From the NCBI RefSeq assembly GCF_000172795.2, contig NZ_CP020947.1, positions 1,491,001-1,555,000 of the forward strand: 64,000 nt of DNA, written 5' to 3'. Position numbers and translations under genes: made by a program. The DNA is from Rhizobium sp. CIAT894. Its GTDB lineage: Bacteria > Pseudomonadota > Alphaproteobacteria > Rhizobiales > Rhizobiaceae. Positions 1 through 64,000 of this stretch are shown in pieces (the stretch's first letter is position 1; the number at the start of each line of letters is the position of its first letter). The notes below the pieces were generated by a model, which was given only the letters and a program-made list of their open reading frames with translations, was not told where the DNA came from and searched no databases.

Positions 1-873
1 GCGCTGCTTGGCTCCGACGACAAGCAGTGGCAGACGGTCGCCTGGGAAATCGGCGAAGTGAAGAAGAAGTTCGCCAAGGCGACCGAGGTCGGCCGCCGCC
101 GTACGCAGTTCGCCGACGCACCCGAAGCCGACGAGGAAGCGATCCAGCAGGCGATGATCGAGAAGGAACCGATCACCGTCGTCATTTCCGAAAAGGGCTG
201 GATCCGTGCGCTGAAGGGCCATATCGCCGATACGGCGACGCTGACCTTCAAGGAAGGCGACGGCCTGAAGGTGGCCTTCCCGGCGCAGACGACGGACAAG
301 ATCCTGATCGTCACGACAGGCGGCAAGGCCTTCACGCTCGGCGGCGACAAGCTGCCGGGTGGCCGCGGCCACGGCGAGCCGCTGCGCATCATGGTCGACA
401 TGGACAACGACCAGGCGGTGCTGACCGCTTTCGTCCACGATCCCTCGCGCAAGCAGCTGATCGTCTCCACAGCCGGCAACGGCTTTGTCGTGGCGGAGGC
501 CGAGCTGGTCGCCAATACCCGCAAGGGCAAGCAGATCATGAACGTCGCGCTGCCCGAGGAAACGCAGCTGCTCGTGCCCGTCGGCGGCGACCATGTCGCC
601 GTCGTCGGCGAAAACCGCAAGCTGCTGGTCTTCCCGCTGGCGCAGGTGCCGGAAATGTCGCGCGGCAAGGGTGTGCGCCTGCAGCGCTACAAGGATGGCG
701 GCATCTCGGACGTCCGCTGCTTCGCGATAGCAGACGGCCTTATCTGGGAAGACAGCGCCGGCCGCACCTTCACGAAGAACAAGGACGAGCTTGCCGAATG
801 GCTGGCCGACCGCGCCACCGCCGGCCGCACCGTGCCGAAAGGTTTCCCGCGCAGCGGCAAATTCGCCGGCTGA
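1..873 (+). CDS. parC: DNA topoisomerase IV subunit A, C-terminal part (5' end outside window)
   Basis: The reading frame is open from base 1, so only the last 290 residues are visible. It shows GyrA/ParC-type beta-pinwheel repeats (blades such as GWIRALKGH near residue 66 and [11 protein letters not shown] near residue 161). ParC forms an A2B2 enzyme with ParE that decatenates daughter chromosomes. The protein ends in a short basic tail rather than the acidic tail common in GyrA, and the spacing of blades fits the ParC of alphaproteobacteria better than GyrA; GyrA is the main alternative. The catalytic tyrosine domain lies upstream of the window and cannot be checked. Confidence 0.85.
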
Positions 874-878
874 GGCTT

Positions 879-935
879 TGCAGCGTCCTGCGTCTGTGCA
901 GATGCGTAAAGGACGCTGCAACTCTTTGATTTGCC
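879..935 (+). repeat. Palindromic rhizobial repeat (family A, partial) / possible parC terminator
   Basis: An 11-bp perfect stem (879-889 with 910-920) encloses a smaller imperfect stem and is followed by a T-rich stretch (ctctttgattt). The core and its right flank match, in reverse orientation, the hairpin and the TTCAAAG-type flank of the repeats at 30734-30837 and 42362-42417. It sits 6 nt after the parC stop, so it may act as a terminator. Bases 936-1092 hold no other feature I can support. Confidence 0.55.
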
Positions 936-1092
936 CCGGAAGTAAATTCCGCATTCGGCTCTTGGCGGGCGCGGGAACTCCTCTATCTCATTTTCGTTAC
1001 CAAAAATATGAGAAGGTCGATTCCGAGGCTGGCGGAATGGCTGAGGCCCGTGCGCTGGGGAAAGCGCGCGTGCCCTTACCGGAGGAAAATCG

Positions 1093-1551
1093 ATGCCCGC
1101 CAGCACCATCAAATTGCATGTCAGCCACACCTACAGGGCGCCGCCCGCGGTCGTGTACGACGCCTGGCTCAACCCTGAAATCGCCCGCCGCTTCCTGTTT
1201 GCCACCGATGACGGCCATGTTATTCGCGCAGATATCGACCCGCATGTCGGCGGCCGTTTCTTCGTCGTCGATCGCCGTCCGACCGGCGACGCCTTTCACC
1301 AGGGCGTTTTCCTGGAGCTGAAGCGCCCGCAACGCATGGTCTTCAGCTTCTCCGTCGAGGAGCACGACCACAATTGCGACCGTGTCCAAATCGACATCGA
1401 GCCTCTCGGCGGCGGCAGCCGATTGACGCTGACCCATGAAATGTGCGCCGAATGGGCCGAACACGAGGAAAAGACCCGAAAAGGCTGGGCACATGTGGTC
1501 GAAGGGCTCGGCCGCGAGCTGGAACAACAGCAGATGAAGGCTACGGGTTGA
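1093..1551 (+). CDS. SRPBCC / AHSA1-family protein
   Basis: 152 residues with the START-like (SRPBCC) fold seen in Aha1 C-terminal-domain proteins: an opening strand with YRAPPAVVYDAWLNPE at about 14-29, the HVGGRFFVV turn near 50, and a long C-terminal helix with EEKTRKGWAHVVEGL near 129-143. Such proteins bind small hydrophobic ligands or modify stress responses; the ligand cannot be predicted. A strong Shine-Dalgarno GGAGG lies 7 nt before the ATG. The last 11 bases overlap convergently with the 3' end of the Doc gene on the other strand. Confidence 0.8.
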   Translation: MPASTIKLHVSHTYRAPPAVVYDAWLNPEIARRFLFATDDGHVIRADIDPHVGGRFFVVDRRPTGDAFHQGVFLELKRPQRMVFSFSVEEHDHNCDRVQIDIEPLGGGSRLTLTHEMCAEWAEHEEKTRKGWAHVVEGLGRELEQQQMKATG

Positions 1552-1933
1552 GCGGCACGCTGAAATCCCTGAGGAAGCGGGTCGCACCTTCTTCATCGAT
1601 CTCGCCGGCTGCGACGTCTAATACAAATGCAATGACCTGCGCGTTATCTGCCTCGATGACGTACCGGTTGAGGTAGAGAAACGTAAACGCCGCGAGATAG
1701 CCTGTACGCTTGTTTCCATCCACGAATGGGTGGTTTCTAACGATGCCGTAGAGATAGGCTGCGGCGAGTACGAAGATATCGGTTTCGCCATATGCAGCCT
1801 TATTGAGTGGACGTGCCAAGCTGGTTTCCAATGCATTGGCATCTCTCAGACCCGACAAACCGCCATGCTCGGCAATCTGCTCACCATGCATGTTTTCGAC
1901 AGCTTGGCGGCTGAGCCATTTAAGCCGCATCAT
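1541..1933 (-). CDS. doc: Doc-type (Fic/DOC) toxin of a type II toxin-antitoxin system
   Basis: 130 residues with the Fic/DOC active-site motif HPFVDGNKRTG at residues 68-78, in the HPFx(D/E)GNKR form typical of Doc. Doc enzymes phosphorylate EF-Tu and arrest translation; Fic relatives AMPylate. The short length and absence of a Fic inhibitory helix favour Doc. The start codon overlaps the antitoxin stop by 4 nt (ATGA at 1930-1933), the usual coupling of antitoxin then toxin. All motif residues are intact, so the toxin looks functional. Confidence 0.85.
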   Translation of the reverse strand: MMRLKWLSRQAVENMHGEQIAEHGGLSGLRDANALETSLARPLNKAAYGETDIFVLAAAYLYGIVRNHPFVDGNKRTGYLAAFTFLYLNRYVIEADNAQVIAFVLDVAAGEIDEEGATRFLRDFSVPLNP

Positions 1934-2151
1934 TTTGCGAGTTCGCGCAACGCCACTCGATATTTTTCCATGCCGATGCGGGCTGCCCGCATTTGTTCGG
2001 CGAGGTCTGCTGATTCCGGCACGAGGTGGATGTTACCCTCGATCTCCCGCAGTTCGAGGCTATCGCCGCTGCTGAGACCCAGCCGCTGCAACACCTCCTT
2101 AGGAATGATAACCCCTTCGGAATTGCCGATCTTGCGGATCGTGACGTTCAT
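1930..2151 (-). CDS. AbrB/MazE-type antitoxin paired with Doc
   Basis: About 73 residues with a SpoVT/AbrB swapped-hairpin DNA-binding domain at the N-terminus (VTIRKIGNSEGVIIPKEVL) and a charged C-terminal tail that would wrap the toxin. An ATG at 2158-2160 gives three more residues, but the AGAGG element abuts that codon and is 9 nt from the ATG at 2149-2151, so the latter is preferred. A perfect 8-bp palindrome GTTATAAC (2180-2187) just upstream is a candidate autoregulatory operator. The classic partner of Doc is Phd, so this is a mixed pairing. Confidence 0.8.
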   Translation of the reverse strand: MNVTIRKIGNSEGVIIPKEVLQRLGLSSGDSLELREIEGNIHLVPESADLAEQMRAARIGMEKYRVALRELAK

Positions 2152-2212
2152 TTGCTTCATCCTCTGATGTGGTAACGCAGTTATAACATGAGGGATGGAC
2201 AGGCGGCAACGT

Positions 2213-3094
2213 CTATTCCGCCAATGGCCTTACGCGCCTTCCCCGCACCATCCAGAAGCAATGCCCGGCGATCGCCGCCACCAGAATGCCGCCGCCGAGG
2301 AGCGTCATCGTCGCCGGCGTTTCCGCAAAGATCAGCCAGACCCAGATCGGCGCGAGCACGGTTTCGAGCAGGTAGAACATACCGACCTCAGGTGCGGAGA
2401 GGTACCGCGGCCCGGTCGCCAGGCACCAGAAGGCGACAGGCATCATGATGGCGCCGTTGAGGAGTATCCAGCCGGGATGGGCGATGGAAAGCCCCGAAGG
2501 CAGAGCTTGCGCGAGGCCAAGGGCGGCCGGCAGAATGGCGGCAAGCAGCGGCACGAAGCCCATTTCCCGGCGCGAGGCACGTCCGATCGTGATGGCCGCG
2601 GCAAGAATAAACGCGCTGAGTAGCGCCATGGCATCGCCGAAAAAATGGCCGCTGGAAAGCCCTTCGCGCACGATCAGTCCGACGCCGAGAATCATGAACA
2701 GCATGGCGATCAGTGTTGCGGCCTGCGGTCTCTCCTTGAGGAAAGCCCAGGAAAGAAGCGCCCCGAACATCGGGTTGAAGGCAACGATGAAGACGACATT
2801 GGCTGTGGTCGTATTGAAGACGGCCAGCACGAAAGTGAGGGACGAGAGGCCGTAGAGCAGACCGGCAAGCAGGCCGGCACGCCCCGGAACGAGGACCGGC
2901 CATTTGCCAGAGGCAAGGCGCATTGCTGCAAGGATGACGAGCGTGGCGAGAAACGTGGCTGCACTTCGTGTCCCTAGGATCGACCAGATATCGCCGCCGC
3001 CAAGGCGGACGAGGGGGATGTCCATGGAAAGCGCCAGCCCGCCGATCGCCGTCAGCAGCAGGCCCTTCCGATGATCGGAAAGAGCGGTGGACAT
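2213..3094 (-). CDS. EamA/DMT-family transporter
   Basis: 293 residues with ten predicted membrane helices arranged as two EamA repeats (about 12-140 and 150-282), the drug/metabolite transporter layout. Helix ends carry typical EamA sequences such as FNPMFGALLSWAFLKE in the first repeat and YLLETVLAPIWVW in the second. The substrate is unknown. The start codon directly abuts the bpt stop on the same strand, so it is probably co-transcribed with bpt. Confidence 0.85.
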   Translation of the reverse strand: MSTALSDHRKGLLLTAIGGLALSMDIPLVRLGGGDIWSILGTRSAATFLATLVILAAMRLASGKWPVLVPGRAGLLAGLLYGLSSLTFVLAVFNTTTANVVFIVAFNPMFGALLSWAFLKERPQAATLIAMLFMILGVGLIVREGLSSGHFFGDAMALLSAFILAAAITIGRASRREMGFVPLLAAILPAALGLAQALPSGLSIAHPGWILLNGAIMMPVAFWCLATGPRYLSAPEVGMFYLLETVLAPIWVWLIFAETPATMTLLGGGILVAAIAGHCFWMVRGRRVRPLAE

Positions 3095-3871
3095 TCAGTC
3101 GTGGGGGCTTTCGGGCATGGATGAAGGATCGAAACGTTCCCAGCCGCGCGGGGTCAGATGTTCCTGCGGCTGGAAGCGGGTCTTGTAGTCCATTTTTCGC
3201 GACCCTTGAACCCAGTAGCCGAGGTAGACATGCGGCAGGCCCAACGCTTTCGTGCGCCTGACATGGTCGAGAATCATGAAGGTGCCGAGCGACCGCCGCT
3301 CGACATCAGGATTGAAATAGGAATAGACCATCGACAGCCCGTCGCTCATCGTGTCGGTCAGCGCGGCGGCAAGCAGCTCGCCCTTCGGCCGCTGCTCCAG
3401 TCCGGAGCCTTCCTCGCGCCGGCGATATTCGACGATTCGCGTGTTCACATGCGTGTCTTCCACCATGATCGCATAATCGAGCACCGTCATATCGGACATG
3501 CCGCCCTGCTGGTGGCGGAAATCGAGGTAGCGCCGGAAAAGCGAATATTGCTCGCTGGAAGGCTGGGCGGCGAATTCGGTGGCGATGACGTCGGAATTGG
3601 CGGCGAGCACCCGCTTCATCGATTTCGTCGGCTCGAATTCCTGGGCGAGAATTCGCACGGAAACGCAGGCGCGGCAGGATTCGCAGGCCGGGCGATAGGC
3701 GATATTCTGGGAACGGCGGAAACCGCCCTGGGTCAGGATGTCATTCATCTCGGCGGCGCGCGGGCCGACCAGATGGGTGAACACCTTGCGCTCCATCTCA
3801 TGCGGCAGATACGGACACGCAGCCGGAGCCGTCAGATAAAACTGCGGGGATGGCGTTGTCTGCGTATTCAT
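3095..3871 (-). CDS. bpt: Aspartate/glutamate leucyltransferase (Bpt/ATE family)
   Basis: 258 residues when started at [10 protein letters not shown]; an upstream ATG at 3919 gives 16 extra residues that are not family-like. The N-terminal ATE domain has the cysteine group [15 protein letters not shown] (about 60-74) and the C-terminal domain includes [12 protein letters not shown] and [15 protein letters not shown]. Bacterial Bpt transfers leucine to N-terminal Asp or Glu, making destabilised N-end-rule substrates for ClpS/ClpAP; related enzymes transfer arginine. The downstream transporter gene follows with no gap. Confidence 0.9.
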
Positions 3872-4009
3872 CTGTCGCGGAAATTTCCTTGTCGAAACCG
3901 TGCCGTTTCTTGACAGCATGACCTAAGAATAGAAAACGTCAACAGCAGGACGGCCTTCGCCTTCATTTCAGTCTTCTAATTTGAAATATGGGGCGCCGGC
4001 ATGCCCCGG

Positions 4010-4044
4010 CAAAGAGAAAGCGGAGACTTTATTTCGTCTCCGCT
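4010..4044 (-). terminator. Intrinsic terminator of the hemB-RDD transcript
   Basis: Perfect 9-bp stem, 4019-4027 with 4036-4044, loop of 8 nt. Read on the minus strand it is followed by a T-rich run (tttctcttt). It lies 32 nt after the RDD stop codon. Confidence 0.8.
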
Positions 4045-4075
4045 CAAGGATTTGACCATAGCCTCGGTCAGCCGC

Positions 4076-4534
4076 TCAGGCGGTACGCACCGTCACCGTG
4101 CCGACAAGCAGGTCGTGGATGAGACGGCTGCGCTCGGTAAACAGACCGGCAAGCAGGATGAGCGGCGTCAGCACCGAATTGAGGATCCAGAACAGCGCAA
4201 GATGTACGATTGCCGTCAGGAAATCCATCGGCCGGCCGTCGACACGGACGATCGCGATCCCCATCGCGCGCATGCCGAGCGAGGCCTGGCTCGACCCGCC
4301 CACCGTCAGGCCGAAGTAAATGCCGGCGACGATGACGAAGAGGGCAGGGTAAAGCAGGAAGCCGAGGCCGAGCGTGAGGATCGACAGGAAGAACAGCACG
4401 ACCGCGGCTGGAATCCAGAGCAGCGCCACGATGACGTAATCGAGGATGAAGGCGAAGACACGGCGGCTCAACACGCCGCTATAGGCGCGCCAGTCCTCCG
4501 GTGCGGCATAAAGCGGATTGGGGTTGTAGCTCAT
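4076..4534 (-). CDS. RDD-family membrane protein
   Basis: 152 residues from an ATG with a GAGGAGA ribosome site 4-10 nt upstream; longer in-frame starts run back into hemB and are unlikely. Three to four membrane helices; the family name residues are in SRRVFAFILDYVI (near 29-41), with a second conserved patch SLGMRAMGIAIVRVDGRP. RDD proteins are poorly defined; some act as sodium/proton antiporters or are found with transport systems. It lies 73 nt downstream of hemB on the same strand and shares its terminator. Confidence 0.85.
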   Translation of the reverse strand: MSYNPNPLYAAPEDWRAYSGVLSRRVFAFILDYVIVALLWIPAAVVLFFLSILTLGLGFLLYPALFVIVAGIYFGLTVGGSSQASLGMRAMGIAIVRVDGRPMDFLTAIVHLALFWILNSVLTPLILLAGLFTERSRLIHDLLVGTVTVRTA

Positions 4535-4607
4535 CTCAATCTCCTCTCGCAAAAGCGATGCCGCTGATATGGTGTCAGCTTGCAGAAATACAATAATTCT
4601 CCCGGAA

Positions 4608-5621
4608 TCACCGCTTGGTGAGGATCTTCGCCACCTCGACCGCGAAATAGGTGAGGATACCGTCGCATCCCGCCCGCTTGAACGACAGCAGCGTTTCGAG
4701 CATCGCTCGTTCGCCATCGATCCAGCCGTTCATCGCCGCTGCCTTGATCTGCGAATATTCGCCGGACACCTGGTAGGCGAAGGTCGGCAGGCCGAAGGCC
4801 TCCTTCATCCGCCAGCAGATATCGAGATAGGGCAGGCCGGGCTTGACCATCAGCATGTCGGCGCCTTCCTCGACATCTAGGGCCGCATCGCGGATCGCCT
4901 CGGTGCCGTTGGCGGGGTCGATATAATAGGTCTTCTTGTCGCCTTTCAGCAGTCCGCCCGTCGAGATCGCCTCGCGATAGGGGCCGTAGAAGGCGGAGGC
5001 GAATTTCGTCGCATAGCTCATGATGCCGACGCTCTGGTGGCCGGCCGCATCGAGCGCCATTCGGATCGCGCCGATGCGGCCGTCCATCATTTCCGACGGT
5101 GCGATGATATCGGCGCCGGCATCGGCCTGCATCACGGCGGCGCGCGCCACCTGGTCGACGGTCTCGTCATTGACGATCTCGCCGCCTCTCAGGATGCCGT
5201 CATGGCCGTGGCTGGTGAAGGGATCGAGCGCGACATCGGTGATGACGCCGATATTGGGCACCGCCTTCTTGATCGCCACTGTTGCCTGATTGATCAGATT
5301 GTTGGCTTCGAGGCTGTTGGAACCTGTCTCGTCGCGCAGTTCCATCTCGATATTGGGGAAGGTGGCGATCGCCGGAATGCCGAGGCCGGCGGCTTCCCGT
5401 GCCGCCTCGACGGCTTTGTCGATGCTCATGCGGTTGACGCCGGGCATGGCCGGGATCGGATCGATGATGCCGGAACCCGGCACGACGAAGATCGGCCAGA
5501 TCAGGTCGTCGACGGTCAGCCGGTTCTCCTGCACCAGCCGGCGTGTCCAATCCGCTTTGCGGTTGCGTCGCATGCGGCGATGGCCGGTGATGTCGTCGAC
5601 GAGATGCGTCCTGTCCTGCAT
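4608..5621 (-). CDS. hemB: Delta-aminolevulinic acid dehydratase (porphobilinogen synthase)
   Basis: 337 residues, normal for HemB. It condenses two 5-aminolevulinates to porphobilinogen, an early step to heme, siroheme and cobalamin. Both Schiff-base lysines are present: K206 in YATKFASAFYGPYREA and K260 in MLMVKPGLPYLD. The metal segment reads DVALDPFTSHGHDG (129-142), with aspartate or alanine where zinc enzymes have cysteines, so this is the magnesium-type enzyme known from rhizobia. The start is chosen at MQDRTHLV; 56 further upstream residues are possible but not conserved-looking and the ribosome site is weak. Confidence 0.95.
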   Translation of the reverse strand: MQDRTHLVDDITGHRRMRRNRKADWTRRLVQENRLTVDDLIWPIFVVPGSGIIDPIPAMPGVNRMSIDKAVEAAREAAGLGIPAIATFPNIEMELRDETGSNSLEANNLINQATVAIKKAVPNIGVITDVALDPFTSHGHDGILRGGEIVNDETVDQVARAAVMQADAGADIIAPSEMMDGRIGAIRMALDAAGHQSVGIMSYATKFASAFYGPYREAISTGGLLKGDKKTYYIDPANGTEAIRDAALDVEEGADMLMVKPGLPYLDICWRMKEAFGLPTFAYQVSGEYSQIKAAAMNGWIDGERAMLETLLSFKRAGCDGILTYFAVEVAKILTKR

Positions 5622-5752
5622 GATATTGATCCCGAGCCCATTCCATTTATCGGAGCGCTCATTATCATGGCGCCTTGAAAATCCAAACCGGACGATTGGC
5701 CGCGGCGGAAAAACTGCTTGTAACGATACGATCCCCAACCGATGTTTGCGCC

Positions 5753-6190
5753 ATGGAAACCGATTCCCCGACGATACCGAAACGCACACTGGCCGACATT
5801 CTCTTCATTCTCTTCCTGAGGCTGGTGGCCGTATCCTGCTTCTGGTTCGGCCTGCAATATTGGGCGATGCTCGTCGGTTATTCGCTGGTCGGCGCCGGCC
5901 GCTTCGATCTTTTGAGCCTGCCGTGGAAGGTGGCGAGCACGAGCCTCGCCGTGCTCTTTCCCGTCGCGTCGCTCGGCCTCTGGCTGACCGTTTCCTGGGG
6001 ACCGGTCATCTGGGTGCTCGCCGCCGGCGGCCAGATCCTGATGTATGGCCTGCTGCCTGACATTTTCGGCCCCAACAGGCTAATCATCCTGCTGCACGTC
6101 ATCGTCGCCGTCGTTTACTGGATTTTCCGCCTGCTGCTCTGGCTGGAAAAGCGCCGGCACCGCCGCCAGGTAAGCGTTGATTTACCCTGA
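5753..6190 (+). CDS. Small membrane protein, uncharacterised (DUF6163-like)
   Basis: 145 residues with four predicted membrane helices (about 16-38, 58-77, 81-101 and 107-126) and a basic C-terminal tail KRRHRRQ. No catalytic motif is visible. It is divergent from hemB and 129 nt upstream of ldtR on the same strand. I tentatively match it to the alphaproteobacterial DUF6163 family from its length, helix pattern and position next to ldtR; this is from memory of the family and not verified. Function unknown. Confidence 0.65.
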   Translation: METDSPTIPKRTLADILFILFLRLVAVSCFWFGLQYWAMLVGYSLVGAGRFDLLSLPWKVASTSLAVLFPVASLGLWLTVSWGPVIWVLAAGGQILMYGLLPDIFGPNRLIILLHVIVAVVYWIFRLLLWLEKRRHRRQVSVDLP

Positions 6191-6237
6191 GACAACGTGG
6201 GGTTTCCAGTAAGGCTCCGTTAAGCCTGCGGTTTAAG

Positions 6238-6258
6238 TCGAATTTTATATGTATTCGA
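6238..6258. promoter_or_regulatory. Inverted repeat in ldtR promoter, candidate operator
   Basis: TCGAAT, 9-nt spacer, ATTCGA: a perfect 6-bp inverted repeat 62 nt before the ldtR start. The spacer contains a TTATAT -10-like sequence, so a bound dimer would cover the promoter. MarR-type regulators bind such dyads and usually control their own genes; binding by LdtR is inference. Confidence 0.35.
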
Positions 6259-6319
6259 TAGGGTCTCACTCAAGGCGGGAAGAAAACGACACCGCCAATC
6301 AAACAGTGAGGCAGTCAAT

Positions 6320-6835
6320 ATGAACACGAAAATCAAGCCGCAGGCGGTATCGAACTTCCGTGACCAGCAGGATCAGGGCATCCGTGATCTTTACATGGAA
6401 TCCCTTCATCTTGTTGAACGTCTGCACCGCCGTCTTCTCGACGTCATCAAGGACGAGTTCGACCGTCAGGGCCGCAGCGACGTCAACGCCATCCAGGCGC
6501 TGCTGCTTTTCAACATCGGCAATTCCGAGCTGACCGCCGGCGAGCTGCGCTCGCGTGGTTACTATCTCGGCTCCAACGTTTCCTACAACGTCAAGAAGCT
6601 GGTCGACCTCGGCTTCATCAACCACCAGCGCTCGCGCATCGACCGCCGCTCGGTCCGCATCAGCCTGACCGAAACCGGCCAGGACATCGCCGAAACGGTG
6701 GCCAAGCTCTACGAACGCCACATCACCTCGATCGACAAGGTCGGCGGCATCGGCACCGACGAGTTCACCCAGATGAACAAGCTGCTCCAGCGCCTCGATC
6801 GCTTCTGGAACGACTCGATCATGTATCGCCTTTAA
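6320..6835 (+). CDS. ldtR: LdtR, MarR-family winged-helix regulator
   Basis: 171 residues with a winged helix-turn-helix at about 55-125 (ELTAGELRSRGYYLGSNVSY and the wing QRSRIDRRSVRISLTETG) and dimerisation helices at both ends. It matches the LdtR regulator studied in Candidatus Liberibacter and Sinorhizobium, which activates an adjacent L,D-transpeptidase gene and affects osmotic tolerance. Here that gene follows 442 nt downstream on the same strand. The upstream dyad at 6238-6258 is a candidate self-binding site. Confidence 0.85.
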   Translation: MNTKIKPQAVSNFRDQQDQGIRDLYMESLHLVERLHRRLLDVIKDEFDRQGRSDVNAIQALLLFNIGNSELTAGELRSRGYYLGSNVSYNVKKLVDLGFINHQRSRIDRRSVRISLTETGQDIAETVAKLYERHITSIDKVGGIGTDEFTQMNKLLQRLDRFWNDSIMYRL

Positions 6836-6863
6836 GACCCCTGACCTCCTTCAGGGTTGCAGA

Positions 6864-6894
6864 AAATCGGACGTGTTCCCTGCACGTCCGATTT
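6864..6894 (+). terminator. Strong hairpin after ldtR
   Basis: Perfect 12-bp stem (6864-6875 with 6883-6894), 7-nt loop, 28 nt after the ldtR stop. The tail is not a clean T-run, so it may also be a processing or stability hairpin. Confidence 0.6.
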
Positions 6895-7277
6895 GCCGTT
6901 TGTGCCCGCGTGGCATCTTTGCAACGCAAGCCAGGCAAGCATTATCGGCTGTATTCAAGCCGTTTTTTAGCCGTTATTAACCGGCACGGTTTACCCCGTC
7001 ATATGGTTCGTTGTGTCGTGTTCCCGGCAGCCGGCAGTCCTCTACCGCCCCGGCAACACGAATTGGCCATATTGGTGTGGCAGCGAAAGGCTTAACAACC
7101 GGCGCTTTCAATGGACCGATCAGGAATGTTCAGGCTTCCGCATCGCAATCTTGTGATGGGGCAAGCGGGATTTTTTGATGTGCCGGGACAAGGAATGGAC
7201 AGGGATCTGCGTTAAAGCGCAGTGATTTCGCAAAGAGCCGCGGCTTCTCTTTACCGTGGCATTCAGTGGTTGGGACT
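6895..7277. other. Intergenic region between ldtR and ldtP
   Basis: About 380 nt without a convincing gene. It should hold the ldtP promoter and an LdtR site. The stretch taaccggcacggttta near 6980 is a short imperfect dyad. A 61-codon open frame at 6910 lacks a ribosome site and a family match and was not called. Confidence 0.5.
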
Positions 7278-8579
7278 ATGTCGAAGAAAAACGGAAATGA
7301 AGCTCTCTCGCGCCGCGCCTTCCTTGCGTCCGCGGCAACGGTTGGCGCCAGTGCGATCGCTGCGCCGGCCTTCGCGCAATCGGCGCTCGATACGCTGATC
7401 AACGCGCCGCGCCGCGGCAACTGGGACGACCAGTTCGATGCCAAGGCGGCTTCGCGCACGGCAAGCGCCGTCGTTTCCAATACGCCGATCCTCGGCCCCC
7501 AATCGGTCGCCAGCGCCCAGCAGGCGGTCATGCAGTATCAGCAGATCGCGGCCGCCGGCGGCTGGCCGGAGGTCAATCCCGGTGACCAGAAGCTGCAGCT
7601 CGGCGTCAGCCATCCCGCAGTCCAGGCGCTGCGCCAGCGCCTGGCGATCACCGGCGACCTGCCGCGCGAGGCCGGCATGTCAAGTGCCTTCGACTCCTAT
7701 GTCGACGGCGCCGTCAAGCGCTTCCAGGCCCGCCACGGCCTGCCGTCCGATGGTGTGCTCGGCGAATTCACGCTGAAGGCGATGAACATCCCCGCCGATG
7801 TCCGCCTGCAGCAGCTGAACACCAACATCATCCGCCTGCAGACGTTCCCCGAGGATCTCGGCCGCCGCCACGTGATGGTCAACATCCCGGCTGCCTATGT
7901 CGAGGCTGTCGAGGACGGCACTGTCGCGACGCGCCACACCGCGGTTGTCGGCCGTCTCAGCCGTCCGACACATCTCGTCAATTCGAAGATCTACGAGGTC
8001 ATCCTCAACCCCTACTGGACCTCGCCGCGCTCGATCGTCGAGAAGGACATCATGCCGCTGATGCGCAAGGATCCGACCTATCTCGAAAAGAACGCCATCC
8101 GCTTGATCGACGGCAAGGGCAACGAAGTTGCCCCCGAGACCATCGACTGGAACGGCGAGGCGCCGAACCTGATGTTCCGCCAGGACCCCGGCAAGACCAA
8201 TGCTATGGCCTCGACGAAGATCAATTTCTACAACAAGAACGGCGAGTACATGCACGACACGCCGCAGCAGGGCCTGTTCAACAAGCTGATGCGCTTCGAA
8301 TCCTCTGGCTGCGTCCGCGTCCAGAACGTGCGCGACTTGTCGAACTGGCTCTTGCGCGAGACCCCAGGCTGGAACCGCCAGCAGATGGAGCAGGTGATCG
8401 CAACCGGCGTCAACACGCCGGTCAAACTCGCCACGGAAGTTCCGGTCTATTTCGTCTACATCTCCGCGTGGGGCATGCCCGACGGCATCGTCCAGTTCCG
8501 CGACGACATCTATCAGATGGACGGCAATGCCGAGCTGGCGCTCGATACCACGGCCGGCATGGAACAGCCGGCCCAGTAA
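7278..8579 (+). CDS. ldtP: L,D-transpeptidase with Tat signal, PG-binding and YkuD domains (LdtP)
   Basis: 433 residues. A twin-arginine signal (SRRAFLASAA at 11-20, cleavage after AFA near 33) sends the folded protein to the periplasm. A peptidoglycan-binding domain (about 104-168, with FQARHGLPSDGVLG) precedes a YkuD domain with the catalytic HDTP (H326) and SSGCVRVQ (C345). It forms 3-3 peptidoglycan cross-links or attaches proteins to the wall. A GTG 12 nt upstream is an alternative start. Position after ldtR fits the known LdtR-LdtP regulatory pair. Confidence 0.9.
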   Translation: MSKKNGNEALSRRAFLASAATVGASAIAAPAFAQSALDTLINAPRRGNWDDQFDAKAASRTASAVVSNTPILGPQSVASAQQAVMQYQQIAAAGGWPEVNPGDQKLQLGVSHPAVQALRQRLAITGDLPREAGMSSAFDSYVDGAVKRFQARHGLPSDGVLGEFTLKAMNIPADVRLQQLNTNIIRLQTFPEDLGRRHVMVNIPAAYVEAVEDGTVATRHTAVVGRLSRPTHLVNSKIYEVILNPYWTSPRSIVEKDIMPLMRKDPTYLEKNAIRLIDGKGNEVAPETIDWNGEAPNLMFRQDPGKTNAMASTKINFYNKNGEYMHDTPQQGLFNKLMRFESSGCVRVQNVRDLSNWLLRETPGWNRQQMEQVIATGVNTPVKLATEVPVYFVYISAWGMPDGIVQFRDDIYQMDGNAELALDTTAGMEQPAQ

Positions 8580-8607
8580 GCGGCGACCTATGCATCGTGA
8601 TTTGAGA

Positions 8608-8633
8608 GCCGCGCTTTCGGGCGCGGTTTTTTT
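8608..8633 (+). terminator. Intrinsic terminator of ldtP
   Basis: CCGCGC stem (8609-8614 with 8621-8626), 6-nt loop and seven Ts. It is one of the two clearest rho-independent terminators of the window. Confidence 0.92.
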
Positions 8634-8797
8634 ATGCCCGGGAAGACGCTCCTCGAAGGGGGCGTCCAAGTATCGGCTGCTTGCGGTCGCAAAAGAGCGT
8701 GGAGCGCGCGCTTTGCTCAGCAAATGTCGTTCTTCGTATTGCCCTTGCCACAGCGGAAGGATAATACCTCACCGCATTCCAGTTGAGGAGCCCGCCC

Positions 8798-10096
<1,299 letters not shown>

Positions 10097-10105
10097 GGAG
10101 TAGCG

Positions 10106-10582
10106 ATGCGCTGCCCCTATTGCGGTTCGGAAGATACTCAGGTCAAGGATTCGCGACCGGCGGAGGACAATACGTCCATCCGCCGGCGGCGTATCTGTCC
10201 GGATTGCGGCGGCCGTTTCACCACCTTCGAGCGTGTGCAGCTGCGCGAACTGATGGTCACCAAGAAGACCGGCCGCAAGGTGCCTTTCGACCGCGACAAG
10301 CTGGTGCGCTCCTTCGAAGTGGCGCTGCGCAAACGTCCCGTCGAACGTGACCGCATCGAGCGTGCCGTGTCCGGCATCGTCCGCCGGCTGGAAAGCTCCG
10401 GCGAGACGGAAATTTCCTCCGAGCAGATCGGCCTGCAGGTGCTCGAAGCCATGAAGAGCCTCGACGATGTCGGCTTCGTGCGTTATGCCTCCGTCTATCG
10501 GGATTTCTCGCTTGCCGAGGATTTCGAGAAGGTCATTTCCGAAATCAACGCCAAGATCGCCCGCGACCCGCTGGACGGATGA
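10106..10582 (+). CDS. nrdR: Transcriptional repressor NrdR
   Basis: 158 residues. An N-terminal zinc ribbon (C3, C6, C31, C34: MRCPYCGS and [10 protein letters not shown]) is followed by an ATP-cone (about 49-139, beginning [16 protein letters not shown]). NrdR represses ribonucleotide reductase genes when bound to ATP/dATP. Linkage between glyA and ribD is widespread in alphaproteobacteria, which supports the call. Confidence 0.96.
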
Positions 10583-10585
10583 ACC

Positions 10586-11893
10586 ATGAGCATTACGCCG
10601 GATGACGAGCGTTTCATGGCGGCGGCGATCCGCCTGTCGCGCCGGCATCTCGGCCGCACTGCCACCAACCCCTCCGTCGGTTGTCTGATTGTCAAGGACA
10701 GCGTCGTCGTCGGCCAGGCGGTCACTGCCGTCGGCGGCCGCCCGCATGCCGAACCGCAGGCGCTCGCGGAAGCCGGGGAGGCTGCCCGCGGGGCCACCGC
10801 CTATGTGACGCTCGAACCCTGCTCGCATCACGGCAAGACGCCGCCCTGCGCCGAGGCGCTGATCGCCTATGGCGTCGCCCGGGTCGTCATCAGCGTCACC
10901 GATCCCGATCCGCGCGTCTCCGGCCGCGGCATTGCCATGCTGCGCGAGGCCGGCATAGAAGTGGATGCCGGCGTACTGGAGGCGGAGGGCCGGCGTTCGC
11001 TGGCCGCCTATCTCACCCGCCAGACGAAGAACCGGCCTTATGTGACTCTCAAACTTGCCGTTTCGGCCGATGGCATGATTGGTCGCGAGGGGGAGGGTCA
11101 AGTGGCGATCACCGGCCCGGAGGCCCGCGCCGAGGTTCAGGCGCTACGCGCCGAAACCGACGCGATCCTCGTCGGCATCGGCACGGCGATATCGGATGAT
11201 CCGCTGCTGACGGTGCGGACACCAGGTCTGGAGGCGCAGTCGCCGATCCGGATTGTGCTCGATCCGTCTTTGGCGTTGCCGCTGACGAGCAGGCTGGTCG
11301 CGACGGCGCGCGAAGTGCCGGTGATCTTGGTTGCAAGTGAAGAGATTTCGCCGTTAGGCTCAGAGGAAGGGTCACCCCCCTCTGTCCTGCCGGACATCTC
11401 CCCCACAAGGGGGGAGATCGGCAAGAGGCGCGATCCGAATTTTCAAGGCAGCGGGTCGCCGTTCGCAACGGAAGATGTAGGGCAGGGAGCTACCTCCCAG
11501 CCAATCTCCCCACCTGTGGGGGAGATGCCCGGCAGGGCAGAGGGGGGCGCCTCGTCCATTGACGCAGCCGACGCAGCCGCTCGCCGCGCCGCCTTCGAAG
11601 CCGCGGGTGTCGAGATCGTCTACTGCAATCCCTATCACCCGGAAGTCCTGCTACCGGCCTTGGCAACACGCGGCATTTCCTCGCTTCTGGTCGAAGGCGG
11701 CGCCAAGACGGCGCGGCTTTTCCTCGAAGCCGGCCTTGTCGATCGCATCCACCTTTACCAGGCGCCTGTCGTCATCGGCGAAGGCGGTATTGAATCCCCG
11801 CTCGATGCAACCGACATACCATCCGGTTTTACCCACATGGGCACGCAGATGTTCGGCGTTGATCGCCTGGACGAATATGAAAGAGAGAATTGA
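10586..11893 (+). CDS. ribD: Bifunctional riboflavin deaminase/reductase RibD with an in-frame repeat insertion
   Basis: 435 residues, about 50-60 more than usual. The N-terminal deaminase has its zinc site in GRPHAEPQAL (H54, E56) and PCSHHGKTPPC (C79, C88); the C-terminal reductase has VTLKLAVSADGMIG (154-167) and SSLLVEGGAKTARLF near 370. It makes 5-amino-6-ribitylamino-uracil phosphate for riboflavin. The extra residues, about 262-322, are encoded by a RIME-like palindromic element (11371-11552) that keeps the frame open. Low-complexity Gly/Pro/Ser sequence there suggests a surface loop. Activity is probably retained because both domains look intact. Confidence 0.93.
   Translation: MSITPDDERFMAAAIRLSRRHLGRTATNPSVGCLIVKDSVVVGQAVTAVGGRPHAEPQALAEAGEAARGATAYVTLEPCSHHGKTPPCAEALIAYGVARVVISVTDPDPRVSGRGIAMLREAGIEVDAGVLEAEGRRSLAAYLTRQTKNRPYVTLKLAVSADGMIGREGEGQVAITGPEARAEVQALRAETDAILVGIGTAISDDPLLTVRTPGLEAQSPIRIVLDPSLALPLTSRLVATAREVPVILVASEEISPLGSEEGSPPSVLPDISPTRGEIGKRRDPNFQGSGSPFATEDVGQGATSQPISPPVGEMPGRAEGGASSIDAADAAARRAAFEAAGVEIVYCNPYHPEVLLPALATRGISSLLVEGGAKTARLFLEAGLVDRIHLYQAPVVIGEGGIESPLDATDIPSGFTHMGTQMFGVDRLDEYEREN
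11371..11552. repeat. RIME-like palindromic element inside ribD
   Basis: Two arms of about 52 nt (11371-11422 and 11500-11552) are near-perfect reverse complements of each other, with only a handful of mismatches, and each contains its own smaller hairpin (cccccacaagggggg; cccacctgtggg). This is the structure of the rhizobial intergenic mosaic element RIME1. The 77 nt between the arms belong to no other pattern I see. It is entirely within coding sequence and in frame. Confidence 0.88.
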
Positions 11894-12504
11894 TGTTCAC
11901 CGGAATTGTCACTGATATCGGTACGATCGAAAGTGTTTCGGCGTTGAAGGAAGGCATCAAGCTCCGCGTCGCGACCGCTTATGATCCCTCGACCATCGAT
12001 ATGGGCGCCTCTATCTCTCATTCCGGCATCTGCCTCACCGTCACCGGCCTGCCTGATGAAGGCAGCAACGGCCGGTGGTTCGAGGTCGAGGCCTGGGAGG
12101 AGGCGCTGCGGCTGACGACGATCGGCACCTGGCAGCAGGGCAGCCGCATCAATCTCGAACGGTCGCTGAAGATCGGCGACGAGCTCGGCGGCCACATCGT
12201 TTCCGGCCATGTCGACGGCAAGGCGGAAATCCTCTCGGTGACATCGGAGGGCGATGCCACGCGTTACCGTTTGCGCGCGCCCGAACATCTGGCGAAATTC
12301 GTTGCCCCCAAGGGGTCGATCGCGCTCGACGGCACCTCGCTCACCGTCAACGCGGTCGATGGCACGGATTTCGACGTCCTGCTCATCCGCCACACGCTCG
12401 AAGTGACAACCTGGGGCGACCGCAAGGCCGGCGATTTCGTCAATTTCGAAGTCGACACCATGGCACGCTACGCCGCTCGGCTGGCAGAATTCCCGAGCGC
12501 CTGA
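11893..12504 (+). CDS. ribE: Riboflavin synthase, alpha chain
   Basis: 203 residues in two lumazine-binding repeats (about 1-95 and 96-195), opening with the family signature MFTGIVTDIG and the second-repeat counterpart GGHIVSGHVDG. It dismutates two 6,7-dimethyl-8-ribityllumazine molecules to riboflavin. The ATG overlaps the ribD stop by one base (TGATG). An upstream in-frame TTG is less likely. ribH, whose product supplies the substrate, is 9 kb away. Confidence 0.96.
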   Translation: MFTGIVTDIGTIESVSALKEGIKLRVATAYDPSTIDMGASISHSGICLTVTGLPDEGSNGRWFEVEAWEEALRLTTIGTWQQGSRINLERSLKIGDELGGHIVSGHVDGKAEILSVTSEGDATRYRLRAPEHLAKFVAPKGSIALDGTSLTVNAVDGTDFDVLLIRHTLEVTTWGDRKAGDFVNFEVDTMARYAARLAEFPSA

Positions 12505-12554
12505 ATCGAAAACTTGTAGGGTTTCCTACTGGCGCGTCTGGCCGGCCAGATAGT
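12505..12554. other. Convergent junction ribE/rfbA
   Basis: Fifty bases with a small GTAGG/CCTAC hairpin and a perfect 14-bp palindrome TCTGGCCGGCCAGA at 12537-12550. It may serve as a weak bidirectional terminator; there is no T-tract. Confidence 0.35.
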
Positions 12555-13430
12555 TCACCAATCCGGGGACAGCTTCGTCAAATACTGGCCATAGGCACTC
12601 TTGCCGAGCTTCTCTGCGAGCTTGGCGAGGTCGTCCTGCGAGATGTAACCCATGCGCCAGGCGACCTCTTCCGGGCAGGCGATCTTGAATCCCTGGCGTT
12701 TCTCCAGCGTGCTGACGAAACCTGCGGCATCGTGCAGACTATCAGGCGTGCCGGTGTCGAGCCAGGCATAGCCCCGGCCCATCAGCTCCACGAACAGCTG
12801 GCCGCGCTCGAGATAGGTGCGATTGACGTCGGTGATTTCCAATTCACCGCGTGGTGACGGCTTCAGGTTGGCGGCGATATCGACCACCTGCTGGTCGTAG
12901 AAATAGAGGCCGGTTACTGCCCAGTTCGATTTCGGCTCCTTCGGCTTCTCCTCGATCGACAGCGCATTCATCTTTTCGTCAAAGCCGACAACGCCATAGC
13001 GTTCCGGATCGGTGACGTGATAGGCGAACACTGTCGCGCCTTGTTGTCGACTTGTGCCGGATTTCATGATTTCCGGCAGTCCGTGCCCATAGAAGATGTT
13101 GTCGCCGAGAACGAGTGCCGAGCTGTCGCCGTGCAGGAAGTCAGCGCCGATGATGAAGGCCTGGGCAAGGCCATCCGGGCTTGGCTGTACGGCATAGGTC
13201 AGCGAAATGCCCCATTGCGAACCGTCACCGAGAAGGCGCTTGAAGGCCTCGACGTCATGAGGCGTGGTGATAATCAGCAATTCCCTGATACCGGCGAGCA
13301 TGAGAGTCGTCAGCGGATAGTAGATCATCGGCTTGTCGTAGACCGGCATCAACTGTTTCGAGACGGCCTGCGTGATCGGATGCAGACGCGTGCCCGTGCC
13401 GCCGGCGAGAATAATTCCCTTCATGCCCAT
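12555..13430 (-). CDS. rfbA: Glucose-1-phosphate thymidylyltransferase
   Basis: 291 residues, standard length. Nucleotidyltransferase signature [11 protein letters not shown] at 10-20, then [12 protein letters not shown] and the sugar-site [19 protein letters not shown]. It makes dTDP-glucose from dTTP and glucose-1-phosphate, the first step to dTDP-L-rhamnose. Last gene of a five-gene minus-strand operon (gap of 4 nt after rfbD). Confidence 0.96.
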
Positions 13431-13434
13431 CTCC

Positions 13435-14322
13435 TTAAAGACCTTTATTCAAAAGGTCTTGCATGACAACCGTCATGGATTTCTTCCACTCCGGGAGTCG
13501 GATTCCATATGTTCTGGCGAGCTTTTCGCCGTTGAGGCGTGAATTGGCCGGACGCTTCGCCGGTGTCGGATAGTCCGCCGTCGGGATGCGCTCGATGCGG
13601 ACGCTTCTGCCGCCGGATTTAAGAAGCGCCGCGAATATCTCTTCGGCGAAATCAGCCCAACTGGCTTCGCCGCTGCCGGTCAGGTGAAAGATGCCGCGGA
13701 GCGATGGCGCAGGGTCCGCGACGATACGGGTTGCAATCGCAAGAATCGCGTCGGCGATGTCGAGTGCCGACGTCGGGCATCCTGTTTGATCGGCGACGAC
13801 GCGAAGATGATCGCGCGTCTCGGAAAGCCGCAGCATCGTTTTCAGGAAATTGGCGCCAAAGGGTGAATAGACCCAGGCGGTGCGCAAGATGACGTGGTTC
13901 GGGTTCGCCGCCGCGACGGCCTTTTCGCCCGCGAGTTTCGAACGCCCGTAGACGGAGATCGGCGCCGTCGCATCCTCTTCGGAATAAGCGGAGGTCTTGT
14001 CGCCGCTGAAGACGTAGTCGGTCGAAATGTGGATGACCGGGACCCCGATCCGCGCGGCAGCCTTGGCAACCGCGCCGGCGCCTGCCGCGTTGACGGAAAA
14101 AGCAAGCTCGGCTTCGCTCTCGGCCTTGTCGACCGCCGTATAGGCGGCCGCCGAGACAATCACATCCGGGCGCAGAGCCGAGAAGGCGGCTGCGATGCTT
14201 TCGGGATCCGCAAGGTCCATTTCCGGGCGTCCGACGACGCTGACTTCGACGCCCGTTTCGGCGCCGCGTCTGAGCAGCGACTGAACGACCTGGCCCTGTT
14301 TGCCGGTGACGGCAATGCGCAT
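13435..14322 (-). CDS. rfbD: dTDP-4-dehydrorhamnose reductase
   Basis: 295 residues, SDR fold. N-terminal [17 protein letters not shown] binds NADPH, and [14 protein letters not shown] carries the catalytic Tyr-x-x-x-Lys. It reduces dTDP-4-keto-rhamnose to dTDP-L-rhamnose. A longer frame opens 24 codons upstream inside rfbB, but MRIAVTG is the family start. Two nt separate it from rfbB. Confidence 0.95.
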
Positions 14323-14324
14323 CT

Positions 14325-15380
14325 CTATTGTCCCTTGAAAACGCCGAGGCGTTCGCCAGAGTAGACGTTTTCGCGCAGCGGCCTCCACCACCATTCGTTT
14401 TCCAAATACCAGTGCACGGTCTTCTCGATGCCGGTTTCGAAGGTCTCTTGCGCCTTCCAGCCGAGTTCGCTTTCGAGTTTCGAGGCATCGATCGCATAGC
14501 GCGCGTCGTGGCCGGGGCGGTCCGTGACGTTGGTGATCAGGTGCGCATGCGGCGCCTTGTCGCTGTAGACGCCGTCGAGAATAGCGCAGATGCGATGAAC
14601 GACATCGAGGTTCCTGCGCTCATTGCGGCCGCCGACATTGTATTTTTCGCCGGGGCGCCCCTTGGATGCGATCGTGTAGAGCGCGCGGGCGTGGTCTTCG
14701 ACATAAAGCCAGTCGCGAACATTCGCGCCATTGCCGTAAACCGGAAGAGGCTTGCCCTCCAGTGCGTTCAAGATCATCAGCGGAATGAGCTTTTCCGGGA
14801 AATGGAACGGGCCGTAATTGTTGGAGCAATTGGAGACGACGACCGGCAGGCCGTAGGTGCGGTGCCAGGCAATCGCCAGATGGTCGCTCGCGGCCTTGGA
14901 GGCGGAGTAGGGCGAGGACGGATCGTAGGGCGTCGTCTCCTCGAAGAGGCCCTGGTCGTCGAGCGAGCCGTAGACCTCGTCCGTCGAGACATGCAGAAAG
15001 CGGAAGGCGCTCTTGCTGTGCGCGTCAAGCCCATCCCAATAGTGCCGTGCGGCATCCAGCAGGCTGAATGTGCCGACGATATTGGTCTGAATGAAATCGG
15101 CAGCGCCCGAGATCGAGCGGTCGACATGGCTCTCGGCCGCGAGATGCATGACGATATCAGGGCGGAAGGATGCGAATGCTTCCTGCATCCTGGCGCGGTC
15201 GCAGATGTCGGCGTGCAGGAATTGATAGTTCGGCGCCGATTCGACGGATTTCAGTGATGCGAGATTACCGGCATAAGTCAGCGCGTCGACATTCAGCACC
15301 TCGGCGCCGATCTCGCTGACGAGATGGCGCACCAATGCCGATCCGATGAAGCCCGCTCCGCCCGTAACCAATATGCGCAT
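14325..15380 (-). CDS. rfbB: dTDP-glucose 4,6-dehydratase
   Basis: 351 residues, extended [17 protein letters not shown] at 7-20 binds NAD+, with [12 protein letters not shown] and [15 protein letters not shown] holding the active Tyr/Lys. It converts dTDP-glucose to the 4-keto-6-deoxy form, the branch point for rhamnose and for amino sugars. The nearby DegT-type aminotransferase could use the same intermediate. Operon member, 6 nt after rfbC. Confidence 0.96.
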
Positions 15381-15386
15381 CGTCGA

Positions 15387-15965
15387 TCAATCCTGGGGTT
15401 GCTGTGCTGAATAGGAAAAATGGCTTGGCAGATCGGCGAGCCGCGGCAGCGTCTTGTCCTTGTCGGACGATACCATGTCTTTCTCATCGAAGGGCCAGCG
15501 AATGCCGATCGCCGGATCGTTCCACGCGATGCCGCGATCATGCTGCGGGCTGTAGGGTGCGGTTACCTTGTAGCTGATGACGCTGTTCGGCTCGATCGTT
15601 ACGAATCCGTGTGCGAAACCGGCCGGTATCCAGAGCTGCATGCCGGTTTCCGGCGAGAGCTCCTGAGAGAGCCATTTGCCGAAGCTCGGTGATCCCACGC
15701 GGATATCGACGACGACATCCATGATCCGGCCGGCAAGGCAGCGCACCAGTTTGCCCTGCGCGAAAGGCCCTATCTGGAAATGCAGCCCTCGGACGGTGCC
15801 GGCCACCGCCGAAAGCGATTCATTGTCCTGGACGAACGTGACGTCGGCCACATTTTCCCGGAACCAGGCATCCTTGAATACTTCGGAGAAGTAGCCGCGG
15901 TGATCGCCGAAGCGTGGCGGCGTGATTGCAACGATGCCCTCGATGGCCGCTGTCTCAATACGCAT
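15387..15965 (-). CDS. rfbC: dTDP-4-dehydrorhamnose 3,5-epimerase
   Basis: 192 residues with a cupin-like RmlC fold: FGDHRGYFSEVFKDAWF near 19-35, GTVRGLHFQIGPFAQGKLVR (catalytic His) and WIPAGFAHGFVTIE. It epimerises the keto sugar at C3 and C5. Lies 24 nt downstream of the two-module glycosyltransferase gene and 6 nt before rfbB. Confidence 0.96.
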   Translation of the reverse strand: MRIETAAIEGIVAITPPRFGDHRGYFSEVFKDAWFRENVADVTFVQDNESLSAVAGTVRGLHFQIGPFAQGKLVRCLAGRIMDVVVDIRVGSPSFGKWLSQELSPETGMQLWIPAGFAHGFVTIEPNSVISYKVTAPYSPQHDRGIAWNDPAIGIRWPFDEKDMVSSDKDKTLPRLADLPSHFSYSAQQPQD

Positions 15966-15989
15966 GGCTTACCTTTTCTGCGGCCTTCA

Positions 15990-17954
15990 TCAAGCGCCTG
16001 CCTTCATGACGCTCATCAGCATCTCTGCCTGCGAGCGGCTCCGCATGGCCGCAAAGCCTGTCGCGGCAATGGCATCGCGCTCGTCTGCATCTGCGATCAG
16101 CTTGTAGCAGCGCTCGATCATGTCGTCATAGGGCTCGATTGCCAAGCCGCCGATGAAGGCCTGGAGGTCCGGATCGCGGATGTCGCCTTCCGTCAGCACG
16201 CAAACGCGATTGGCGAGCAGATAGGAAATGCGCACGATCTCGAAGACGCCGCTCGCATAATGATGGATGTTGATGACGATCTTGGCGCGGGCAATCGCAG
16301 CATCGCGTTCGGCACCATAGATGTTGAAGAGGTGCGCGACCTTGAGCCCGCTGTCGTTCAACGTCTTCAGGATATGGTGGCGACGTTCGTTCATCGAGCC
16401 GTAGAAGAGGACGTCGATATCCTTGACGGGATTGTGCTGAATCTGGCTCAGGCAACCGCTGTAACCGATTTCCAGAACACCGGCGTGATCGATACCCTTG
16501 GCGGCAAGATTTTCGCGGTTGCGCGGGCTGTAGTCGAGCACCGGCATCGCCCTCAGGATCGAGGTATAGCGCGAATTGATCCAGTTGCTTTCTTCGGACA
16601 CCTGCTCGAGGTTGATGATGACGCTGTCTTTCGGCAGATGGCCGACGATCTCAGTGGGGAGAAGATTGCCGCCGTAGATGATCGGCGCACGGCCGGCAAA
16701 TGCGTTCATATCGCGGACGATCGGTGCCGAGCCGCCGAGTTCTTCGAAGGCACCTTGCAGGCCGAGCGCAACTTCGTCGAAGGCGTGGCTGTGATTGTAA
16801 TTTTCGGGCGTCACGATCCAGATGCAATGACGGTCCTTGTGTTCCTGCCATCCGCCGGCGAAAGGCTGCAACAGCGGCTGCTCGATTTTCGGCGCGGCCG
16901 ATATTGCGGGCCTTTCCGTTCGTACCGGCTGCGGGCCTGGAGAGATGCCTGGAGTCTGCTGAGCATAGGCGCGCAGCAATTCGCGGCCGCCGATGAACTG
17001 GCCGCGCGGCATCCAGGCGGGCGGATCATCAGCCATCCAGATCAGATGCGGCTGCTTGACGAGCGGCTGGCGGCCTTCCTGCCACGAGGTCAGGAGAGCC
17101 TCGTCCCGACTCTTCAGAAAGGCTTCCTTGGCGGCGAAGAGGCCATGCAGCATCCGGCCGAGGCGGGTACCGAACTTCCATTCGAAATCGGCAAGAGCCG
17201 GTACGAAGGCGGCGATTTTCAATCCGGAGGCGGCAGCCTGCTGGACATAGAGCCCGAGCAGGCGCTCGATCACGAAGGGGCGCATCTTCGCGTTGGCATC
17301 GCGCGAATAGTGAGCCGTCCCGGCATAGGCGGCGCCGGCCGGCGTGCCGGCACGCGCTTGATGTTCCAGCGATTCGAGAATGCGTTCGCAAAAAGCGAAA
17401 TAGCCGGACCAGAATTTCCGATTGCCGCAGAAATAGTTGCAGAATGCGAAGGCGGTCTTGTCCTGCGGCGGTGCGATCGGATAGCCCAGCTCCTGTATAT
17501 GCAGAAAGATAGGCTCCATGCCGGGGTGACCGCCAAGCAGCGAATGTTCCCAGACGTTGCTATAGATCGCCGCGTGGCCGATCAGCGGATTGTAGAGATA
17601 AGCATCCGCACCTTCCGCCCTGGCCTTTTCCGCTTCCGTAACGAAGGACGGGAAGCTCGTCACCGACTTCATCTCGAATTTGCTCGAAAGCAGCCCCCAG
17701 AATACGTCGTCGCCGAGGCCGATTGCCTCGTGATGCTGATGCAGGGTGAGGAAGAGTTCATATTCGCGGGTCGTCGCCTGTGTATTGAACGAGATGTCGA
17801 ACGGCATGGCCGCCGCATCGAGCTGGCTGCGCTGCAAAGGATCAAGATAGGGCTGATAGATAATGACGGATCCAGTGCTGGCCGCTTTCTCCGTGAGGAG
17901 CGCCAAATCGGGAAGACCGGCCGGCAGGGAAGAAATGGGCTGATTGATCGTCAA
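15990..17954 (-). CDS. Large two-module protein with a C-terminal glycosyltransferase-like domain
   Basis: 654 residues. The N-module (about 1-330) is rich in aromatic residues and contains FNTQATTREYELFLTLHQHH, NPLIGHAAIYSNVWEHS and FCNYFCGNRKFWSGYF, with no family I can name; its content suggests a sugar-modifying or glycosyltransferase-like role. A proline-rich linker (331-368) joins a C-module (375-654) with GT-B features: VLEIGYSGCLSQIQHNP, KDIDVLFYGSMNERRHHIL, and an acidic site in HYASGVFEIVRISYLLANR. First gene of the rfb operon, so it probably adds rhamnose or modifies a rhamnose-containing glycan. No signal peptide; cytoplasmic. Confidence 0.7.
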   Translation of the reverse strand: MTINQPISSLPAGLPDLALLTEKAASTGSVIIYQPYLDPLQRSQLDAAAMPFDISFNTQATTREYELFLTLHQHHEAIGLGDDVFWGLLSSKFEMKSVTSFPSFVTEAEKARAEGADAYLYNPLIGHAAIYSNVWEHSLLGGHPGMEPIFLHIQELGYPIAPPQDKTAFAFCNYFCGNRKFWSGYFAFCERILESLEHQARAGTPAGAAYAGTAHYSRDANAKMRPFVIERLLGLYVQQAAASGLKIAAFVPALADFEWKFGTRLGRMLHGLFAAKEAFLKSRDEALLTSWQEGRQPLVKQPHLIWMADDPPAWMPRGQFIGGRELLRAYAQQTPGISPGPQPVRTERPAISAAPKIEQPLLQPFAGGWQEHKDRHCIWIVTPENYNHSHAFDEVALGLQGAFEELGGSAPIVRDMNAFAGRAPIIYGGNLLPTEIVGHLPKDSVIINLEQVSEESNWINSRYTSILRAMPVLDYSPRNRENLAAKGIDHAGVLEIGYSGCLSQIQHNPVKDIDVLFYGSMNERRHHILKTLNDSGLKVAHLFNIYGAERDAAIARAKIVINIHHYASGVFEIVRISYLLANRVCVLTEGDIRDPDLQAFIGGLAIEPYDDMIERCYKLIADADERDAIAATGFAAMRSRSQAEMLMSVMKAGA

Positions 17955-18148
17955 GGTATTGTCCTTCGCGCTTGGCGCCGTCTTCGTGATTCATGAAACA
18001 GCATTCGGCTGGTTCGGGTGCCGACTATTGGGAGTGAAGCTTGCGCCACACTGTTGGCAGGAATTTCGCTGGTCAGCTTGGGAACAGGTTAGGCCGTGAT
18101 GTTCGTGTCAGGCCAACTGCGTGATAGTGCCTAACTTTGGACGGCGTC

Positions 18149-19258
18149 ATGAAAAACGAAAAGATCTATGTAACGAAGCCCAGCCTGCCGCCGCTCGAAG
18201 AATTCATTCCTTCGCTGGAAGCGATCTGGAACAATCGCATCCTGACCAATGGCGGGCCATTCCACGAGCAACTGGAGCAGGAGCTCTGCAGCCATCTCGG
18301 CGTGAAGCACATCAGCCTGTTTTCGAACGCTACCGTTGCGCTGCTGACGGCGCTTCAGGCGCTCCGCGTCACGGGCGAAGTCATTACCACGCCCTATTCC
18401 TTCGTGGCCACTTCGCATTCACTTCTCTGGAACGGCTTAAAACCCGTCTTCGTCGACATCGACCCGGTGACGCTCAATCTCGATCCAACGAAGATCGGGG
18501 CGGCGATCACGCAGCAGACGACGGCGATCATGCCGGTGCATTGCTACGGCCACCCTTGCGACGTCGATTCGATCCAGAAGATCGCCGATCTCTATAATCT
18601 CAAGGTCATCTATGACGCCGCCCATGCCTTTGGCGTGGAAGACGAACGAGGAAGCATTCTCAATCACGGTGACCTTTCCATCCTGAGCTTCCACGCGACG
18701 AAGGTCTTCAACACATTCGAAGGCGGGGCCATTATCTGCCCTGATGTCAAGACGAAGACCCGAATCGACCAGCTGAAGAACTTCGGTTACGTCGATGAAG
18801 TGACCGTGGTGGCGCCAGGCACCAACGGCAAGATGAGCGAATTCAACGCTGCGCTCGGCCTGTTGCAGCTGAAATACATCAAGTTCGCCTTGGAAAGGCG
18901 TGAGCTCATCGACCGTGCATACCGTGAGCGGCTTCATGGCGTTGCGGGCATAAAATGTCTGGATCGTTCCGGCGAGATCGTCTCCAACTTCTCTTATTTC
19001 CCGATCCTCATACGCCCTGAATATCCCATTTCGCGCGACGGGCTCTACGAGTTGCTGAAGGAAAACAGCATTCATCCGCGCCGTTATTTCTATCCGCTGA
19101 TTTCAAGCTTCTCGATGTACCGCAGCCTGCCTTCCGCGCAGCCTGCGAATCTGCAGGTCGCAACCGAAGCCGCTCTGCAGGTGCTCTGCCTTCCCATCTA
19201 TCCTGATATGGAGATGGAGATCGTCGACAAGGTCTGCGCGCTCATCAAGTCGGCCTGA
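18149..19258 (+). CDS. DegT/DnrJ/EryC1/StrS-family sugar aminotransferase
   Basis: 369 residues. PLP-lysine K185 lies in SILSFHATKVFNTFEGGAI, with the aspartate of VIYDAAHAFG and the phosphate-site FSNATVALLTAL near 58-69. The family aminates nucleotide-linked keto sugars. Next to rfbB, a dTDP-4-keto-6-deoxyglucose (or isomerised 3-keto) substrate is likely, as in VioA or FdtB; the regiochemistry cannot be told. Divergent from the glycosyltransferase operon across a 194-nt promoter region. An upstream TTG start is less likely than the ATG. Confidence 0.9.
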   Translation: MKNEKIYVTKPSLPPLEEFIPSLEAIWNNRILTNGGPFHEQLEQELCSHLGVKHISLFSNATVALLTALQALRVTGEVITTPYSFVATSHSLLWNGLKPVFVDIDPVTLNLDPTKIGAAITQQTTAIMPVHCYGHPCDVDSIQKIADLYNLKVIYDAAHAFGVEDERGSILNHGDLSILSFHATKVFNTFEGGAIICPDVKTKTRIDQLKNFGYVDEVTVVAPGTNGKMSEFNAALGLLQLKYIKFALERRELIDRAYRERLHGVAGIKCLDRSGEIVSNFSYFPILIRPEYPISRDGLYELLKENSIHPRRYFYPLISSFSMYRSLPSAQPANLQVATEAALQVLCLPIYPDMEMEIVDKVCALIKSA

Positions 19259-19279
19259 CGCACGGTATCCCGTACTGTC

Positions 19280-19319
19280 ATCTCACACCGCAGATCCGAA
19301 AGTATCTGCGGTGTGAGAT
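19280..19319 (+). terminator. Long perfect hairpin after the aminotransferase gene
   Basis: Sixteen perfect base pairs (19280-19295 with 19304-19319) and an 8-nt loop, 21 nt after the stop. There is no T-tract, so termination is inferred from stability and position. Confidence 0.65.
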
Positions 19320-19380
19320 CGTGCCACGAGCGTCGGGCCGGTGCGGTTGGCGCTATGTTGACCGCTTGGCAGAATTCCCT

Positions 19381-19493
19381 AGAACAGGATGATTTAAGGC
19401 CGGGTCGGCCTTAAATCTGAATCCTGTTCTAAATTAAAGAGTTAGAGCATGAGTCGCCCGAAAACCGCTCACACTTTTCGGCATCATGCTCTA
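19381..19493 (-). repeat. Composite palindromic repeat (family B)
   Basis: Two modules. First, nested stems 19381-19390/19421-19430 and 19392-19401/19407-19416, all perfect. Second, AGAGCATGA (19444-19452) with TCATGCTCT (19484-19492), enclosing CCGAAAA/TTTTCGG. In reverse complement the second module shares AAAAGTGTGnnGCGGTTTT with the repeats at 60136 and 63840. Its end supplies the TAG stop of the next gene. Confidence 0.85.
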
Positions 19494-20006
19494 GCGCGAA
19501 AACTGAATGACTTCCCCATTATAATGCGTGCGCACCGTCTCGCGAAACCCGAGCTTGGCTGCGACCCTGAGCGAAGCCTGGTTCTCCGGGCTTATGATGC
19601 AGCTCATCGGCTTTCCCGGAAAATAGCGCTCGGCCCAGCCGATCAGCGCATTCAGCGCCTCGGTGGCATAGCCGCGGCCGTGCGCCGAGGGCATGAGCGC
19701 CCAGCCGAGCTCCATCGTTCCCTCGATCGGGGGATCCATCTCCCGGCGGGATTCCATGAAGCCCGCTTCGCCGATGAAGCGGCCGCTCGCTTTCTCGACG
19801 ATTGCAAGAAAGCCGAAGCCCATATGGTGCCACATGCCGGCCAGGCGCAGCATGCGGCTCCAGCTCTGTTCCCGCGTCGAGGCCACGCCGCTGATGAAGC
19901 GCACGACGTCCTCGTCCGCCCAGAGTGCTGCATGCGCCTCGAAATCGTCGAGATGGTGAGGGCGAAGCTTCAGTCGCTCCGTTTCGAGGCTCGGAATATC
20001 GGTCAT
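19491..20006 (-). CDS. GNAT N-acetyltransferase, RimJ/RimL type
   Basis: 171 residues. ETERLKLRPHHLDDF at the start, the acetyl-CoA loop MPSAHGRGYATEALNALI at about 109-126, and NQASLRVAAKLGFRET near 146-161 are the RimJ/RimL pattern. The substrate may be a ribosomal protein N-terminus or a small amine. The stop codon TAG (19493-19491) is the end of the adjacent palindromic repeat, so the native C-terminus may have been changed slightly by the insertion. Confidence 0.88.
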   Translation of the reverse strand: MTDIPSLETERLKLRPHHLDDFEAHAALWADEDVVRFISGVASTREQSWSRMLRLAGMWHHMGFGFLAIVEKASGRFIGEAGFMESRREMDPPIEGTMELGWALMPSAHGRGYATEALNALIGWAERYFPGKPMSCIISPENQASLRVAAKLGFRETVRTHYNGEVIQFSR

Positions 20007-20031
20007 ATCGGATCCTTATGGAATCGCGCGC

Positions 20032-20526
20032 TCAAGCGCCGGGTTCGCCGTCCCAGTAGTCGAGGTCGCCTTGCTGCCGTCCGATATGACGGAAGCGCCC
20101 GGCCTTTCGGTTCGTCTTGGCGAGGAACTTTCCGGAATCGGGGTATTCGACAATCTCGGTCTTCGCCATCGTCGAGATGCCGAGATAGACGAGGGTGGCC
20201 GTGCCGGTGTTGATGATCTGGTGCGCCGTTTCCGGTCCGCCGGCCGGCGCGCCGAGCACGTCGCCTGCCTTGATCGGATGGCGCTCGTCGCCGAAGCGGT
20301 ATTCGCCGGCGCCCGCAATCACATAGAAAAGCTCGTCTTCGACATGATGATTATGGAAGGGGCAGCCCGTTTTGCCCGGCGGTACTTCGTTGTAGCTGAC
20401 GCCGAGGCCGGCCAGGCCGAGAAGCGTGCCGAGCGAGGTGTCGGCGCCTTCATAGAACTCGCCCTGTTTCCAGTGGTCGAGCTTGAGACCGGCGATATTG
20501 ATCACCGCCTTCGATTCCCTGGTCAT
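20032..20526 (-). CDS. Cupin-domain protein
   Basis: 164 residues from an ATG with AGGAGG 6 nt upstream. Single Cupin_2 domain: PFHNHHVEDELFYVIAG (about 62-78) with the metal His/His/Glu set, and GDVLGAPAGGPETAHQIINTG with the second-motif His. Function unknown; such proteins are often sugar or amide-modifying enzymes or metal-dependent sensors. Only 25 nt from the GNAT gene on the same strand, so co-transcription is likely. Confidence 0.87.
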   Translation of the reverse strand: MTRESKAVINIAGLKLDHWKQGEFYEGADTSLGTLLGLAGLGVSYNEVPPGKTGCPFHNHHVEDELFYVIAGAGEYRFGDERHPIKAGDVLGAPAGGPETAHQIINTGTATLVYLGISTMAKTEIVEYPDSGKFLAKTNRKAGRFRHIGRQQGDLDYWDGEPGA

Positions 20527-20679
20527 GATGTCCTCCTGTTGCCGCAAGAGAAGCCATCATCTGAGGAAAATTCAATGCCCATTTCAGAAATCCCCGGCAT
20601 GGGCGGAGAGGAGACCGCCGCCCATGCTGTGAGCGCCGCACATCGGAGAGGACGCCACGACGCTCGATTCCGTTCACCC

Positions 20680-20715
20680 GCATCCCGCAAGATCGGTTTC
20701 GATTTTTCGGGATGC
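20680..20715 (-). terminator. Nested hairpin downstream of the small exported protein gene
   Basis: GCATCCCG (20680-20687) pairs with CGGGATGC (20708-20715) and encloses ATCG/CGAT. It is 11 nt beyond the stop of the gene at 20726-21085. No T-tract. Confidence 0.45.
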
Positions 20716-20725
20716 GCTGGAGCCG

Positions 20726-21085
20726 TCAGCGGACATAGAAGGTCAGGCTTCCATCGGCTGCCTGCTCGGCATTGACGATGTTGCGGACGTCGACGCCTTC
20801 ATTGTTGAGACGGTGGGCAAGCGACCGGTTGGCGTCGATCGAGGCCTGAATGCCGCGTATTGCCTGGCCGGAACGTTCCGGCGCCGAGCGCGGACCGGTG
20901 CTTTCGTCGTCGAGGTTGCGCCAGTTGTGGACCTGCTCGACATTGAAATCATTGCCCTGGAAGGTCCGGAGTGTCTGCTCGATGCCCTGGGCCGTGTTCA
21001 TCCCGAGGCTTTCGGCCCGGCTGACACCGGCAAATGCGAGAGAGGAGAGGGCAGCTGCAATGGTGAGGGTGACAACGCGGTTCAT
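20726..21085 (-). CDS. Small exported protein, uncharacterised
   Basis: 119 residues. A clear Sec signal peptide (about 1-24: MNRVVTLTIAAALSSLAFAG, cleavage near SRA) leads to a mature part of about 95 residues without cysteines or membrane segments. It has a helix-rich middle (ERSGQAIRGIQASIDANRSL) and a C-terminal strand DGSLTFYVR. I do not recognise the family. It is probably periplasmic. Confidence 0.75.
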   Translation of the reverse strand: MNRVVTLTIAAALSSLAFAGVSRAESLGMNTAQGIEQTLRTFQGNDFNVEQVHNWRNLDDESTGPRSAPERSGQAIRGIQASIDANRSLAHRLNNEGVDVRNIVNAEQAADGSLTFYVR

Positions 21086-21430
21086 GATGGTATCCTTTCA
21101 TCTGCTTTGACGGTCGGCTGTCTTTGCAGGGGATCGTCTGCGTCACGATATGGAATTGGCGTTGGCCCTTTCGCGATTCAATGGGTTAAGCCACTGAAAA
21201 CACATTAAGAATTGTTCATGAAAACGGCCTTCGAATTGCCGTTTTCCAGGCATTCGGAAACGCGGGTTTCAGACGCTTGCCCGGTGACGCAAGCGCGGCG
21301 CGGCTATCCCCTTGCGGATATTTCTTCTTTGGCGTTGCGGCATCGGCCGAAAGTGCTTGCCATTCTGATGAAGGCATGTTTTGACCGCGGGCTGCCGAGT
21401 GGAAAACGCCCCACAAAACGAAGGTGAACC
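21086..21430. other. Intergenic region upstream of ribH
   Basis: 345 nt. It holds a GAAAACGGC/GCCGTTTTC stem (21220-21228 with 21238-21246, 9-nt loop) and must hold divergent promoters. I looked for the conserved FMN-riboswitch core (AGGGTGAAATTCC-like and GACCGGCGG-like segments) and did not see it. Confidence 0.5.
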
Positions 21431-21886
21431 ATGCCGAGAGAGACCGCTCCCCATATTTTGATCGTTGAAGCCCGCTTCTACGACGACATGGCCGATGCCC
21501 TGCTCGAAGGCGCGACCTTCGCGTTGCAGGAGGCCGGCGCCACCTTTGAGGTCGTCACAGTTCCCGGCGCACTGGAAATTCCGGCGGCGATTGCCATGTC
21601 GCTCGATGGAAACGACAATGGCGGAACGCATTATGACGGCTATGTCGCGCTCGGCATGGTCATTCGCGGCGAGACCTATCACTTCGATATCGTGTCGAAC
21701 GAATCCTCGCGCGCTTTGATGGATCTTGCGGTCAGTGAGTCCCTTGCTATCGGCAACGGCATCCTGACCGTCGAAAACGACGAACAGGCATGGGCGCGCG
21801 CACGCCGCTCGGACAAGGACAAGGGCGGATTTGCCGCTCGCGCAGCTCTGACCATGATCGAGCTGAAGCAGAAACTGGGTGCATAA
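21431..21886 (+). CDS. ribH: 6,7-dimethyl-8-ribityllumazine synthase
   Basis: 151 residues, the usual lumazine synthase length. Key segments: [16 protein letters not shown] (substrate loop), [20 protein letters not shown] (with the proton-relay His) and [15 protein letters not shown]. It joins 5-amino-6-ribitylamino-uracil with a butanone phosphate, feeding RibE. Followed 3 nt later by nusB. In many alphaproteobacteria ribH directly follows ribE; here they are 8.9 kb apart. Confidence 0.95.
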
Positions 21887-21889
21887 CGA

Positions 21890-22372
21890 ATGAACGACGA
21901 CAAGACGGAACGGCCGGTCAAGACTGCGAACCAGCGGGGCGCTGCCCGCCTTGCTGCCGTTCAGGCGCTTTATCAGATGGATGTCGGCGGCACCGGCGTT
22001 CTGGAGATCGTCGCCGAATACGAGGCGCATCGTCTTGGCCAGGAACTCGACGGCGCGACCTATCTGAAGGCCGATGCCGCCTGGTTCCGTTCCATCGTCT
22101 CCGGCGTCGTGCGCGATCAGGTTCGCCTCGATCCGCTGATTGCCGCAGCGCTGCAGGATGATTGGGCCTTGTCGCGCCTCGACAGCACCGTGCGCGCCAT
22201 CCTGCGCGCCGGCGTTTTCGAGATCACCGACCGCAAGGACGTCCCGGTGGCGGTCATCGTCACCGAATATGTCGAGATCGCCCAGGCCTTTTTCGAGGAC
22301 GACGAGCCGAAACTCGTCAACGCCGTGCTCGACCGCATCGCCAAGCAGGTCCGCGGCGAGGCGAAGAAGTAA
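21890..22372 (+). CDS. nusB: Transcription antitermination protein NusB
   Basis: 160 residues, all-helical NusB domain from about 12 ([19 protein letters not shown]) to 150 ([12 protein letters not shown]). NusB with NusE binds boxA in rRNA leaders. Adjacent to ribH as in many bacteria. Confidence 0.95.
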
Positions 22373-22415
22373 GTCCTTAGCCGCCAAACAATCTCCCTAA
22401 GTCTTTCTTGGCACT

Positions 22416-22436
22416 GCAACGGTTTTCGCCCGTTGC
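22416..22436 (+). terminator. Small hairpin after nusB
   Basis: GCAACGG (22416-22422) with CCGTTGC (22430-22436) and loop TTTTCGC, 44 nt after the nusB stop. No T-tract after it. A CTTGAC hexamer at 22440-22445 could be the -35 box of hppA, but no good -10 follows. Confidence 0.4.
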
Positions 22437-22569
22437 GGTCTTGACGCCACGTGATCGACCACGCAATCTCCGCACCGCTTAGCTGTGGCATTTCTGTGGA
22501 GAGGAAGCGAGTCGGCGGCGTATCTGCCGGAGAAGGAGTGAGCTCCGGCCTATGGGAGGAAAGAGCGAA

Positions 22570-24708
22570 ATGACCATTCTTTTATGCGTAATTGCATGCG
22601 GTCTGCTCTCGGTGGTCTATGCCGCCTGGGCAACCCGGTCGGTGCTTGCCGCCGATCAGGGCAACAGCCGGATGCAGGAGATCGCGGGTTATATCCGCGA
22701 AGGCGCTCAAGCGTATCTGACGCGCCAGTACAGAACCATTGCCCTTGTCGGCGTTGTCGTTTTCATCGCAGCCTGGCTGCTTCTTTCCGCCGAGGCCGCC
22801 ATCGGCTTCCTGATCGGCGCCATACTATCAGGTGCTGCCGGCTTTATCGGCATGCACGTCTCCGTTCGCGCCAATGTGCGCACCGCCCAGGCGGCTTCCG
22901 CCAGCCTCTCCGCCGGCCTCGACATCGCCTTCAAATCAGGTGCGATCACCGGCATGCTGGTGGCCGGCCTCGCACTGCTCGGCGTCTCCATCTACTATAC
23001 CATTCTGACCGTCGGCCTCGGCCATGAGAGCGGCTCGCGCGAAGTCATCGATGCGCTGGTGGCGCTCGGCTTCGGCGCTTCGCTGATCTCGATCTTTGCC
23101 CGTCTCGGCGGCGGCATCTTCACCAAGGGCGCCGATGTCGGCGGCGACCTTGTCGGCAAGGTGGAAGCCGGCATTCCCGAGGACGATCCGCGCAACCCGG
23201 CAACGATTGCCGATAACGTCGGCGACAATGTCGGCGACTGCGCCGGCATGGCCGCCGACCTTTTCGAGACCTATGCGGTTTCCGTCGTCGCCACCATGGT
23301 CCTTGCCGCGATCTTCTTTGCCGGTGCGCCGATCCTCCAGTCTGCGATGATCTATCCGCTGGCGATCTGCGGCGCCTGCATCATCACCTCGATCATCGGC
23401 AGCTTCTTCGTCAAGCTCGGCTCGAACGGCTCGATCATGGGCGCCCTCTACAAGGGCCTCATCGTCACCGGCCTGCTGTCGATCGTCGGTCTTGGCGCCG
23501 CTACCTCGCTGACGGTCGGCTGGGGCTCGCTCGGCGCGATCGGAGGCGTCGACATTTCAGGCACGCACCTGTTCTTCTGCGGCGTCGTTGGCCTCCTCGT
23601 CACCGCGCTGATCGTGGTGATCACTGAATATTATACCGGCACCGGCAAGCGTCCGGTCGTCTCGATCGCCCAGGCTTCGGTCACCGGTCACGGCACCAAT
23701 GTCATACAGGGCCTGGCCGTCTCGCTGGAATCGACGGCACTGCCGGCGATCGTCATCGTTGGCGGCATTCTCACCACCTATCAGCTCGGCGGCCTTTTCG
23801 GCACTGGTATTGCGGTCACCGCGATGCTGGGCATTGCCGGGATGATCGTCGCGCTCGACGCGTTCGGACCGGTGACGGACAATGCCGGCGGTATCGCCGA
23901 AATGTCGCATCTGCCGCCGGAGGTGCGCAAATCCACGGATGCGCTCGATGCTGTCGGTAACACGACCAAAGCCGTCACCAAGGGTTATGCCATTGGTTCG
24001 GCCGGTCTCGGCGCATTGGTTCTCTTCGCAGCCTACTCCTACGATCTCAAATATTTTGCGGCGAATGGCGACAAATTCCCTTATTTCGCCGGCATAGGCG
24101 ATATCTCCTTCGATCTTTCCAACCCCTATGTGGTGGCCGGATTGATCTTCGGCGGTCTCGTTCCCTATCTTTTCGGCGGTATCGCAATGACCGCCGTCGG
24201 CCGTGCGGCAGGCGCGATCGTCGAGGAAGTCCGCCGTCAGTTCAAGGAAAAGCCGGGCATCATGCAGGGCACGGAAAAGCCGGATTACGGCAAGGCCGTT
24301 GACCTTCTGACCAAGGCGGCGATCCGCGAGATGATCGTGCCGTCGCTCTTGCCGGTGCTGGCGCCCATCGTCGTCTATTTCGGCGTGCTTCTCATCTCCG
24401 GCTCCAAGGCCTCGGCCTTTGCTGCGCTCGGCGCATCGCTGCTCGGCGTCATCATCAATGGCCTCTTCGTCGCCATCTCGATGACATCGGGCGGCGGCGC
24501 CTGGGACAATGCCAAGAAGAGCTTCGAGGACGGTTTCGTCGACAAGGATGGCATGCGTCACATGAAGGGCTCGGATGCGCACAAGGCCTCCGTCACCGGC
24601 GATACCGTCGGCGATCCCTACAAGGATACTGCCGGCCCGGCCGTCAACCCGGCGATCAAGATCACCAACATCGTGGCGTTGCTGCTTCTCGCCGTTCTCG
24701 CCGGTTGA
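22570..24708 (+). CDS. hppA: K+-independent H+-translocating pyrophosphatase
   Basis: 712 residues, about 16 membrane helices. The pyrophosphate site is [20 protein letters not shown] followed by [20 protein letters not shown]. The motif [10 protein letters not shown] has lysine and threonine at the positions that define K+-independent enzymes (K+-dependent ones have alanine at both). It couples hydrolysis of pyrophosphate to proton pumping into the periplasm or acidocalcisomes. GGGAGGAAAG lies 7 nt before the chosen ATG; an ATG six codons upstream overlaps that ribosome site. Confidence 0.96.
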
Positions 24709-24729
24709 TGCCGCAATAGCGGCTGGCAG

Positions 24730-24866
24730 CCCCTCACCCTAACCCTCTCCCCGTAAAAACGGGGAGAGGGGACGTGCCCTGCGAGAGGTAAATGGGAACG
24801 GAGAGGTCGAGGTTTGGTCCCTTCGCCCCGTTTACGGGGAGAAGGTGCCGGCAGGCGGATGAGGGG
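24730..24866. repeat. Palindromic interspersed repeat (family D)
   Basis: Begins CCCCTCACCC and ends GATGAGGGG. Contains two stems: CCCTCTCCCCGT/ACGGGGAGAGGG around 24743-24770 and CTTCGCCCCGT/ACGGGGAGAAG around 24821-24844. This is a common rhizobial repeat type. It lies between hppA and the bidirectional terminator. Confidence 0.85.
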
Positions 24867-24901
24867 CCGGCATCGGCAATCTCCCGAGCCGCGATGAAGT
24901 A

Positions 24902-24933
24902 AAAAACCCGCCGGAGCGATCCGGCGGGTTTTT
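24902..24933. terminator. Bidirectional intrinsic terminator, hppA / bamE
   Basis: Perfect 14-bp stem, 24902-24915 with 24920-24933, GCGA loop, with five As on one side and five Ts on the other. It works for both converging genes. Confidence 0.92.
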
Positions 24934-24949
24934 CGAACGAGGCGTTGGC

Positions 24950-25483
24950 TCAGCGCAGGCTGCTCGGGTTCTGCGGCGTGCCGCCGGCGCCGCCGCCGAA
25001 CAGGCTGCGGGCGGCGCTCGCGGCGCTGCCGCCGGAGAGCATCTGCTGCAGGAAGGTGAGTTCCTTGCCGCCGGTCGGCGTGACGCGTCCGATCGTGTCG
25101 AACACCTTGCCGTCCTGCAGGGTGTAATTGGCGCGGCGGCTCACAACGCCGTCCTTGTCGAAATAGATCGCCAGAACGCTCTGGTCGACGACCTTCAGCT
25201 TCTGGAAGGCGACGGCACGGGTGCGCCGCTGCGAGATGTAATAGAAGACTTCGCCGTCGAAGGTCGCCGTCGTCGACGGGGTGCCGAGCGAAAGCAGCAC
25301 TTGCTCGCGGCTCGAGCCTTCCGGAACGAGGTTCAGCGACTGCTGGTCGGCGACATATCCACCATTGAGCACGGTGCTCGTCTGGCAACCGGAAAGGGCT
25401 GATGTGGAGGCGATTATCAAGGCAATGGCCGCACTGCTGAAGAATTTCACGTCAGACTTGAAATACCGTTTCTTCAACGACAT
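24950..25483 (-). CDS. bamE: Outer membrane assembly lipoprotein BamE (SmpA/OmlA family)
   Basis: 177 residues. Lipobox ending at C33 (STSALSGC) makes it a lipoprotein. The BamE domain (about 45-120) shows GSSREQVLLSLGTPSTTATF and the two-strand pair GEVFYYISQR and VLAIYFDKDGVV. BamE stabilises BamD in the outer-membrane protein insertion complex. The C-terminal tail is Gly/Ser/Ala-rich. Divergent from the cytochrome bc1 chaperone gene. Confidence 0.93.
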   Translation of the reverse strand: MSLKKRYFKSDVKFFSSAAIALIIASTSALSGCQTSTVLNGGYVADQQSLNLVPEGSSREQVLLSLGTPSTTATFDGEVFYYISQRRTRAVAFQKLKVVDQSVLAIYFDKDGVVSRRANYTLQDGKVFDTIGRVTPTGGKELTFLQQMLSGGSAASAARSLFGGGAGGTPQNPSSLR

Positions 25484-25727
25484 CTACTCCCTTGAGTATC
25501 GATAGCAGCCATTCTGGGCCTTGCACGCTTACCTCCTGCAAAACCATTGTGGCCATTCCGGGTCGAATATCCCGAATTCGCTTCGCCGACGCATCGAAGG
25601 CGTCGTCCCGAAACTGGCCACGATCGGCATTGCAATTCGCGCCTGCTTCGGTAAACCAGCTTTCGAAATCATGCAACAAGGCCAGAGGCCAGCCGGCGTG
25701 AAGAATGAGGCATTTCCGGAAAAAACA

Positions 25728-26276
25728 ATGATCTTCGGGCTCTTCCGCAAGAAAAACAACAATCAGGCAATCGTCGACCGGCAATATGCGGCGCTCACGG
25801 CGGCTGCGCGCATGCCGGAGATCTATGAGCGGCTCAATGTGCCGGATACGGTCATGGGCCGTTTCGAGATGTTGTCGATCGTCATGATTCTGTTTTTTCG
25901 CCGCACGCGCAGCTCCGCCACCAGCGGCCAGGAGATCGCCCAGGAGATCGTCGACGCCTTCTTCCAGGATATCGACTATTCGATCCGTGAACTTGGCATC
26001 GGCGACAACAGCGTGCCGAAGCGCATGAAGAAGCTTGCCGGCATGTTTTACGGCCGGCTCGAAGCCTATTCGAAGGCGATGGACGTACGCGATGCCGAAG
26101 CGCTCGCTCTCGCTCTTCAACGCAATATCTATCCCGAAACCGCTGCACCGGCCGATATGGCCGGCCTCGCCGGATGGATGACGGCGGCGGAATCGCATCT
26201 GTCGGCCCTCGCCGAAGAGGTGATCGCCACCGGTACGGCAACGCTGCCGCCGGTTGCTCACCCGCCGGCTGCCTGA
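25728..26276 (+). CDS. Ubiquinol-cytochrome c chaperone (CBP3 family)
   Basis: 182 residues from MIFGLFRKK. The frame extends 69 codons upstream, but that part is Arg/Cys-rich and not family-like. The domain (about 30-150) has MGRFEMLSIVMILFFRR and VDAFFQDIDYSIRELGIGD, the CBP3/UQCC1 pattern. It assists folding or assembly of cytochrome b in the bc1 complex. Followed 11 nt later by the DUF177 gene. Confidence 0.9.
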   Translation: MIFGLFRKKNNNQAIVDRQYAALTAAARMPEIYERLNVPDTVMGRFEMLSIVMILFFRRTRSSATSGQEIAQEIVDAFFQDIDYSIRELGIGDNSVPKRMKKLAGMFYGRLEAYSKAMDVRDAEALALALQRNIYPETAAPADMAGLAGWMTAAESHLSALAEEVIATGTATLPPVAHPPAA

Positions 26277-26287
26277 AGGAGGAAACG

Positions 26288-26842
26288 ATGAAGAACGATC
26301 GGGACGAAGTTCCCTTCTCCTATCACGTCAAGGTCGGCCATATCTCGGCCAACCCCGTCGAGGTCCATGTCGAGGCCGACGCCAGCGAATTGAAGGCGCT
26401 CGCCAAAAGCTGGAACGTCGTCTCCGTTGACGATCTGAGCGCCGATCTGCAGATTGCCCGCTGGAAGCGCGACGGCGTGCGCATCAAGGGCCGCGTTCAG
26501 GCGAAGATCGTCCAGTCCTGCGTCGTGACGCTGGAACCGGTCGAATCCGCCATCGACGAGAGCTTCGAGCAGATCTTCGTGCCGGAGGACTCCAAACTTG
26601 CCCGCCAGCCCGGTAACGACGCTGGCGAGATGTTGCTCGATCCCGACGGCCCCGATCTGCCCGAGACCTTTGTCGGCGATACGATCGATGCAGGCGAGGT
26701 GGTTGCCGAATTTGCCGCTCTCGCGATCGATCCCTATCCGCGCAAGGAGGGCATCGAATTCGCAGGCCATATCGAGGACAGCGGCGAGAACGACAAAAAG
26801 CCCTCGGCTTTCGCTGCTCTCAAAGATTGGAAAAAGGACTGA
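26288..26842 (+). CDS. DUF177 (YceD-like) protein
   Basis: 184 residues. ATG with AAGGAGGAAA directly upstream. The core (about 60-150) holds RIKGRVQAKIVQSCVVTLEP and the acidic stretch that follows. YceD-type proteins are linked to 23S rRNA or ribosome accumulation and usually sit next to rpmF and plsX. Here plsX follows but rpmF is absent from the interval. Possibly cytoplasmic. Confidence 0.9.
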   Translation: MKNDRDEVPFSYHVKVGHISANPVEVHVEADASELKALAKSWNVVSVDDLSADLQIARWKRDGVRIKGRVQAKIVQSCVVTLEPVESAIDESFEQIFVPEDSKLARQPGNDAGEMLLDPDGPDLPETFVGDTIDAGEVVAEFAALAIDPYPRKEGIEFAGHIEDSGENDKKPSAFAALKDWKKD

Positions 26843-26860
26843 AGCGTCTCTGGCATTTGA

Positions 26861-26923
26861 TATAATTCAGTTGTAAGCGACGCCAAAACCGGTATTTTGG
26901 CCGAAATTTCGCCCTCGGCGAAA
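26861..26923 (+). promoter_or_regulatory. plsX leader: TATAAT box and two tandem hairpins
   Basis: TATAAT at 26861-26866 (no clear -35), then GCCAAAA/TTTTGGC (26882-26888 with 26895-26901) and TTTCGCC/GGCGAAA (26907-26913 with 26917-26923). The second hairpin ends 17 nt before the plsX GTG. They may affect plsX translation or be a terminator of the DUF177 transcript. Confidence 0.4.
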
Positions 26924-26940
26924 AGAAGGATCAGGGACGC

Positions 26941-27987
26941 GTGATCAGAATATCTCTCGACCTCATGGGTGGCGACTTTGGTCCCCAGGTTGTCATCCCC
27001 GGCGCCGCCAAGGCGCTGGATCGGCATCCGGATATTTCCTTCGTTTTCTATGGTCTCAAGGAACAGTGCGATCCGGTTCTCGCCAGGTTTCCGAAACTCA
27101 AGGAAAAATCGCTCTTTCACGACTGCGAGCTCGCCGTCGGCATGGATGAGAAGCCGAGCCAGGCGCTGCGCCGCGGCCGCTATATCTCCACCATGTGGCG
27201 TTCGATCGAGGCGGTGAAGACGGGGGAGGCCGATGTTGCGGTCTCGGCCGGTAATACCGGCGCGCTGATGGCGATGGCGAAGTTCTGTCTGCGCACCATG
27301 GCCAATATCGAGCGCCCGGCGATCGCCGCGATCTGGCCGACGCTGAAGGGTGAAAGCATCGTGCTCGACGTCGGTGCGACGATCGGTGCCGATGCCCAGC
27401 AGCTGATGGATTTTGCCCTGATGGGCGGCGCCATGGCGCGTGCGCTATTCGAGGTCGAACGTCCGACGGTCGGCCTGCTGAATGTCGGCGTCGAGGAGAT
27501 GAAGGGCCAGGAAGAGGTCAAGGAGGCCGGCCGGCTGTTGCGCGAGGCGAATATCGATTCGCTCGAATATTCCGGCTTTGTCGAGGGCAACGACCTTGGC
27601 AAGGGCACGGTCGACGTCGTCGTCACCGAAGGATTTTCCGGCAATATCGCGCTGAAGACCGCCGAAGGCACCGCCAAGCAGATCGGCGAATATCTGCGCG
27701 CCGCCATGTCGCGCACGCTGCTCGCCCGCATCGGCTATCTCTTCGCCAAAAGCGCTTTCGATCTGCTTCGCGAGAAGCTCGATCCGAGCAAGGTCAATGG
27801 CGGCGTGTTTCTCGGCCTGAACGGCATTGTCATCAAGAGCCATGGTGGAGCGAATGCCGAAGGCATCGCAGCCGCCATCGAAGTCGGCTACGACATGGCC
27901 AAGAACGGCCTCAATCAGAAAATAGAAAACGATCTTAAGAAATATCATGCCAAGCGGCTGCCCCCGATGGGCCCGGAAGCTGCATGA
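26941..27987 (+). CDS. plsX: Phosphate acyltransferase PlsX
   Basis: 348 residues from a GTG with AGGGA 6 nt upstream. Opens [19 protein letters not shown] and has the conserved [14 protein letters not shown] and [16 protein letters not shown]. It makes acyl-phosphate from acyl-ACP for phospholipid synthesis by PlsY. The fabH gene follows at once (an ATG overlaps the plsX stop by 4 nt). Confidence 0.97.
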
Positions 27988-28007
27988 GCGATGGGGTTCA
28001 ATCGAAG

Positions 28008-28979
28008 ATGATCCGTTCAGTGGTTCGCGGGTTCGGAGCCGCACTTCCGAAGCGCGTGATGACCAATGGTGACATGGAGGCGATCGTCGACACATCCGAC
28101 GAATGGATCGTCCAGCGCACCGGCATCCGCCAGCGTTATCTCGCCGGCGATGACGAGACGACGGCGTCGCTCGGCGAGGCCGCCGCGCGCGCGGCCCTTG
28201 CCAATGGCGGCCTGACGCCGGCCGATATCGATCTCATCATCTGTGCCACCTCGACGCCGGATAACACCTTTCCGGCAACCTCGGTCAACATCCAGAACCG
28301 TCTCGGCATGAGCCACGGCTTCGCCTTCGACGTCCAGGCCGTCTGCACCGGTTTCGTCTATGCGGTCACGACGGCGGATGCCTATATCCGCGGCGGGCTT
28401 GCAAAGCGCGTACTCGTCATCGGCGCCGAAACCTTTTCGCGCATTCTCGACTGGAACGACCGCACCACCTGCGTGCTTTTCGGCGACGGCGCCGGTGCGA
28501 TCGTGCTCGAAGCGAGCGAAGGCGAGGGCACCGTTGCCGACCGCGGCGTGCTGACGGCGCACCTGCGTTCCGACGGCTCGCACAAGGAAAAGCTCTATGT
28601 CGATGGCGGCCCGTCGACGACGGGCACCGTCGGCAAGCTGCGCATGGAAGGCCGCGAGGTCTTCAAATATGCCGTGGGCATGATCACCGATGTCATTCAG
28701 GCGGCCTTCGATTCCACCGGCACCACCGCCGAGGACCTCGATTGGCTGGTGCCGCACCAGGCCAATCGACGCATCATCGACGGCTCGGCGAAGAAGCTGA
28801 ACATCGATGCGGCGAAGGTCGTCGTAACGGTCGATCTGCACGGCAATACCTCGGCGGCCTCGATCCCGCTCGCGCTTGCGACCGCTGCCGGCGACGGCCG
28901 CATCAAGAAGGGCGACCTGGTGATGCTCGAAGCGATGGGCGGCGGCTTTACCTGGGGCGCCGTTCTGCTGCGCTGGTAG
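28008..28979 (+). CDS. fabH: 3-oxoacyl-ACP synthase III
   Basis: 323 residues. Catalytic triad: C113 in [11 protein letters not shown], the His in VPHQANRRI (near 249) and the Asn in HGNTSAAS (near 279). It starts fatty acid synthesis by condensing acetyl-CoA with malonyl-ACP. An ATG at 27984, overlapping the plsX stop (ATGA), adds eight residues and may be the true coupled start. I chose 28008 on family length. Confidence 0.95.
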
Positions 28980-29014
28980 TGCGTAAATCCTGAAAAACTG
29001 GCGGCGAACAAGAG

Positions 29015-29051
29015 CTTGACCGTGACGCGCAAGACAAATATTCTTTGCGCG
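29015..29051 (+). promoter_or_regulatory. ihfA promoter with inverted repeat around the -10
   Basis: CTTGAC (29015-29020), 18-nt spacer, TATTCT (29039-29044): the rhizobial sigma-70 form. CGCGCAA (29026-29032) and TTGCGCG (29045-29051) are perfect inverted arms spanning the -10 box, a candidate operator. It may reflect autoregulation or a separate repressor. Confidence 0.55.
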
Positions 29052-29085
29052 ATTTCACAAAATATTTGAAATGGGCGGGGAAACC

Positions 29086-29424
29086 ATGACCGGAAAAACA
29101 GTGACGCGCGCAGACTTGGCGGAATCCGTTTTCCGAAAGGTCGGGCTTTCCCGGACCGAATCCGCGGAACTGGTGGAAACGGTCATCGACGAAGTTTGCA
29201 ACGCCATCGTGCGTGGCGAAACCGTCAAGCTTTCCTCCTTCGCCACCTTCCAGGTGCGCGACAAGAACGAGCGGATCGGCCGCAACCCCAAGACTGGCGA
29301 GGAGGTTCCGATTTCCCCTCGCCGGGTCATGACCTTCAAGGCGTCGAACGTGCTGAAAACGCGCATCCTCAAGGCGCATGTCTCTCGCAAGGTCAAGCTG
29401 AAGCCGCAGAATCCGGCCTCCTGA
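29086..29424 (+). CDS. ihfA: Integration host factor subunit alpha
   Basis: 112 residues, HU/IHF fold from [10 protein letters not shown] to the C-terminal [11 protein letters not shown]. The DNA-bending arm contains the family signature ([20 protein letters not shown], about 65-84). IHF bends DNA at promoters and recombination sites with the beta subunit, whose gene is elsewhere. A GGGGAAA site lies upstream of this ATG; an ATG five codons earlier overlaps it. Confidence 0.95.
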
Positions 29425-29574
29425 GCATCGGCCTTCCGTTTCTGAAATGGCGTTTTTTGCTTTTGCACTGTCCATCGTTGTGCGCAACGTCGAGACATGA
29501 CTTGAATTGTCGACGCCAAACCGTTGAAATATGATGAGTCGCCGTTGGATCGAGCCGCGAGGTCGCGTAGCAGT

Positions 29575-30114
29575 ATGACGTTGGACAAGAGCCCCGATGC
29601 CTTTCGCACCATCAGCGAAGTCGCAGACGATCTTGATCTGCCGCAGCATGTGCTGCGCTTCTGGGAGACGCGGTTTCCCCAGATAAAGCCGATGAAGCGC
29701 GGCGGCGGCCGCCGTTACTACCGGCCCGAAGATGTGGATCTTCTCAAGGGCATCCGGCATTTGCTCTATGATCACGGCTATACGATCAAGGGCGTGCAGA
29801 AACTTCTGAAAACCAACGGCAACAAGTTCGTCATATCGGTCGGCCATGGCGATCTCGCCAGCGTCGAGGCGCTTGCGTCGGGCGTGCAGGAGGCGAGCGC
29901 CGGTGAACCGCGTGTCGGCATGTCCGACGAAGACCAGATTGTCGGCCGCGCAAAGCCGCCGATTACCCGCCGCTTCTTCAATTTTGTGGCTGGTGACGAC
30001 GAGCAGGAAGTCTCGATCGGCAAGTCGAGCGTCGGCAAGGAAGACAGGGCATTGCTGCAGGAAGCGCTCTATGACCTGCTGGAATGCAAGCGTCTGCTCG
30101 ATCAGGTGCGCTGA
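29575..30114 (+). CDS. MerR-family regulator
   Basis: 179 residues. MerR helix-turn-helix and wing at about 11-75 ([20 protein letters not shown], then [20 protein letters not shown]). Beyond it a long region with [11 protein letters not shown] and a C-terminal helix; no metal-binding cysteines. This is the type found just after ihfA in many rhizobia. Target unknown. An upstream TTG start at 29524 is possible because the ribosome site of this ATG is weak. Confidence 0.85.
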
Positions 30115-30228
30115 CCGGGAAGGGCTCCAAGGCCCATCGCGTCAAACGTGATTGAAGCGAGGCGCTTCGCTCCTTGTTTTTAGGCATGTCGTTATCCCGG
30201 AACCGCTGCACCTTTCGGGCGGCATCCA

Positions 30229-30576
30229 TCAGGCTTCGGTAAGCCGCTTCATCGCCTGTTCGAGTTCACTGAGCTGGAAGGGTTTTTGCAGCACCGGCAA
30301 TGTGCTCGGGCTGCTGCCGGCAGGGGCCGCACCGTATCCCGTCGCGTAGATATAGGGTTTTCCGCGTTCGTCGAGCAGTTTTGCGACCGGCAGCGAACTC
30401 TGCCCCGCAAGCGACACGTCGAGAATGGCAGCGTCGAAATCCGCGTCCCTGGCGGCGACAAGCGCCCGTTCCAGATCGGGTGCGCTGGCGCAGACGCGGT
30501 AGCCGAGATCGGCGAGCATGTCCTCGAGCAGCATGGCAATCAGCGCGTCGTCTTCGACGACGAATATGTCTTTCAT
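30229..30576 (-). CDS. Single-domain response regulator
   Basis: 115 residues, receiver domain only. Acidic pair E8/D9-D10 region (FVVEDD), phospho-acceptor D53 in AAILDVSL, switch T79 in YATGYG, and K98 in VLQKPF. No output domain, so it acts like a CheY-type or phosphorelay protein. The closest candidate partner is the hybrid histidine kinase divergently encoded 275 nt away. Confidence 0.9.
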   Translation of the reverse strand: MKDIFVVEDDALIAMLLEDMLADLGYRVCASAPDLERALVAARDADFDAAILDVSLAGQSSLPVAKLLDERGKPYIYATGYGAAPAGSSPSTLPVLQKPFQLSELEQAMKRLTEA

Positions 30577-30733
30577 GTTCCCGTCCACCCACTTCCCCTT
30601 GCCGGGCATGGAGATTTATGTGGAACTGCTTGCGCGGCTCGTCAAGACGTCACGTCCGGCAGTGCGAGAAACAGCATATTGCCGGGTGAAATTCGATGTG
30701 TAAAAGCTCTGATGCCGTCTTCGCGGCGGCTCT

Positions 30734-30837
30734 TGCATAATTCCTTAAATCGGAATCGACTCGGGAATAAAATTATGCAGAACTTCAAAGTGTTACAGTG
30801 CCTCTTGCGCGTCCGAAAAGCCCGCTTGGCGCTGTAA
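30734..30837 (+). repeat. Composite palindromic repeat (family A, full copy)
   Basis: Module 1: TGCATAATT (30734-30742) with AATTATGCA (30771-30779). Module 2: after TTCAAAGTG, TTACAG (30793-30798) with CTGTAA (30832-30837) enclosing GC-rich stems around a GCGCGTCCG centre. It ends 15 nt before the histidine-kinase start. Partial copies are at 879-935 and 42362-42417. Confidence 0.8.
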
Positions 30838-30851
30838 GCGAGGGATCTTGA

Positions 30852-32498
30852 ATGGATTTGCTGAGCGCCACGGATTGGCTGCGTCATAGGCCGGGTTATA
30901 CATATCCGCTGGCCGTTGCCTTCGTTGGCCTGACGTTTCTTCTCAGGCTTGCCGCCAGCGACTATCTCTCGGGCTTTCCTTTCCTGAGCTTTCTTCCGGC
31001 GATATTGCTGGCGAGTTTCATCGGCGGCGCCGGGCCGGGCTTTGTCGCGGCGATACTCGCCGCCTTCATTGTCCAGCAGTTTTTCGTCGAGCCGCACGAT
31101 ATCTTCTGGCCGATCAGCGCCGGCCAGTGGGTCGGCCTTTCGACTTACCTCGTCAATGCGGTGATCATCATCGGCCTGATGGAGATGATCATCATCGCGC
31201 ACGGCCGGCAGAGCCGCCTGCGCGATGAACTCAACAGCTTCAACACGCGCCTCGAACAGACGGTGGTCCAGCGCACCGCCGAGCTCCGGCACGAAATGGA
31301 GGAGAATGCCGCCGCTCAGGCGCAGGTGCGCCAGCTGCAGAAGATGGAGACCATCGGTCAGCTCACCGGCGGCGTTGCGCATGACTTCAACAATATGCTG
31401 GCGATCATCATCGGCAACCTCGATCTCGCCCAGCGGCGTATGAGCGGAAACGAGGATCCCCGCCTGCCGCACTCGATCCAGAACGCCAAAGACGGCGCCC
31501 AGAGGGCCGCGGTCCTGACCGCGCGTCTTCTCGCTTTCTCGCGTCAGCAGCCGCTCGCCCCTGAAGTGATCGATCTCAACAAGCTGGTCGGCGGCATGTC
31601 GGAGCTGCTGCGGCGTACGCTCGGCGAGCAGATTCGGATCGAGACCGTGCTGGCCGGCGGCCTTTGGCCAAGCTTTGCCGATCTGAGCCAGCTTGAGAAC
31701 GCCATCCTCAACCTTGCCGTCAACGCCCGCGACGCCATGCCGGGCGGCGGGCATCTGACGATCGAGACGGCCAATACCGAACTCGACGAGCGGTATTCAC
31801 GCATGCATTCGGAGGTCGCGGCCGGCCAATATGTGATGATCAGCATGACCGACACCGGCACCGGCATGTCGCCTGAGGTGATCGAGCGCGCCTTCGACCC
31901 GTTCTACACCACCAAGGGACCCGGCAAGGGCACCGGTCTCGGTCTCAGCCAAGTCTACGGCTACATCAAGCAGAGCGGCGGCCACATCAAGATCTATTCG
32001 GAGATCGACAGGGGCACGACGGTGAAGATCTATCTCCCCCGTCGTGTCGGCGTGACGGATGCCCGGTTGAATGCGGCCGGCGCCCAGCCGATCCCGCAGG
32101 GCAGCGTCAACGATACGATCCTGGTGGTGGAGGATGATGAGAACGTCCGCATCATGACCGCCGAAAGCCTGCATGAACTCGGTTACACCGTATTGCAGGC
32201 GGCAAGCGGCATGGAAGCGCTTCTCGTTCTCGAGGAAAATCGGGACGTCGACCTGATCTTCACTGATATCGTCATGCCGCAGATGAGCGGACGCCAGCTT
32301 GCCGATATCGTCCAGGAAAAATGGCCGTCGATCCGGATACTCTACACGACGGGCTATACCCGCAATGCCATCGTCCACAACGGGGTGCTCGATCATGGCG
32401 TCTCTCTGCTCGCCAAGCCCTTCAGCCTGGAGCAACTCGCCCACAAGATCCGCGAACTTCTGAACGTATCGGCGAGAGTGGAAGACGAGAGGACGTGA
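30852..32498 (+). CDS. Membrane hybrid histidine kinase (DUF4118-like sensor, HisKA, HATPase, REC)
   Basis: 548 residues. Four membrane helices (about 20-115) in a KdpD/DUF4118-like pattern, a coiled coil (120-165), HisKA with H177 in TGGVAHDFNNML, an HATPase domain (about 280-400, LNLAVNARDAMPGG, GTGLGLSQVYGY) and a receiver with D472 in IFTDIVMP. No periplasmic sensor domain. It belongs to the HWE-like/PAS-less hybrid kinases of rhizobia; ligand unknown. The single-domain regulator on the other strand may be its phospho-partner. Confidence 0.9.
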   Translation: MDLLSATDWLRHRPGYTYPLAVAFVGLTFLLRLAASDYLSGFPFLSFLPAILLASFIGGAGPGFVAAILAAFIVQQFFVEPHDIFWPISAGQWVGLSTYLVNAVIIIGLMEMIIIAHGRQSRLRDELNSFNTRLEQTVVQRTAELRHEMEENAAAQAQVRQLQKMETIGQLTGGVAHDFNNMLAIIIGNLDLAQRRMSGNEDPRLPHSIQNAKDGAQRAAVLTARLLAFSRQQPLAPEVIDLNKLVGGMSELLRRTLGEQIRIETVLAGGLWPSFADLSQLENAILNLAVNARDAMPGGGHLTIETANTELDERYSRMHSEVAAGQYVMISMTDTGTGMSPEVIERAFDPFYTTKGPGKGTGLGLSQVYGYIKQSGGHIKIYSEIDRGTTVKIYLPRRVGVTDARLNAAGAQPIPQGSVNDTILVVEDDENVRIMTAESLHELGYTVLQAASGMEALLVLEENRDVDLIFTDIVMPQMSGRQLADIVQEKWPSIRILYTTGYTRNAIVHNGVLDHGVSLLAKPFSLEQLAHKIRELLNVSARVEDERT

Positions 32499-32534
32499 AG
32501 CATCACGACTCCACGCCCACGGCTGGGGATCGCG

Positions 32535-32849
32535 TTATTCCAGGACCTGGATTACACGGTGCGTCTTCGGCTCGACGATGACACGCCGCTCATTGATGAC
32601 GGTATAGCCATAGCCGTCAATATTCGGCACGGTATGCACTTCCACGGTATCGGGCAGCGTCGCGCCCACCGTGATATCGCCGTCATAGACGACGGACGGC
32701 GTCTGTTGCTCCATCACATAGGTCCGCACCTCGCCAGGAAGCACGACAGAGGCGGTCGGTGCGGGATCGGTGACGATGACGGTGCTCTGCGCGAAGGCGG
32801 CGGAACTGATGGTCAGCATGGCGGCCGCAGCCAGCATGATCTTGCGCAT
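32535..32849 (-). CDS. DUF1236 exported protein
   Basis: 104 residues. Signal peptide (1-20, ending AAFAQ) and one DUF1236 domain at the C-terminus: YGYTVINERRVIVEPKTHRV, preceded by VVLPGEVRTYVMEQQ. Small periplasmic proteins of rhizobia with unknown function. Lies convergent to the histidine-kinase gene. Confidence 0.88.
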   Translation of the reverse strand: MRKIMLAAAAMLTISSAAFAQSTVIVTDPAPTASVVLPGEVRTYVMEQQTPSVVYDGDITVGATLPDTVEVHTVPNIDGYGYTVINERRVIVEPKTHRVIQVLE

Positions 32850-33175
32850 GGGATGTTCTCCTTCTTAAACCTGAGACATCAAGGCAACGCCAGCCGTGCG
32901 GCATAGTTCCCGCGCAACCTTTCGGCCAATGCAGACGGCAGACGCCATGAGCAACAACGAAGTTGTTGATAAATCAGTTTGTGCACCATACGGTTGAGCT
33001 GTTCGAATCACGTTCAGTGCGCGTTCGTTCAATGACGGCAGGGGTGTGTTTTACGCTTCGTTAACCATGTTGGCGATTTATACCCTGTGAACGGCCAGTC
33101 GGTCGTTGATTCGAAGGTCCGTCGCGTTTCGGTTTGCGAATGGATATCTGAAAGACGAATGCGGCGGCTCGAGAC
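32850..33175. other. Region upstream of bcsN with a perfect inverted repeat
   Basis: 326 nt without a gene. CAACAAC-gaa-GTTGTTG at 32952-32968 is a perfect 7-bp-arm dyad, a candidate operator. The cellulose operon promoter must lie here; no clear -35/-10 pair was found. Confidence 0.45.
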
Positions 33176-34156
33176 ATGCGTTTGCGGAAGACGATATCGC
33201 TGATGGCCGTATTGAGCACGATGGCCGGCTGCACCTCGACAGGCGGTGTGCGCCAGCCTTCCGGGCCCGAAACCGTGGCGCCTGAAAAGGCGCTGGTGCT
33301 GCCGCCGCCGGGCGGCCCGTCGATCGTCAGCGTCGTCGAGCGCAAGCGTGGCAACGGCGTCGAGCAGACCGTATCGCTCTTTACCTCATCCTCCGTGCCC
33401 GGCCAGAATTTTCTGAAGGTGCAGTTCCTCGGCGCTTCCGGGGCCAATCCCGGGGCGGGCGATGCGGGCTTCAGCATGATCAATGAGAGCGGCATCCGTC
33501 GCGAAGTGGCCCGCGCGGCTCCCGGCGTGCCGATGGCGACGTCGGCGACCTTCCTGCAGAACGCTTATGGCCCCTTCGGTTACGCCTCCGGCCGCAGCCC
33601 TGCCGGCGACAGCTGCATCTATGCCTGGCAGCAGATCCGCTCGAGCGTCAACGCCATGAGCCAAGCGCGCAATTTCGGCATGATCCAGCTGCGCCTGCGT
33701 CTCTGTGATGCTAGGGCGAGCGAGCGCCAGCTGCTGGGCATCGTCTACGGTTATACCGTCACCGGCACCTTCGACGGTGCGACCTGGAACCCCTACGGCA
33801 ATCCGCCGCCGGCCGATGTCGCGCTCGGACGCACCGGCGCGCCTGTCTATCCCGACGAGGGCGGTTATCGCCCCAGCCCGATGCCGATCGGTTATGAGCC
33901 GGCGCCTGCCATCGGCAGCCGGCCGCGGGTCGTTCCCGTGCGCAGCGCTCCGGCGTCGCAGCCGGCGGGGGGCGCGACATCCTTGCCGGCTCCTATCGGT
34001 CCGCGCGTGCCGCTGCCGGGCGATGCGCCGCAGGCGAGCGCCAGACCGGCTGTGGTAACCGAGCCGGTCGAACAATCCGCAAGGGCGATCGGCGTCACCG
34101 TGCCGTCGCCGGACTGCATAGGCGACGTGGCCATGACGGCCGCCTGCCTGAAATAA
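33176..34156 (+). CDS. bcsN: Cellulose biosynthesis protein BcsN
   Basis: 326 residues. Lipoprotein signal with C19 (LSTMAGC), then the BcsN domain (about 40-215: GVEQTVSLFTSSSVPGQNF, AYGPFGYASGR) and a long proline-rich C-terminus. BcsN is restricted to the type III cellulose operons of rhizobia and agrobacteria; its exact role is unknown. First gene of bcsN-A-B-Z-K. The ATG has a weak ribosome site. Confidence 0.9.
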   Translation: MRLRKTISLMAVLSTMAGCTSTGGVRQPSGPETVAPEKALVLPPPGGPSIVSVVERKRGNGVEQTVSLFTSSSVPGQNFLKVQFLGASGANPGAGDAGFSMINESGIRREVARAAPGVPMATSATFLQNAYGPFGYASGRSPAGDSCIYAWQQIRSSVNAMSQARNFGMIQLRLRLCDARASERQLLGIVYGYTVTGTFDGATWNPYGNPPPADVALGRTGAPVYPDEGGYRPSPMPIGYEPAPAIGSRPRVVPVRSAPASQPAGGATSLPAPIGPRVPLPGDAPQASARPAVVTEPVEQSARAIGVTVPSPDCIGDVAMTAACLK

Positions 34157-34213
34157 TGAGCATGCCCGGAACGCCGGATGGTGTCCCGGTTGAGCAATTT
34201 CGAAGGAACGTCG

Positions 34214-36406
34214 ATGCGCAAAGCCCGCAGTGTCATCATATGGGCCGTGGTTTCGCTCTGCATGATCGTGCTGATCACGCTGCCGGTTAATTTGCAGACC
34301 CAGCTGATCACCAGCATCACTGTCGTGACCGTGATGGCGCTGATCAAGATTTTGAAAGGCGAGGGGACCTGGCGCCTGGTGGCGCTCGCCTTCGGCACGT
34401 CGATCGTTCTGCGCTACGTCTACTGGCGCACCACCAATACGCTGCCGCCTTTGAATCAGCCGGGGAATTTCATTCCCGGCCTGCTGCTTTACCTTGCCGA
34501 AATGTACAGCGTCGCGATGCTGGCGCTCAGCCTCTTCATCGTCGCCACACCACTGCCGCCGCGCCCTTCCCGTGCCGCCAATCCCGGGCGTCTGCCGCAT
34601 GTCGATGTCTTCGTGCCGTCCTACAATGAGGACGCCGGGCTTCTCGGCAATACGCTGGCCGCCGCCAAGGCCATGGACTATCCGGCCGACAAGCTGCATG
34701 TCTGGCTGCTCGATGACGGCGGCACCCTGCAGAAGCGCAATTCCGGCAAGCTGCTCGAAGCCCAGGCGGCAGCCGCTCGCCATATCGAACTGAAGCAGCT
34801 CTGCGAGGATCTCGACGTCAGCTACCTCACGCGTGACCGCAACGAGCATGCCAAGGCCGGCAATCTCAACAACGGCATGAAACACTCGAGCGGTGAACTG
34901 ATCGCCGTCTTCGATGCCGACCACGCACCGGCCCGCGATTTCCTGCTCGAGACCGTCGGTTATTTCGAAGACGATCCGAAGCTCTTCCTCGTCCAGACGC
35001 CGCACTTCTTCATCAATCCCGACCCGCTGGAGCGCAACCTGCGCACCTTCGACAAGATGCCGAGCGAGAACGAGATGTTCTACGGCATCATCCAGCGCGG
35101 CCTCGATAAATGGAATGCCGCGTTCTTCTGCGGTTCGGCGGCGGTTTTGAGCCGCAGGGCGCTCGAATCCCAGAATGGTTTTTCCGGCATCAGCATCACC
35201 GAGGATTGCGAGACGGCCCTGGCGCTGCACGGCAGCGGCTGGAACAGCATCTATGTCGACAAGCCGTTGATCGCCGGTCTGCAGCCGGCCACCTTCGCCA
35301 GCTTCATCGGCCAGCGCAGCCGCTGGGCGCAGGGCATGATGCAGATCCTGCGCTTCCGCTTCCCGCTGCTGAAGCGCGGCCTGTCGATCCCGCAGCGCCT
35401 CTGCTACATGTCTTCGACGCTTTTCTGGCTCTTCCCGTTCCCGCGCACCATCTTCCTGTTTGCGCCGCTCTTCTATCTGTTCTTCGACCTGGAAATCTTC
35501 ACCGCCTCCGGCGGCGAATTCCTGGCCTATACGCTGGCCTATATGCTGGTGAACCTGATGATGCAGAACTACCTCTACGGGTCGTTCCGCTGGCCATGGA
35601 TTTCCGAGCTTTATGAATATGTCCAGACGGTGCATCTGCTGCCGGCCGTCGTCTCCGTCATGCTCAATCCGCGCAAGCCGACCTTCAAGGTCACCGCCAA
35701 GGACGAATCGATCGCCGTCAGCCGCCTGTCGGAGATCAGCCGTCCGTTCTTCGTCATCTTCGCGGTGCAGATCATCGCGCTCGTCATCACTATCTACAGG
35801 ATCTATGCCGAGCCCTATAAGGCCGACGTCACGCTCGTGGTCGGTGGATGGAACCTCATCAACCTGATCATGGCCGGCTGCGCGCTTGGTGTCGTCTCGG
35901 AGCGCGGCGAGCGCGCTTTGTCCCGCCGCGTCCGCGTCAACCGGCGCTGTGAATTCGGTGCCAACGGCAAGTGGTACGCGGCCTCGATCGAGGACGTCTC
36001 CGTCCATGGCGCAAGGCTTCACATCTTCAACAAACAGCTCGACGAGATGCTGGTCGGCGCCCTCGGCGAAATCCGCTTCCGGCCCTATAGCGGCGCGGAT
36101 CTGGAAACCCTGCCGCTGATCGTCCGCAATATCGAGCCATCGGGCGACATCAGCAATGTCGGCTGCCAGTACGTTCCGAAAAGCGCGCTCGATCATCGCC
36201 TGATCGCCGACCTGATGTTTGCCAACTCAGGCCAGTGGACGGAGTTCCAGGCCTCGCGCCGCCGCAATCCGGGACTGATCCGCGGCACCATCTGGTTCCT
36301 CGGCCTGTCGTTCTACCAGACCAGCCGCGGCCTCGTTTACTTCTTCCGCAGCATGCGGCCGGAGCGGGAAGCCCAGCAGCAGGCGGCAAAGGTCAATGCC
36401 GGATGA
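34214..36406 (+). CDS. bcsA: Cellulose synthase catalytic subunit (UDP-forming)
   Basis: 730 residues. GT2 family with all canonical motifs: LLDDGGT (D167-D168), DAD (234-236), TED (329-331) and QRSRW (367-371). Membrane helices flank the catalytic domain. A C-terminal PilZ domain near 569-600 (RRVRVNRRCEF, VSVHGARL) binds c-di-GMP. It polymerises glucose from UDP-glucose and threads it across the inner membrane. ATG has AAGGA 6 nt upstream. It ends in ATGA, the bcsB start. Confidence 0.98.
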   Translation: MRKARSVIIWAVVSLCMIVLITLPVNLQTQLITSITVVTVMALIKILKGEGTWRLVALAFGTSIVLRYVYWRTTNTLPPLNQPGNFIPGLLLYLAEMYSVAMLALSLFIVATPLPPRPSRAANPGRLPHVDVFVPSYNEDAGLLGNTLAAAKAMDYPADKLHVWLLDDGGTLQKRNSGKLLEAQAAAARHIELKQLCEDLDVSYLTRDRNEHAKAGNLNNGMKHSSGELIAVFDADHAPARDFLLETVGYFEDDPKLFLVQTPHFFINPDPLERNLRTFDKMPSENEMFYGIIQRGLDKWNAAFFCGSAAVLSRRALESQNGFSGISITEDCETALALHGSGWNSIYVDKPLIAGLQPATFASFIGQRSRWAQGMMQILRFRFPLLKRGLSIPQRLCYMSSTLFWLFPFPRTIFLFAPLFYLFFDLEIFTASGGEFLAYTLAYMLVNLMMQNYLYGSFRWPWISELYEYVQTVHLLPAVVSVMLNPRKPTFKVTAKDESIAVSRLSEISRPFFVIFAVQIIALVITIYRIYAEPYKADVTLVVGGWNLINLIMAGCALGVVSERGERALSRRVRVNRRCEFGANGKWYAASIEDVSVHGARLHIFNKQLDEMLVGALGEIRFRPYSGADLETLPLIVRNIEPSGDISNVGCQYVPKSALDHRLIADLMFANSGQWTEFQASRRRNPGLIRGTIWFLGLSFYQTSRGLVYFFRSMRPEREAQQQAAKVNAG

Positions 36407-38874
36407 GAAGGATCGTCGCTGCCTCGCTTCTGCTCCTGAATGCCTCCGCCTTCGCCCAGGCGCAGACGGCACCCTTCGACATGTCCGGCGAGCGGCCGCC
36501 CGGTGCCTCCGTGGCCCCGAGATTGACGCCGCCGCCTGCGCCGGCAGCGACGCCGCCGGCAGCAGCTGCGCCGGTTCCCGTCACCCCGCCGGTTTCCGTA
36601 CTGCCGGCGCCGGCACCCCAGTCGGCTCCTGCTCAGGCACCTGCGCCAGTTCCTCCGCCGATCGTCGTTCAGTCGCCGGCGCTGCAGCCGGCCGCGGCGG
36701 CCGATACGGCTCCGGGTCAGCGCCCCGGCAGCGTCCGCCGTTATGTCGTGCCCTTTTCGAAGCTCGGTCTCACCGGTGAATACGACCGGCGGTCATGGTC
36801 CGTCTATCTGACGCCGGAACAGGCGGCCGCCAGGGCGAGCTTCACCTTCGCCTACCAGAATTCGATCGTTGTCGCGCCCGAGGCCTCGGCGCTGACCGTC
36901 TATCTCAACAACCGCCCGATCGGCCAGCAGCGCGTCGGCTCGCCGGACGGCCCGTCGGCCGTTACCTTCGCGGTTCCGCCAGGTCTGCTGCAGCCGGGCG
37001 CCAATGTCGTCAGCTTCGAAGCCGCTCAGCGCCACCGCACCGATTGCAGCATCCAGTCCACCTATGAATTGTGGTCGAATATCGATCCGGCAGGAACCTA
37101 TCTGAGCTTTGCCGGCAGCGATGCCGCAGAGCCGGCGAGCGCCGATGCGATCCGCGCCATCGGCGTCGACGGCGCCGGCAAGACCGAGTTCGACATCGTC
37201 GTCCCGGCGCTGGAGCAGCCGGGAACCACCAAGCCGCTGCTGCGGCTGGCGCAGGGTCTGTCGGTGTTGAGCAGCATGCCGAACCAGATCTTTGCCTTCA
37301 GCACCGCTTCCCTTCCGGCCGGCGGTGCCGGCAAGCTCAGCGTGCTCGTCGGCACCGCGGCCGAACTGCGGCCGCTCTTTCCCGGCCTGCCGGCCGGCGC
37401 CGAGAGCGCGGCGCTCGCCGCTTTCGTCACCGATCCGCGCAGCGGCTCACCGGTGCTTCTGATCAGCGGCCCCTCGTGGCAGGCGGTCTCCTCGGCGATC
37501 GATACCATCGTCTCGCCGACGGACAGGCCCTCGGATGTCCGCCGCGACGTGCTGACCACCGAGCGCTGGAGCGCGCCGAACGCGCCGCTGGTCTTTTCCG
37601 ATACGAACATCGCTTTGTCGCAGCTCGGTGTGAAGACCACCGAATTTTCCGGCCGGCGGTTGCGGACCAGCTTCAATATCGCCGTGCCGGCTGACTTCTA
37701 TGCCAATGCCTATGGCGAGGCGAAGGTGCTGCTCGACGCCGCCTATACCGATAACGTGCTGCCCGGCAGCCACATCGATATCTACGTCAACGACAATATC
37801 GCCTCTACCGTGCCGATCACCACGACATCGGGCGGCATTCTCCGTCATCTGCCGATCCGCGTGACGATGCGCCACTTCAAGCCCGGTCTGAACACGGTGG
37901 CGATCGAGGCGATCCTGATGACCAAGGACGATGCCGTCTGCGCGCCGGGCGCAACCGCCGGCGCAACGCCGCGCTTTGCCCTGTTCGATACCTCCGAACT
38001 GCACATTCCGGATTTTGCCCGCGTCGGTCAGCGTCCGAATCTGGCTGCCATGGCCGGCACTGCCTATCCCTATGGCCGGGCCACGGAGCCGACGCCGCTC
38101 TTTATCGACCGCATCGACGCCGACACGCTGTCGGCCGCCGCCACCCTGCTTGGCCAGATGGCGATTACCGCCGGCCATCCGATCGCCGTCGAAACCGTCG
38201 CCTCGCCGAATACGATCGGCGATCGCGACGCGATCTTCATCGGCTCCATCTCGCAGATGCCGGCAACCGCGCTGTCGCAGGCCAATATCTCCACGGCGAG
38301 CCAGGCCTCGTGGCGTCCCGTGACGGATGCGCAGCCGGGCGTCGTCGACACCGGCACGGCCTTCGAGGAGTGGAATTCCAAAGTCAGCGGCGGTGTCTTG
38401 CGCAGCCGCGTCACGGCCTTTCGCGAGTGGGTGTCGCGCAATTTCGACATCTCCCGCAGTTCGCTGCAATTCGTGCCCGGCGCCGAGGAGATTTTTACGC
38501 CGCCCAACGCCGCCTCGCTGCTGGTTGCCCAGGGCTCCAGCCCCACTGGAGCGGGTTCATGGACGGTGGTAACGGCGCCCTCGGCGAAGGATTTGCGTGA
38601 AGGGCTCGAGGTTCTCACGTCGCAGCTGAACTGGCCGCAGATATCAGGCCACATCACCACCTATTCGAGCAGGACGGGCAAGATCGAGGCGCTGCCCGTG
38701 ACCCGTTTCGATTTCGTGCCGTCCATGCCCTGGTCGATCGCCAACTACCGCCTGATCGCCGCCAACTGGCTATCGACGAACATCCTCTCCTATGCCTCCC
38801 TGCTGGTTGTCTTCGTGCTTTTGATCGGGGTCACCACATCGACGATGCTCAAACGGCTGGGACGGTCGAAATGA
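36403..38874 (+). CDS. bcsB: Cellulose synthase periplasmic subunit BcsB
   Basis: 823 residues. Signal peptide (about 1-20), a Pro/Ala-rich spacer (35-100), then the BcsB carbohydrate-binding and flavodoxin-like repeats (for example VYLTPEQAAARASFTFAYQN and HIDIYVNDNIAS), and one C-terminal membrane helix (LLVVFVLLIGVTTS). It guides the nascent glucan through the periplasm and is needed for BcsA activity. Both ends overlap neighbours by 4 nt (ATGA). Confidence 0.95.
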   Translation: MRRIVAASLLLLNASAFAQAQTAPFDMSGERPPGASVAPRLTPPPAPAATPPAAAAPVPVTPPVSVLPAPAPQSAPAQAPAPVPPPIVVQSPALQPAAAADTAPGQRPGSVRRYVVPFSKLGLTGEYDRRSWSVYLTPEQAAARASFTFAYQNSIVVAPEASALTVYLNNRPIGQQRVGSPDGPSAVTFAVPPGLLQPGANVVSFEAAQRHRTDCSIQSTYELWSNIDPAGTYLSFAGSDAAEPASADAIRAIGVDGAGKTEFDIVVPALEQPGTTKPLLRLAQGLSVLSSMPNQIFAFSTASLPAGGAGKLSVLVGTAAELRPLFPGLPAGAESAALAAFVTDPRSGSPVLLISGPSWQAVSSAIDTIVSPTDRPSDVRRDVLTTERWSAPNAPLVFSDTNIALSQLGVKTTEFSGRRLRTSFNIAVPADFYANAYGEAKVLLDAAYTDNVLPGSHIDIYVNDNIASTVPITTTSGGILRHLPIRVTMRHFKPGLNTVAIEAILMTKDDAVCAPGATAGATPRFALFDTSELHIPDFARVGQRPNLAAMAGTAYPYGRATEPTPLFIDRIDADTLSAAATLLGQMAITAGHPIAVETVASPNTIGDRDAIFIGSISQMPATALSQANISTASQASWRPVTDAQPGVVDTGTAFEEWNSKVSGGVLRSRVTAFREWVSRNFDISRSSLQFVPGAEEIFTPPNAASLLVAQGSSPTGAGSWTVVTAPSAKDLREGLEVLTSQLNWPQISGHITTYSSRTGKIEALPVTRFDFVPSMPWSIANYRLIAANWLSTNILSYASLLVVFVLLIGVTTSTMLKRLGRSK

Positions 38875-39917
38875 GGCGGCTGCGCGCGCTCCTGCTGGCG
38901 GCCACGGTCGCGCTTGCCTCGCCGGGCGAGCCCGCCGTCGCGCAGCAGGCGATGATCAATGCCGGCGCGTGGTCGGCCTACAAGGCGAAGTTTCTGGATG
39001 CGACCGGCCGCATCGTCGATAACGGCAACGGCAATATCAGCCACAGCGAAGGGCAGGGCTATGGCCTGCTGCTTGCCTATCTCGCAGCCAACCCAGCCGA
39101 TTTCGAGCAGATCTGGTATTTTACCCGCACCGAGCTGCTGCTGCGCGACGATGGCCTGGCCGTTTGGAAATGGGATCCGAACGTCAGGCCGCATGTGGCC
39201 GATACCAACAATGCCACCGATGGCGACATGCTGATCGCCTATGCGCTGGCGCTTGCCGGCACGGCGTGGAAGCGCGACGACTATATCCTCGCCGCCTCCC
39301 GTATGGCGCAGGCTCTGCTTGCCGAAACCGTCGCTAGGTCTGAGGGCCGCACCTTGCTGTTGCCGGGAACCCAGGGTTTTACCGGCGACGACCGGGACGA
39401 CGGCCCGGTTGTCAACCCGTCCTACTGGATTTACGAGGCGATCCCGGTGATGTCGGCTCTCGCGCCGTCGGATGCCTGGAAAAAACTGTCGGATGACGGC
39501 GTGGAACTGTTGAACACGATGCAGTTCGGCCCGCGCAAGCTTCCCGCCGAATGGGTGAGCCTGCGCGATAAGCCGCGGCCGGCGAAGGGGTTCGACGCCG
39601 AGTTCTCATATAACGCCATCCGCATCCCGCTCTATCTCGCGCGCGGCGGCATCACCAACAAGGCGCTGCTCGTGCGCCTGCAAAAGGGGATGTCGCAAGA
39701 CGGCGTTCCCGCAACCATCGATCTGACCACCGGCCGGCCGAAGACCCTGCTGCCGGACCCCGGTTATCGAATTGTTAACGATGTTGTGGCCTGTGTTGTC
39801 GATGGGACCAAGCTGCCGAGCTCGGCCCTGCAATTTGCGCCCGCGCTCTATTATCCATCCACCCTTCAACTGCTGGGGCTGGCTTATATCGGGGAGAAGC
39901 ATCCGGAGTGTCTGTGA
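38871..39917 (+). CDS. bcsZ: Endo-beta-1,4-glucanase, GH8 (BcsZ/CelC)
   Basis: 348 residues, signal peptide to about 25 (PAVAQQ). GH8 features: catalytic acid E60 in NISHSEGQGYGLLLA and catalytic base region D117 in NNATDGDMLIAYAL. The enzyme trims cellulose during secretion. In R. leguminosarum bv. trifolii the orthologue CelC2 is also needed for root-hair infection. The start overlaps bcsB by 4 nt. Confidence 0.96.
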   Translation: MRRLRALLLAATVALASPGEPAVAQQAMINAGAWSAYKAKFLDATGRIVDNGNGNISHSEGQGYGLLLAYLAANPADFEQIWYFTRTELLLRDDGLAVWKWDPNVRPHVADTNNATDGDMLIAYALALAGTAWKRDDYILAASRMAQALLAETVARSEGRTLLLPGTQGFTGDDRDDGPVVNPSYWIYEAIPVMSALAPSDAWKKLSDDGVELLNTMQFGPRKLPAEWVSLRDKPRPAKGFDAEFSYNAIRIPLYLARGGITNKALLVRLQKGMSQDGVPATIDLTTGRPKTLLPDPGYRIVNDVVACVVDGTKLPSSALQFAPALYYPSTLQLLGLAYIGEKHPECL

Positions 39918-42298
39918 AGTCCTCTCTCGTGGCAGTTTCAGCGGCAGTGGTGGTGGCGACCCTCGTCACCGGGCTGAAGGACCGTGCCGCTCTGCAGGAA
40001 AGGTTAGGGCTTGGCGCTGCCGGCAAGCCGGCGCCGGAACTGATGATGATGGGCCGCATCAAGCCGACCGAGGCTGCCGGCAATTCCGAATTCAATGCGC
40101 AACTCGTCGCCGACAAGATCGAGGCGATCACCTCCTCGCCGCCGTCGGCATCGGATACTTCAGATCCGAATGCTGTCGCGCAGCAGCCCGCAGCCCCGCC
40201 ATCCGCCGCACTGCCGTCTGAGCCTCAAACGGCGACCTCACCGGCGCCGGGCACGCCTTCCACCGTTTCCGAGCCGCCGGCGCCGCAGCAGGCCGCCGCC
40301 TCGACGCAGCCGGCCGTCGATGAAAGCGCGCTTCGTTATTTCGCCAGCCGCGGCGACAAGGTGCGGCTGCAGGCCGAAATTTCCCGCCTTCAGGCGCTCT
40401 ACCCGAACTGGGTTCCGCCGGCCGATCCGCTCGCCGTGCCGCAAAACGGCGACAAGCAGCTCGAGGCCATGTGGCAGCTCTATTCGGATGGCCGTTATGC
40501 CGAGTTGCGCAAGGCGATCTCCGATCGTCAGGCAGCCGGCGCCGGATGGCAGCCGCCGGCCGACCTGCTCGACCGGCTCGACGTTGCCGAGGCCCGTGCC
40601 CGTCTCGTCAACGCTTCGGACCTCAAGCAATATGCGACGGTGGTCGATATCGCGGCCGCCACGCCGAGCCTGCTCACCTGCAGCGAGGTCGACGTTCTCT
40701 GGCGTGTTGCCGAAGCCTTCATTCAGACGGAGAGGGAACAGCGCGGCCAGGATGCCTACACCTATATCCTGAAGAATTGCACCAATCCGGCCGAACGACA
40801 GGCAACGATCGAAAAGGCCTCCACGCTGCTTTCCTATCAGCCGATGCAGGGGTTGCTCGCGCTGGAGAAGCCTGCCGCCACTGACGGCAGCAGGGAATTC
40901 GATGCGATCCGCGACAACCTCGCCCGACGCTTCATGGCAGAAGGCAACGACGATCCGAAGCTCGCCATCGCGCCCGACTATGTCTCCCGCCTCGAAAAGC
41001 TCGCAGAAAGCCAGGGCCTGGCCTCCGACGCGCTGCTGCTCGGCTGGTATCAGCTTCGCCGCAACAACGACGCCGATGCCGAAAAATGGTTCCGCGCCGC
41101 CCGCGCCAAGCAGGATTCGGCGACTGCTTCGCAAGGGCTGGCGCTGGCGCTGATCGCCCGCAAGGCGCCTCAGGAAGCCGAGGACGTGATGTTCCGCTGG
41201 CGCGCCGAGTCCGATGATGCGAGCGCCACCTATCTCGCTGCCACCGCCAACCTGATGGCGCTGCAGCCGCCGGCCGATCTCGCCGAAGACGTGCTGCATC
41301 GCATCGCCGCCGAGGTCATTGCCCGCAAATACGTGCCGACGGCGCAGCAGTTCGGCTGGTATGCCCGTTCCCTCAACCAGTTCCAGACTGCCGCACGCTG
41401 GTTCGAGACGGCCCTTGCCTGGAAACCCGATGACGAACCCTCCGCCTATGGGCTTGCCGTCACCCGCGAGCAGTTGAACGACCGCAAGGCCGTGCTCGCC
41501 ATCCAGCACGCCTGGGCCGGCCGGTCGACGCGCATCACCAATCTTGAAGACACGTCTTCGTTGAGCCCCAACGGCGCTCCGCTGCAGCCGGAAAAGAGCC
41601 CGATTGCCCCACAGCAGCCGGTGCAGCCGACCCAGCCGCCGCAGCGCCCCGCGGTAACGGCCGAGCCGCTTCCGGCCGAGCGCCCCACCGCACTGCAGCC
41701 GGGGCCTGATGCGGCCGTTCGCACGGCAAGGCCGGGGATGCAGACGGTGACCGTCCAGCGCGGTCCGCGCCAGACACGCGGCTGCTCGACGACTGTCGAT
41801 GCGGCGCAGCTCGGCCCGTCCGACGCGCTGTCGCGCGGCTGGTGCCTGATGGACATCAACCGGCCGATGGAGGCGATCTCCGCCTTCGAGGCGGCCTTGC
41901 AGAGCCCGCTCCGCAAGGATCGCGAAGACGCAGCCTACGGCCAGAGTCTTGCCTATCTGCGCGCCGGCCTTTCCAGCAATGCCGCCGTCGCCGCCACCAA
42001 GGCGCCGCAGAGCCGCCAGCGCGCCGCCGAGCTCCAGGTGGCGATCCTCGCCGATCGGGCGCTTTCGGCCTTCGACGCCGGGCGCTACCGCGAAACCCTC
42101 GTCTATCTCGATCAGCGTGCCCAGCTGCAGCAGGAACGTATCGATCTGATGGTCCTGCGCGGCTACTGTTACTTCAATCTGAAAATGTACGGTGATGCGA
42201 CCCGTATCTTTGAAGCCGCAGCCGCGACCGGCAACCGCGATGCCACCCGCGGCCTTGCCGACGTTCGCAAGGTCACCCATCCCGACGTCAACGACTAG
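39908..42298 (+). CDS. bcsK: TPR-rich cellulose synthase operon protein (BcsK-like)
   Basis: 796 residues from a GTG; a second GTG at 39914 overlaps the bcsZ stop (GTGA) and is a good alternative. N-terminal hydrophobic segment, a proline-rich region (80-140), and many helical tetratricopeptide-type repeats to the C-terminus. It is the fifth gene of type III cellulose operons and probably a periplasmic scaffold similar to the TPR part of BcsC. The stop codon lies in a hairpin that is duplicated in tandem. Confidence 0.85.
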   Translation: MSVKSSLVAVSAAVVVATLVTGLKDRAALQERLGLGAAGKPAPELMMMGRIKPTEAAGNSEFNAQLVADKIEAITSSPPSASDTSDPNAVAQQPAAPPSAALPSEPQTATSPAPGTPSTVSEPPAPQQAAASTQPAVDESALRYFASRGDKVRLQAEISRLQALYPNWVPPADPLAVPQNGDKQLEAMWQLYSDGRYAELRKAISDRQAAGAGWQPPADLLDRLDVAEARARLVNASDLKQYATVVDIAAATPSLLTCSEVDVLWRVAEAFIQTEREQRGQDAYTYILKNCTNPAERQATIEKASTLLSYQPMQGLLALEKPAATDGSREFDAIRDNLARRFMAEGNDDPKLAIAPDYVSRLEKLAESQGLASDALLLGWYQLRRNNDADAEKWFRAARAKQDSATASQGLALALIARKAPQEAEDVMFRWRAESDDASATYLAATANLMALQPPADLAEDVLHRIAAEVIARKYVPTAQQFGWYARSLNQFQTAARWFETALAWKPDDEPSAYGLAVTREQLNDRKAVLAIQHAWAGRSTRITNLEDTSSLSPNGAPLQPEKSPIAPQQPVQPTQPPQRPAVTAEPLPAERPTALQPGPDAAVRTARPGMQTVTVQRGPRQTRGCSTTVDAAQLGPSDALSRGWCLMDINRPMEAISAFEAALQSPLRKDREDAAYGQSLAYLRAGLSSNAAVAATKAPQSRQRAAELQVAILADRALSAFDAGRYRETLVYLDQRAQLQQERIDLMVLRGYCYFNLKMYGDATRIFEAAAATGNRDATRGLADVRKVTHPDVND

Positions 42299-42333
42299 CG
42301 TTGACGTCGACGTCAACGACTAGCGTTGACGCC
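42284..42333 (+). repeat. Tandem 25-bp hairpin duplication containing the bcsK stop
   Basis: GACGTCAACGACTAGCGTTGACG occurs at 42284 and again at 42309 (unit 25 bp), identical except the last bases. Each copy is a perfect GACGTCAACG/CGTTGACGTC hairpin (second copy one step shorter) with the TAG in the loop. The pair could form an operon-end structure. Confidence 0.85.
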
Positions 42334-42361
42334 GCCGTCGCCCTCCGCTACTCGCCTGTGT

Positions 42362-42417
42362 AGTTCAAAATGTTCCGGCGTCCTTTGCGTGTCCTAAAAG
42401 GCGCGCGGCGCTGCAGC
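42362..42417 (+). repeat. Partial family A palindrome in the leader of the HAD gene
   Basis: TTCAAAATGTT then a GGCGTCCTTTGCG / CGCGCGGCGCTGC palindrome, closely matching the module at 30783-30837. An in-frame ATG at 42370 would give the HAD protein 22 extra repeat-encoded residues. Confidence 0.7.
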
Positions 42418-42435
42418 GCCCGCAAGGAAACGCCC

Positions 42436-43104
42436 GTGCCCGCTCTCCATGACATCCTCGACAAGTCCTACGACGCCTTCCTCTTCGACATGGACGGGAC
42501 GCTGCTGAATTCCATTGCTGTCGTCGAGCGGGTGTGGAGCGGGTGGGCAAGACGCCACGGCTTCGAGCCGGAGGTCTTCCTGAAGACGATCCACGGCATC
42601 CGCGCTTCCGACGTGATCCGCGGGCTCGGCCTGCCGGGCGTCGATCCGGCCCATGAGGCGGACCTGCTGCTCGCCGAGGAGATGGAGGATGTCTCCGGCA
42701 TCGTCGAAATACCCGGCGCCATCCGCTTCCTCTCCGCCATTTCAGACGGCAAATGGGCAATCGTCACCTCGGCGCCGATCGAGCTTGCCGAGCGCCGCAT
42801 GGCTGCGGCCGGCATCCCGATGCCGAAGGTCATCGTCAGCGGCGGAGAGGTCAAATCGGGCAAGCCCAGCCCCGAAGGTTATCTGCTCGGCGCAAGCCGC
42901 CTCGGCGTCGATCCCTCGAAATGCCTGGTCTTCGAAGATGCCGTCGCCGGCATTCTCGCCGGCGAGGCCGCCGGCGCCGACGTCACGGTGATTACGGAAA
43001 CCCACGCGACGCCCTTCGAAACGCCGCATTTTTCCATCGACAACTACCAGGCATGGCAGCCCCGCCAAACCGCCGAAGGCCGGCTGACGATCGCCGCGAT
43101 CTGA
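42436..43104 (+). CDS. HAD-family phosphatase (sugar-phosphatase type)
   Basis: 222 residues from a GTG with AAGGAAA 6 nt upstream. HAD motifs: FLFDMDGTLLN (D18, D20), IVTSAP, VKSGKPSPEGYLLG and VFEDAVAG. Cap domain of the beta-phosphoglucomutase-like type. Substrate may be a sugar phosphate. It lies 137 nt downstream of bcsK and could be transcribed with it, though a repeat and hairpins intervene. Confidence 0.88.
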   Translation: MPALHDILDKSYDAFLFDMDGTLLNSIAVVERVWSGWARRHGFEPEVFLKTIHGIRASDVIRGLGLPGVDPAHEADLLLAEEMEDVSGIVEIPGAIRFLSAISDGKWAIVTSAPIELAERRMAAAGIPMPKVIVSGGEVKSGKPSPEGYLLGASRLGVDPSKCLVFEDAVAGILAGEAAGADVTVITETHATPFETPHFSIDNYQAWQPRQTAEGRLTIAAI

Positions 43105-43201
43105 ACATTCCGATAAACGGCCTCTTTTTGTCGGAGGCAAGGTTTTTCCGCTTGCATTGCGCGCGCCGAAAAACTAAACGAAGCAAGCCGTTTCGGCAGG
43201 T

Positions 43202-43278
<77 letters not shown>

Positions 43279-43359
43279 TTTATCCCCTTGAAATCCAGTC
43301 AGAACATCACGCTTCATGTGGCGGCCACTCTCGCAGTCATTGCGAAGAACGGTGGACCT

Positions 43360-43992
43360 TCAGTGTGGTTTCTGAGCGATCGCGATCATCGATTTTGCCA
43401 GCAGCGGAATTCTCCCGACATATTCGAAGTCGACGTCTTCGAAACCTGTGTCCAGCAGCAGCGTGCTCAACGTTCCGGGAGACCAGAATTTGATGTGGCC
43501 ATGGTCTTTGAGCGGCATGAAATGGTCGTCCATCTTGCCGCTGACGGCCAAGGCCAGATTTTTCCAGTACCCGTGAAACGGCGTCGACATCACCGCGATG
43601 CCGCCGGGCTTCACCAGATCGTACATGGTGGCCGAGAAAGCCTTGGGGTCATAAACGTGCTCCACCACTTCGAGGCTGATCACCGCATCGAAGGTCCCAT
43701 ACCGGCTGGAAAGATCTTCGTAGCCGGAGCCGATTTCCAGCGGCAGATCGGGATGGGCCGTTCTTGCTTTCGCAATACCGTCCGCGGACGGATCGACACC
43801 GACGACGTCATAACCTTTTCCGGCAAGCACGGCTGCAGCGCCGCCAGTACCGCAGCCGAGGTCGAAGACCGCCGTTTCGTTTGCCTCCTGAAAACTATTC
43901 TCGAGAACATCCACAACGGCCGGCAAAATATAGGAATGGGCGGTCGTCTGCTTGGCATGCACATAGGTCGTCGCGTCTAGTTCGATAGACAT
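43360..43992 (-). CDS. Class I SAM-dependent methyltransferase (UbiG-like)
   Basis: 210 residues from an ATG with AGGAGG 6 nt upstream; the 36 residues of the longer frame are unlike the family. SAM-binding motif VFDLGCGTGGAAAVLAGKG, then VVGVDPSADGI, ISLEVVEHVYDP and LVKPGGIAVMSTPFHGYW. Resembles UbiG/3-demethylubiquinol methyltransferases, but the substrate may be another small molecule or a polysaccharide. Standalone gene. Confidence 0.88.
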   Translation of the reverse strand: MSIELDATTYVHAKQTTAHSYILPAVVDVLENSFQEANETAVFDLGCGTGGAAAVLAGKGYDVVGVDPSADGIAKARTAHPDLPLEIGSGYEDLSSRYGTFDAVISLEVVEHVYDPKAFSATMYDLVKPGGIAVMSTPFHGYWKNLALAVSGKMDDHFMPLKDHGHIKFWSPGTLSTLLLDTGFEDVDFEYVGRIPLLAKSMIAIAQKPH

Positions 43993-44554
43993 TTTGCCTC
44001 CTGGAGTAGTGGGCTCGTCAACCCGATGATACGCAGACACAATGGTACGGCGGACTTTGACGGCAGTGTGGTGCCGCTGTGGTATTAAAGTGATTAGCAC
44101 CTAAGACGCTCGCAGCGGCTGAGGCGCCAGGCCGTCTGGCTGTACCGTTTGCCCGGCATCCTCCAGCCCGTTCATCGCGGACGACTGGCGCTCGAGGATC
44201 GCCTTCATGAAAGATCCGAAGCTGATTGACAGGGTGCCGTGAAGGTGCTGAAAACGGGGTCGCAATGTTGCCGTCGTGGCTCAAATAGTTGCTGGGTCGG
44301 CGCACGCGCTTTAACTATTTAAGATAAATAACGTTATAAAACACCCTTTGAAAGTGCAGACTGAATAAATCCAATAGTTCTCTTTTGTGCTGTTTCAATC
44401 CAGAAAGACGGTATTTGTTGGAATTTGTTAAGACTACATCAAGTTTAGAGTAGATAACCCGTTTTTGAAGTTAAGAAACGTGAAATCTCTTCGCATTCCT
44501 GTGAATATGTGTAGATTAACATTATCCTTGGTCACAACAGCCTAGTGCGAACCC
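43993..44554. other. 562-nt intergenic region with an AT-rich section
   Basis: The part from 44310 to 44520 is clearly AT-richer than its surroundings and contains the perfect 10-bp palindrome ATAACGTTAT (44328-44337). It probably holds regulatory sites for the small gene at 44555. Bases 44101-44208 (minus) hold a 35-codon open frame (MKAILERQSSAMNGLEDAGQ...), possibly a gene remnant; no ribosome site. Confidence 0.5.
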
Positions 44555-44770
44555 ATGGCGGATATGAAGCAGAATCTCACTTGCAGACAGGCCCTCTCCA
44601 GTGCGTTCCAGGCCCTGTCCGACGAGGCCGTCAAAGCCGGCTGGTCGGAGGGTGATGTTGCCCTCGCGCTCGCCGAACTCGCCGAGGAACGGGTGATCGA
44701 GCTTACCGCCAAGGTGATCACCGAAGGCTTTATCCATCCCCAGTTCGCGGCCGGCGGCCGCCGCAGCTAA
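44555..44770 (+). CDS. Small uncharacterised protein, 71 residues
   Basis: MADMKQNLTCRQALSSAFQ, then an amphipathic helix-rich core VALALAELAEERVIELTAKV and GFIHPQFAAGG at the end. No membrane segment. Good codon usage for the organism and a plausible start. I do not know the family, and nothing suggests its function. Confidence 0.65.
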   Translation: MADMKQNLTCRQALSSAFQALSDEAVKAGWSEGDVALALAELAEERVIELTAKVITEGFIHPQFAAGGRRS

Positions 44771-45187
44771 TCCCACAGCAACAATCCCGCCGTCTTTGCC
44801 GCGGTGATGAAGAATCCCGCCGCGCGGGCTGCGCAACCGTCAAGCGCATCCAGGCAGCGCCGGCGCGACGATAGGATGCCTTGGCTGCTTCGCCATGGTT
44901 TGAAATATTCGACGGCTTCCCAGACGGTGGAAACGATCAAGCTGCTCTCTGGAGAAAAAGACCCGGACGGAGGAGGGAAGGCGTGTTTTACCCAACGTCC
45001 GGACCAACTGGTTCCTGCCTCAAAGGCCGCCGCAACGCGCGAGACGAAATTTTGTTCCCTAATCTTGTTTTGGGGGAATTTGCATAGTTGCTAAAGTTCA
45101 AGCCCTCGCGCATAATCGTTTTTGCCGGTTGCGGAGGGCGGCCGGCAATGCAAGCGTGGATGCGTTTGCCCTCGGAGGAAATGCGGC
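44771..45187. other. 417-nt region without a convincing gene
   Basis: Open frames of 90-odd codons here have atypical composition and no ribosome site, so none is called. A CCCGC/GCGGG hairpin sits near 44818. A weak promoter for the following small gene may lie near 45064. Confidence 0.45.
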
Positions 45188-45403
45188 GTGATGTTACGAT
45201 CATCAATCCATCCGCATGATTTACCGCTGTTTTCGGAAGATCTCGATCTGTTGTCTGGTGTGCTCGACAAGGTATGCGACGAGCGCGGCCTCGTCAGGAC
45301 GACGCCCGAGGCCGAGCGGATCGGTGCGGTCATCATTCAGCTCTACCGGCAGGGCGTGAAGGACAGCGGCAAACTCGCCGATCTTGCAAAGACCTATCTC
45401 TGA
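45188..45403 (+). CDS. Small conserved-looking protein, 71 residues
   Basis: GTG start (or ATG one codon on) with GGAGGAAA about 9 nt upstream. Sequence HPHDLPLFSEDLDLLSGVLD, then TPEAERIGAVIIQLYRQGVK. A single-domain helical protein; no motif with known function. Its style matches short proteins common in rhizobia. Confidence 0.65.
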   Translation: MMLRSSIHPHDLPLFSEDLDLLSGVLDKVCDERGLVRTTPEAERIGAVIIQLYRQGVKDSGKLADLAKTYL

Positions 45404-45440
45404 TATTCAGTTCTGCTCGATCGATGGCGGATTGGTTCCG

Positions 45441-45734
45441 TCAGTCGTCGTTGGCGGCGTTGAGGTTTTCCGGGCGGATGCCGTCGTCGCTGGAGGTGCG
45501 CGCGCGCAACCGAATGCCGGGGCCGCCTTCATCCTGATTGCCGCTCGACAGGAAGATGATGCCGTGCGCCTCGAGCGTGCTGCGCACATCGAACAGCGCA
45601 TGCGGCTCGCCCGTAAACTCGCCTGTCTCGAGCGCCGCTACGGTCTCGACCGGCAGGCCGCTTGCGGCGGCCAACTCTTCGATGCTCATGCCGATCATGG
45701 CGCGTGCGCCGCGTATCTGTGTTGCTGTTATCAT
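45441..45734 (-). CDS. XRE-type helix-turn-helix regulator, 97 residues
   Basis: HTH at about 5-45 (IRGARAMIGMSIEELAAASG, then VETVAALETGEF). The C-terminal part ends in an acidic region. It lies 49 nt downstream of the ROK gene on the same strand. Target unknown. Confidence 0.78.
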   Translation of the reverse strand: MITATQIRGARAMIGMSIEELAAASGLPVETVAALETGEFTGEPHALFDVRSTLEAHGIIFLSSGNQDEGGPGIRLRARTSSDDGIRPENLNAANDD

Positions 45735-45783
45735 GACCGAAAATCTAGCGCATTCACCGTACTTCTCAAGTGGTGCAGGCCGA

Positions 45784-46965
45784 TCAGGCCTCCTTCAATT
45801 TCACCCCAAACAGATCGTCATGCATACGCTCGACCGCGATCCCCATGCCTCCCATCAGGGCGGCCCGGTTGCCGAAGCGGCTGATCTCGATGCGCGGCGG
45901 GTAGGGCGTGCAACGCGGCAGGAAATTCCGGATGGCGTTTACCAGTTCCGGTCTCGCGCCGATGCTGCCGCCGGTGATCACCAGCTCGGGATCGAGAGTT
46001 GCGCCGATGGCCGCAATGGCGACCGCCACCAGTCTTGCCGTCTCTTCGATTGCGGCCGCAGCACTTGCCTCTCCGGCATTGAACGCGGCGAAGAGATCGG
46101 CCACGGTGGATGCGTTGCGCCCGCCGAAACCGATATAGCGGCGCAACATCGCGACGCTGCCGACCGCGCTCTCAAAGGTCCCAAGCGTAAACCCGCCGGG
46201 ATCGAAAACATCTCCGCCGATCGGAAGATAGGCGATCTCGCCGGCCGCGCCACGCGCGCCGCGCAACAGGGCACCGTTGGCGATGATGCCCATGCCGACG
46301 CCCGTTCCGAGCGCAATGAATGCAAAATTGCCGGTCTCGACACCGTGTCCCCGCCATCTCTCGCCTTGCGCGGCAAGGTTGACATCATTTTCGACGATCA
46401 CCGGTATGCCCATCTTTTCGCTGAAGACCTGGCGCAGATTGATGGCGTCGATGCCTGGAATGTTCGGCGCCACATTGATATGGCCGGTGGCCGGATCGAG
46501 CACGCCGGGGGTGCCCAGAACGGCGAGACGGAGCTTGTCGGCAGTCGTCCCGGCCGCAGAGGCGAGTTCGATGATAATATCGCTGAACTGATTGACGAGA
46601 TGCATTCCGCCGCGCGGATCGGTGGCCACTTTGGTTTCGGCAACCACATTTCCCAAGAGATCGCAGATAGCCGCAGCAATCTTGGTGCCCCCGAGATCGA
46701 TGGAAGCGGCCAGTCCCGCCCTGGCATTGATTTCGTAGATGATGGCATTGCGGCCGGGGCGACCGTCGGTCTGCCCGATCGCTTTGAGCCATCCGTCACC
46801 CTCAAGATCGCGCACGACATCGGAGATCGTCTGTTTCGATAGGCCGGTGAGCTTGGCGATATCGGCGCGAGAGATCGACCCGCTCGCCAACACGGTGCGG
46901 ATCACGGCATTGGTTGAAATTTTCCGTGCGATCGGAGTCTGTACGACAGAGGCGGTCATTGTCAT
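45784..46965 (-). CDS. ROK-family transcriptional repressor
   Basis: 393 residues. Winged helix at about 20-75 (SISRADIAKLTGLSKQTISD), then a ROK sugar-kinase fold (SIDLGGTKIAAAICD at about 88-102; GTGVGMGIIANGALLRGARG; GAAGEIAYLPIGGD). The cysteine zinc motif usual in ROK proteins is not visible after GGD, so metal binding may be lost. It probably senses a sugar that induces the divergent glycosidase and sugar transporter. Confidence 0.87.
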   Translation of the reverse strand: MTMTASVVQTPIARKISTNAVIRTVLASGSISRADIAKLTGLSKQTISDVVRDLEGDGWLKAIGQTDGRPGRNAIIYEINARAGLAASIDLGGTKIAAAICDLLGNVVAETKVATDPRGGMHLVNQFSDIIIELASAAGTTADKLRLAVLGTPGVLDPATGHINVAPNIPGIDAINLRQVFSEKMGIPVIVENDVNLAAQGERWRGHGVETGNFAFIALGTGVGMGIIANGALLRGARGAAGEIAYLPIGGDVFDPGGFTLGTFESAVGSVAMLRRYIGFGGRNASTVADLFAAFNAGEASAAAAIEETARLVAVAIAAIGATLDPELVITGGSIGARPELVNAIRNFLPRCTPYPPRIEISRFGNRAALMGGMGIAVERMHDDLFGVKLKEA

Positions 46966-47111
46966 CCAGCTAGCTCGGTTCAATTAGTTCGGGACACATA
47001 CTTAATCAGGGCGATATTGGCTGCCCATTATCGCGGCGCGGCGCATTCTTGGCATTATCTAAGTGTGCGTACCCATTTTCAGTACACCGTGGCCATCGCT
47101 TTGTCTATGTC

Positions 47112-47140
47112 CTTGACAAAAGGAAGGCCGCCTGTAGGCT
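47112..47140 (+). promoter_or_regulatory. Candidate promoter of the glycosidase gene
   Basis: CTTGAC (47112-47117), 17-nt spacer, TAGGCT (47135-47140). The -35 is a perfect rhizobial hexamer; the -10 is poor, as expected for a regulated promoter. Confidence 0.4.
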
Positions 47141-47165
47141 GGGATCAAACGTGCGGGGATTGCCA

Positions 47166-48923
47166 ATGATAAAGCCCTCGACTGATGGACAGCTTTTCGC
47201 CGAAGACGGCGTTTTACTGCCGATAATGGCGCCACGCCTTCAGGCGGATGTTCATCCGGACGGATATGCCGATCTCGCCCTTTGGGGCGCCGGCAGCCTG
47301 GGGCGCGTGAGATTTTCTGCAATCGAGGGCCCTTATAGCTTTGCCCCGAACCGTATGGTTTCCAAACATGGCGGCGTCTTCGTTGCGCAGTCGCTGCCGG
47401 TGATGTTGATCTGCGGTGTGCGCCTTCAGGGCGTATATCCCGCGCGTCGTTGCGCCTGGTGGCACGAGCCGGAGGGCCTAAGTGCGAGGGCGAAGCTCAC
47501 TCGGACCCGGCATCGGCGGACTTTCGAAATGGCCTGGGGCGTTCTCATTGTCGACGCTCTCGGTCCGGATCTGCGGATTGCCGTCGGCGCTTCGAGAGAC
47601 GAAGCCGAAAGCGCTCTCAACCTCACCAGCGAAGCGATCATTGCCGAAGCCGCCGAATATGTGGCGCGGTGCGATCTGACGCCAGAGGCCGACCCGCTGA
47701 TGCGCAGCATGGTCAGCCAGGGGACCCATGCCGCCCTTTCGAGCATCCGGCGCGACGAAAACGGCGCCTTCGCCGGCCTTGCCGCCGGGCAGGCCTATAG
47801 TGCTCCGGCGCGGACCTATTACCGCGATGGCTACTGGACGATGCAGCCGCTCCTGACGCTTGCCCCCGAGGCGGTGCGCGACGAAATCCGGCTGCTGGCC
47901 AAGGGGGTGCAGCCGGATGGAGAAGCCCCAAGCGGCGTGATCTTGACAGGGCCTGCGCAATCGGAGGCCTGGCAGCGGTTTGTCGCCGACAGCAAGGCCA
48001 ATCCCAAAACCCACAAAAGAGCCGTTCCGGAGTACCATAATCGACCGCAGGATTGGTGGAGCGACCACTTCGATAGCCCGCTTTTCTTCGTTCTCTTCCT
48101 GAGCGACTATTTCAGCGCAACGAAGGATTTAGCCGAGGTGCAACTGCACTGGCCAACGGTTCGGGCAATAGTTGATCGTTATCTCAGCCTGGCCGGCCCT
48201 GACAGCGTTCTGCCGCTGAAGCCGCGCAACGATCGGGACTGGGCCGACAACGTCTATCGTGAAGGCCTGGTCTCATACGATCTGGGCCTTTTCGTCGGCG
48301 CCATGGACGCGGTGGCAAGGCTTGGCGAGGATCTTGATCCGAAGCTTGCCGAACGCGCCCGCAGGACAGCAGACCTTGCCCGCCAGGAAATCGAGGCAAA
48401 ACTCTTCGTCCCGGCGACGGGAGGATATGCCGACTACGGAACGCCTGGCGCTTTTGTCGAGGATCATCTGGCCCTCGACAGCCTGACCTTGTCCCGATTT
48501 GCTGCGATTTCGGAGCAGAAGGCCGTCGGATTGCTGAAAGCTTTTGAAAGCAAACTGGAAACGCGCCACAATCAGGAGCAGCCGTATGGCAGTTGGGGGG
48601 TGATGTGCGCCTATCCGCCCTTCAAGCGGCAAAGCGATCTGCGATCCAAGACCGCGTTTCCCTACCGCTACCATAATGGCTCGGACTGGCCCTATTGGGA
48701 TGGCGCCTATGCCGAAGAACGCCTTCGTCACGGACTTGGTGGTGCGCGCTATGCGTTGACGCGCTGGTGGGAAACCTGCCTCGACAACGGCTGGATCGGT
48801 GCGGTGGAATATTTCTCGCCGCCTTATGGGCGCGGTTCCCTGCTTCAGGGCTGGAGCACCATGCCGGCGGCAGTTGTTTTGAAATACGGGCTTGACGCCG
48901 CAAATTCGGAGCCAATGTCATGA
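47166..48923 (+). CDS. Six-hairpin glycosidase (amylo-alpha-1,6-glucosidase/trehalase-like)
   Basis: 585 residues from ATG at 47166. An N-terminal beta-sandwich (about 1-180) and a C-terminal (alpha/alpha)6 barrel with YYRDGYWTMQPLLTLAPEAV, DRDWADNVYREGLVSYDLGL and HNGSDWPYWDGAYAEERL. No signal peptide, so the substrate is imported, presumably by the ABC transporter downstream. I cannot tell whether it acts on alpha- or beta-linked sugars. Divergent from the ROK repressor. Confidence 0.8.
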   Translation: MIKPSTDGQLFAEDGVLLPIMAPRLQADVHPDGYADLALWGAGSLGRVRFSAIEGPYSFAPNRMVSKHGGVFVAQSLPVMLICGVRLQGVYPARRCAWWHEPEGLSARAKLTRTRHRRTFEMAWGVLIVDALGPDLRIAVGASRDEAESALNLTSEAIIAEAAEYVARCDLTPEADPLMRSMVSQGTHAALSSIRRDENGAFAGLAAGQAYSAPARTYYRDGYWTMQPLLTLAPEAVRDEIRLLAKGVQPDGEAPSGVILTGPAQSEAWQRFVADSKANPKTHKRAVPEYHNRPQDWWSDHFDSPLFFVLFLSDYFSATKDLAEVQLHWPTVRAIVDRYLSLAGPDSVLPLKPRNDRDWADNVYREGLVSYDLGLFVGAMDAVARLGEDLDPKLAERARRTADLARQEIEAKLFVPATGGYADYGTPGAFVEDHLALDSLTLSRFAAISEQKAVGLLKAFESKLETRHNQEQPYGSWGVMCAYPPFKRQSDLRSKTAFPYRYHNGSDWPYWDGAYAEERLRHGLGGARYALTRWWETCLDNGWIGAVEYFSPPYGRGSLLQGWSTMPAAVVLKYGLDAANSEPMS

Positions 48924-48942
48924 GCATGACGGCACCGTCGGT

Positions 48943-49097
48943 TCCAGAGCAATTCCAGCAAAACCGTGCCGTGGTTTTGCCGGGAAAGGCGCGAGGCGGT
49001 TTGCCCAGGCAAAACGCGAGGCGCTTTTGCCGGAAGTCGCGTGAAAACAGAAGGCTGGAGCGGTTTCGTGATTCAAAGAATGACGGAAAGGCTCTAG
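48943..49097 (+). repeat. Palindromic repeat (family B)
   Basis: Starts AGAGCAATTCCAGCAAAAC and ends AAGGCTCTAG. Contains gcggtttgcccaggcaaaa ... gcgcttttgccgg, nearly identical to segments at 60159-60195 and 63870-63905. Its end supplies the TAG stop of the convergent GNAT gene. Confidence 0.85.
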
Positions 49098-49708
49098 CCG
49101 GATCCCTCATCGATCCGCATGGCAAAGGCGACGGAGCCATCGCGCTCGAATTCGGAAAAGCCGAGGTGACGGTAAAAACCTCTGGCGCGTTGGTTGTTTG
49201 GATCGACACCGAGATGCACCGCTTTGATCCCGTGCTTTCGAAGCGCTTCAAGCTCGGTGCTGATCATCCTGCGCCCCCAGCCGCCTGCCTGAAGTCCGGG
49301 AAGAATGTTGATGTGAAGATGCGCCGGGTAATCGTCTTGAAGCCACGTCGTTCCGCTGCGCGGATTTTGAATGCGTTCCACCACGTCGGCATCGCGTGCA
49401 CGGGTGGGCGTCAGTCCGGCGATCTGCTGGCGCACGAACGGCCACCAGTTTGCTGCCAGGTCTTTGTCGAACCCGCTGGTATCAGGCGCACCCACGACAT
49501 AACCGACCGGCCGGTCGCCCTCAACGAGAACGAAGGCAAAGTCTCTGGCAAATTTGAGATAGGGTACCGACCAGATGTAACCGGGCAGATGCGGGTCGCT
49601 GTAAAGCGCGCTGGCATCCTCGCCGCCATTGGCGGTTTTCAGGCAGATGTCGAAAAGAGCTTCGGTATCGGCTTCAATCGCCGGACGGATGAAGCAGTCG
49701 GTGTCCAT
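49094..49708 (-). CDS. GNAT N-acetyltransferase
   Basis: 204 residues from an ATG with AGGAGG 9 nt upstream. GNAT features: FAFVLVEGDRPVGYVVGAPD, ILPGLQAGGWGRRMISTELE (acetyl-CoA loop near 145-164) and GVDPNNQRARGFYRHLGFSEF. Resembles acetyltransferases of small amines. It interrupts the sugar locus and is on the opposite strand. Its stop lies in the repeat end. Confidence 0.86.
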   Translation of the reverse strand: MDTDCFIRPAIEADTEALFDICLKTANGGEDASALYSDPHLPGYIWSVPYLKFARDFAFVLVEGDRPVGYVVGAPDTSGFDKDLAANWWPFVRQQIAGLTPTRARDADVVERIQNPRSGTTWLQDDYPAHLHINILPGLQAGGWGRRMISTELEALRKHGIKAVHLGVDPNNQRARGFYRHLGFSEFERDGSVAFAMRIDEGSG

Positions 49709-49886
49709 CGCTTTGCCACCTCCTGCGTGGCGCTTTGTCGTCATAGGTCGCGAGAGAGACTCAATGCGTTGACGATTACCTCAGATTCGCAGGCCCGGCA
49801 AAGGCCTGGGCAAGGAAACGTTCGGCCGGTGCCATAGGCAAGGTTCGGACGGGGGAGTGGAGAATAAACCAAATGAGGTGGAGCAG

Positions 49887-51221
49887 ATGAAAAGAACCGT
49901 GAAATCGATCAGCATACTGCCGGCATACCGATTGAAAGCCGCTGTCGCGCTTGCTGGCGCGGCGCTTATGAGTTTCGGCCTTTCCGCCGCCCGCGCCGAC
50001 GATCTGGCGGTGTGGGACGATCAAACCTTCGAAGGCCAGAGCGCCGTCATCGAACAACTGAACAAGGAGTTCGAAGCCGCGCATCCCGGTGTCACGATCA
50101 AACGCACCGCCCGCACCTTCGACGACATGAAGCTGACGCTGAAGCTTGCTGTTTCAGCAGGCGATGGCCCTGTCATCACCAAGGTCAACCAGGGCGCCGG
50201 CGACATGGGCGCGATGGTCAAGGAAGGATTGCTCCTGCCGGTCGACGAGTACATCAAGAAATATGGCTGGGATAAGCGCCAGTCGGATTCCGTGCTTGCC
50301 CGGGATCGCTGGGACGGGCCGAAATTCGGGGTAGGCAAGACTTACGGCATCTCAGGTCTCGGCGAGATCGTCGGTCTCTATTACAACAAGAAGATCCTCG
50401 ACGACGCCGGCGTGGCGCTGCCGAAGACCTTCGAGGAACTCTTGGCCGATCTCGACAAGCTGAAGGAAAAAGGCGTCGCGCCCTTCATGATGGGCTCGGC
50501 AAAGCAGCATCTGGCCCTGCACATGATCGGCGCCATCGACCAGGCACATATCGACGCGGCCAACCGCGCCGAACTTGACGACCTGATCTACGGCAAAGGC
50601 GGCTCCTGGAACACCAAGGGCAATATCGAATCGGCCAAACTCGTGCAGAAATGGGCGCAAGGCGGCTATTTCTACCCGGGGTTCGAGGGCATCTCCGGTG
50701 ACGACGCCGTCCAGCTTTTCATATCAGGGCAGGGCGCTTTCCTGATCTCGGGAACCTGGTACTTCGGTGACATGCAAAATAATCCGCATATCGGCTTCAT
50801 GGCCATTCCTGCTCCGAAGGGTGTTTCCAAGCCCATGAGTGTCGGTGGCGTCGATCTTGCCTGGGCGATCACGAGCCTGGCCAAAGACAAGGCGAAGCAG
50901 GACCTGGCCGGCGAATACATCGACTATATGGTTTCGGAAAAGGCCGCTGAAAGCTGGGCCGCTGCCGGTTATCTTCCTGCAACATCGCTGCCGGCGGATG
51001 CAAAGCCCAAGCTCACGCCGCTCCTGACCTCCGGCATCGAGATGTGGAAGACGCTCAACGGCAATGACGCGCTCGGCCATTACCCCGATTGGTCCAGCCC
51101 GACGATGCTGAAGACGATAGACGACAACACGCCACTTCTTCTGTCAGGCAAGATCACGCCCGAAGCCTTTGTCGATGCGATGGACAAGGATTATCAGGCC
51201 TATCTGAAGGACAAGAAGTAA
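49887..51221 (+). CDS. Sugar ABC transporter substrate-binding protein
   Basis: 444 residues, Sec signal peptide to about 38 (LSAARA). Family 1 extracellular-binding features: WDDQTFEGQSAVIEQLNKEF, GDGPVITKVNQG and the C-terminal KITPEAFVDAMDKDYQAYLK. Binds an oligosaccharide in the periplasm. First of three transporter genes. RBS GGTGGAG 4 nt before the ATG. Confidence 0.93.
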   Translation: MKRTVKSISILPAYRLKAAVALAGAALMSFGLSAARADDLAVWDDQTFEGQSAVIEQLNKEFEAAHPGVTIKRTARTFDDMKLTLKLAVSAGDGPVITKVNQGAGDMGAMVKEGLLLPVDEYIKKYGWDKRQSDSVLARDRWDGPKFGVGKTYGISGLGEIVGLYYNKKILDDAGVALPKTFEELLADLDKLKEKGVAPFMMGSAKQHLALHMIGAIDQAHIDAANRAELDDLIYGKGGSWNTKGNIESAKLVQKWAQGGYFYPGFEGISGDDAVQLFISGQGAFLISGTWYFGDMQNNPHIGFMAIPAPKGVSKPMSVGGVDLAWAITSLAKDKAKQDLAGEYIDYMVSEKAAESWAAAGYLPATSLPADAKPKLTPLLTSGIEMWKTLNGNDALGHYPDWSSPTMLKTIDDNTPLLLSGKITPEAFVDAMDKDYQAYLKDKK

Positions 51222-51347
51222 TAGCACGGGCGCAGGTCACGTCCGCCCACCCGGCGGTCGTGGCCTGCGTTTCGTCGATCCTGAAAGAGCGCTGAAAGCT
51301 CTGGCTTGCCGCGCGACGACCAGAGCTTTGGCTTCATGGAGTACTGG

Positions 51348-52241
51348 ATGAAACGCTCCGCACTTGATGGCTCGCAGCATACCAATTTTATCTATCTATT
51401 GCCCGGATTGCTGCTCTACGCGGCTTTTGTCTTTGGACCGATTATCGCAGCCTTGGGTTTGAGCCTGACCAGTTGGGACGGCTTGACCATGCCCAGATGG
51501 GTGGGTCTCGGCAATTACGCCGATCTCTTTTCCGACAGTCGTTTTTACATTGCCTTGCGCAACAATGCCGAGCTGATGATTTTCTATTGCGTCCTGCCGC
51601 TGGTGCTTGGCATCACCCTTGCTGCCTGCGTCTGGAATTTGAAGCAACGCGAACAACTCGCCCTGCGGACGTTCCTGTTCCTGCCCTACATCATGCCGAC
51701 GGCCGTGTTGGGCATCATCTGGGCATGGCTCTACAATCCTGCATTCGGCCCGTTCAACCAGTTTCTGAGAGCCATCGGATTGGGCAGCTTCGCATTACCC
51801 TGGCTGGGAGATTTCAATTTCGTGCTTCCCGCGGTCGGGATCGTTGCGACCTGGTATTTCTTCGGTTTTTGCATGGTCATCTTCCTCACCGGAATTCAGC
51901 GTATCGACCCATCTCTTTTCGATGCTGCCAAGGTCGACGGCGCTTCGGCGCGAAAGACCTTTTTCTGGATAACGCTGCCGCTTCTCATGCCCGAGATAAG
52001 GGTGGTTTTGCTGTTGACGGTTATCGCGTCCATCAAAAGCTTCGACCTGATTTTTACAATGACCCGCGGCGGACCCGCCAATGCGACGCTGGTGCCGAAT
52101 ATCTACATGTATCAGCTCGGCTTCGAACTCAATCGGTTCGGCGCCGCAGCCGCCATCGCCATTGTCGGCGCGTTGCTGACCTTCGGAATCAACTTTGCAA
52201 TTCACCGGCTGGTGGGCTCAAAAAGTAAAGGATTGGCTTGA
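51348..52241 (+). CDS. Sugar ABC transporter permease (MalF type)
   Basis: 297 residues, six membrane helices, EAA loop DAAKVDGASARKTFFWITLP at about 202-221. Forms the membrane channel with the second permease. Starts with GGAG 6 nt upstream. Its stop overlaps the next start (TGATG). Confidence 0.94.
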   Translation: MKRSALDGSQHTNFIYLLPGLLLYAAFVFGPIIAALGLSLTSWDGLTMPRWVGLGNYADLFSDSRFYIALRNNAELMIFYCVLPLVLGITLAACVWNLKQREQLALRTFLFLPYIMPTAVLGIIWAWLYNPAFGPFNQFLRAIGLGSFALPWLGDFNFVLPAVGIVATWYFFGFCMVIFLTGIQRIDPSLFDAAKVDGASARKTFFWITLPLLMPEIRVVLLLTVIASIKSFDLIFTMTRGGPANATLVPNIYMYQLGFELNRFGAAAAIAIVGALLTFGINFAIHRLVGSKSKGLA

Positions 52242-53074
52242 TGAGCCGTTCGTCCAACATCCCCGCCGCCGCGTTATTCCTTCGCATTGTCCTCTGGCTT
52301 CTTGCTTTCGTCACGATCACGCCGTTCCTGCTTCTGCTGCTGACGTCGATAAAGAGCAAGCCTGACGTTCTCAGGGGCGCATTCGCTTTGCCGGCCTATC
52401 CGCATTTCGAAAACTACGTCGATGCTTGGAATGCCGGGCATTTCAACATCTACTTCTGGAATTCGATCACCGTTGTCATCCCCGTCGTTGCCGCCAGCGT
52501 CTTTCTCGGTCTGCTGACCGGTTTTGCCTTCGCCTACCTGTCGTTTCCGTTCCGGCGCACGCTGTTTGCCATTCTGACGCTCGGCATGATGGTGCCGGCG
52601 GAGGCCTTCATCATCCCGCTTTATTATGAAATGCGGTATCTCGGGCTGATCAATACCTATGCGGCTCTCATCGTGCCGCAGATCGCGATGTCGATCCCAT
52701 TCTCGACGATCTTCCTCGCCAGCGCGATGCAGCAATTGCCGGAGGAAATTCTCGAAGCGGCGGTCCTCGATGGCGCCGGACGCTTCTATATCCTGCGCAA
52801 GATCGTGATCCCGCTCATGATACCGGCAATGTCGACGCTGGCGCTCTTCCTGTTCATCTGGACCTGGAACGAGTTTCTCATTCCGTTCATTCTGGTCAAT
52901 GACGACGCCTACCGGACGCTGCCCCTCGGCATGCTGTTTTTCCAGGGACGCTACACCGTCAACACGCCGGTCCTGACCGCCGGCGCGGTGATCGTGATTT
53001 TCCCGCTCATTCTGACCTATCTGGTTTTCCAGCGGCGGTTTATTGCCGGCTTGACGGCAGGAGCGACGAAGTAG
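52241..53074 (+). CDS. Sugar ABC transporter permease (MalG type)
   Basis: 277 residues, six helices, EAA loop EAAVLDGAGRFYILRKIVIP near 168-187. Pairs with the preceding permease. No ATPase gene follows in the window, so the pair must borrow an MsmK-type ATPase encoded elsewhere. Confidence 0.94.
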   Translation: MSRSSNIPAAALFLRIVLWLLAFVTITPFLLLLLTSIKSKPDVLRGAFALPAYPHFENYVDAWNAGHFNIYFWNSITVVIPVVAASVFLGLLTGFAFAYLSFPFRRTLFAILTLGMMVPAEAFIIPLYYEMRYLGLINTYAALIVPQIAMSIPFSTIFLASAMQQLPEEILEAAVLDGAGRFYILRKIVIPLMIPAMSTLALFLFIWTWNEFLIPFILVNDDAYRTLPLGMLFFQGRYTVNTPVLTAGAVIVIFPLILTYLVFQRRFIAGLTAGATK

Positions 53075-53111
53075 ACGGCCCATGCGCTCGGCGCTATGGC
53101 CGCGCGTGTGG

Positions 53112-53220
53112 CGCACTTCCAGCGCCGCAGGCGCTATTGCCTCGGGCCGAACTTGTGACGCACTTCCAGCGCCGCAGGCGCTATTGTCTCTGGTTGCGCT
53201 TATAACGCACTTCCAGCGCC
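53112..53220. repeat. 47-bp tandem repeat of the polymerase 3' end
   Basis: CGCACTTCC-centred units start at 53112, 53159 and 53206, i.e. a 47-bp period. The third lies in the coding end of the polymerase gene; the second carries its own TAG in the matching position, the first has diverged. Confidence 0.85.
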
Positions 53221-54413
53221 GCGCAGCCCCAGACCGTGCCGAGCAGCAGATAGACGTGGCGCCAGTGATCGATATCGATGACGTTGCCGATCGTCGCATG
53301 GCCGAAGACCGAGATCCAGGCGATCATCAGAAAGGGCTGCCACGGCCGGTTGAGCAGCAGGTATCGGAAGCCGAGCGCGAGCGTCCAGGCGAGCATGCCG
53401 ACATAGCTGACGAAGCCGAGCCAGCCATAGGTGGTGAGCGATTTCAGCCAGATATTGTGCTCGTCCTCGGGAAACATCGTGCCGAACACCAGCGGGCCGA
53501 TGCCGAGCGGGCGTTCCATCATCATGGTGAAGCCGATCCGGTGGCGCTCGAAGCGGCCGAGATGTTCGCCGTCATATTGCTGCACCAGCTGGGCGCGTGT
53601 CGAAAACAGTTCGGCGACCTTGGGGATCTGCAGCGCCACCAGCAGCGAGACGACCAGCATGATGATCGCCGCCAGCGACAGGACCAGCACCCGCAGGCGA
53701 AAGGCGCCGCTGCGCTCCTTCAGCAGCATGATGAAAATCAGCAGCCCCACGCCGAGGGCGAAGAGCCCCCAGGCGGCGCGGGAAAAAGAGAGGAAGATGC
53801 CGAGCGCCAGCACCAGCAGAGCGGCAGCCTTCAGCGGCGATTTCCTCAGGTCGCCGACCAGGATGCCATGGACGAGATAGAGCGACGGCGGCACCAGGAA
53901 GGGACCAAAGACGTTCGGGTCCTGGAAGGCGCCCTTGGCGCGGTCGTAGAGCGTGAAGATTTCCGCGCCGGGAAAGGCGTGGAAATAACCGAGTATCCCC
54001 AGCGCCGACGTGGCGACGGCAGCAAAGGCCCAGGCGTTGAAGATCAGCGGCAGCCGCTTGTGGCTGTCTTCGATGATCGCTGCGTAGAAGACCGCCGTCA
54101 GCGCCAGGAAGGTCGAAACCGCAATATACATCGGCCCCGTCGCCAGATCCCTCATCTGCGTCAGCGACAGCATGCCGCCGATATTGAAGGTCAGCAGCAA
54201 GGCAAGCAGCGGCGCCACGCCGCGGGAAATTTTGAGGCCGAGGATGAACCAGAGGCCGATCAGCCCCGCCATCCAGAGCTCGTAGGGCGCCGGCTCGTCG
54301 ATCACGAAACCGGAGAGGAAGACGCCGAAGGCAACGAAGGCCGAGCCTATCAGGCGCAGCGTCATCCGCTGCGGTTGGGCGACACGGGGATATGTCGCCT
54401 CGATCGCGCTCAA
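53181..54413 (-). CDS. O-antigen ligase/polymerase (Wzy-like)
   Basis: 410 residues with about ten membrane helices and the long periplasmic loop after FSRAAWGLFALGVGL (RFERHRIGFTMMMERPLGIG) that marks Wzy/WaaL proteins. It likely polymerises repeat units at the periplasmic face. The start overlaps the preceding transferase gene by 4 nt. The gene's last 36 bases are tandemly repeated beyond the stop. Confidence 0.85.
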   Translation of the reverse strand: MSAIEATYPRVAQPQRMTLRLIGSAFVAFGVFLSGFVIDEPAPYELWMAGLIGLWFILGLKISRGVAPLLALLLTFNIGGMLSLTQMRDLATGPMYIAVSTFLALTAVFYAAIIEDSHKRLPLIFNAWAFAAVATSALGILGYFHAFPGAEIFTLYDRAKGAFQDPNVFGPFLVPPSLYLVHGILVGDLRKSPLKAAALLVLALGIFLSFSRAAWGLFALGVGLLIFIMLLKERSGAFRLRVLVLSLAAIIMLVVSLLVALQIPKVAELFSTRAQLVQQYDGEHLGRFERHRIGFTMMMERPLGIGPLVFGTMFPEDEHNIWLKSLTTYGWLGFVSYVGMLAWTLALGFRYLLLNRPWQPFLMIAWISVFGHATIGNVIDIDHWRHVYLLLGTVWGCAALEVRYKRNQRQ

Positions 54414-55972
54414 TAGGCGTTTTCCGTGTTGAGCAGCCGGATCGGCGTCAGGAACAGGATTTTCAGATCGAACCAGAGCGACCAGTTCTCGATGTAATAG
54501 AGGTCGTAGGCGGTGCGGAACTTGATCTTCTCATCATTGTCCACTTCGCCGCGCCAGCCATTGATCTGCGCCCAGCCGGTGACGCCGGGCTTGACGCGGT
54601 GACGGGCGAAATACCCCTCGACGACATCGGAAAAGGCACGATCGCGGGCCTGGGCGAGAACGGCATGCGGGCGCGGGCCGACCAGCGAGAGTTCGCCCCT
54701 CAGCACGTTGAAAAGCTGTGGCAATTCGTCGATCGAGCTCTTGCGGATGATACGGCCGACGCGGGTAACGCGCGGATCGGCCTTGGTCACCGCGGCCTTG
54801 CCCGTGGGGTCGGCCATGTTGGTGTACATCGAGCGGAACTTGAAGACGTTGATGACTTCGTTGTTGAACCCATGCCGCTTCTGCATGAAGAAGACGGGGC
54901 CCTCGGACGTTGCCTTGATGGCGATCGCCGTCGCCACCATCACCGGCCAGAGCAGCGCCAGCGCGACAAGGCTGAAGAAGATATCGAAGCCGCGTTTGGC
55001 GACGGAATCCCAGTCGCGGATCGGCTTCTTGAAAATATCGAGCATCGGCACCGAGCCGACATGCGAATAGGCGCGCGGCCGGAAGCGCAGCCGGTTGGCA
55101 TGCGCGGCAAGGCGGATATCGACCGGCAGAACCCAGAGTTTCTTCAAAAGGTCGTAGATACGCGCCTCGGCCGAAAGCGGCAGTGCGATAATCAGCATGT
55201 CGATGCGCGTCAGCCGCACGAATTCGACGAGTTCGGCGACGGTGCCGAGCTTCGGATAACCGGCGACCATGATCGGCGAGCGCTTTTCGCCGCGATCGTC
55301 GAAGATGCCGCAGATGCGGATGTCGTTGTCATCCTGCTGTTCGAGGATGCGGATCAGCTCCTTGGCCGGCTCGCCGCCGCCGACGATGACGGCCCGCCGC
55401 TCCATGATGCCGTTGCGCGCCCAGTTGCGGATGCCGTAGGCGACGAGGAAGCGTTCGGCCGCAAGGAACAGCGCGCCTGCGACGAACCAGGTGGTATAGG
55501 CATCGACCATTGCCCATGTCGTACCGCGGACGAGTGCGAACAGGCCGACGGTCAAAAGAAGGGCGATCGTCCACGACGCCAGAATGCGCGGCATCAGCCG
55601 CAGTTTGGCGCGAAGCGCCGGAATGGTGTAGGCATCGGCAAGCTGCAGGCCGATGCCGGTCAAGGCCGCAGCGATCGCCGCCATGCCTGCCCGCATCAGC
55701 GAGGAATCGTTGCCGTCGCCGGACCAGAAAAAATGGGTGATCAGGGCAATCGAAAAGAGTGCGATGAATTCCAGCAGTCGCAATTGCCCGATGATGATGA
55801 CGGGCGAATTGGTCCCATCGCGGAACTGTTCGGCGATCTGCCGGGCAAAGGGATTGATTTCGGTCGGATCGGAAGGTTTTTCCTGACCCGCGTCGCCGCG
55901 CGCCTCGATGTCGGAGACCTGCCTGCGCAGGGCTTCCACGTCGAATTGATCGCCTTTTTCCAGCTTGTTCAT
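54410..55972 (-). CDS. Undecaprenyl-phosphate sugar phosphotransferase (WbaP/WcaJ type)
   Basis: 520 residues. Membrane helices in the N-terminal half (about 66-190), a Rossmann-like segment (AVIVGGGEPAKELIRILE), and the C-terminal PHPT domain: VAKRGFDIFFSLVALALLWP, GPVFFMQKRHGFN, RVTRVGRIIRKSSIDELPQ and GWRGEVDNDEKI. It loads glucose- or galactose-1-phosphate onto the lipid carrier, the first step of the locus. Confidence 0.92.
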   Translation of the reverse strand: MNKLEKGDQFDVEALRRQVSDIEARGDAGQEKPSDPTEINPFARQIAEQFRDGTNSPVIIIGQLRLLEFIALFSIALITHFFWSGDGNDSSLMRAGMAAIAAALTGIGLQLADAYTIPALRAKLRLMPRILASWTIALLLTVGLFALVRGTTWAMVDAYTTWFVAGALFLAAERFLVAYGIRNWARNGIMERRAVIVGGGEPAKELIRILEQQDDNDIRICGIFDDRGEKRSPIMVAGYPKLGTVAELVEFVRLTRIDMLIIALPLSAEARIYDLLKKLWVLPVDIRLAAHANRLRFRPRAYSHVGSVPMLDIFKKPIRDWDSVAKRGFDIFFSLVALALLWPVMVATAIAIKATSEGPVFFMQKRHGFNNEVINVFKFRSMYTNMADPTGKAAVTKADPRVTRVGRIIRKSSIDELPQLFNVLRGELSLVGPRPHAVLAQARDRAFSDVVEGYFARHRVKPGVTGWAQINGWRGEVDNDEKIKFRTAYDLYYIENWSLWFDLKILFLTPIRLLNTENAY

Positions 55973-56017
55973 GGGGGCTTTTCGCTCGTTGTCAGCAAGC
56001 GAAGTACCAGAAAGCCC

Positions 56018-57199
56018 CTAAGAAATATTTACGAGGCGGCGGGCATTGCCCGGCCGGCGTGCGGGATCGACGAGCTCATGGTATAATTTCAAGACATCGC
56101 GCGCCATGACGGCGGAGGAAAACACCGCCTTCACCGCCTCCGGCTTCGGCATCGTTCTGGCGTGCCAGTCGGGTGTGCTCAGCGTTTCCGCCATGACGCG
56201 GGCGAGATCGTCGGAATTGCCGGCCTCGACCAGTGCCGCGCTGTCTGCGCCGAGCACTTCGGGAATGCCGCCGACACGGCTGGCGATGATCGTCTTGCCG
56301 GCGCCGAGCCCCTCGAGCACGATATAGGGCATGGCTTCGGCGCGCGAGGGAACGACGAGGTTCTGCGCCATGGCGAAAGCTTCGTGGACGCGCATCGCCG
56401 GCAGCATGCCGATACGCTTGCCGAGGCCGCGTTCGACCATCATTTCGCGGTAGCGGTCGCGATCCGGGCCGTCGCCGATCATCAGCGCCGACAGCGGCCT
56501 GCCGAGCAGCCGCTCGGTCTTGGCGAAGGCATCGACAAACAGATCGGGACCCTTGAGGTCCCGGAGCATTCCGACATAGATGAAATGTACGGCATCCGAG
56601 CGGGTGGGGATCGGCTCGAAATCGCGCTCGCCGATGCCGTTATAGATCAGTTTGGTCTTCGTCCGCGGTTTGCCCACCTTGCGCGTATAGGTGTCGCGCT
56701 CATATTCGCAGATGAAGACCAGCGCATCGGTGAAATATTCCTGCAGGCGCTCCATCCTGAGGACGAACTGTCCACCGAGCGAGGAGCGCGAATAATGCAG
56801 GCTTCCGCCATGCGCGGTATAGAGGCGGGCTACGCGATACCTGTTCACCCGCAGGGCTGAGCCGGCAAGTCGCGCGAGCACGCCGCCCTTGGCGCCGTGC
56901 CCGTGCAGCACATCCGGCCGCAAACTTTTGATTTTCTTATACGTATCCCACATCGTCGCAATGTCGGACGGGCTGATCGAGCGCCGGATCGGCACGCGTG
57001 TCAGGCCGAGCGAGAGATAGGGTCTTATATCGTCGAACAGGCTGTCCTCGTATTCGCCGCCGGTCGAGCTGTCGCAGAGGATGCCGATCTCGTGGCCGGC
57101 CTTGCTGTGCTCCTCGACAAGATCGCGGACATGGCGGAAGATCCCGCCGACCGGCGACCTGAAGCAATGGAGGATGCGGAGCGGCTGTTGTTTTGTCAT
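56018..57199 (-). CDS. Glycosyltransferase, GT4 family
   Basis: 393 residues, GT-B fold. GGIFRHVRDLVEEHSKAGHE in the N-domain, VHFIYVGMLRDLKGPDLFV and EAMPYIVLEGLGAGK (donor-site E-x7-E type) in the C-domain. Adds one sugar of the repeat unit. It lies 3 nt downstream of the OPX gene and 45 nt before the phosphotransferase gene, all on the minus strand. Confidence 0.9.
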   Translation of the reverse strand: MTKQQPLRILHCFRSPVGGIFRHVRDLVEEHSKAGHEIGILCDSSTGGEYEDSLFDDIRPYLSLGLTRVPIRRSISPSDIATMWDTYKKIKSLRPDVLHGHGAKGGVLARLAGSALRVNRYRVARLYTAHGGSLHYSRSSLGGQFVLRMERLQEYFTDALVFICEYERDTYTRKVGKPRTKTKLIYNGIGERDFEPIPTRSDAVHFIYVGMLRDLKGPDLFVDAFAKTERLLGRPLSALMIGDGPDRDRYREMMVERGLGKRIGMLPAMRVHEAFAMAQNLVVPSRAEAMPYIVLEGLGAGKTIIASRVGGIPEVLGADSAALVEAGNSDDLARVMAETLSTPDWHARTMPKPEAVKAVFSSAVMARDVLKLYHELVDPARRPGNARRLVNIS

Positions 57200-57202
57200 C
57201 GC

Positions 57203-57778
57203 TCAAAAGAGCCGTTCGCGGACGTAGATCGTGTCGCCGGCGATGATCGGCCCCGATATGTTGATGCGGCCGGTCAGCACCTGTCCGTTGATCTTGCGGG
57301 TGACGTCGACCATGTTCTGGTTGGCGCGGCTGGTAAAGCCGCCGGCAACTGCGATGGCATTCTGCACCGTCATGCCGGGGACATAGGCATACTGGCCGGG
57401 CTGGCCGACTTCACCCATGAGGAAGATCGAACGGTAGCGATCGACATCGATGGTGACGTCGGGATCGCGAAGATAGCCCTGCTGCAGTTTCTGGGCAATC
57501 TGCCCCGAGAGTTGCTGCAGGGTCCGGCCGCGGGCAGGGACCTGGCCGATGAGCGGGAAGGCGATATAACCGGCCTGATCCACCGTATAGGTGTTGGTCA
57601 GGCTCTGCTGGTCGAAAACGGTCACACGCAACCGATCGCCGCTGTCGAGCGTATAGGGCTGGATGGTCGCCTCGTTAAAGGCCTTCGGCGCCGGCTTATA
57701 CGTCGTGCAGCCGCCCAATGCCGCCGTCATGGCTGCAAGGCTCAGGGCCAGAAGAATCTTGGGCTGGACGACAGACAT
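57203..57778 (-). CDS. Outer-membrane polysaccharide export lipoprotein (Wza/OPX)
   Basis: 191 residues. Lipobox C24 (TAALGGC). Poly-export domain (about 38-115) with DSGDRLRVTVFDQQSL and an SLBB domain with FLMGEVGQPGQYAYVPGM. Shorter than Wza of group 1 capsules. It forms the export channel with the co-polymerase encoded divergently. Confidence 0.93.
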   Translation of the reverse strand: MSVVQPKILLALSLAAMTAALGGCTTYKPAPKAFNEATIQPYTLDSGDRLRVTVFDQQSLTNTYTVDQAGYIAFPLIGQVPARGRTLQQLSGQIAQKLQQGYLRDPDVTIDVDRYRSIFLMGEVGQPGQYAYVPGMTVQNAIAVAGGFTSRANQNMVDVTRKINGQVLTGRINISGPIIAGDTIYVRERLF

Positions 57779-57968
57779 CCGTTCGTGCTCACAGAAAATG
57801 AACTTGGTAGAGCCGTTATCGATCCGTTAGGGTTAATGCCCGGTAAAGGCCGCTTGCAATTTCCCGCGTTCCTTCACCCGAGTTGCTCATTACTCTGCGA
57901 GGTTGCCATTAACCGTTGAGTTACCATGGTCGTTTACGCTTGCGGCACCTTTGTTGTGGAGTAAGAGC

Positions 57969-60137
57969 ATGTCCGGCGTAGTGCGTGATCAGGATGTGGA
58001 CATCGACCTCGGCCAGTTGGTCCGCGCCGTCTGGGCGCGGCGGCTCAGGATTTTGACGATTACTCTCGTAGGGGCGGGCGTCGCCTTTGCCGGCGCCAAG
58101 ATCATGTCGCCGCAATATCGCAGCGAAACGCGCGTCCTGATCGAACCCCGCGCGCCGGCCTTTGCCAGCACCCAGCAGGTCAACGACGCCGGCGCCGGTC
58201 CGCTGATGGATGAACTGAATATCGCAAGCCAAGTGCAATTGCTGCAATCGGCCGATCTTCTCAAGAAGGTCATCAATGACCTGAAGCTCTACAACCTGCC
58301 GGAATTCGACGATGCCGCCAACGGCTCGGCGATGGCCAGCATCCTGGTGAAGCTGCATCTGAAAAAGAACCCGCTGGAAAATCCGCCGGAAGAGCGGGTG
58401 ATCGACGCCTTCGTCGAACGCCTGCAGGTCTACCAGGTGCCGGGTTCGCGCGTCATCGGCATCAGTTTCACCTCGAAGGACCCGAAGCTCGCCGCCGCCA
58501 TTCCGAACGCCATGGCGAATGTCTATCTGTCGACGCAGAGCGGCGCCAAGCTCGATTCCAATTCCGAAGCGACGCGTTGGCTGGAGCCGGAGATCGAGGG
58601 CCTGCGCCGCAAGGTCAGCGAAGCCGAGCAGAAGGTCGCCGAATACCGAACCTCGCACGGGCTGCTGCAGACGAACGGCACGACCACCTTTCCGGCCCAG
58701 CAGCTGAACGATATCTCCGCCGAGCTGACCCGCGTGCGCGGCGACAAGGCCAATGCCGAGGCGAGGGCGCAGGCCGTGCGCAATGCGCTGTCTTCGGGCG
58801 AGGCCTCCGATACGCTGCCCGACATCATGTCTTCACAAGCGATCCAGCGGTTGAAGGCGACGGAATCCGGCTTGCAGTCGCAAATATCCGATCTGCAGAC
58901 CAGCCTTCTCAACAGTCATCCGCGGCTGAAAAGCCTGCGCGCCCAGCTTTCCGACATCCGGGGCCAGATCCGCCAGGAAACGCAGAAGATCCTGGCGAGC
59001 ATCGAAAACGAGTCCAAGGTCGCGGATCTGCGCGCCAGCGAACTCGAGCGCCAGTCGGCCACAGTGCAGGCCAACAGCGCCCGCGCCGGCGAAGACGAGG
59101 TCGGTCTCAATGCGCTGGAACGCGAGGCCACCGCCCAGCGCCAGCTGCTCGAAACCTATCTGGTGCGCTACCGCGAGGCCGCGTCCCGCGCCGACAGCAA
59201 TTCGAGCCCGGCCGATGCCCGAATCGTTTCCAAGGCGATCGAGCCGGTCGATCCCTATTTCCCGAAGGTGGTGCCGATCGTCGTCGTCGCCGCCGTCGCG
59301 ACGCTGATCATGAGCGCCATTATCACCATGCTTGCCGAACTTTTCAGCGGCCGGGCGCTCCGCCCCGTCGATGCGTCTCCTGCGGCAGTCGAGGTGGAAG
59401 CGGTCGCCGAGGAGAAGGATGTACCGCAGGCCGCGCCGATCGCAGCAGTGGCCAGAAAGCCTGTCCGGCCGAGCATGCTCGCGATGGTCGCTGACGAAGA
59501 GGATACGGTCGAGGACGTGCTGGCTGGTGACGAGGCAGTCGAAGACGACAACGAATTCTCCGTCGCCTCGGTTGCTGACTATCTCAGCGACAGCCGCGCG
59601 CCGCTGGCCATCGCGATATCTCCGACCGGTGACGACGGCTCGGCGGCGACAGTCTCGCTGACCCGCATGCTCGCCGATGCCGGCCGCCGCGTTATTCTGA
59701 TCGACATGACCGGTTCCGGCTACCCCACAGAACTGATGGCCGAGGATCAGGCCGCTCTTGGCGTGACCGATCTGCTGTGCGGCGAGGCCGCCTTCGGCGA
59801 CACCATCCACGGCGACCGCCTTTCCGATGCCCATCTCATCCCGCAGGGCCGAAGCGACGTGCGCCGCGCCATGCGCGGTGTCGATCGGCTGTCGCTGCTG
59901 CTCGATGCGCTCGCCGCCGCCTATGACCTCGTGGTGGTCGAATGCGGCTCGGCCGATGTCGCCGGCGTCTCGCGGCTGACGCGCAGCCGGGATGTCGAAA
60001 TCATCCTCTCGCTGCCTGAGCTCGAGGAGACCGTTTTCGTGGCGCTGATGACGGAATTTCAGGCTGCGGGCTACGAACGCGTCGTGCTGATGTCGGGCGG
60101 CGACGGGGCTGAGCAGACGCTCGGCCAGGCGGCCTGA
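57969..60137 (+). CDS. Wzc/ExoP-like polysaccharide co-polymerase with degenerate kinase domain
   Basis: 722 residues. Helix 1 near 30-48, Wzz domain, coiled coil (about 200-400), helix 2 (about 432-458), then a BY-kinase-like domain (about 545-715). Its P-loop reads SPTGDDGSAATVS and lacks the lysine of Walker A; the A' motif LIDMT lacks the second aspartate; the C-terminus has no tyrosine cluster. It probably controls chain length without kinase activity. Divergent from the OPX gene. Confidence 0.9.
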   Translation: MSGVVRDQDVDIDLGQLVRAVWARRLRILTITLVGAGVAFAGAKIMSPQYRSETRVLIEPRAPAFASTQQVNDAGAGPLMDELNIASQVQLLQSADLLKKVINDLKLYNLPEFDDAANGSAMASILVKLHLKKNPLENPPEERVIDAFVERLQVYQVPGSRVIGISFTSKDPKLAAAIPNAMANVYLSTQSGAKLDSNSEATRWLEPEIEGLRRKVSEAEQKVAEYRTSHGLLQTNGTTTFPAQQLNDISAELTRVRGDKANAEARAQAVRNALSSGEASDTLPDIMSSQAIQRLKATESGLQSQISDLQTSLLNSHPRLKSLRAQLSDIRGQIRQETQKILASIENESKVADLRASELERQSATVQANSARAGEDEVGLNALEREATAQRQLLETYLVRYREAASRADSNSSPADARIVSKAIEPVDPYFPKVVPIVVVAAVATLIMSAIITMLAELFSGRALRPVDASPAAVEVEAVAEEKDVPQAAPIAAVARKPVRPSMLAMVADEEDTVEDVLAGDEAVEDDNEFSVASVADYLSDSRAPLAIAISPTGDDGSAATVSLTRMLADAGRRVILIDMTGSGYPTELMAEDQAALGVTDLLCGEAAFGDTIHGDRLSDAHLIPQGRSDVRRAMRGVDRLSLLLDALAAAYDLVVVECGSADVAGVSRLTRSRDVEIILSLPELEETVFVALMTEFQAAGYERVVLMSGGDGAEQTLGQAA

Positions 60138-60224
60138 AGCATGTCGTGCAAAAGTGTGCAGCGGTTTTCCCAGGCAAAGCGCGAAGCGCTTTTGCCGCAA
60201 CGACATGCGTAAGACAAAGACCGC
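60138..60224 (+). repeat. Palindromic repeat (family B)
   Basis: Begins AGCATGTCGTGCAAAAGTG and ends near CGACATGCGTAAGACAAAG. Contains GCGGTTTTCCCAGG and GCGAAGCGCTTTTGCCG (60159-60195). It starts directly after the stop of the co-polymerase gene and reaches the end of the convergent gene. Confidence 0.85.
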
Positions 60225-61466
60225 TTAGCCGATCTGCGCCCGGATGCTCTGGGCGAATTTGTAGAGCTTGGGGCGCGCTTTGATATGCGCCTTGCCGCGG
60301 GTGACGATCCGGTGCGCCGCACCGGCAGCGACGCCCAACGGCGAGACCGGCAGCACCACGTCGTAATGCGCGGTCTCCACAGGCGCCCAGGAACGCTTGT
60401 AGGTCTGGTCGCCGAGGCCGAAATCGAACAGCGCGATACCCTTGTCATGCAGTCCCGAGATACTCTGCCAATAGAGGAATTCGCCGGGGCTCGCGTCCGG
60501 CACCAGTTCTTCGTCGATCGCGCCGAACTGGCAGATGATGTGGTCGCCCTTGCGTGAAACCCCTGAAATCGCGGCGACGCGGCCCTGATGTTCGCCCTTG
60601 AGCCGCAGCACATGCATCTGCAGCCCAAAATATCGGTTGGCGTCATCCAGCTTGTCGATAAGGCCGTGCAGGAAGGCTTGGGTCTCCTTGTCGGCGAAGA
60701 CGTCAGGCAGGCCGAGGCTGGCGAAGCGGGCGCTCTTCAGCCGGAAGAACGTATCGAGCAGGCCGTGTTGCTCTTCCGGTGTCTCGGGAACAAGGTATTC
60801 GAAGCCGCCGGCCGCCTCGAGACGTTTCGACTGAACACGGAATTTCTTGCGCCGGTTCTTGGCGTTGAGCTGCTTCAGCGTCTCTTCGAAAGTGGAGAGG
60901 AACGGCAGCTGGTAGGCGTGATTCTGGTTTTGCACCATCGGCAGCCCCGCAAGCGGGCTCTGCCGCCCGCGCCATTCCAGCGGAATGTTCTGCAAGAGCA
61001 GCAGATCGGCGCGGCCCTTCAGCGCCTGCCGGAGCCGGCCGGCGAAGTCGTCGGGATCAATGGTTCCACCGGTTTCGGCGAAGCCTTCCGAGAACAAGCC
61101 GGTATTGATGTTGCTGTGATCGGCGGCGATGAATTTTGCGACCGCAAGCCCGCGGGACTTGACGATCTCGACCGGTAGAATGAAAGCGGCCTGGCCGGCA
61201 TAGGTGCCTTTGAGGATCGTCAGCGGCCGTTGAAAGGCGTTCACCCAGGCGGCGCACCAGTCATAACTCTGATGCAGTGACTGGAGATTGTCGCGCTCCA
61301 GCGCCCGCCATTCCTCCTCCAGCGGCTGCATCGCGTCGAAAACACTGATGTCGACTTCGGCCATCGCGAGTTTCATGCTCAGCTGGCGCAGGCGCGAAAT
61401 GGCCGTCTGGGCCAGCGCCCCGTCTTCCGACGGCTGTTCATGAACATCGAGCTTTTGCGTCTGCAC
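60225..61466 (-). CDS. CelD/BcsL-like GNAT acyltransferase
   Basis: 413 residues. Acetyltransf_6 type (CelD): LNAKNRRKKFRVQSKRLE in the middle, AISGVSRKGDHIICQFGAID and PGEFLYWQSISGLHDKGIALF near 300-345. Such proteins acylate polysaccharides or their precursors. Linked to the OPX/PCP locus; acylation of that polymer is likely. No signal peptide. Confidence 0.86.
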   Translation of the reverse strand: MQTQKLDVHEQPSEDGALAQTAISRLRQLSMKLAMAEVDISVFDAMQPLEEEWRALERDNLQSLHQSYDWCAAWVNAFQRPLTILKGTYAGQAAFILPVEIVKSRGLAVAKFIAADHSNINTGLFSEGFAETGGTIDPDDFAGRLRQALKGRADLLLLQNIPLEWRGRQSPLAGLPMVQNQNHAYQLPFLSTFEETLKQLNAKNRRKKFRVQSKRLEAAGGFEYLVPETPEEQHGLLDTFFRLKSARFASLGLPDVFADKETQAFLHGLIDKLDDANRYFGLQMHVLRLKGEHQGRVAAISGVSRKGDHIICQFGAIDEELVPDASPGEFLYWQSISGLHDKGIALFDFGLGDQTYKRSWAPVETAHYDVVLPVSPLGVAAGAAHRIVTRGKAHIKARPKLYKFAQSIRAQIG

Positions 61467-61585
61467 GGGTTTTCTCCGGTCAAGAATGCTGAACGGGAAA
61501 GTAGGAATGCAGGACGTATATTTGGTTTACTCGCAGGCGATGGGCGAGGTTTTCCGGCGATCACGGTTATTCGGCCGTTAATGGC

Positions 61586-61795
61586 CTATTGCTGCCGCGG
61601 CCCGGCCATCCATTTGATGATCACCATTGCCGGCAGGACCCAGAGCAGGCCGGTCAGCAGGAAATAGAGCAGGTGCCCCCACCAGGGCGCGTTGCCGAGC
61701 GTTGCCACTGCGATCGTATTCGCCACCAGCGCATAGGCGAGCACGAGCACGATGATAAGGATCGTGCCGATGAATTTGCGGAGGCGGACGGGCAT
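61586..61795 (-). CDS. DUF2842 protein
   Basis: 69 residues, two membrane helices (about 8-30 and 37-60). Matches the short DUF2842 family found next to ctaA in alphaproteobacteria. Divergent from ctaA. Function unknown; perhaps related to cytochrome oxidase maturation. Confidence 0.88.
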
Positions 61796-61910
61796 CGGTT
61801 ATCTCTCGGAAGGGGCGGGACGAACCGGCGCGACGGCATGCCGCAAAGGTTCGGGGCTTGTTTTGCATGAGCCGGTGGGGCAAATCAACTGCCGGATAGA
61901 AGGAGACATC

Positions 61911-63014
61911 ATGGCCGTCGCAAACTTGACCACGGAACAGGCGATCCTGAGCGAAGTGCGCAAGCAGAACCGCGACCGCCGCGCCTTGCGCTTCTGGCTT
62001 GGTTTCGTGCTTTTGGCGCTCTTCTGTCTCGTGCTCGTCGGCGGCGCCACGCGGCTGACCAATTCCGGCCTGTCGATCACCGAATGGAAGCCGATCCACG
62101 GCGTCATCCCGCCGCTCTCGGCGGCCGAATGGGAAGAGGAATTCCGCCTCTACCAGCGTATTCCCGAATTTCAGCAATTGAACAGCTCGATGACTGTCGA
62201 GGAATTCAAAGGCATCTTCTGGTGGGAATGGGCACACCGGCTGATCGCCCGCGGCATCGGCGTGATCTTTGCGCTGCCGCTCCTCTATTTCTGGCTGACG
62301 GGGCGGATCGAAAAGCGCCTGCGCTGGCCGCTCCTGGGCATCCTGGCGCTTGGCGGCCTGCAGGGCTTCATCGGCTGGTGGATGGTATCGTCGGGCCTTT
62401 CCGTCCGCACCGATGTCAGCCAGTACCGGCTGGCGACGCATCTCGTCATGGCCTGCCTGATCTTTGCCGGCTGCATGTGGATCATGCGCGGGCTCTCGCC
62501 GCATTCGGACGATCCGGCCCCGGCCCGCAGCTCGCGCGGTTTTGCCGCCGCGATCGCCGTTTTCGCGCTGTTCCAGATCTATCTCGGCGCCTTGGTGGCG
62601 GGGCTCGACGCCGGCTTTTCCTTCAATACCTGGCCGCTGATGGATGGCGCCGTCATCCCATCGGATCTGCTGATCCAGCAGCCGTTCTGGATCAATGCCT
62701 TCGAGAACCCGAAGACGGTGCAGTTCATCCACCGCATCGGTGCCTATACGCTCTTCGCGCTGACCTTGATCAACATGGTGATCGCGCTTCGCGCCGCATC
62801 GTGGACCACCCATGCACGCCGCGCCGTGCTGCTCTTCTCTCTGGTGACGCTGCAGGCGGCGATCGGCATTGCCACGCTGCTGATGCAGGTGCCCCTTCAC
62901 TGGGGTCTGCTGCATCAGGCCGGCGCCCTGGTGGTTTTCGGTTTCGCCGTCGCCAACTGGCGCGGTTTTTACGGCGAATATCCGCACGCGATGGCGATCG
63001 CGGAACACGACTGA
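61911..63014 (+). CDS. ctaA: Heme A synthase (COX15/CtaA)
   Basis: 367 residues, eight membrane helices in two four-helix bundles. Heme-binding His in [35 protein letters not shown] and [13 protein letters not shown]. No cysteine pair in the first periplasmic loop, as in mitochondrial/alphaproteobacterial enzymes. Oxidises heme O to heme A for cytochrome oxidase. AAGGAG 6 nt before the ATG. Confidence 0.96.
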
Positions 63015-63032
63015 AGCAGTGGCGTCAGGCGT

Positions 63033-63824
63033 TTAACGCAGCACCCCATCGAGCAACGGCATGCCGATGATCGCGGCGGCGGCGATCAGGATGTAGCAGG
63101 CGATGCGGAAGGTCCGTTCCTCGGCGAGCCCGAACAGTTTCGAGCCGCCGTAGAGCCCGACCGCATAACTCGGCAGGATGACGGCGGTGAGCGCGAAGAC
63201 GGCAGGTGCGAACAGTCCGCCGACATAATAGCTGATGGCGCTGAAGACGGACGAAATCGAGAAATAGAGAACGACATTCGCCCTGACGCGGGTGAAGTCG
63301 CTCTTGCCGCCAAGCCAGTAGGCGACGACAGGCGGTCCGCCAAGCTGTGCCGCGCCGCTGAAAAGGCCGGCGATCAGGCCGACGCCGCTGGTGAGCGGCG
63401 GCGACGGGGCGCCGTGATAGCGCCATCCCGAGGCGAGGAGTGCGAGCAGGCTGATCGCAATGACGGTGATGCTCCAGCGCAAGAGCAGCGGGTCGAGCAG
63501 CGCCAGCATTGCCGTACCGGCCGGCACGCCAAGCGCTGCACCCGCCGCCATGACGAAGACTTCTCGCCGGTTGGCGCCGCGCCAGGCTGGCGGGATCATT
63601 CCGAGTGACGCAATGCCGTCGATGACGAGCAGGATCGGCGAGATCAGTTTTGGACCGACGATCGCGCCGCCGAGCGGAACGAAGATCAATGCGGCGCCGA
63701 AGCCCGAAAATCCGCGGGCGAGCCCGGCGATGAACGCAAAGGCCATCAGCGCAGAGATGCTGTGGTCGGGCAGGGCTGCGGTAAACCATGCGTGCACGCC
63801 ATCGACGAGCGCATCGAGTGTCAT
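63033..63824 (-). CDS. TauE/SafE-family sulfite exporter-like protein
   Basis: 263 residues, about eight membrane helices, duplicated TauE pattern with FAFIAGLARGFSGFGAALIF and the second GLIAGLFSGAAQLGGPPVVAYW. Exports small anions such as sulfite or sulfonates. GGAG lies 9 nt before the chosen start. The frame continues open upstream through a repeat to 63998 but that part is repeat-encoded. Confidence 0.87.
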   Translation of the reverse strand: MTLDALVDGVHAWFTAALPDHSISALMAFAFIAGLARGFSGFGAALIFVPLGGAIVGPKLISPILLVIDGIASLGMIPPAWRGANRREVFVMAAGAALGVPAGTAMLALLDPLLLRWSITVIAISLLALLASGWRYHGAPSPPLTSGVGLIAGLFSGAAQLGGPPVVAYWLGGKSDFTRVRANVVLYFSISSVFSAISYYVGGLFAPAVFALTAVILPSYAVGLYGGSKLFGLAEERTFRIACYILIAAAAIIGMPLLDGVLR

Positions 63825-63839
63825 GACATCAGGCTCCGT

Positions 63840-63955
63840 GACTAGAGAAATTCCAGGAAAAGTGTGAAGCGGTTTTCCCAGGCAAAGCGAAATGCTTTTG
63901 CCGGGAATTGCGTAAAAACAAAAGGCAGAGCGGTTCTGCGCTTCGATGAAAAGCT
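63840..63955 (+). repeat. Palindromic repeat (family B)
   Basis: TAGAGAAATTCCAGGAAAAGTG followed by GCGGTTTTCCCAGG and ATGCTTTTGCCGGG. Same family as 48943-49097 and 60138-60224. It lies just upstream of the TauE gene. Bases 63956-64000 hold nothing I can support. Confidence 0.8.
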
Positions 63956-64000
63956 GAACCGCGCGATGGCATCGGCGGCGAGGAAGGCCCACTCTCATAG

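Follow-up and report, generated by a model that had tools for sequence, protein, structure and literature searches.

Positions 11375 to 11548 of the window (the whole 64,000-nucleotide stretch of Rhizobium sp. CIAT894 DNA that we analyzed) are one copy of a dispersed inverted-repeat element, and this copy is read through by an intact RibD. The insertion at ribD is old and common to many species, and FtsY and CobN carry the same element in frame; these results go beyond the earlier note, which had proposed a palindromic element inserted in frame inside ribD. Taken as a whole, the observations probably reflect an old insertion of a dispersed element whose peptide is tolerated as a loop, which has been lost repeatedly and in frame, and whose arms are maintained regardless of the reading frame.

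The ribD gene (10586..11893, plus strand), identified as an open reading frame with a profile match, encodes a bifunctional deaminase/reductase of 435 amino acids whose frame is intact with the insert in place. It matches TIGR00326 at 300 bits, with the match split over two stretches. From the length gap to insert-free alleles, we placed the insert at 11372..11551 (plus strand), which corresponds to ~58 to 60 codons and to residues ~263 to 322; in 12 pairs compared, the allele without the insert was shorter by 150 to 216 nt, and by 174 to 183 nt in 7 of them. The proposal of a palindromic element that adds about 60 residues to RibD without breaking the frame is borne out, as the inverted arms were found and the 435-amino-acid reading frame is open throughout. 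On the plus strand, the element consists of a left arm (11375..11422, 48 nt) encoding PPSVLPDISPTRGEIG, a spacer (11423..11500; 78 nt, 26 codons) that is near-neutral as protein, and a right arm (11501..11548, 48 nt) encoding PISPPVGEMPGRAEGG, all translated in a single open frame. When extended to 11360-11422 and 11500-11562, the arms are 63 nt long and 83% complementary, with 77 nt between them. Two inverted arms are thus present as claimed, but their length is 48 to 63 nt and not the ~52 nt first given. The element folds as RNA at -138.2 kcal/mol (z -10.2), and none of 200 shuffles was equally stable. Each arm is made up of two small palindromes, which in the left arm are TGTCC-TGCC-GGACA and TCTCCCCC-ACAAG-GGGGGAGA. 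The former (11383..11396) and the palindrome TGCCC-GGCA-GGGCA in the right arm (11526..11539) form local hairpins in which the middle pair, mostly T-A or C-G, co-varies between species; in this copy the left arm has the T/A form and the right arm the C/G form. A short direct repeat, CAGAGG, was read from the sequence in the left flank of the element (11361..11366, plus strand) and again at its right end (11538..11543, plus strand), 177 nt or 59 codons from the left copy. At gathering scores, Rfam matched tRNA in the window and nothing else.

Searching the arms against the genome showed that they recur, as the earlier note had expected of a repeat: the element was found at 28 or more places in its own genome (6.66 Mb; 62 search rows, clustered by hand), a lower bound, as the search scored 40 of 51 first-look candidates. 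A 24-base arm tip gave 35 matches in this genome at up to 3 mismatches and was present in 136 of 148 genomes of the genus, while its control gave 0 matches in the own genome and in each of the others. Both arms were present at 18 of the 26 other own-genome loci examined, 17 of them spanning 145 to 203 bp and one being a spacerless 62-bp form. The element also matched 181 plasmid records (Rhizobium, 71; Sinorhizobium, 70; Shinella, 10; and others). Among the 60 plasmid matches listed, 8 were in unannotated records and 52 in annotated ones, and none of the 52 lay over an annotated feature in what is an incomplete gene table. By eye, the copies at 26 of the 27 non-ribD places in the genome, save those in CobN and FtsY, are located between genes or precede likely starts; many open reading frames span own-genome copies, and the protein family search was limited to CobN and FtsY. 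Outside the coding cases, then, the repeat looks intergenic, and it may have been mobile. In-frame use would be easy: of the frames read in 16 copies from the own genome that we judged intergenic, 188 of 192 for single arms and 46 of 96 for the whole element had no stop.

The ribD gene was present in all 148 genomes of the genus, and the RibD loop was readable in 146 of them, the two omitted being L111, whose insert contains an ambiguous base, and L153, which runs into a contig end. When these related RibDs were aligned, the insert proved far from universal: it was full in 59, partial in 6, and missing from 81, including all 12 genomes without an arm-tip match (one of which, G013, has one exact match to a 20-base arm piece). 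When we mapped insert state onto a tree built from the ribD flanks, at least 16 changes were needed over 146 rows, 11 of them forced by well-supported branches. The 64-row clade around the window, in a tree whose bootstrap is not fully settled, accounts for at least 12 changes, 10 of them forced. State was weakly clustered in clade A, where 20 to 32 of 500 shuffles were as low. Because such counts are blind to gain versus loss, we took direction from scars. The motif GAGGGG, the right end of the element, is kept in 11 of the 16 empty alleles of the 64-row clade (some of these 11 being close kin) versus 0 of 65 other empty alleles; it is missing in 5 of the 16. Of the 54 full alleles with a located left end, 49 have GAGG in the 22 nt upstream of it. 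Judged by these motifs, many empty alleles in the 64-row clade look like in-frame deletions, and since the CAGAGG copies are 59 codons apart, a deletion between them would stay in frame. By eye, the scarless alleles L109 and L110 resemble eroded inserts. Some full inserts carry additional sequence: the left arm is longer by ~12 codons (DYRGRATGLDPSF..) in ribD of L040, L048, L051, L056, L064, L065, and L087, and the right arm is extended by GGE.R.GEAG.IDPV.. in ribD of L067, L070, L086, L087, and L089. These extensions are a second insertion layer inside an arm.

We then compared synonymous (pS) and nonsynonymous (pN) change in the arms, the spacer, and the rest of ribD, using limits set beforehand: the arm figures exclude those 13 of the 59 full inserts that have arm indels or extensions, and spacer pairs below 60% identity were excluded. 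In clade A (30 rows), pS and pN were 0.091 and 0.076 in the arms and 0.354 and 0.056 in the flank, giving dN/dS values of 0.82 for the arms and 0.12 for the flank. In clade B (8 rows), arm pS was 0.019 versus 0.305 in the flank. Synonymous change in the arms is therefore ~4-fold (clade A) and ~16-fold (clade B) lower than in the rest of ribD, and in neither clade was any of the 285 flank windows of 16 codons as low as either arm. For clade A, third-position G+C came to 0.753 in the flank, compared with 0.858 in the left arm and 0.752 in the right. The spacer behaved differently, with a pS of 0.336 and a pN of 0.252 in clade A (180 pairs; flank pS, 0.349, and pN in the same pairs, 0.056) and a pS of 0.377 and a pN of 0.285 in clade B (27 pairs; flank pS, 0.303, and pN, 0.038). 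The five rows of clade C showed the opposite trend, with a higher pS in the arms (0.210) than in the flank (0.103). For clades A and B, this pattern of substitutions suggests that the arms are held as nucleic acid and that protein sequence is held in neither the arms nor the spacer.

Covariation among 41 distinct rows (46 alleles from all clades) was assessed against 500 shuffles. The observed local pairing and double changes were reached by 3 and 1 of 500 shuffles in the left arm and by none in the right arm; changes on both sides were confined to one left-arm pair and two right-arm pairs, and in each arm the central pair of the local hairpin switches from T-A to C-G. Between the arms, the percentage paired was matched by 168 of 500 shuffles and the double changes (10 pairs) by none, so that one long cruciform as the conserved structure has pairing no better than shuffles and double changes that are better. 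These comparisons favor, without proving, the local hairpins, although their lead over long-range pairing is not clear. The two arms also differ in form: of the 59 full ribD alleles, 41 have a T-A left arm and 47 a C-G right arm. With the forms of other copies in the same genomes counted by exact 20-mers, the left arm was T/A in 36 of 46 countable alleles versus 14.4 expected, and the right arm in 9 of 52 versus 16.9 expected.

If young copies of a conserved element had inserted separately in each species, the arms would simply be too young to have diverged, and two observations suit this: the family is widespread, and the spacers of clade B and L075 are of a different type that resembles the own-genome copy L014 and not clade A. 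Against it, 631 of 870 ordered pairs of clade A spacers are alignable at E 0.01, and the spacers have accumulated synonymous change comparable to that of the flank in clade A and above it in clade B. Recent insertions as the cause of low arm divergence in ribD are thus already contradicted for clades A and B, and we consider them very improbable. Clade A spacers align to each other and to none of 16 own-genome spacers at E 0.01, and this leads us to read the clade A insert, from spacer similarity, as a single old insertion. Spacer links to other clades are weak (4 of 300 ordered pairs in both directions for A-C; 4 of 120 for A-D). The second spacer type in clade B and L075 indicates that the loop was entered at least twice or that the spacer was exchanged. 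A single insertion common to all carriers, which we had first drawn from the asymmetry of T/A-left and C/G-right forms, was dropped because the clade B and L075 spacers differ.

A different account of arm uniformity is gene conversion, in which recombination with other genomic copies would keep the arms uniform and the consensus would be set by the mobile family. Arm deviation does fall as genome copy number rises (rho -0.44, P 0.0005, n=59, with kinship ignored; in clade A, rho -0.26, P 0.10, n=42, and -0.36, P 0.037, n=34, also ignoring kinship), a correlation that is expected under homogenization too, and clade B, with the top match counts (51 to 108), has the steadiest arms, while clade C (3 to 14) has the least steady. 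However, the excess of T/A left arms over the expectation from their own genomes argues against free gene conversion, as do the deficit of T/A right arms and the lack of any match at E 0.01 between clade A spacers and the 16 spacers from the genome of the window. We regard gene conversion as possible but doubtful. The likelier cause may be that the hairpins are subject to purifying selection or biased repair, a view to which we would give about even chances; we prefer it because the arms keep ribD-specific forms and not the forms common elsewhere in the genome. An element that has been lost about a dozen times would nevertheless be an odd target for purifying selection.

For the protein, we examined an AlphaFold2 model of RibD built from 35 sequences (mean pLDDT, 73). 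Ten-residue blocks over residues 261 to 320 had mean pLDDT values of 26 to 30, other weak stretches being residues 159 to 173 and 397 to 403, and the model places the insert between a strand (246 to 250) and a helix (327 to 339). Its best structural matches were RibD/RibG structures, with TM scores of 0.55 to 0.63 by query length. PDB entries 8dq9, 8dqb, and 8dqc match RibD by sequence or fold and are named 3-dehydroquinate dehydratase I, which is probably a naming slip. In the predicted structure the insert looks like a disordered loop, and it looks tolerated rather than used. The opposite possibility, that the insert is a functional protein module retained for its peptide, can draw on the retention of the full insert in 59 of 146 genomes and on a similar peptide, PPSVLPDISP..GEMxGRxEGG, that occurs mostly in the same frame in CobN and FtsY. 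The high spacer pN and arm dN/dS of clade A, the repeated loss, the low model confidence, and the ribD of L084, in which the right arm is read in another frame and the frame is restored beyond the insert, make such a module improbable. An assembly error or a decaying pseudogene might be suspected from the two of 148 loci that stop at the ambiguous base in the insert (L111) or at a contig end (L153), but the 146 other loci are open through the loop and the low flank dN/dS of clade A marks purifying selection, and we give this explanation hardly any weight.

Two more coding sequences of this genome carry the element in frame: those of CobN (TIGR02257), with the 62-bp form, and FtsY (TIGR00064). 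We read the CobN loop, which follows GVEEWR, in 110 loci (L226-L255 and L287-L366), namely, the best 30 from the 148 genus genomes and the best 80 from 578 named candidates; the two sets overlap, with several identical loops, and both are biased to loci near the query. By motif, 34 of these loops contain this element, 13 a second palindromic type, and 10 a third, while 45 are short and 8 are other. When folded, three type 2 and three type 3 loops gave long hairpins (no shuffle control). Across species, then, the CobN loop holds one of three palindromic repeat types in frame, or none in some. Carriers include Rhizobium leguminosarum, R. laguerreae, Ensifer, Sinorhizobium fredii, Ciceribacter, and an Agrobacterium. 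Among the 25 of 34 loci that passed a motif and length filter, pS was 0.081 and 0.071 in the CobN arms versus 0.527 in the flank, a low divergence that separate young insertions may explain. The CobN loop looks like a landing pad for palindromes. In FtsY (L181:485-2059, minus strand; also L256-L285), the element lies in the acidic N-terminal part, and 29 of the best 30 loci from 148 genomes had one or both arm motifs at up to 4 substitutions. The left arm seems frame-shifted midway in several FtsY loci (PPSVPSGHLPHKGGDR).

We propose that a rhizobial element, with two inverted arms of two hairpins each and a spacer, would have inserted long ago in a stop-free frame into the loop that joins a strand to a helix in the reductase domain of RibD. 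Its peptide would be a passenger in a disordered surface loop, with selection keeping the frame of the remaining enzyme. The scars suggest that it was repeatedly removed by in-frame deletion, probably by slippage between the CAGAGG copies at its ends, and whatever keeps the arms nearly unchanged in nucleotide sequence would act without regard to the reading frame. More speculatively, and with less confidence, intragenic palindromes of the Rhizobiaceae might be kept as functional nucleic-acid hairpins, such as a binding or processing site, while being translated, with the CobN and RibD loops serving as landing pads colonized in turn by palindrome families.

Several known repeats resemble this element in part. 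Its two hairpins in inverted orientation recall REPIN/RAYT systems. Mobilization by a RAYT was rejected: the own genome has one Y1_Tnp match, its 3.36-kb locus lacks the arm motif (12 bases, up to 2 mismatches), and an NCBIfam scan of that stretch was empty. A copy of the Rhizobium-specific intergenic mosaic elements (RIMEs) is reportedly located at a two-component system beside pckA. In this genome, pckA is at C1:39986-41539 and the nearest listed element copy at C1:101325. RIMEs are described as intergenic rhizobial repeats with conserved sequence and secondary structure (Osteras et al. 1995; PMC2573895). Compared with that description alone, our element is likewise dispersed, mostly intergenic-looking in rhizobia, and built of palindromic modules, whereas its ribD copy is coding. 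Intragenic GTAG/CGTC REP elements are reported as small hairpins, often dimers, within open reading frames of known genes in several species (PMC3733652); by eye, we noticed no GTAG/CGTC tag at the arm ends. ERIC and Correia elements are described as short, non-autonomous, and fused to genes through open frames (PMC2229807); their hosts, Enterobacteria and Neisseria, are different, and the likeness lies in the description. In-frame palindromes as such are already known from Rickettsia palindromic elements, ERIC, Correia, and intragenic REPs (PMC2229807, PMC10969869, PMC3733652). Within the open-access literature that our search covered, we found no report of them in Rhizobiaceae, and none of the open-access papers searched prints the fragments of arm or peptide that we looked for. 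Novelty seems to lie in the host family, the genes, the in-frame losses that leave scars, the three palindrome types of the CobN loop, and an arm conservation that ignores the frame.

The earlier note had likened the insert to Rickettsia palindromic elements, and in-frame insertion in RibD, CobN, and FtsY supports this likeness in how the element works; we do not claim membership. Those elements are described as palindromic repeats of 105 to 146 bp lying in frame in protein genes, each with an open frame (PMC2229807), and a guanylate kinase that carries one is reported to remain active (PMC2229807, PMC10969869; Ogata et al. 2000, 2002). In both systems the host is an alphaproteobacterium, and palindromes sit in frame within conserved protein-coding genes. 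Unlike the Rickettsia elements as described there, the rhizobial one belongs to a different host family, has arms conserved at synonymous sites, leaves scarred in-frame losses, and has own-genome copies that look mostly intergenic. Rickettsia provides the best-known protein-coding palindromes, and REP, ERIC, and Correia elements contribute scattered cases; in the present work such palindromes occur in conserved genes for riboflavin, cobalamin, and membrane targeting. The hosts are Rhizobiaceae that are free-living and culturable, and many natural alleles exist both with the insert and without it. From the synonymous-site result, it becomes testable whether such repeats are passengers or hairpins with a job that overrides the protein code.
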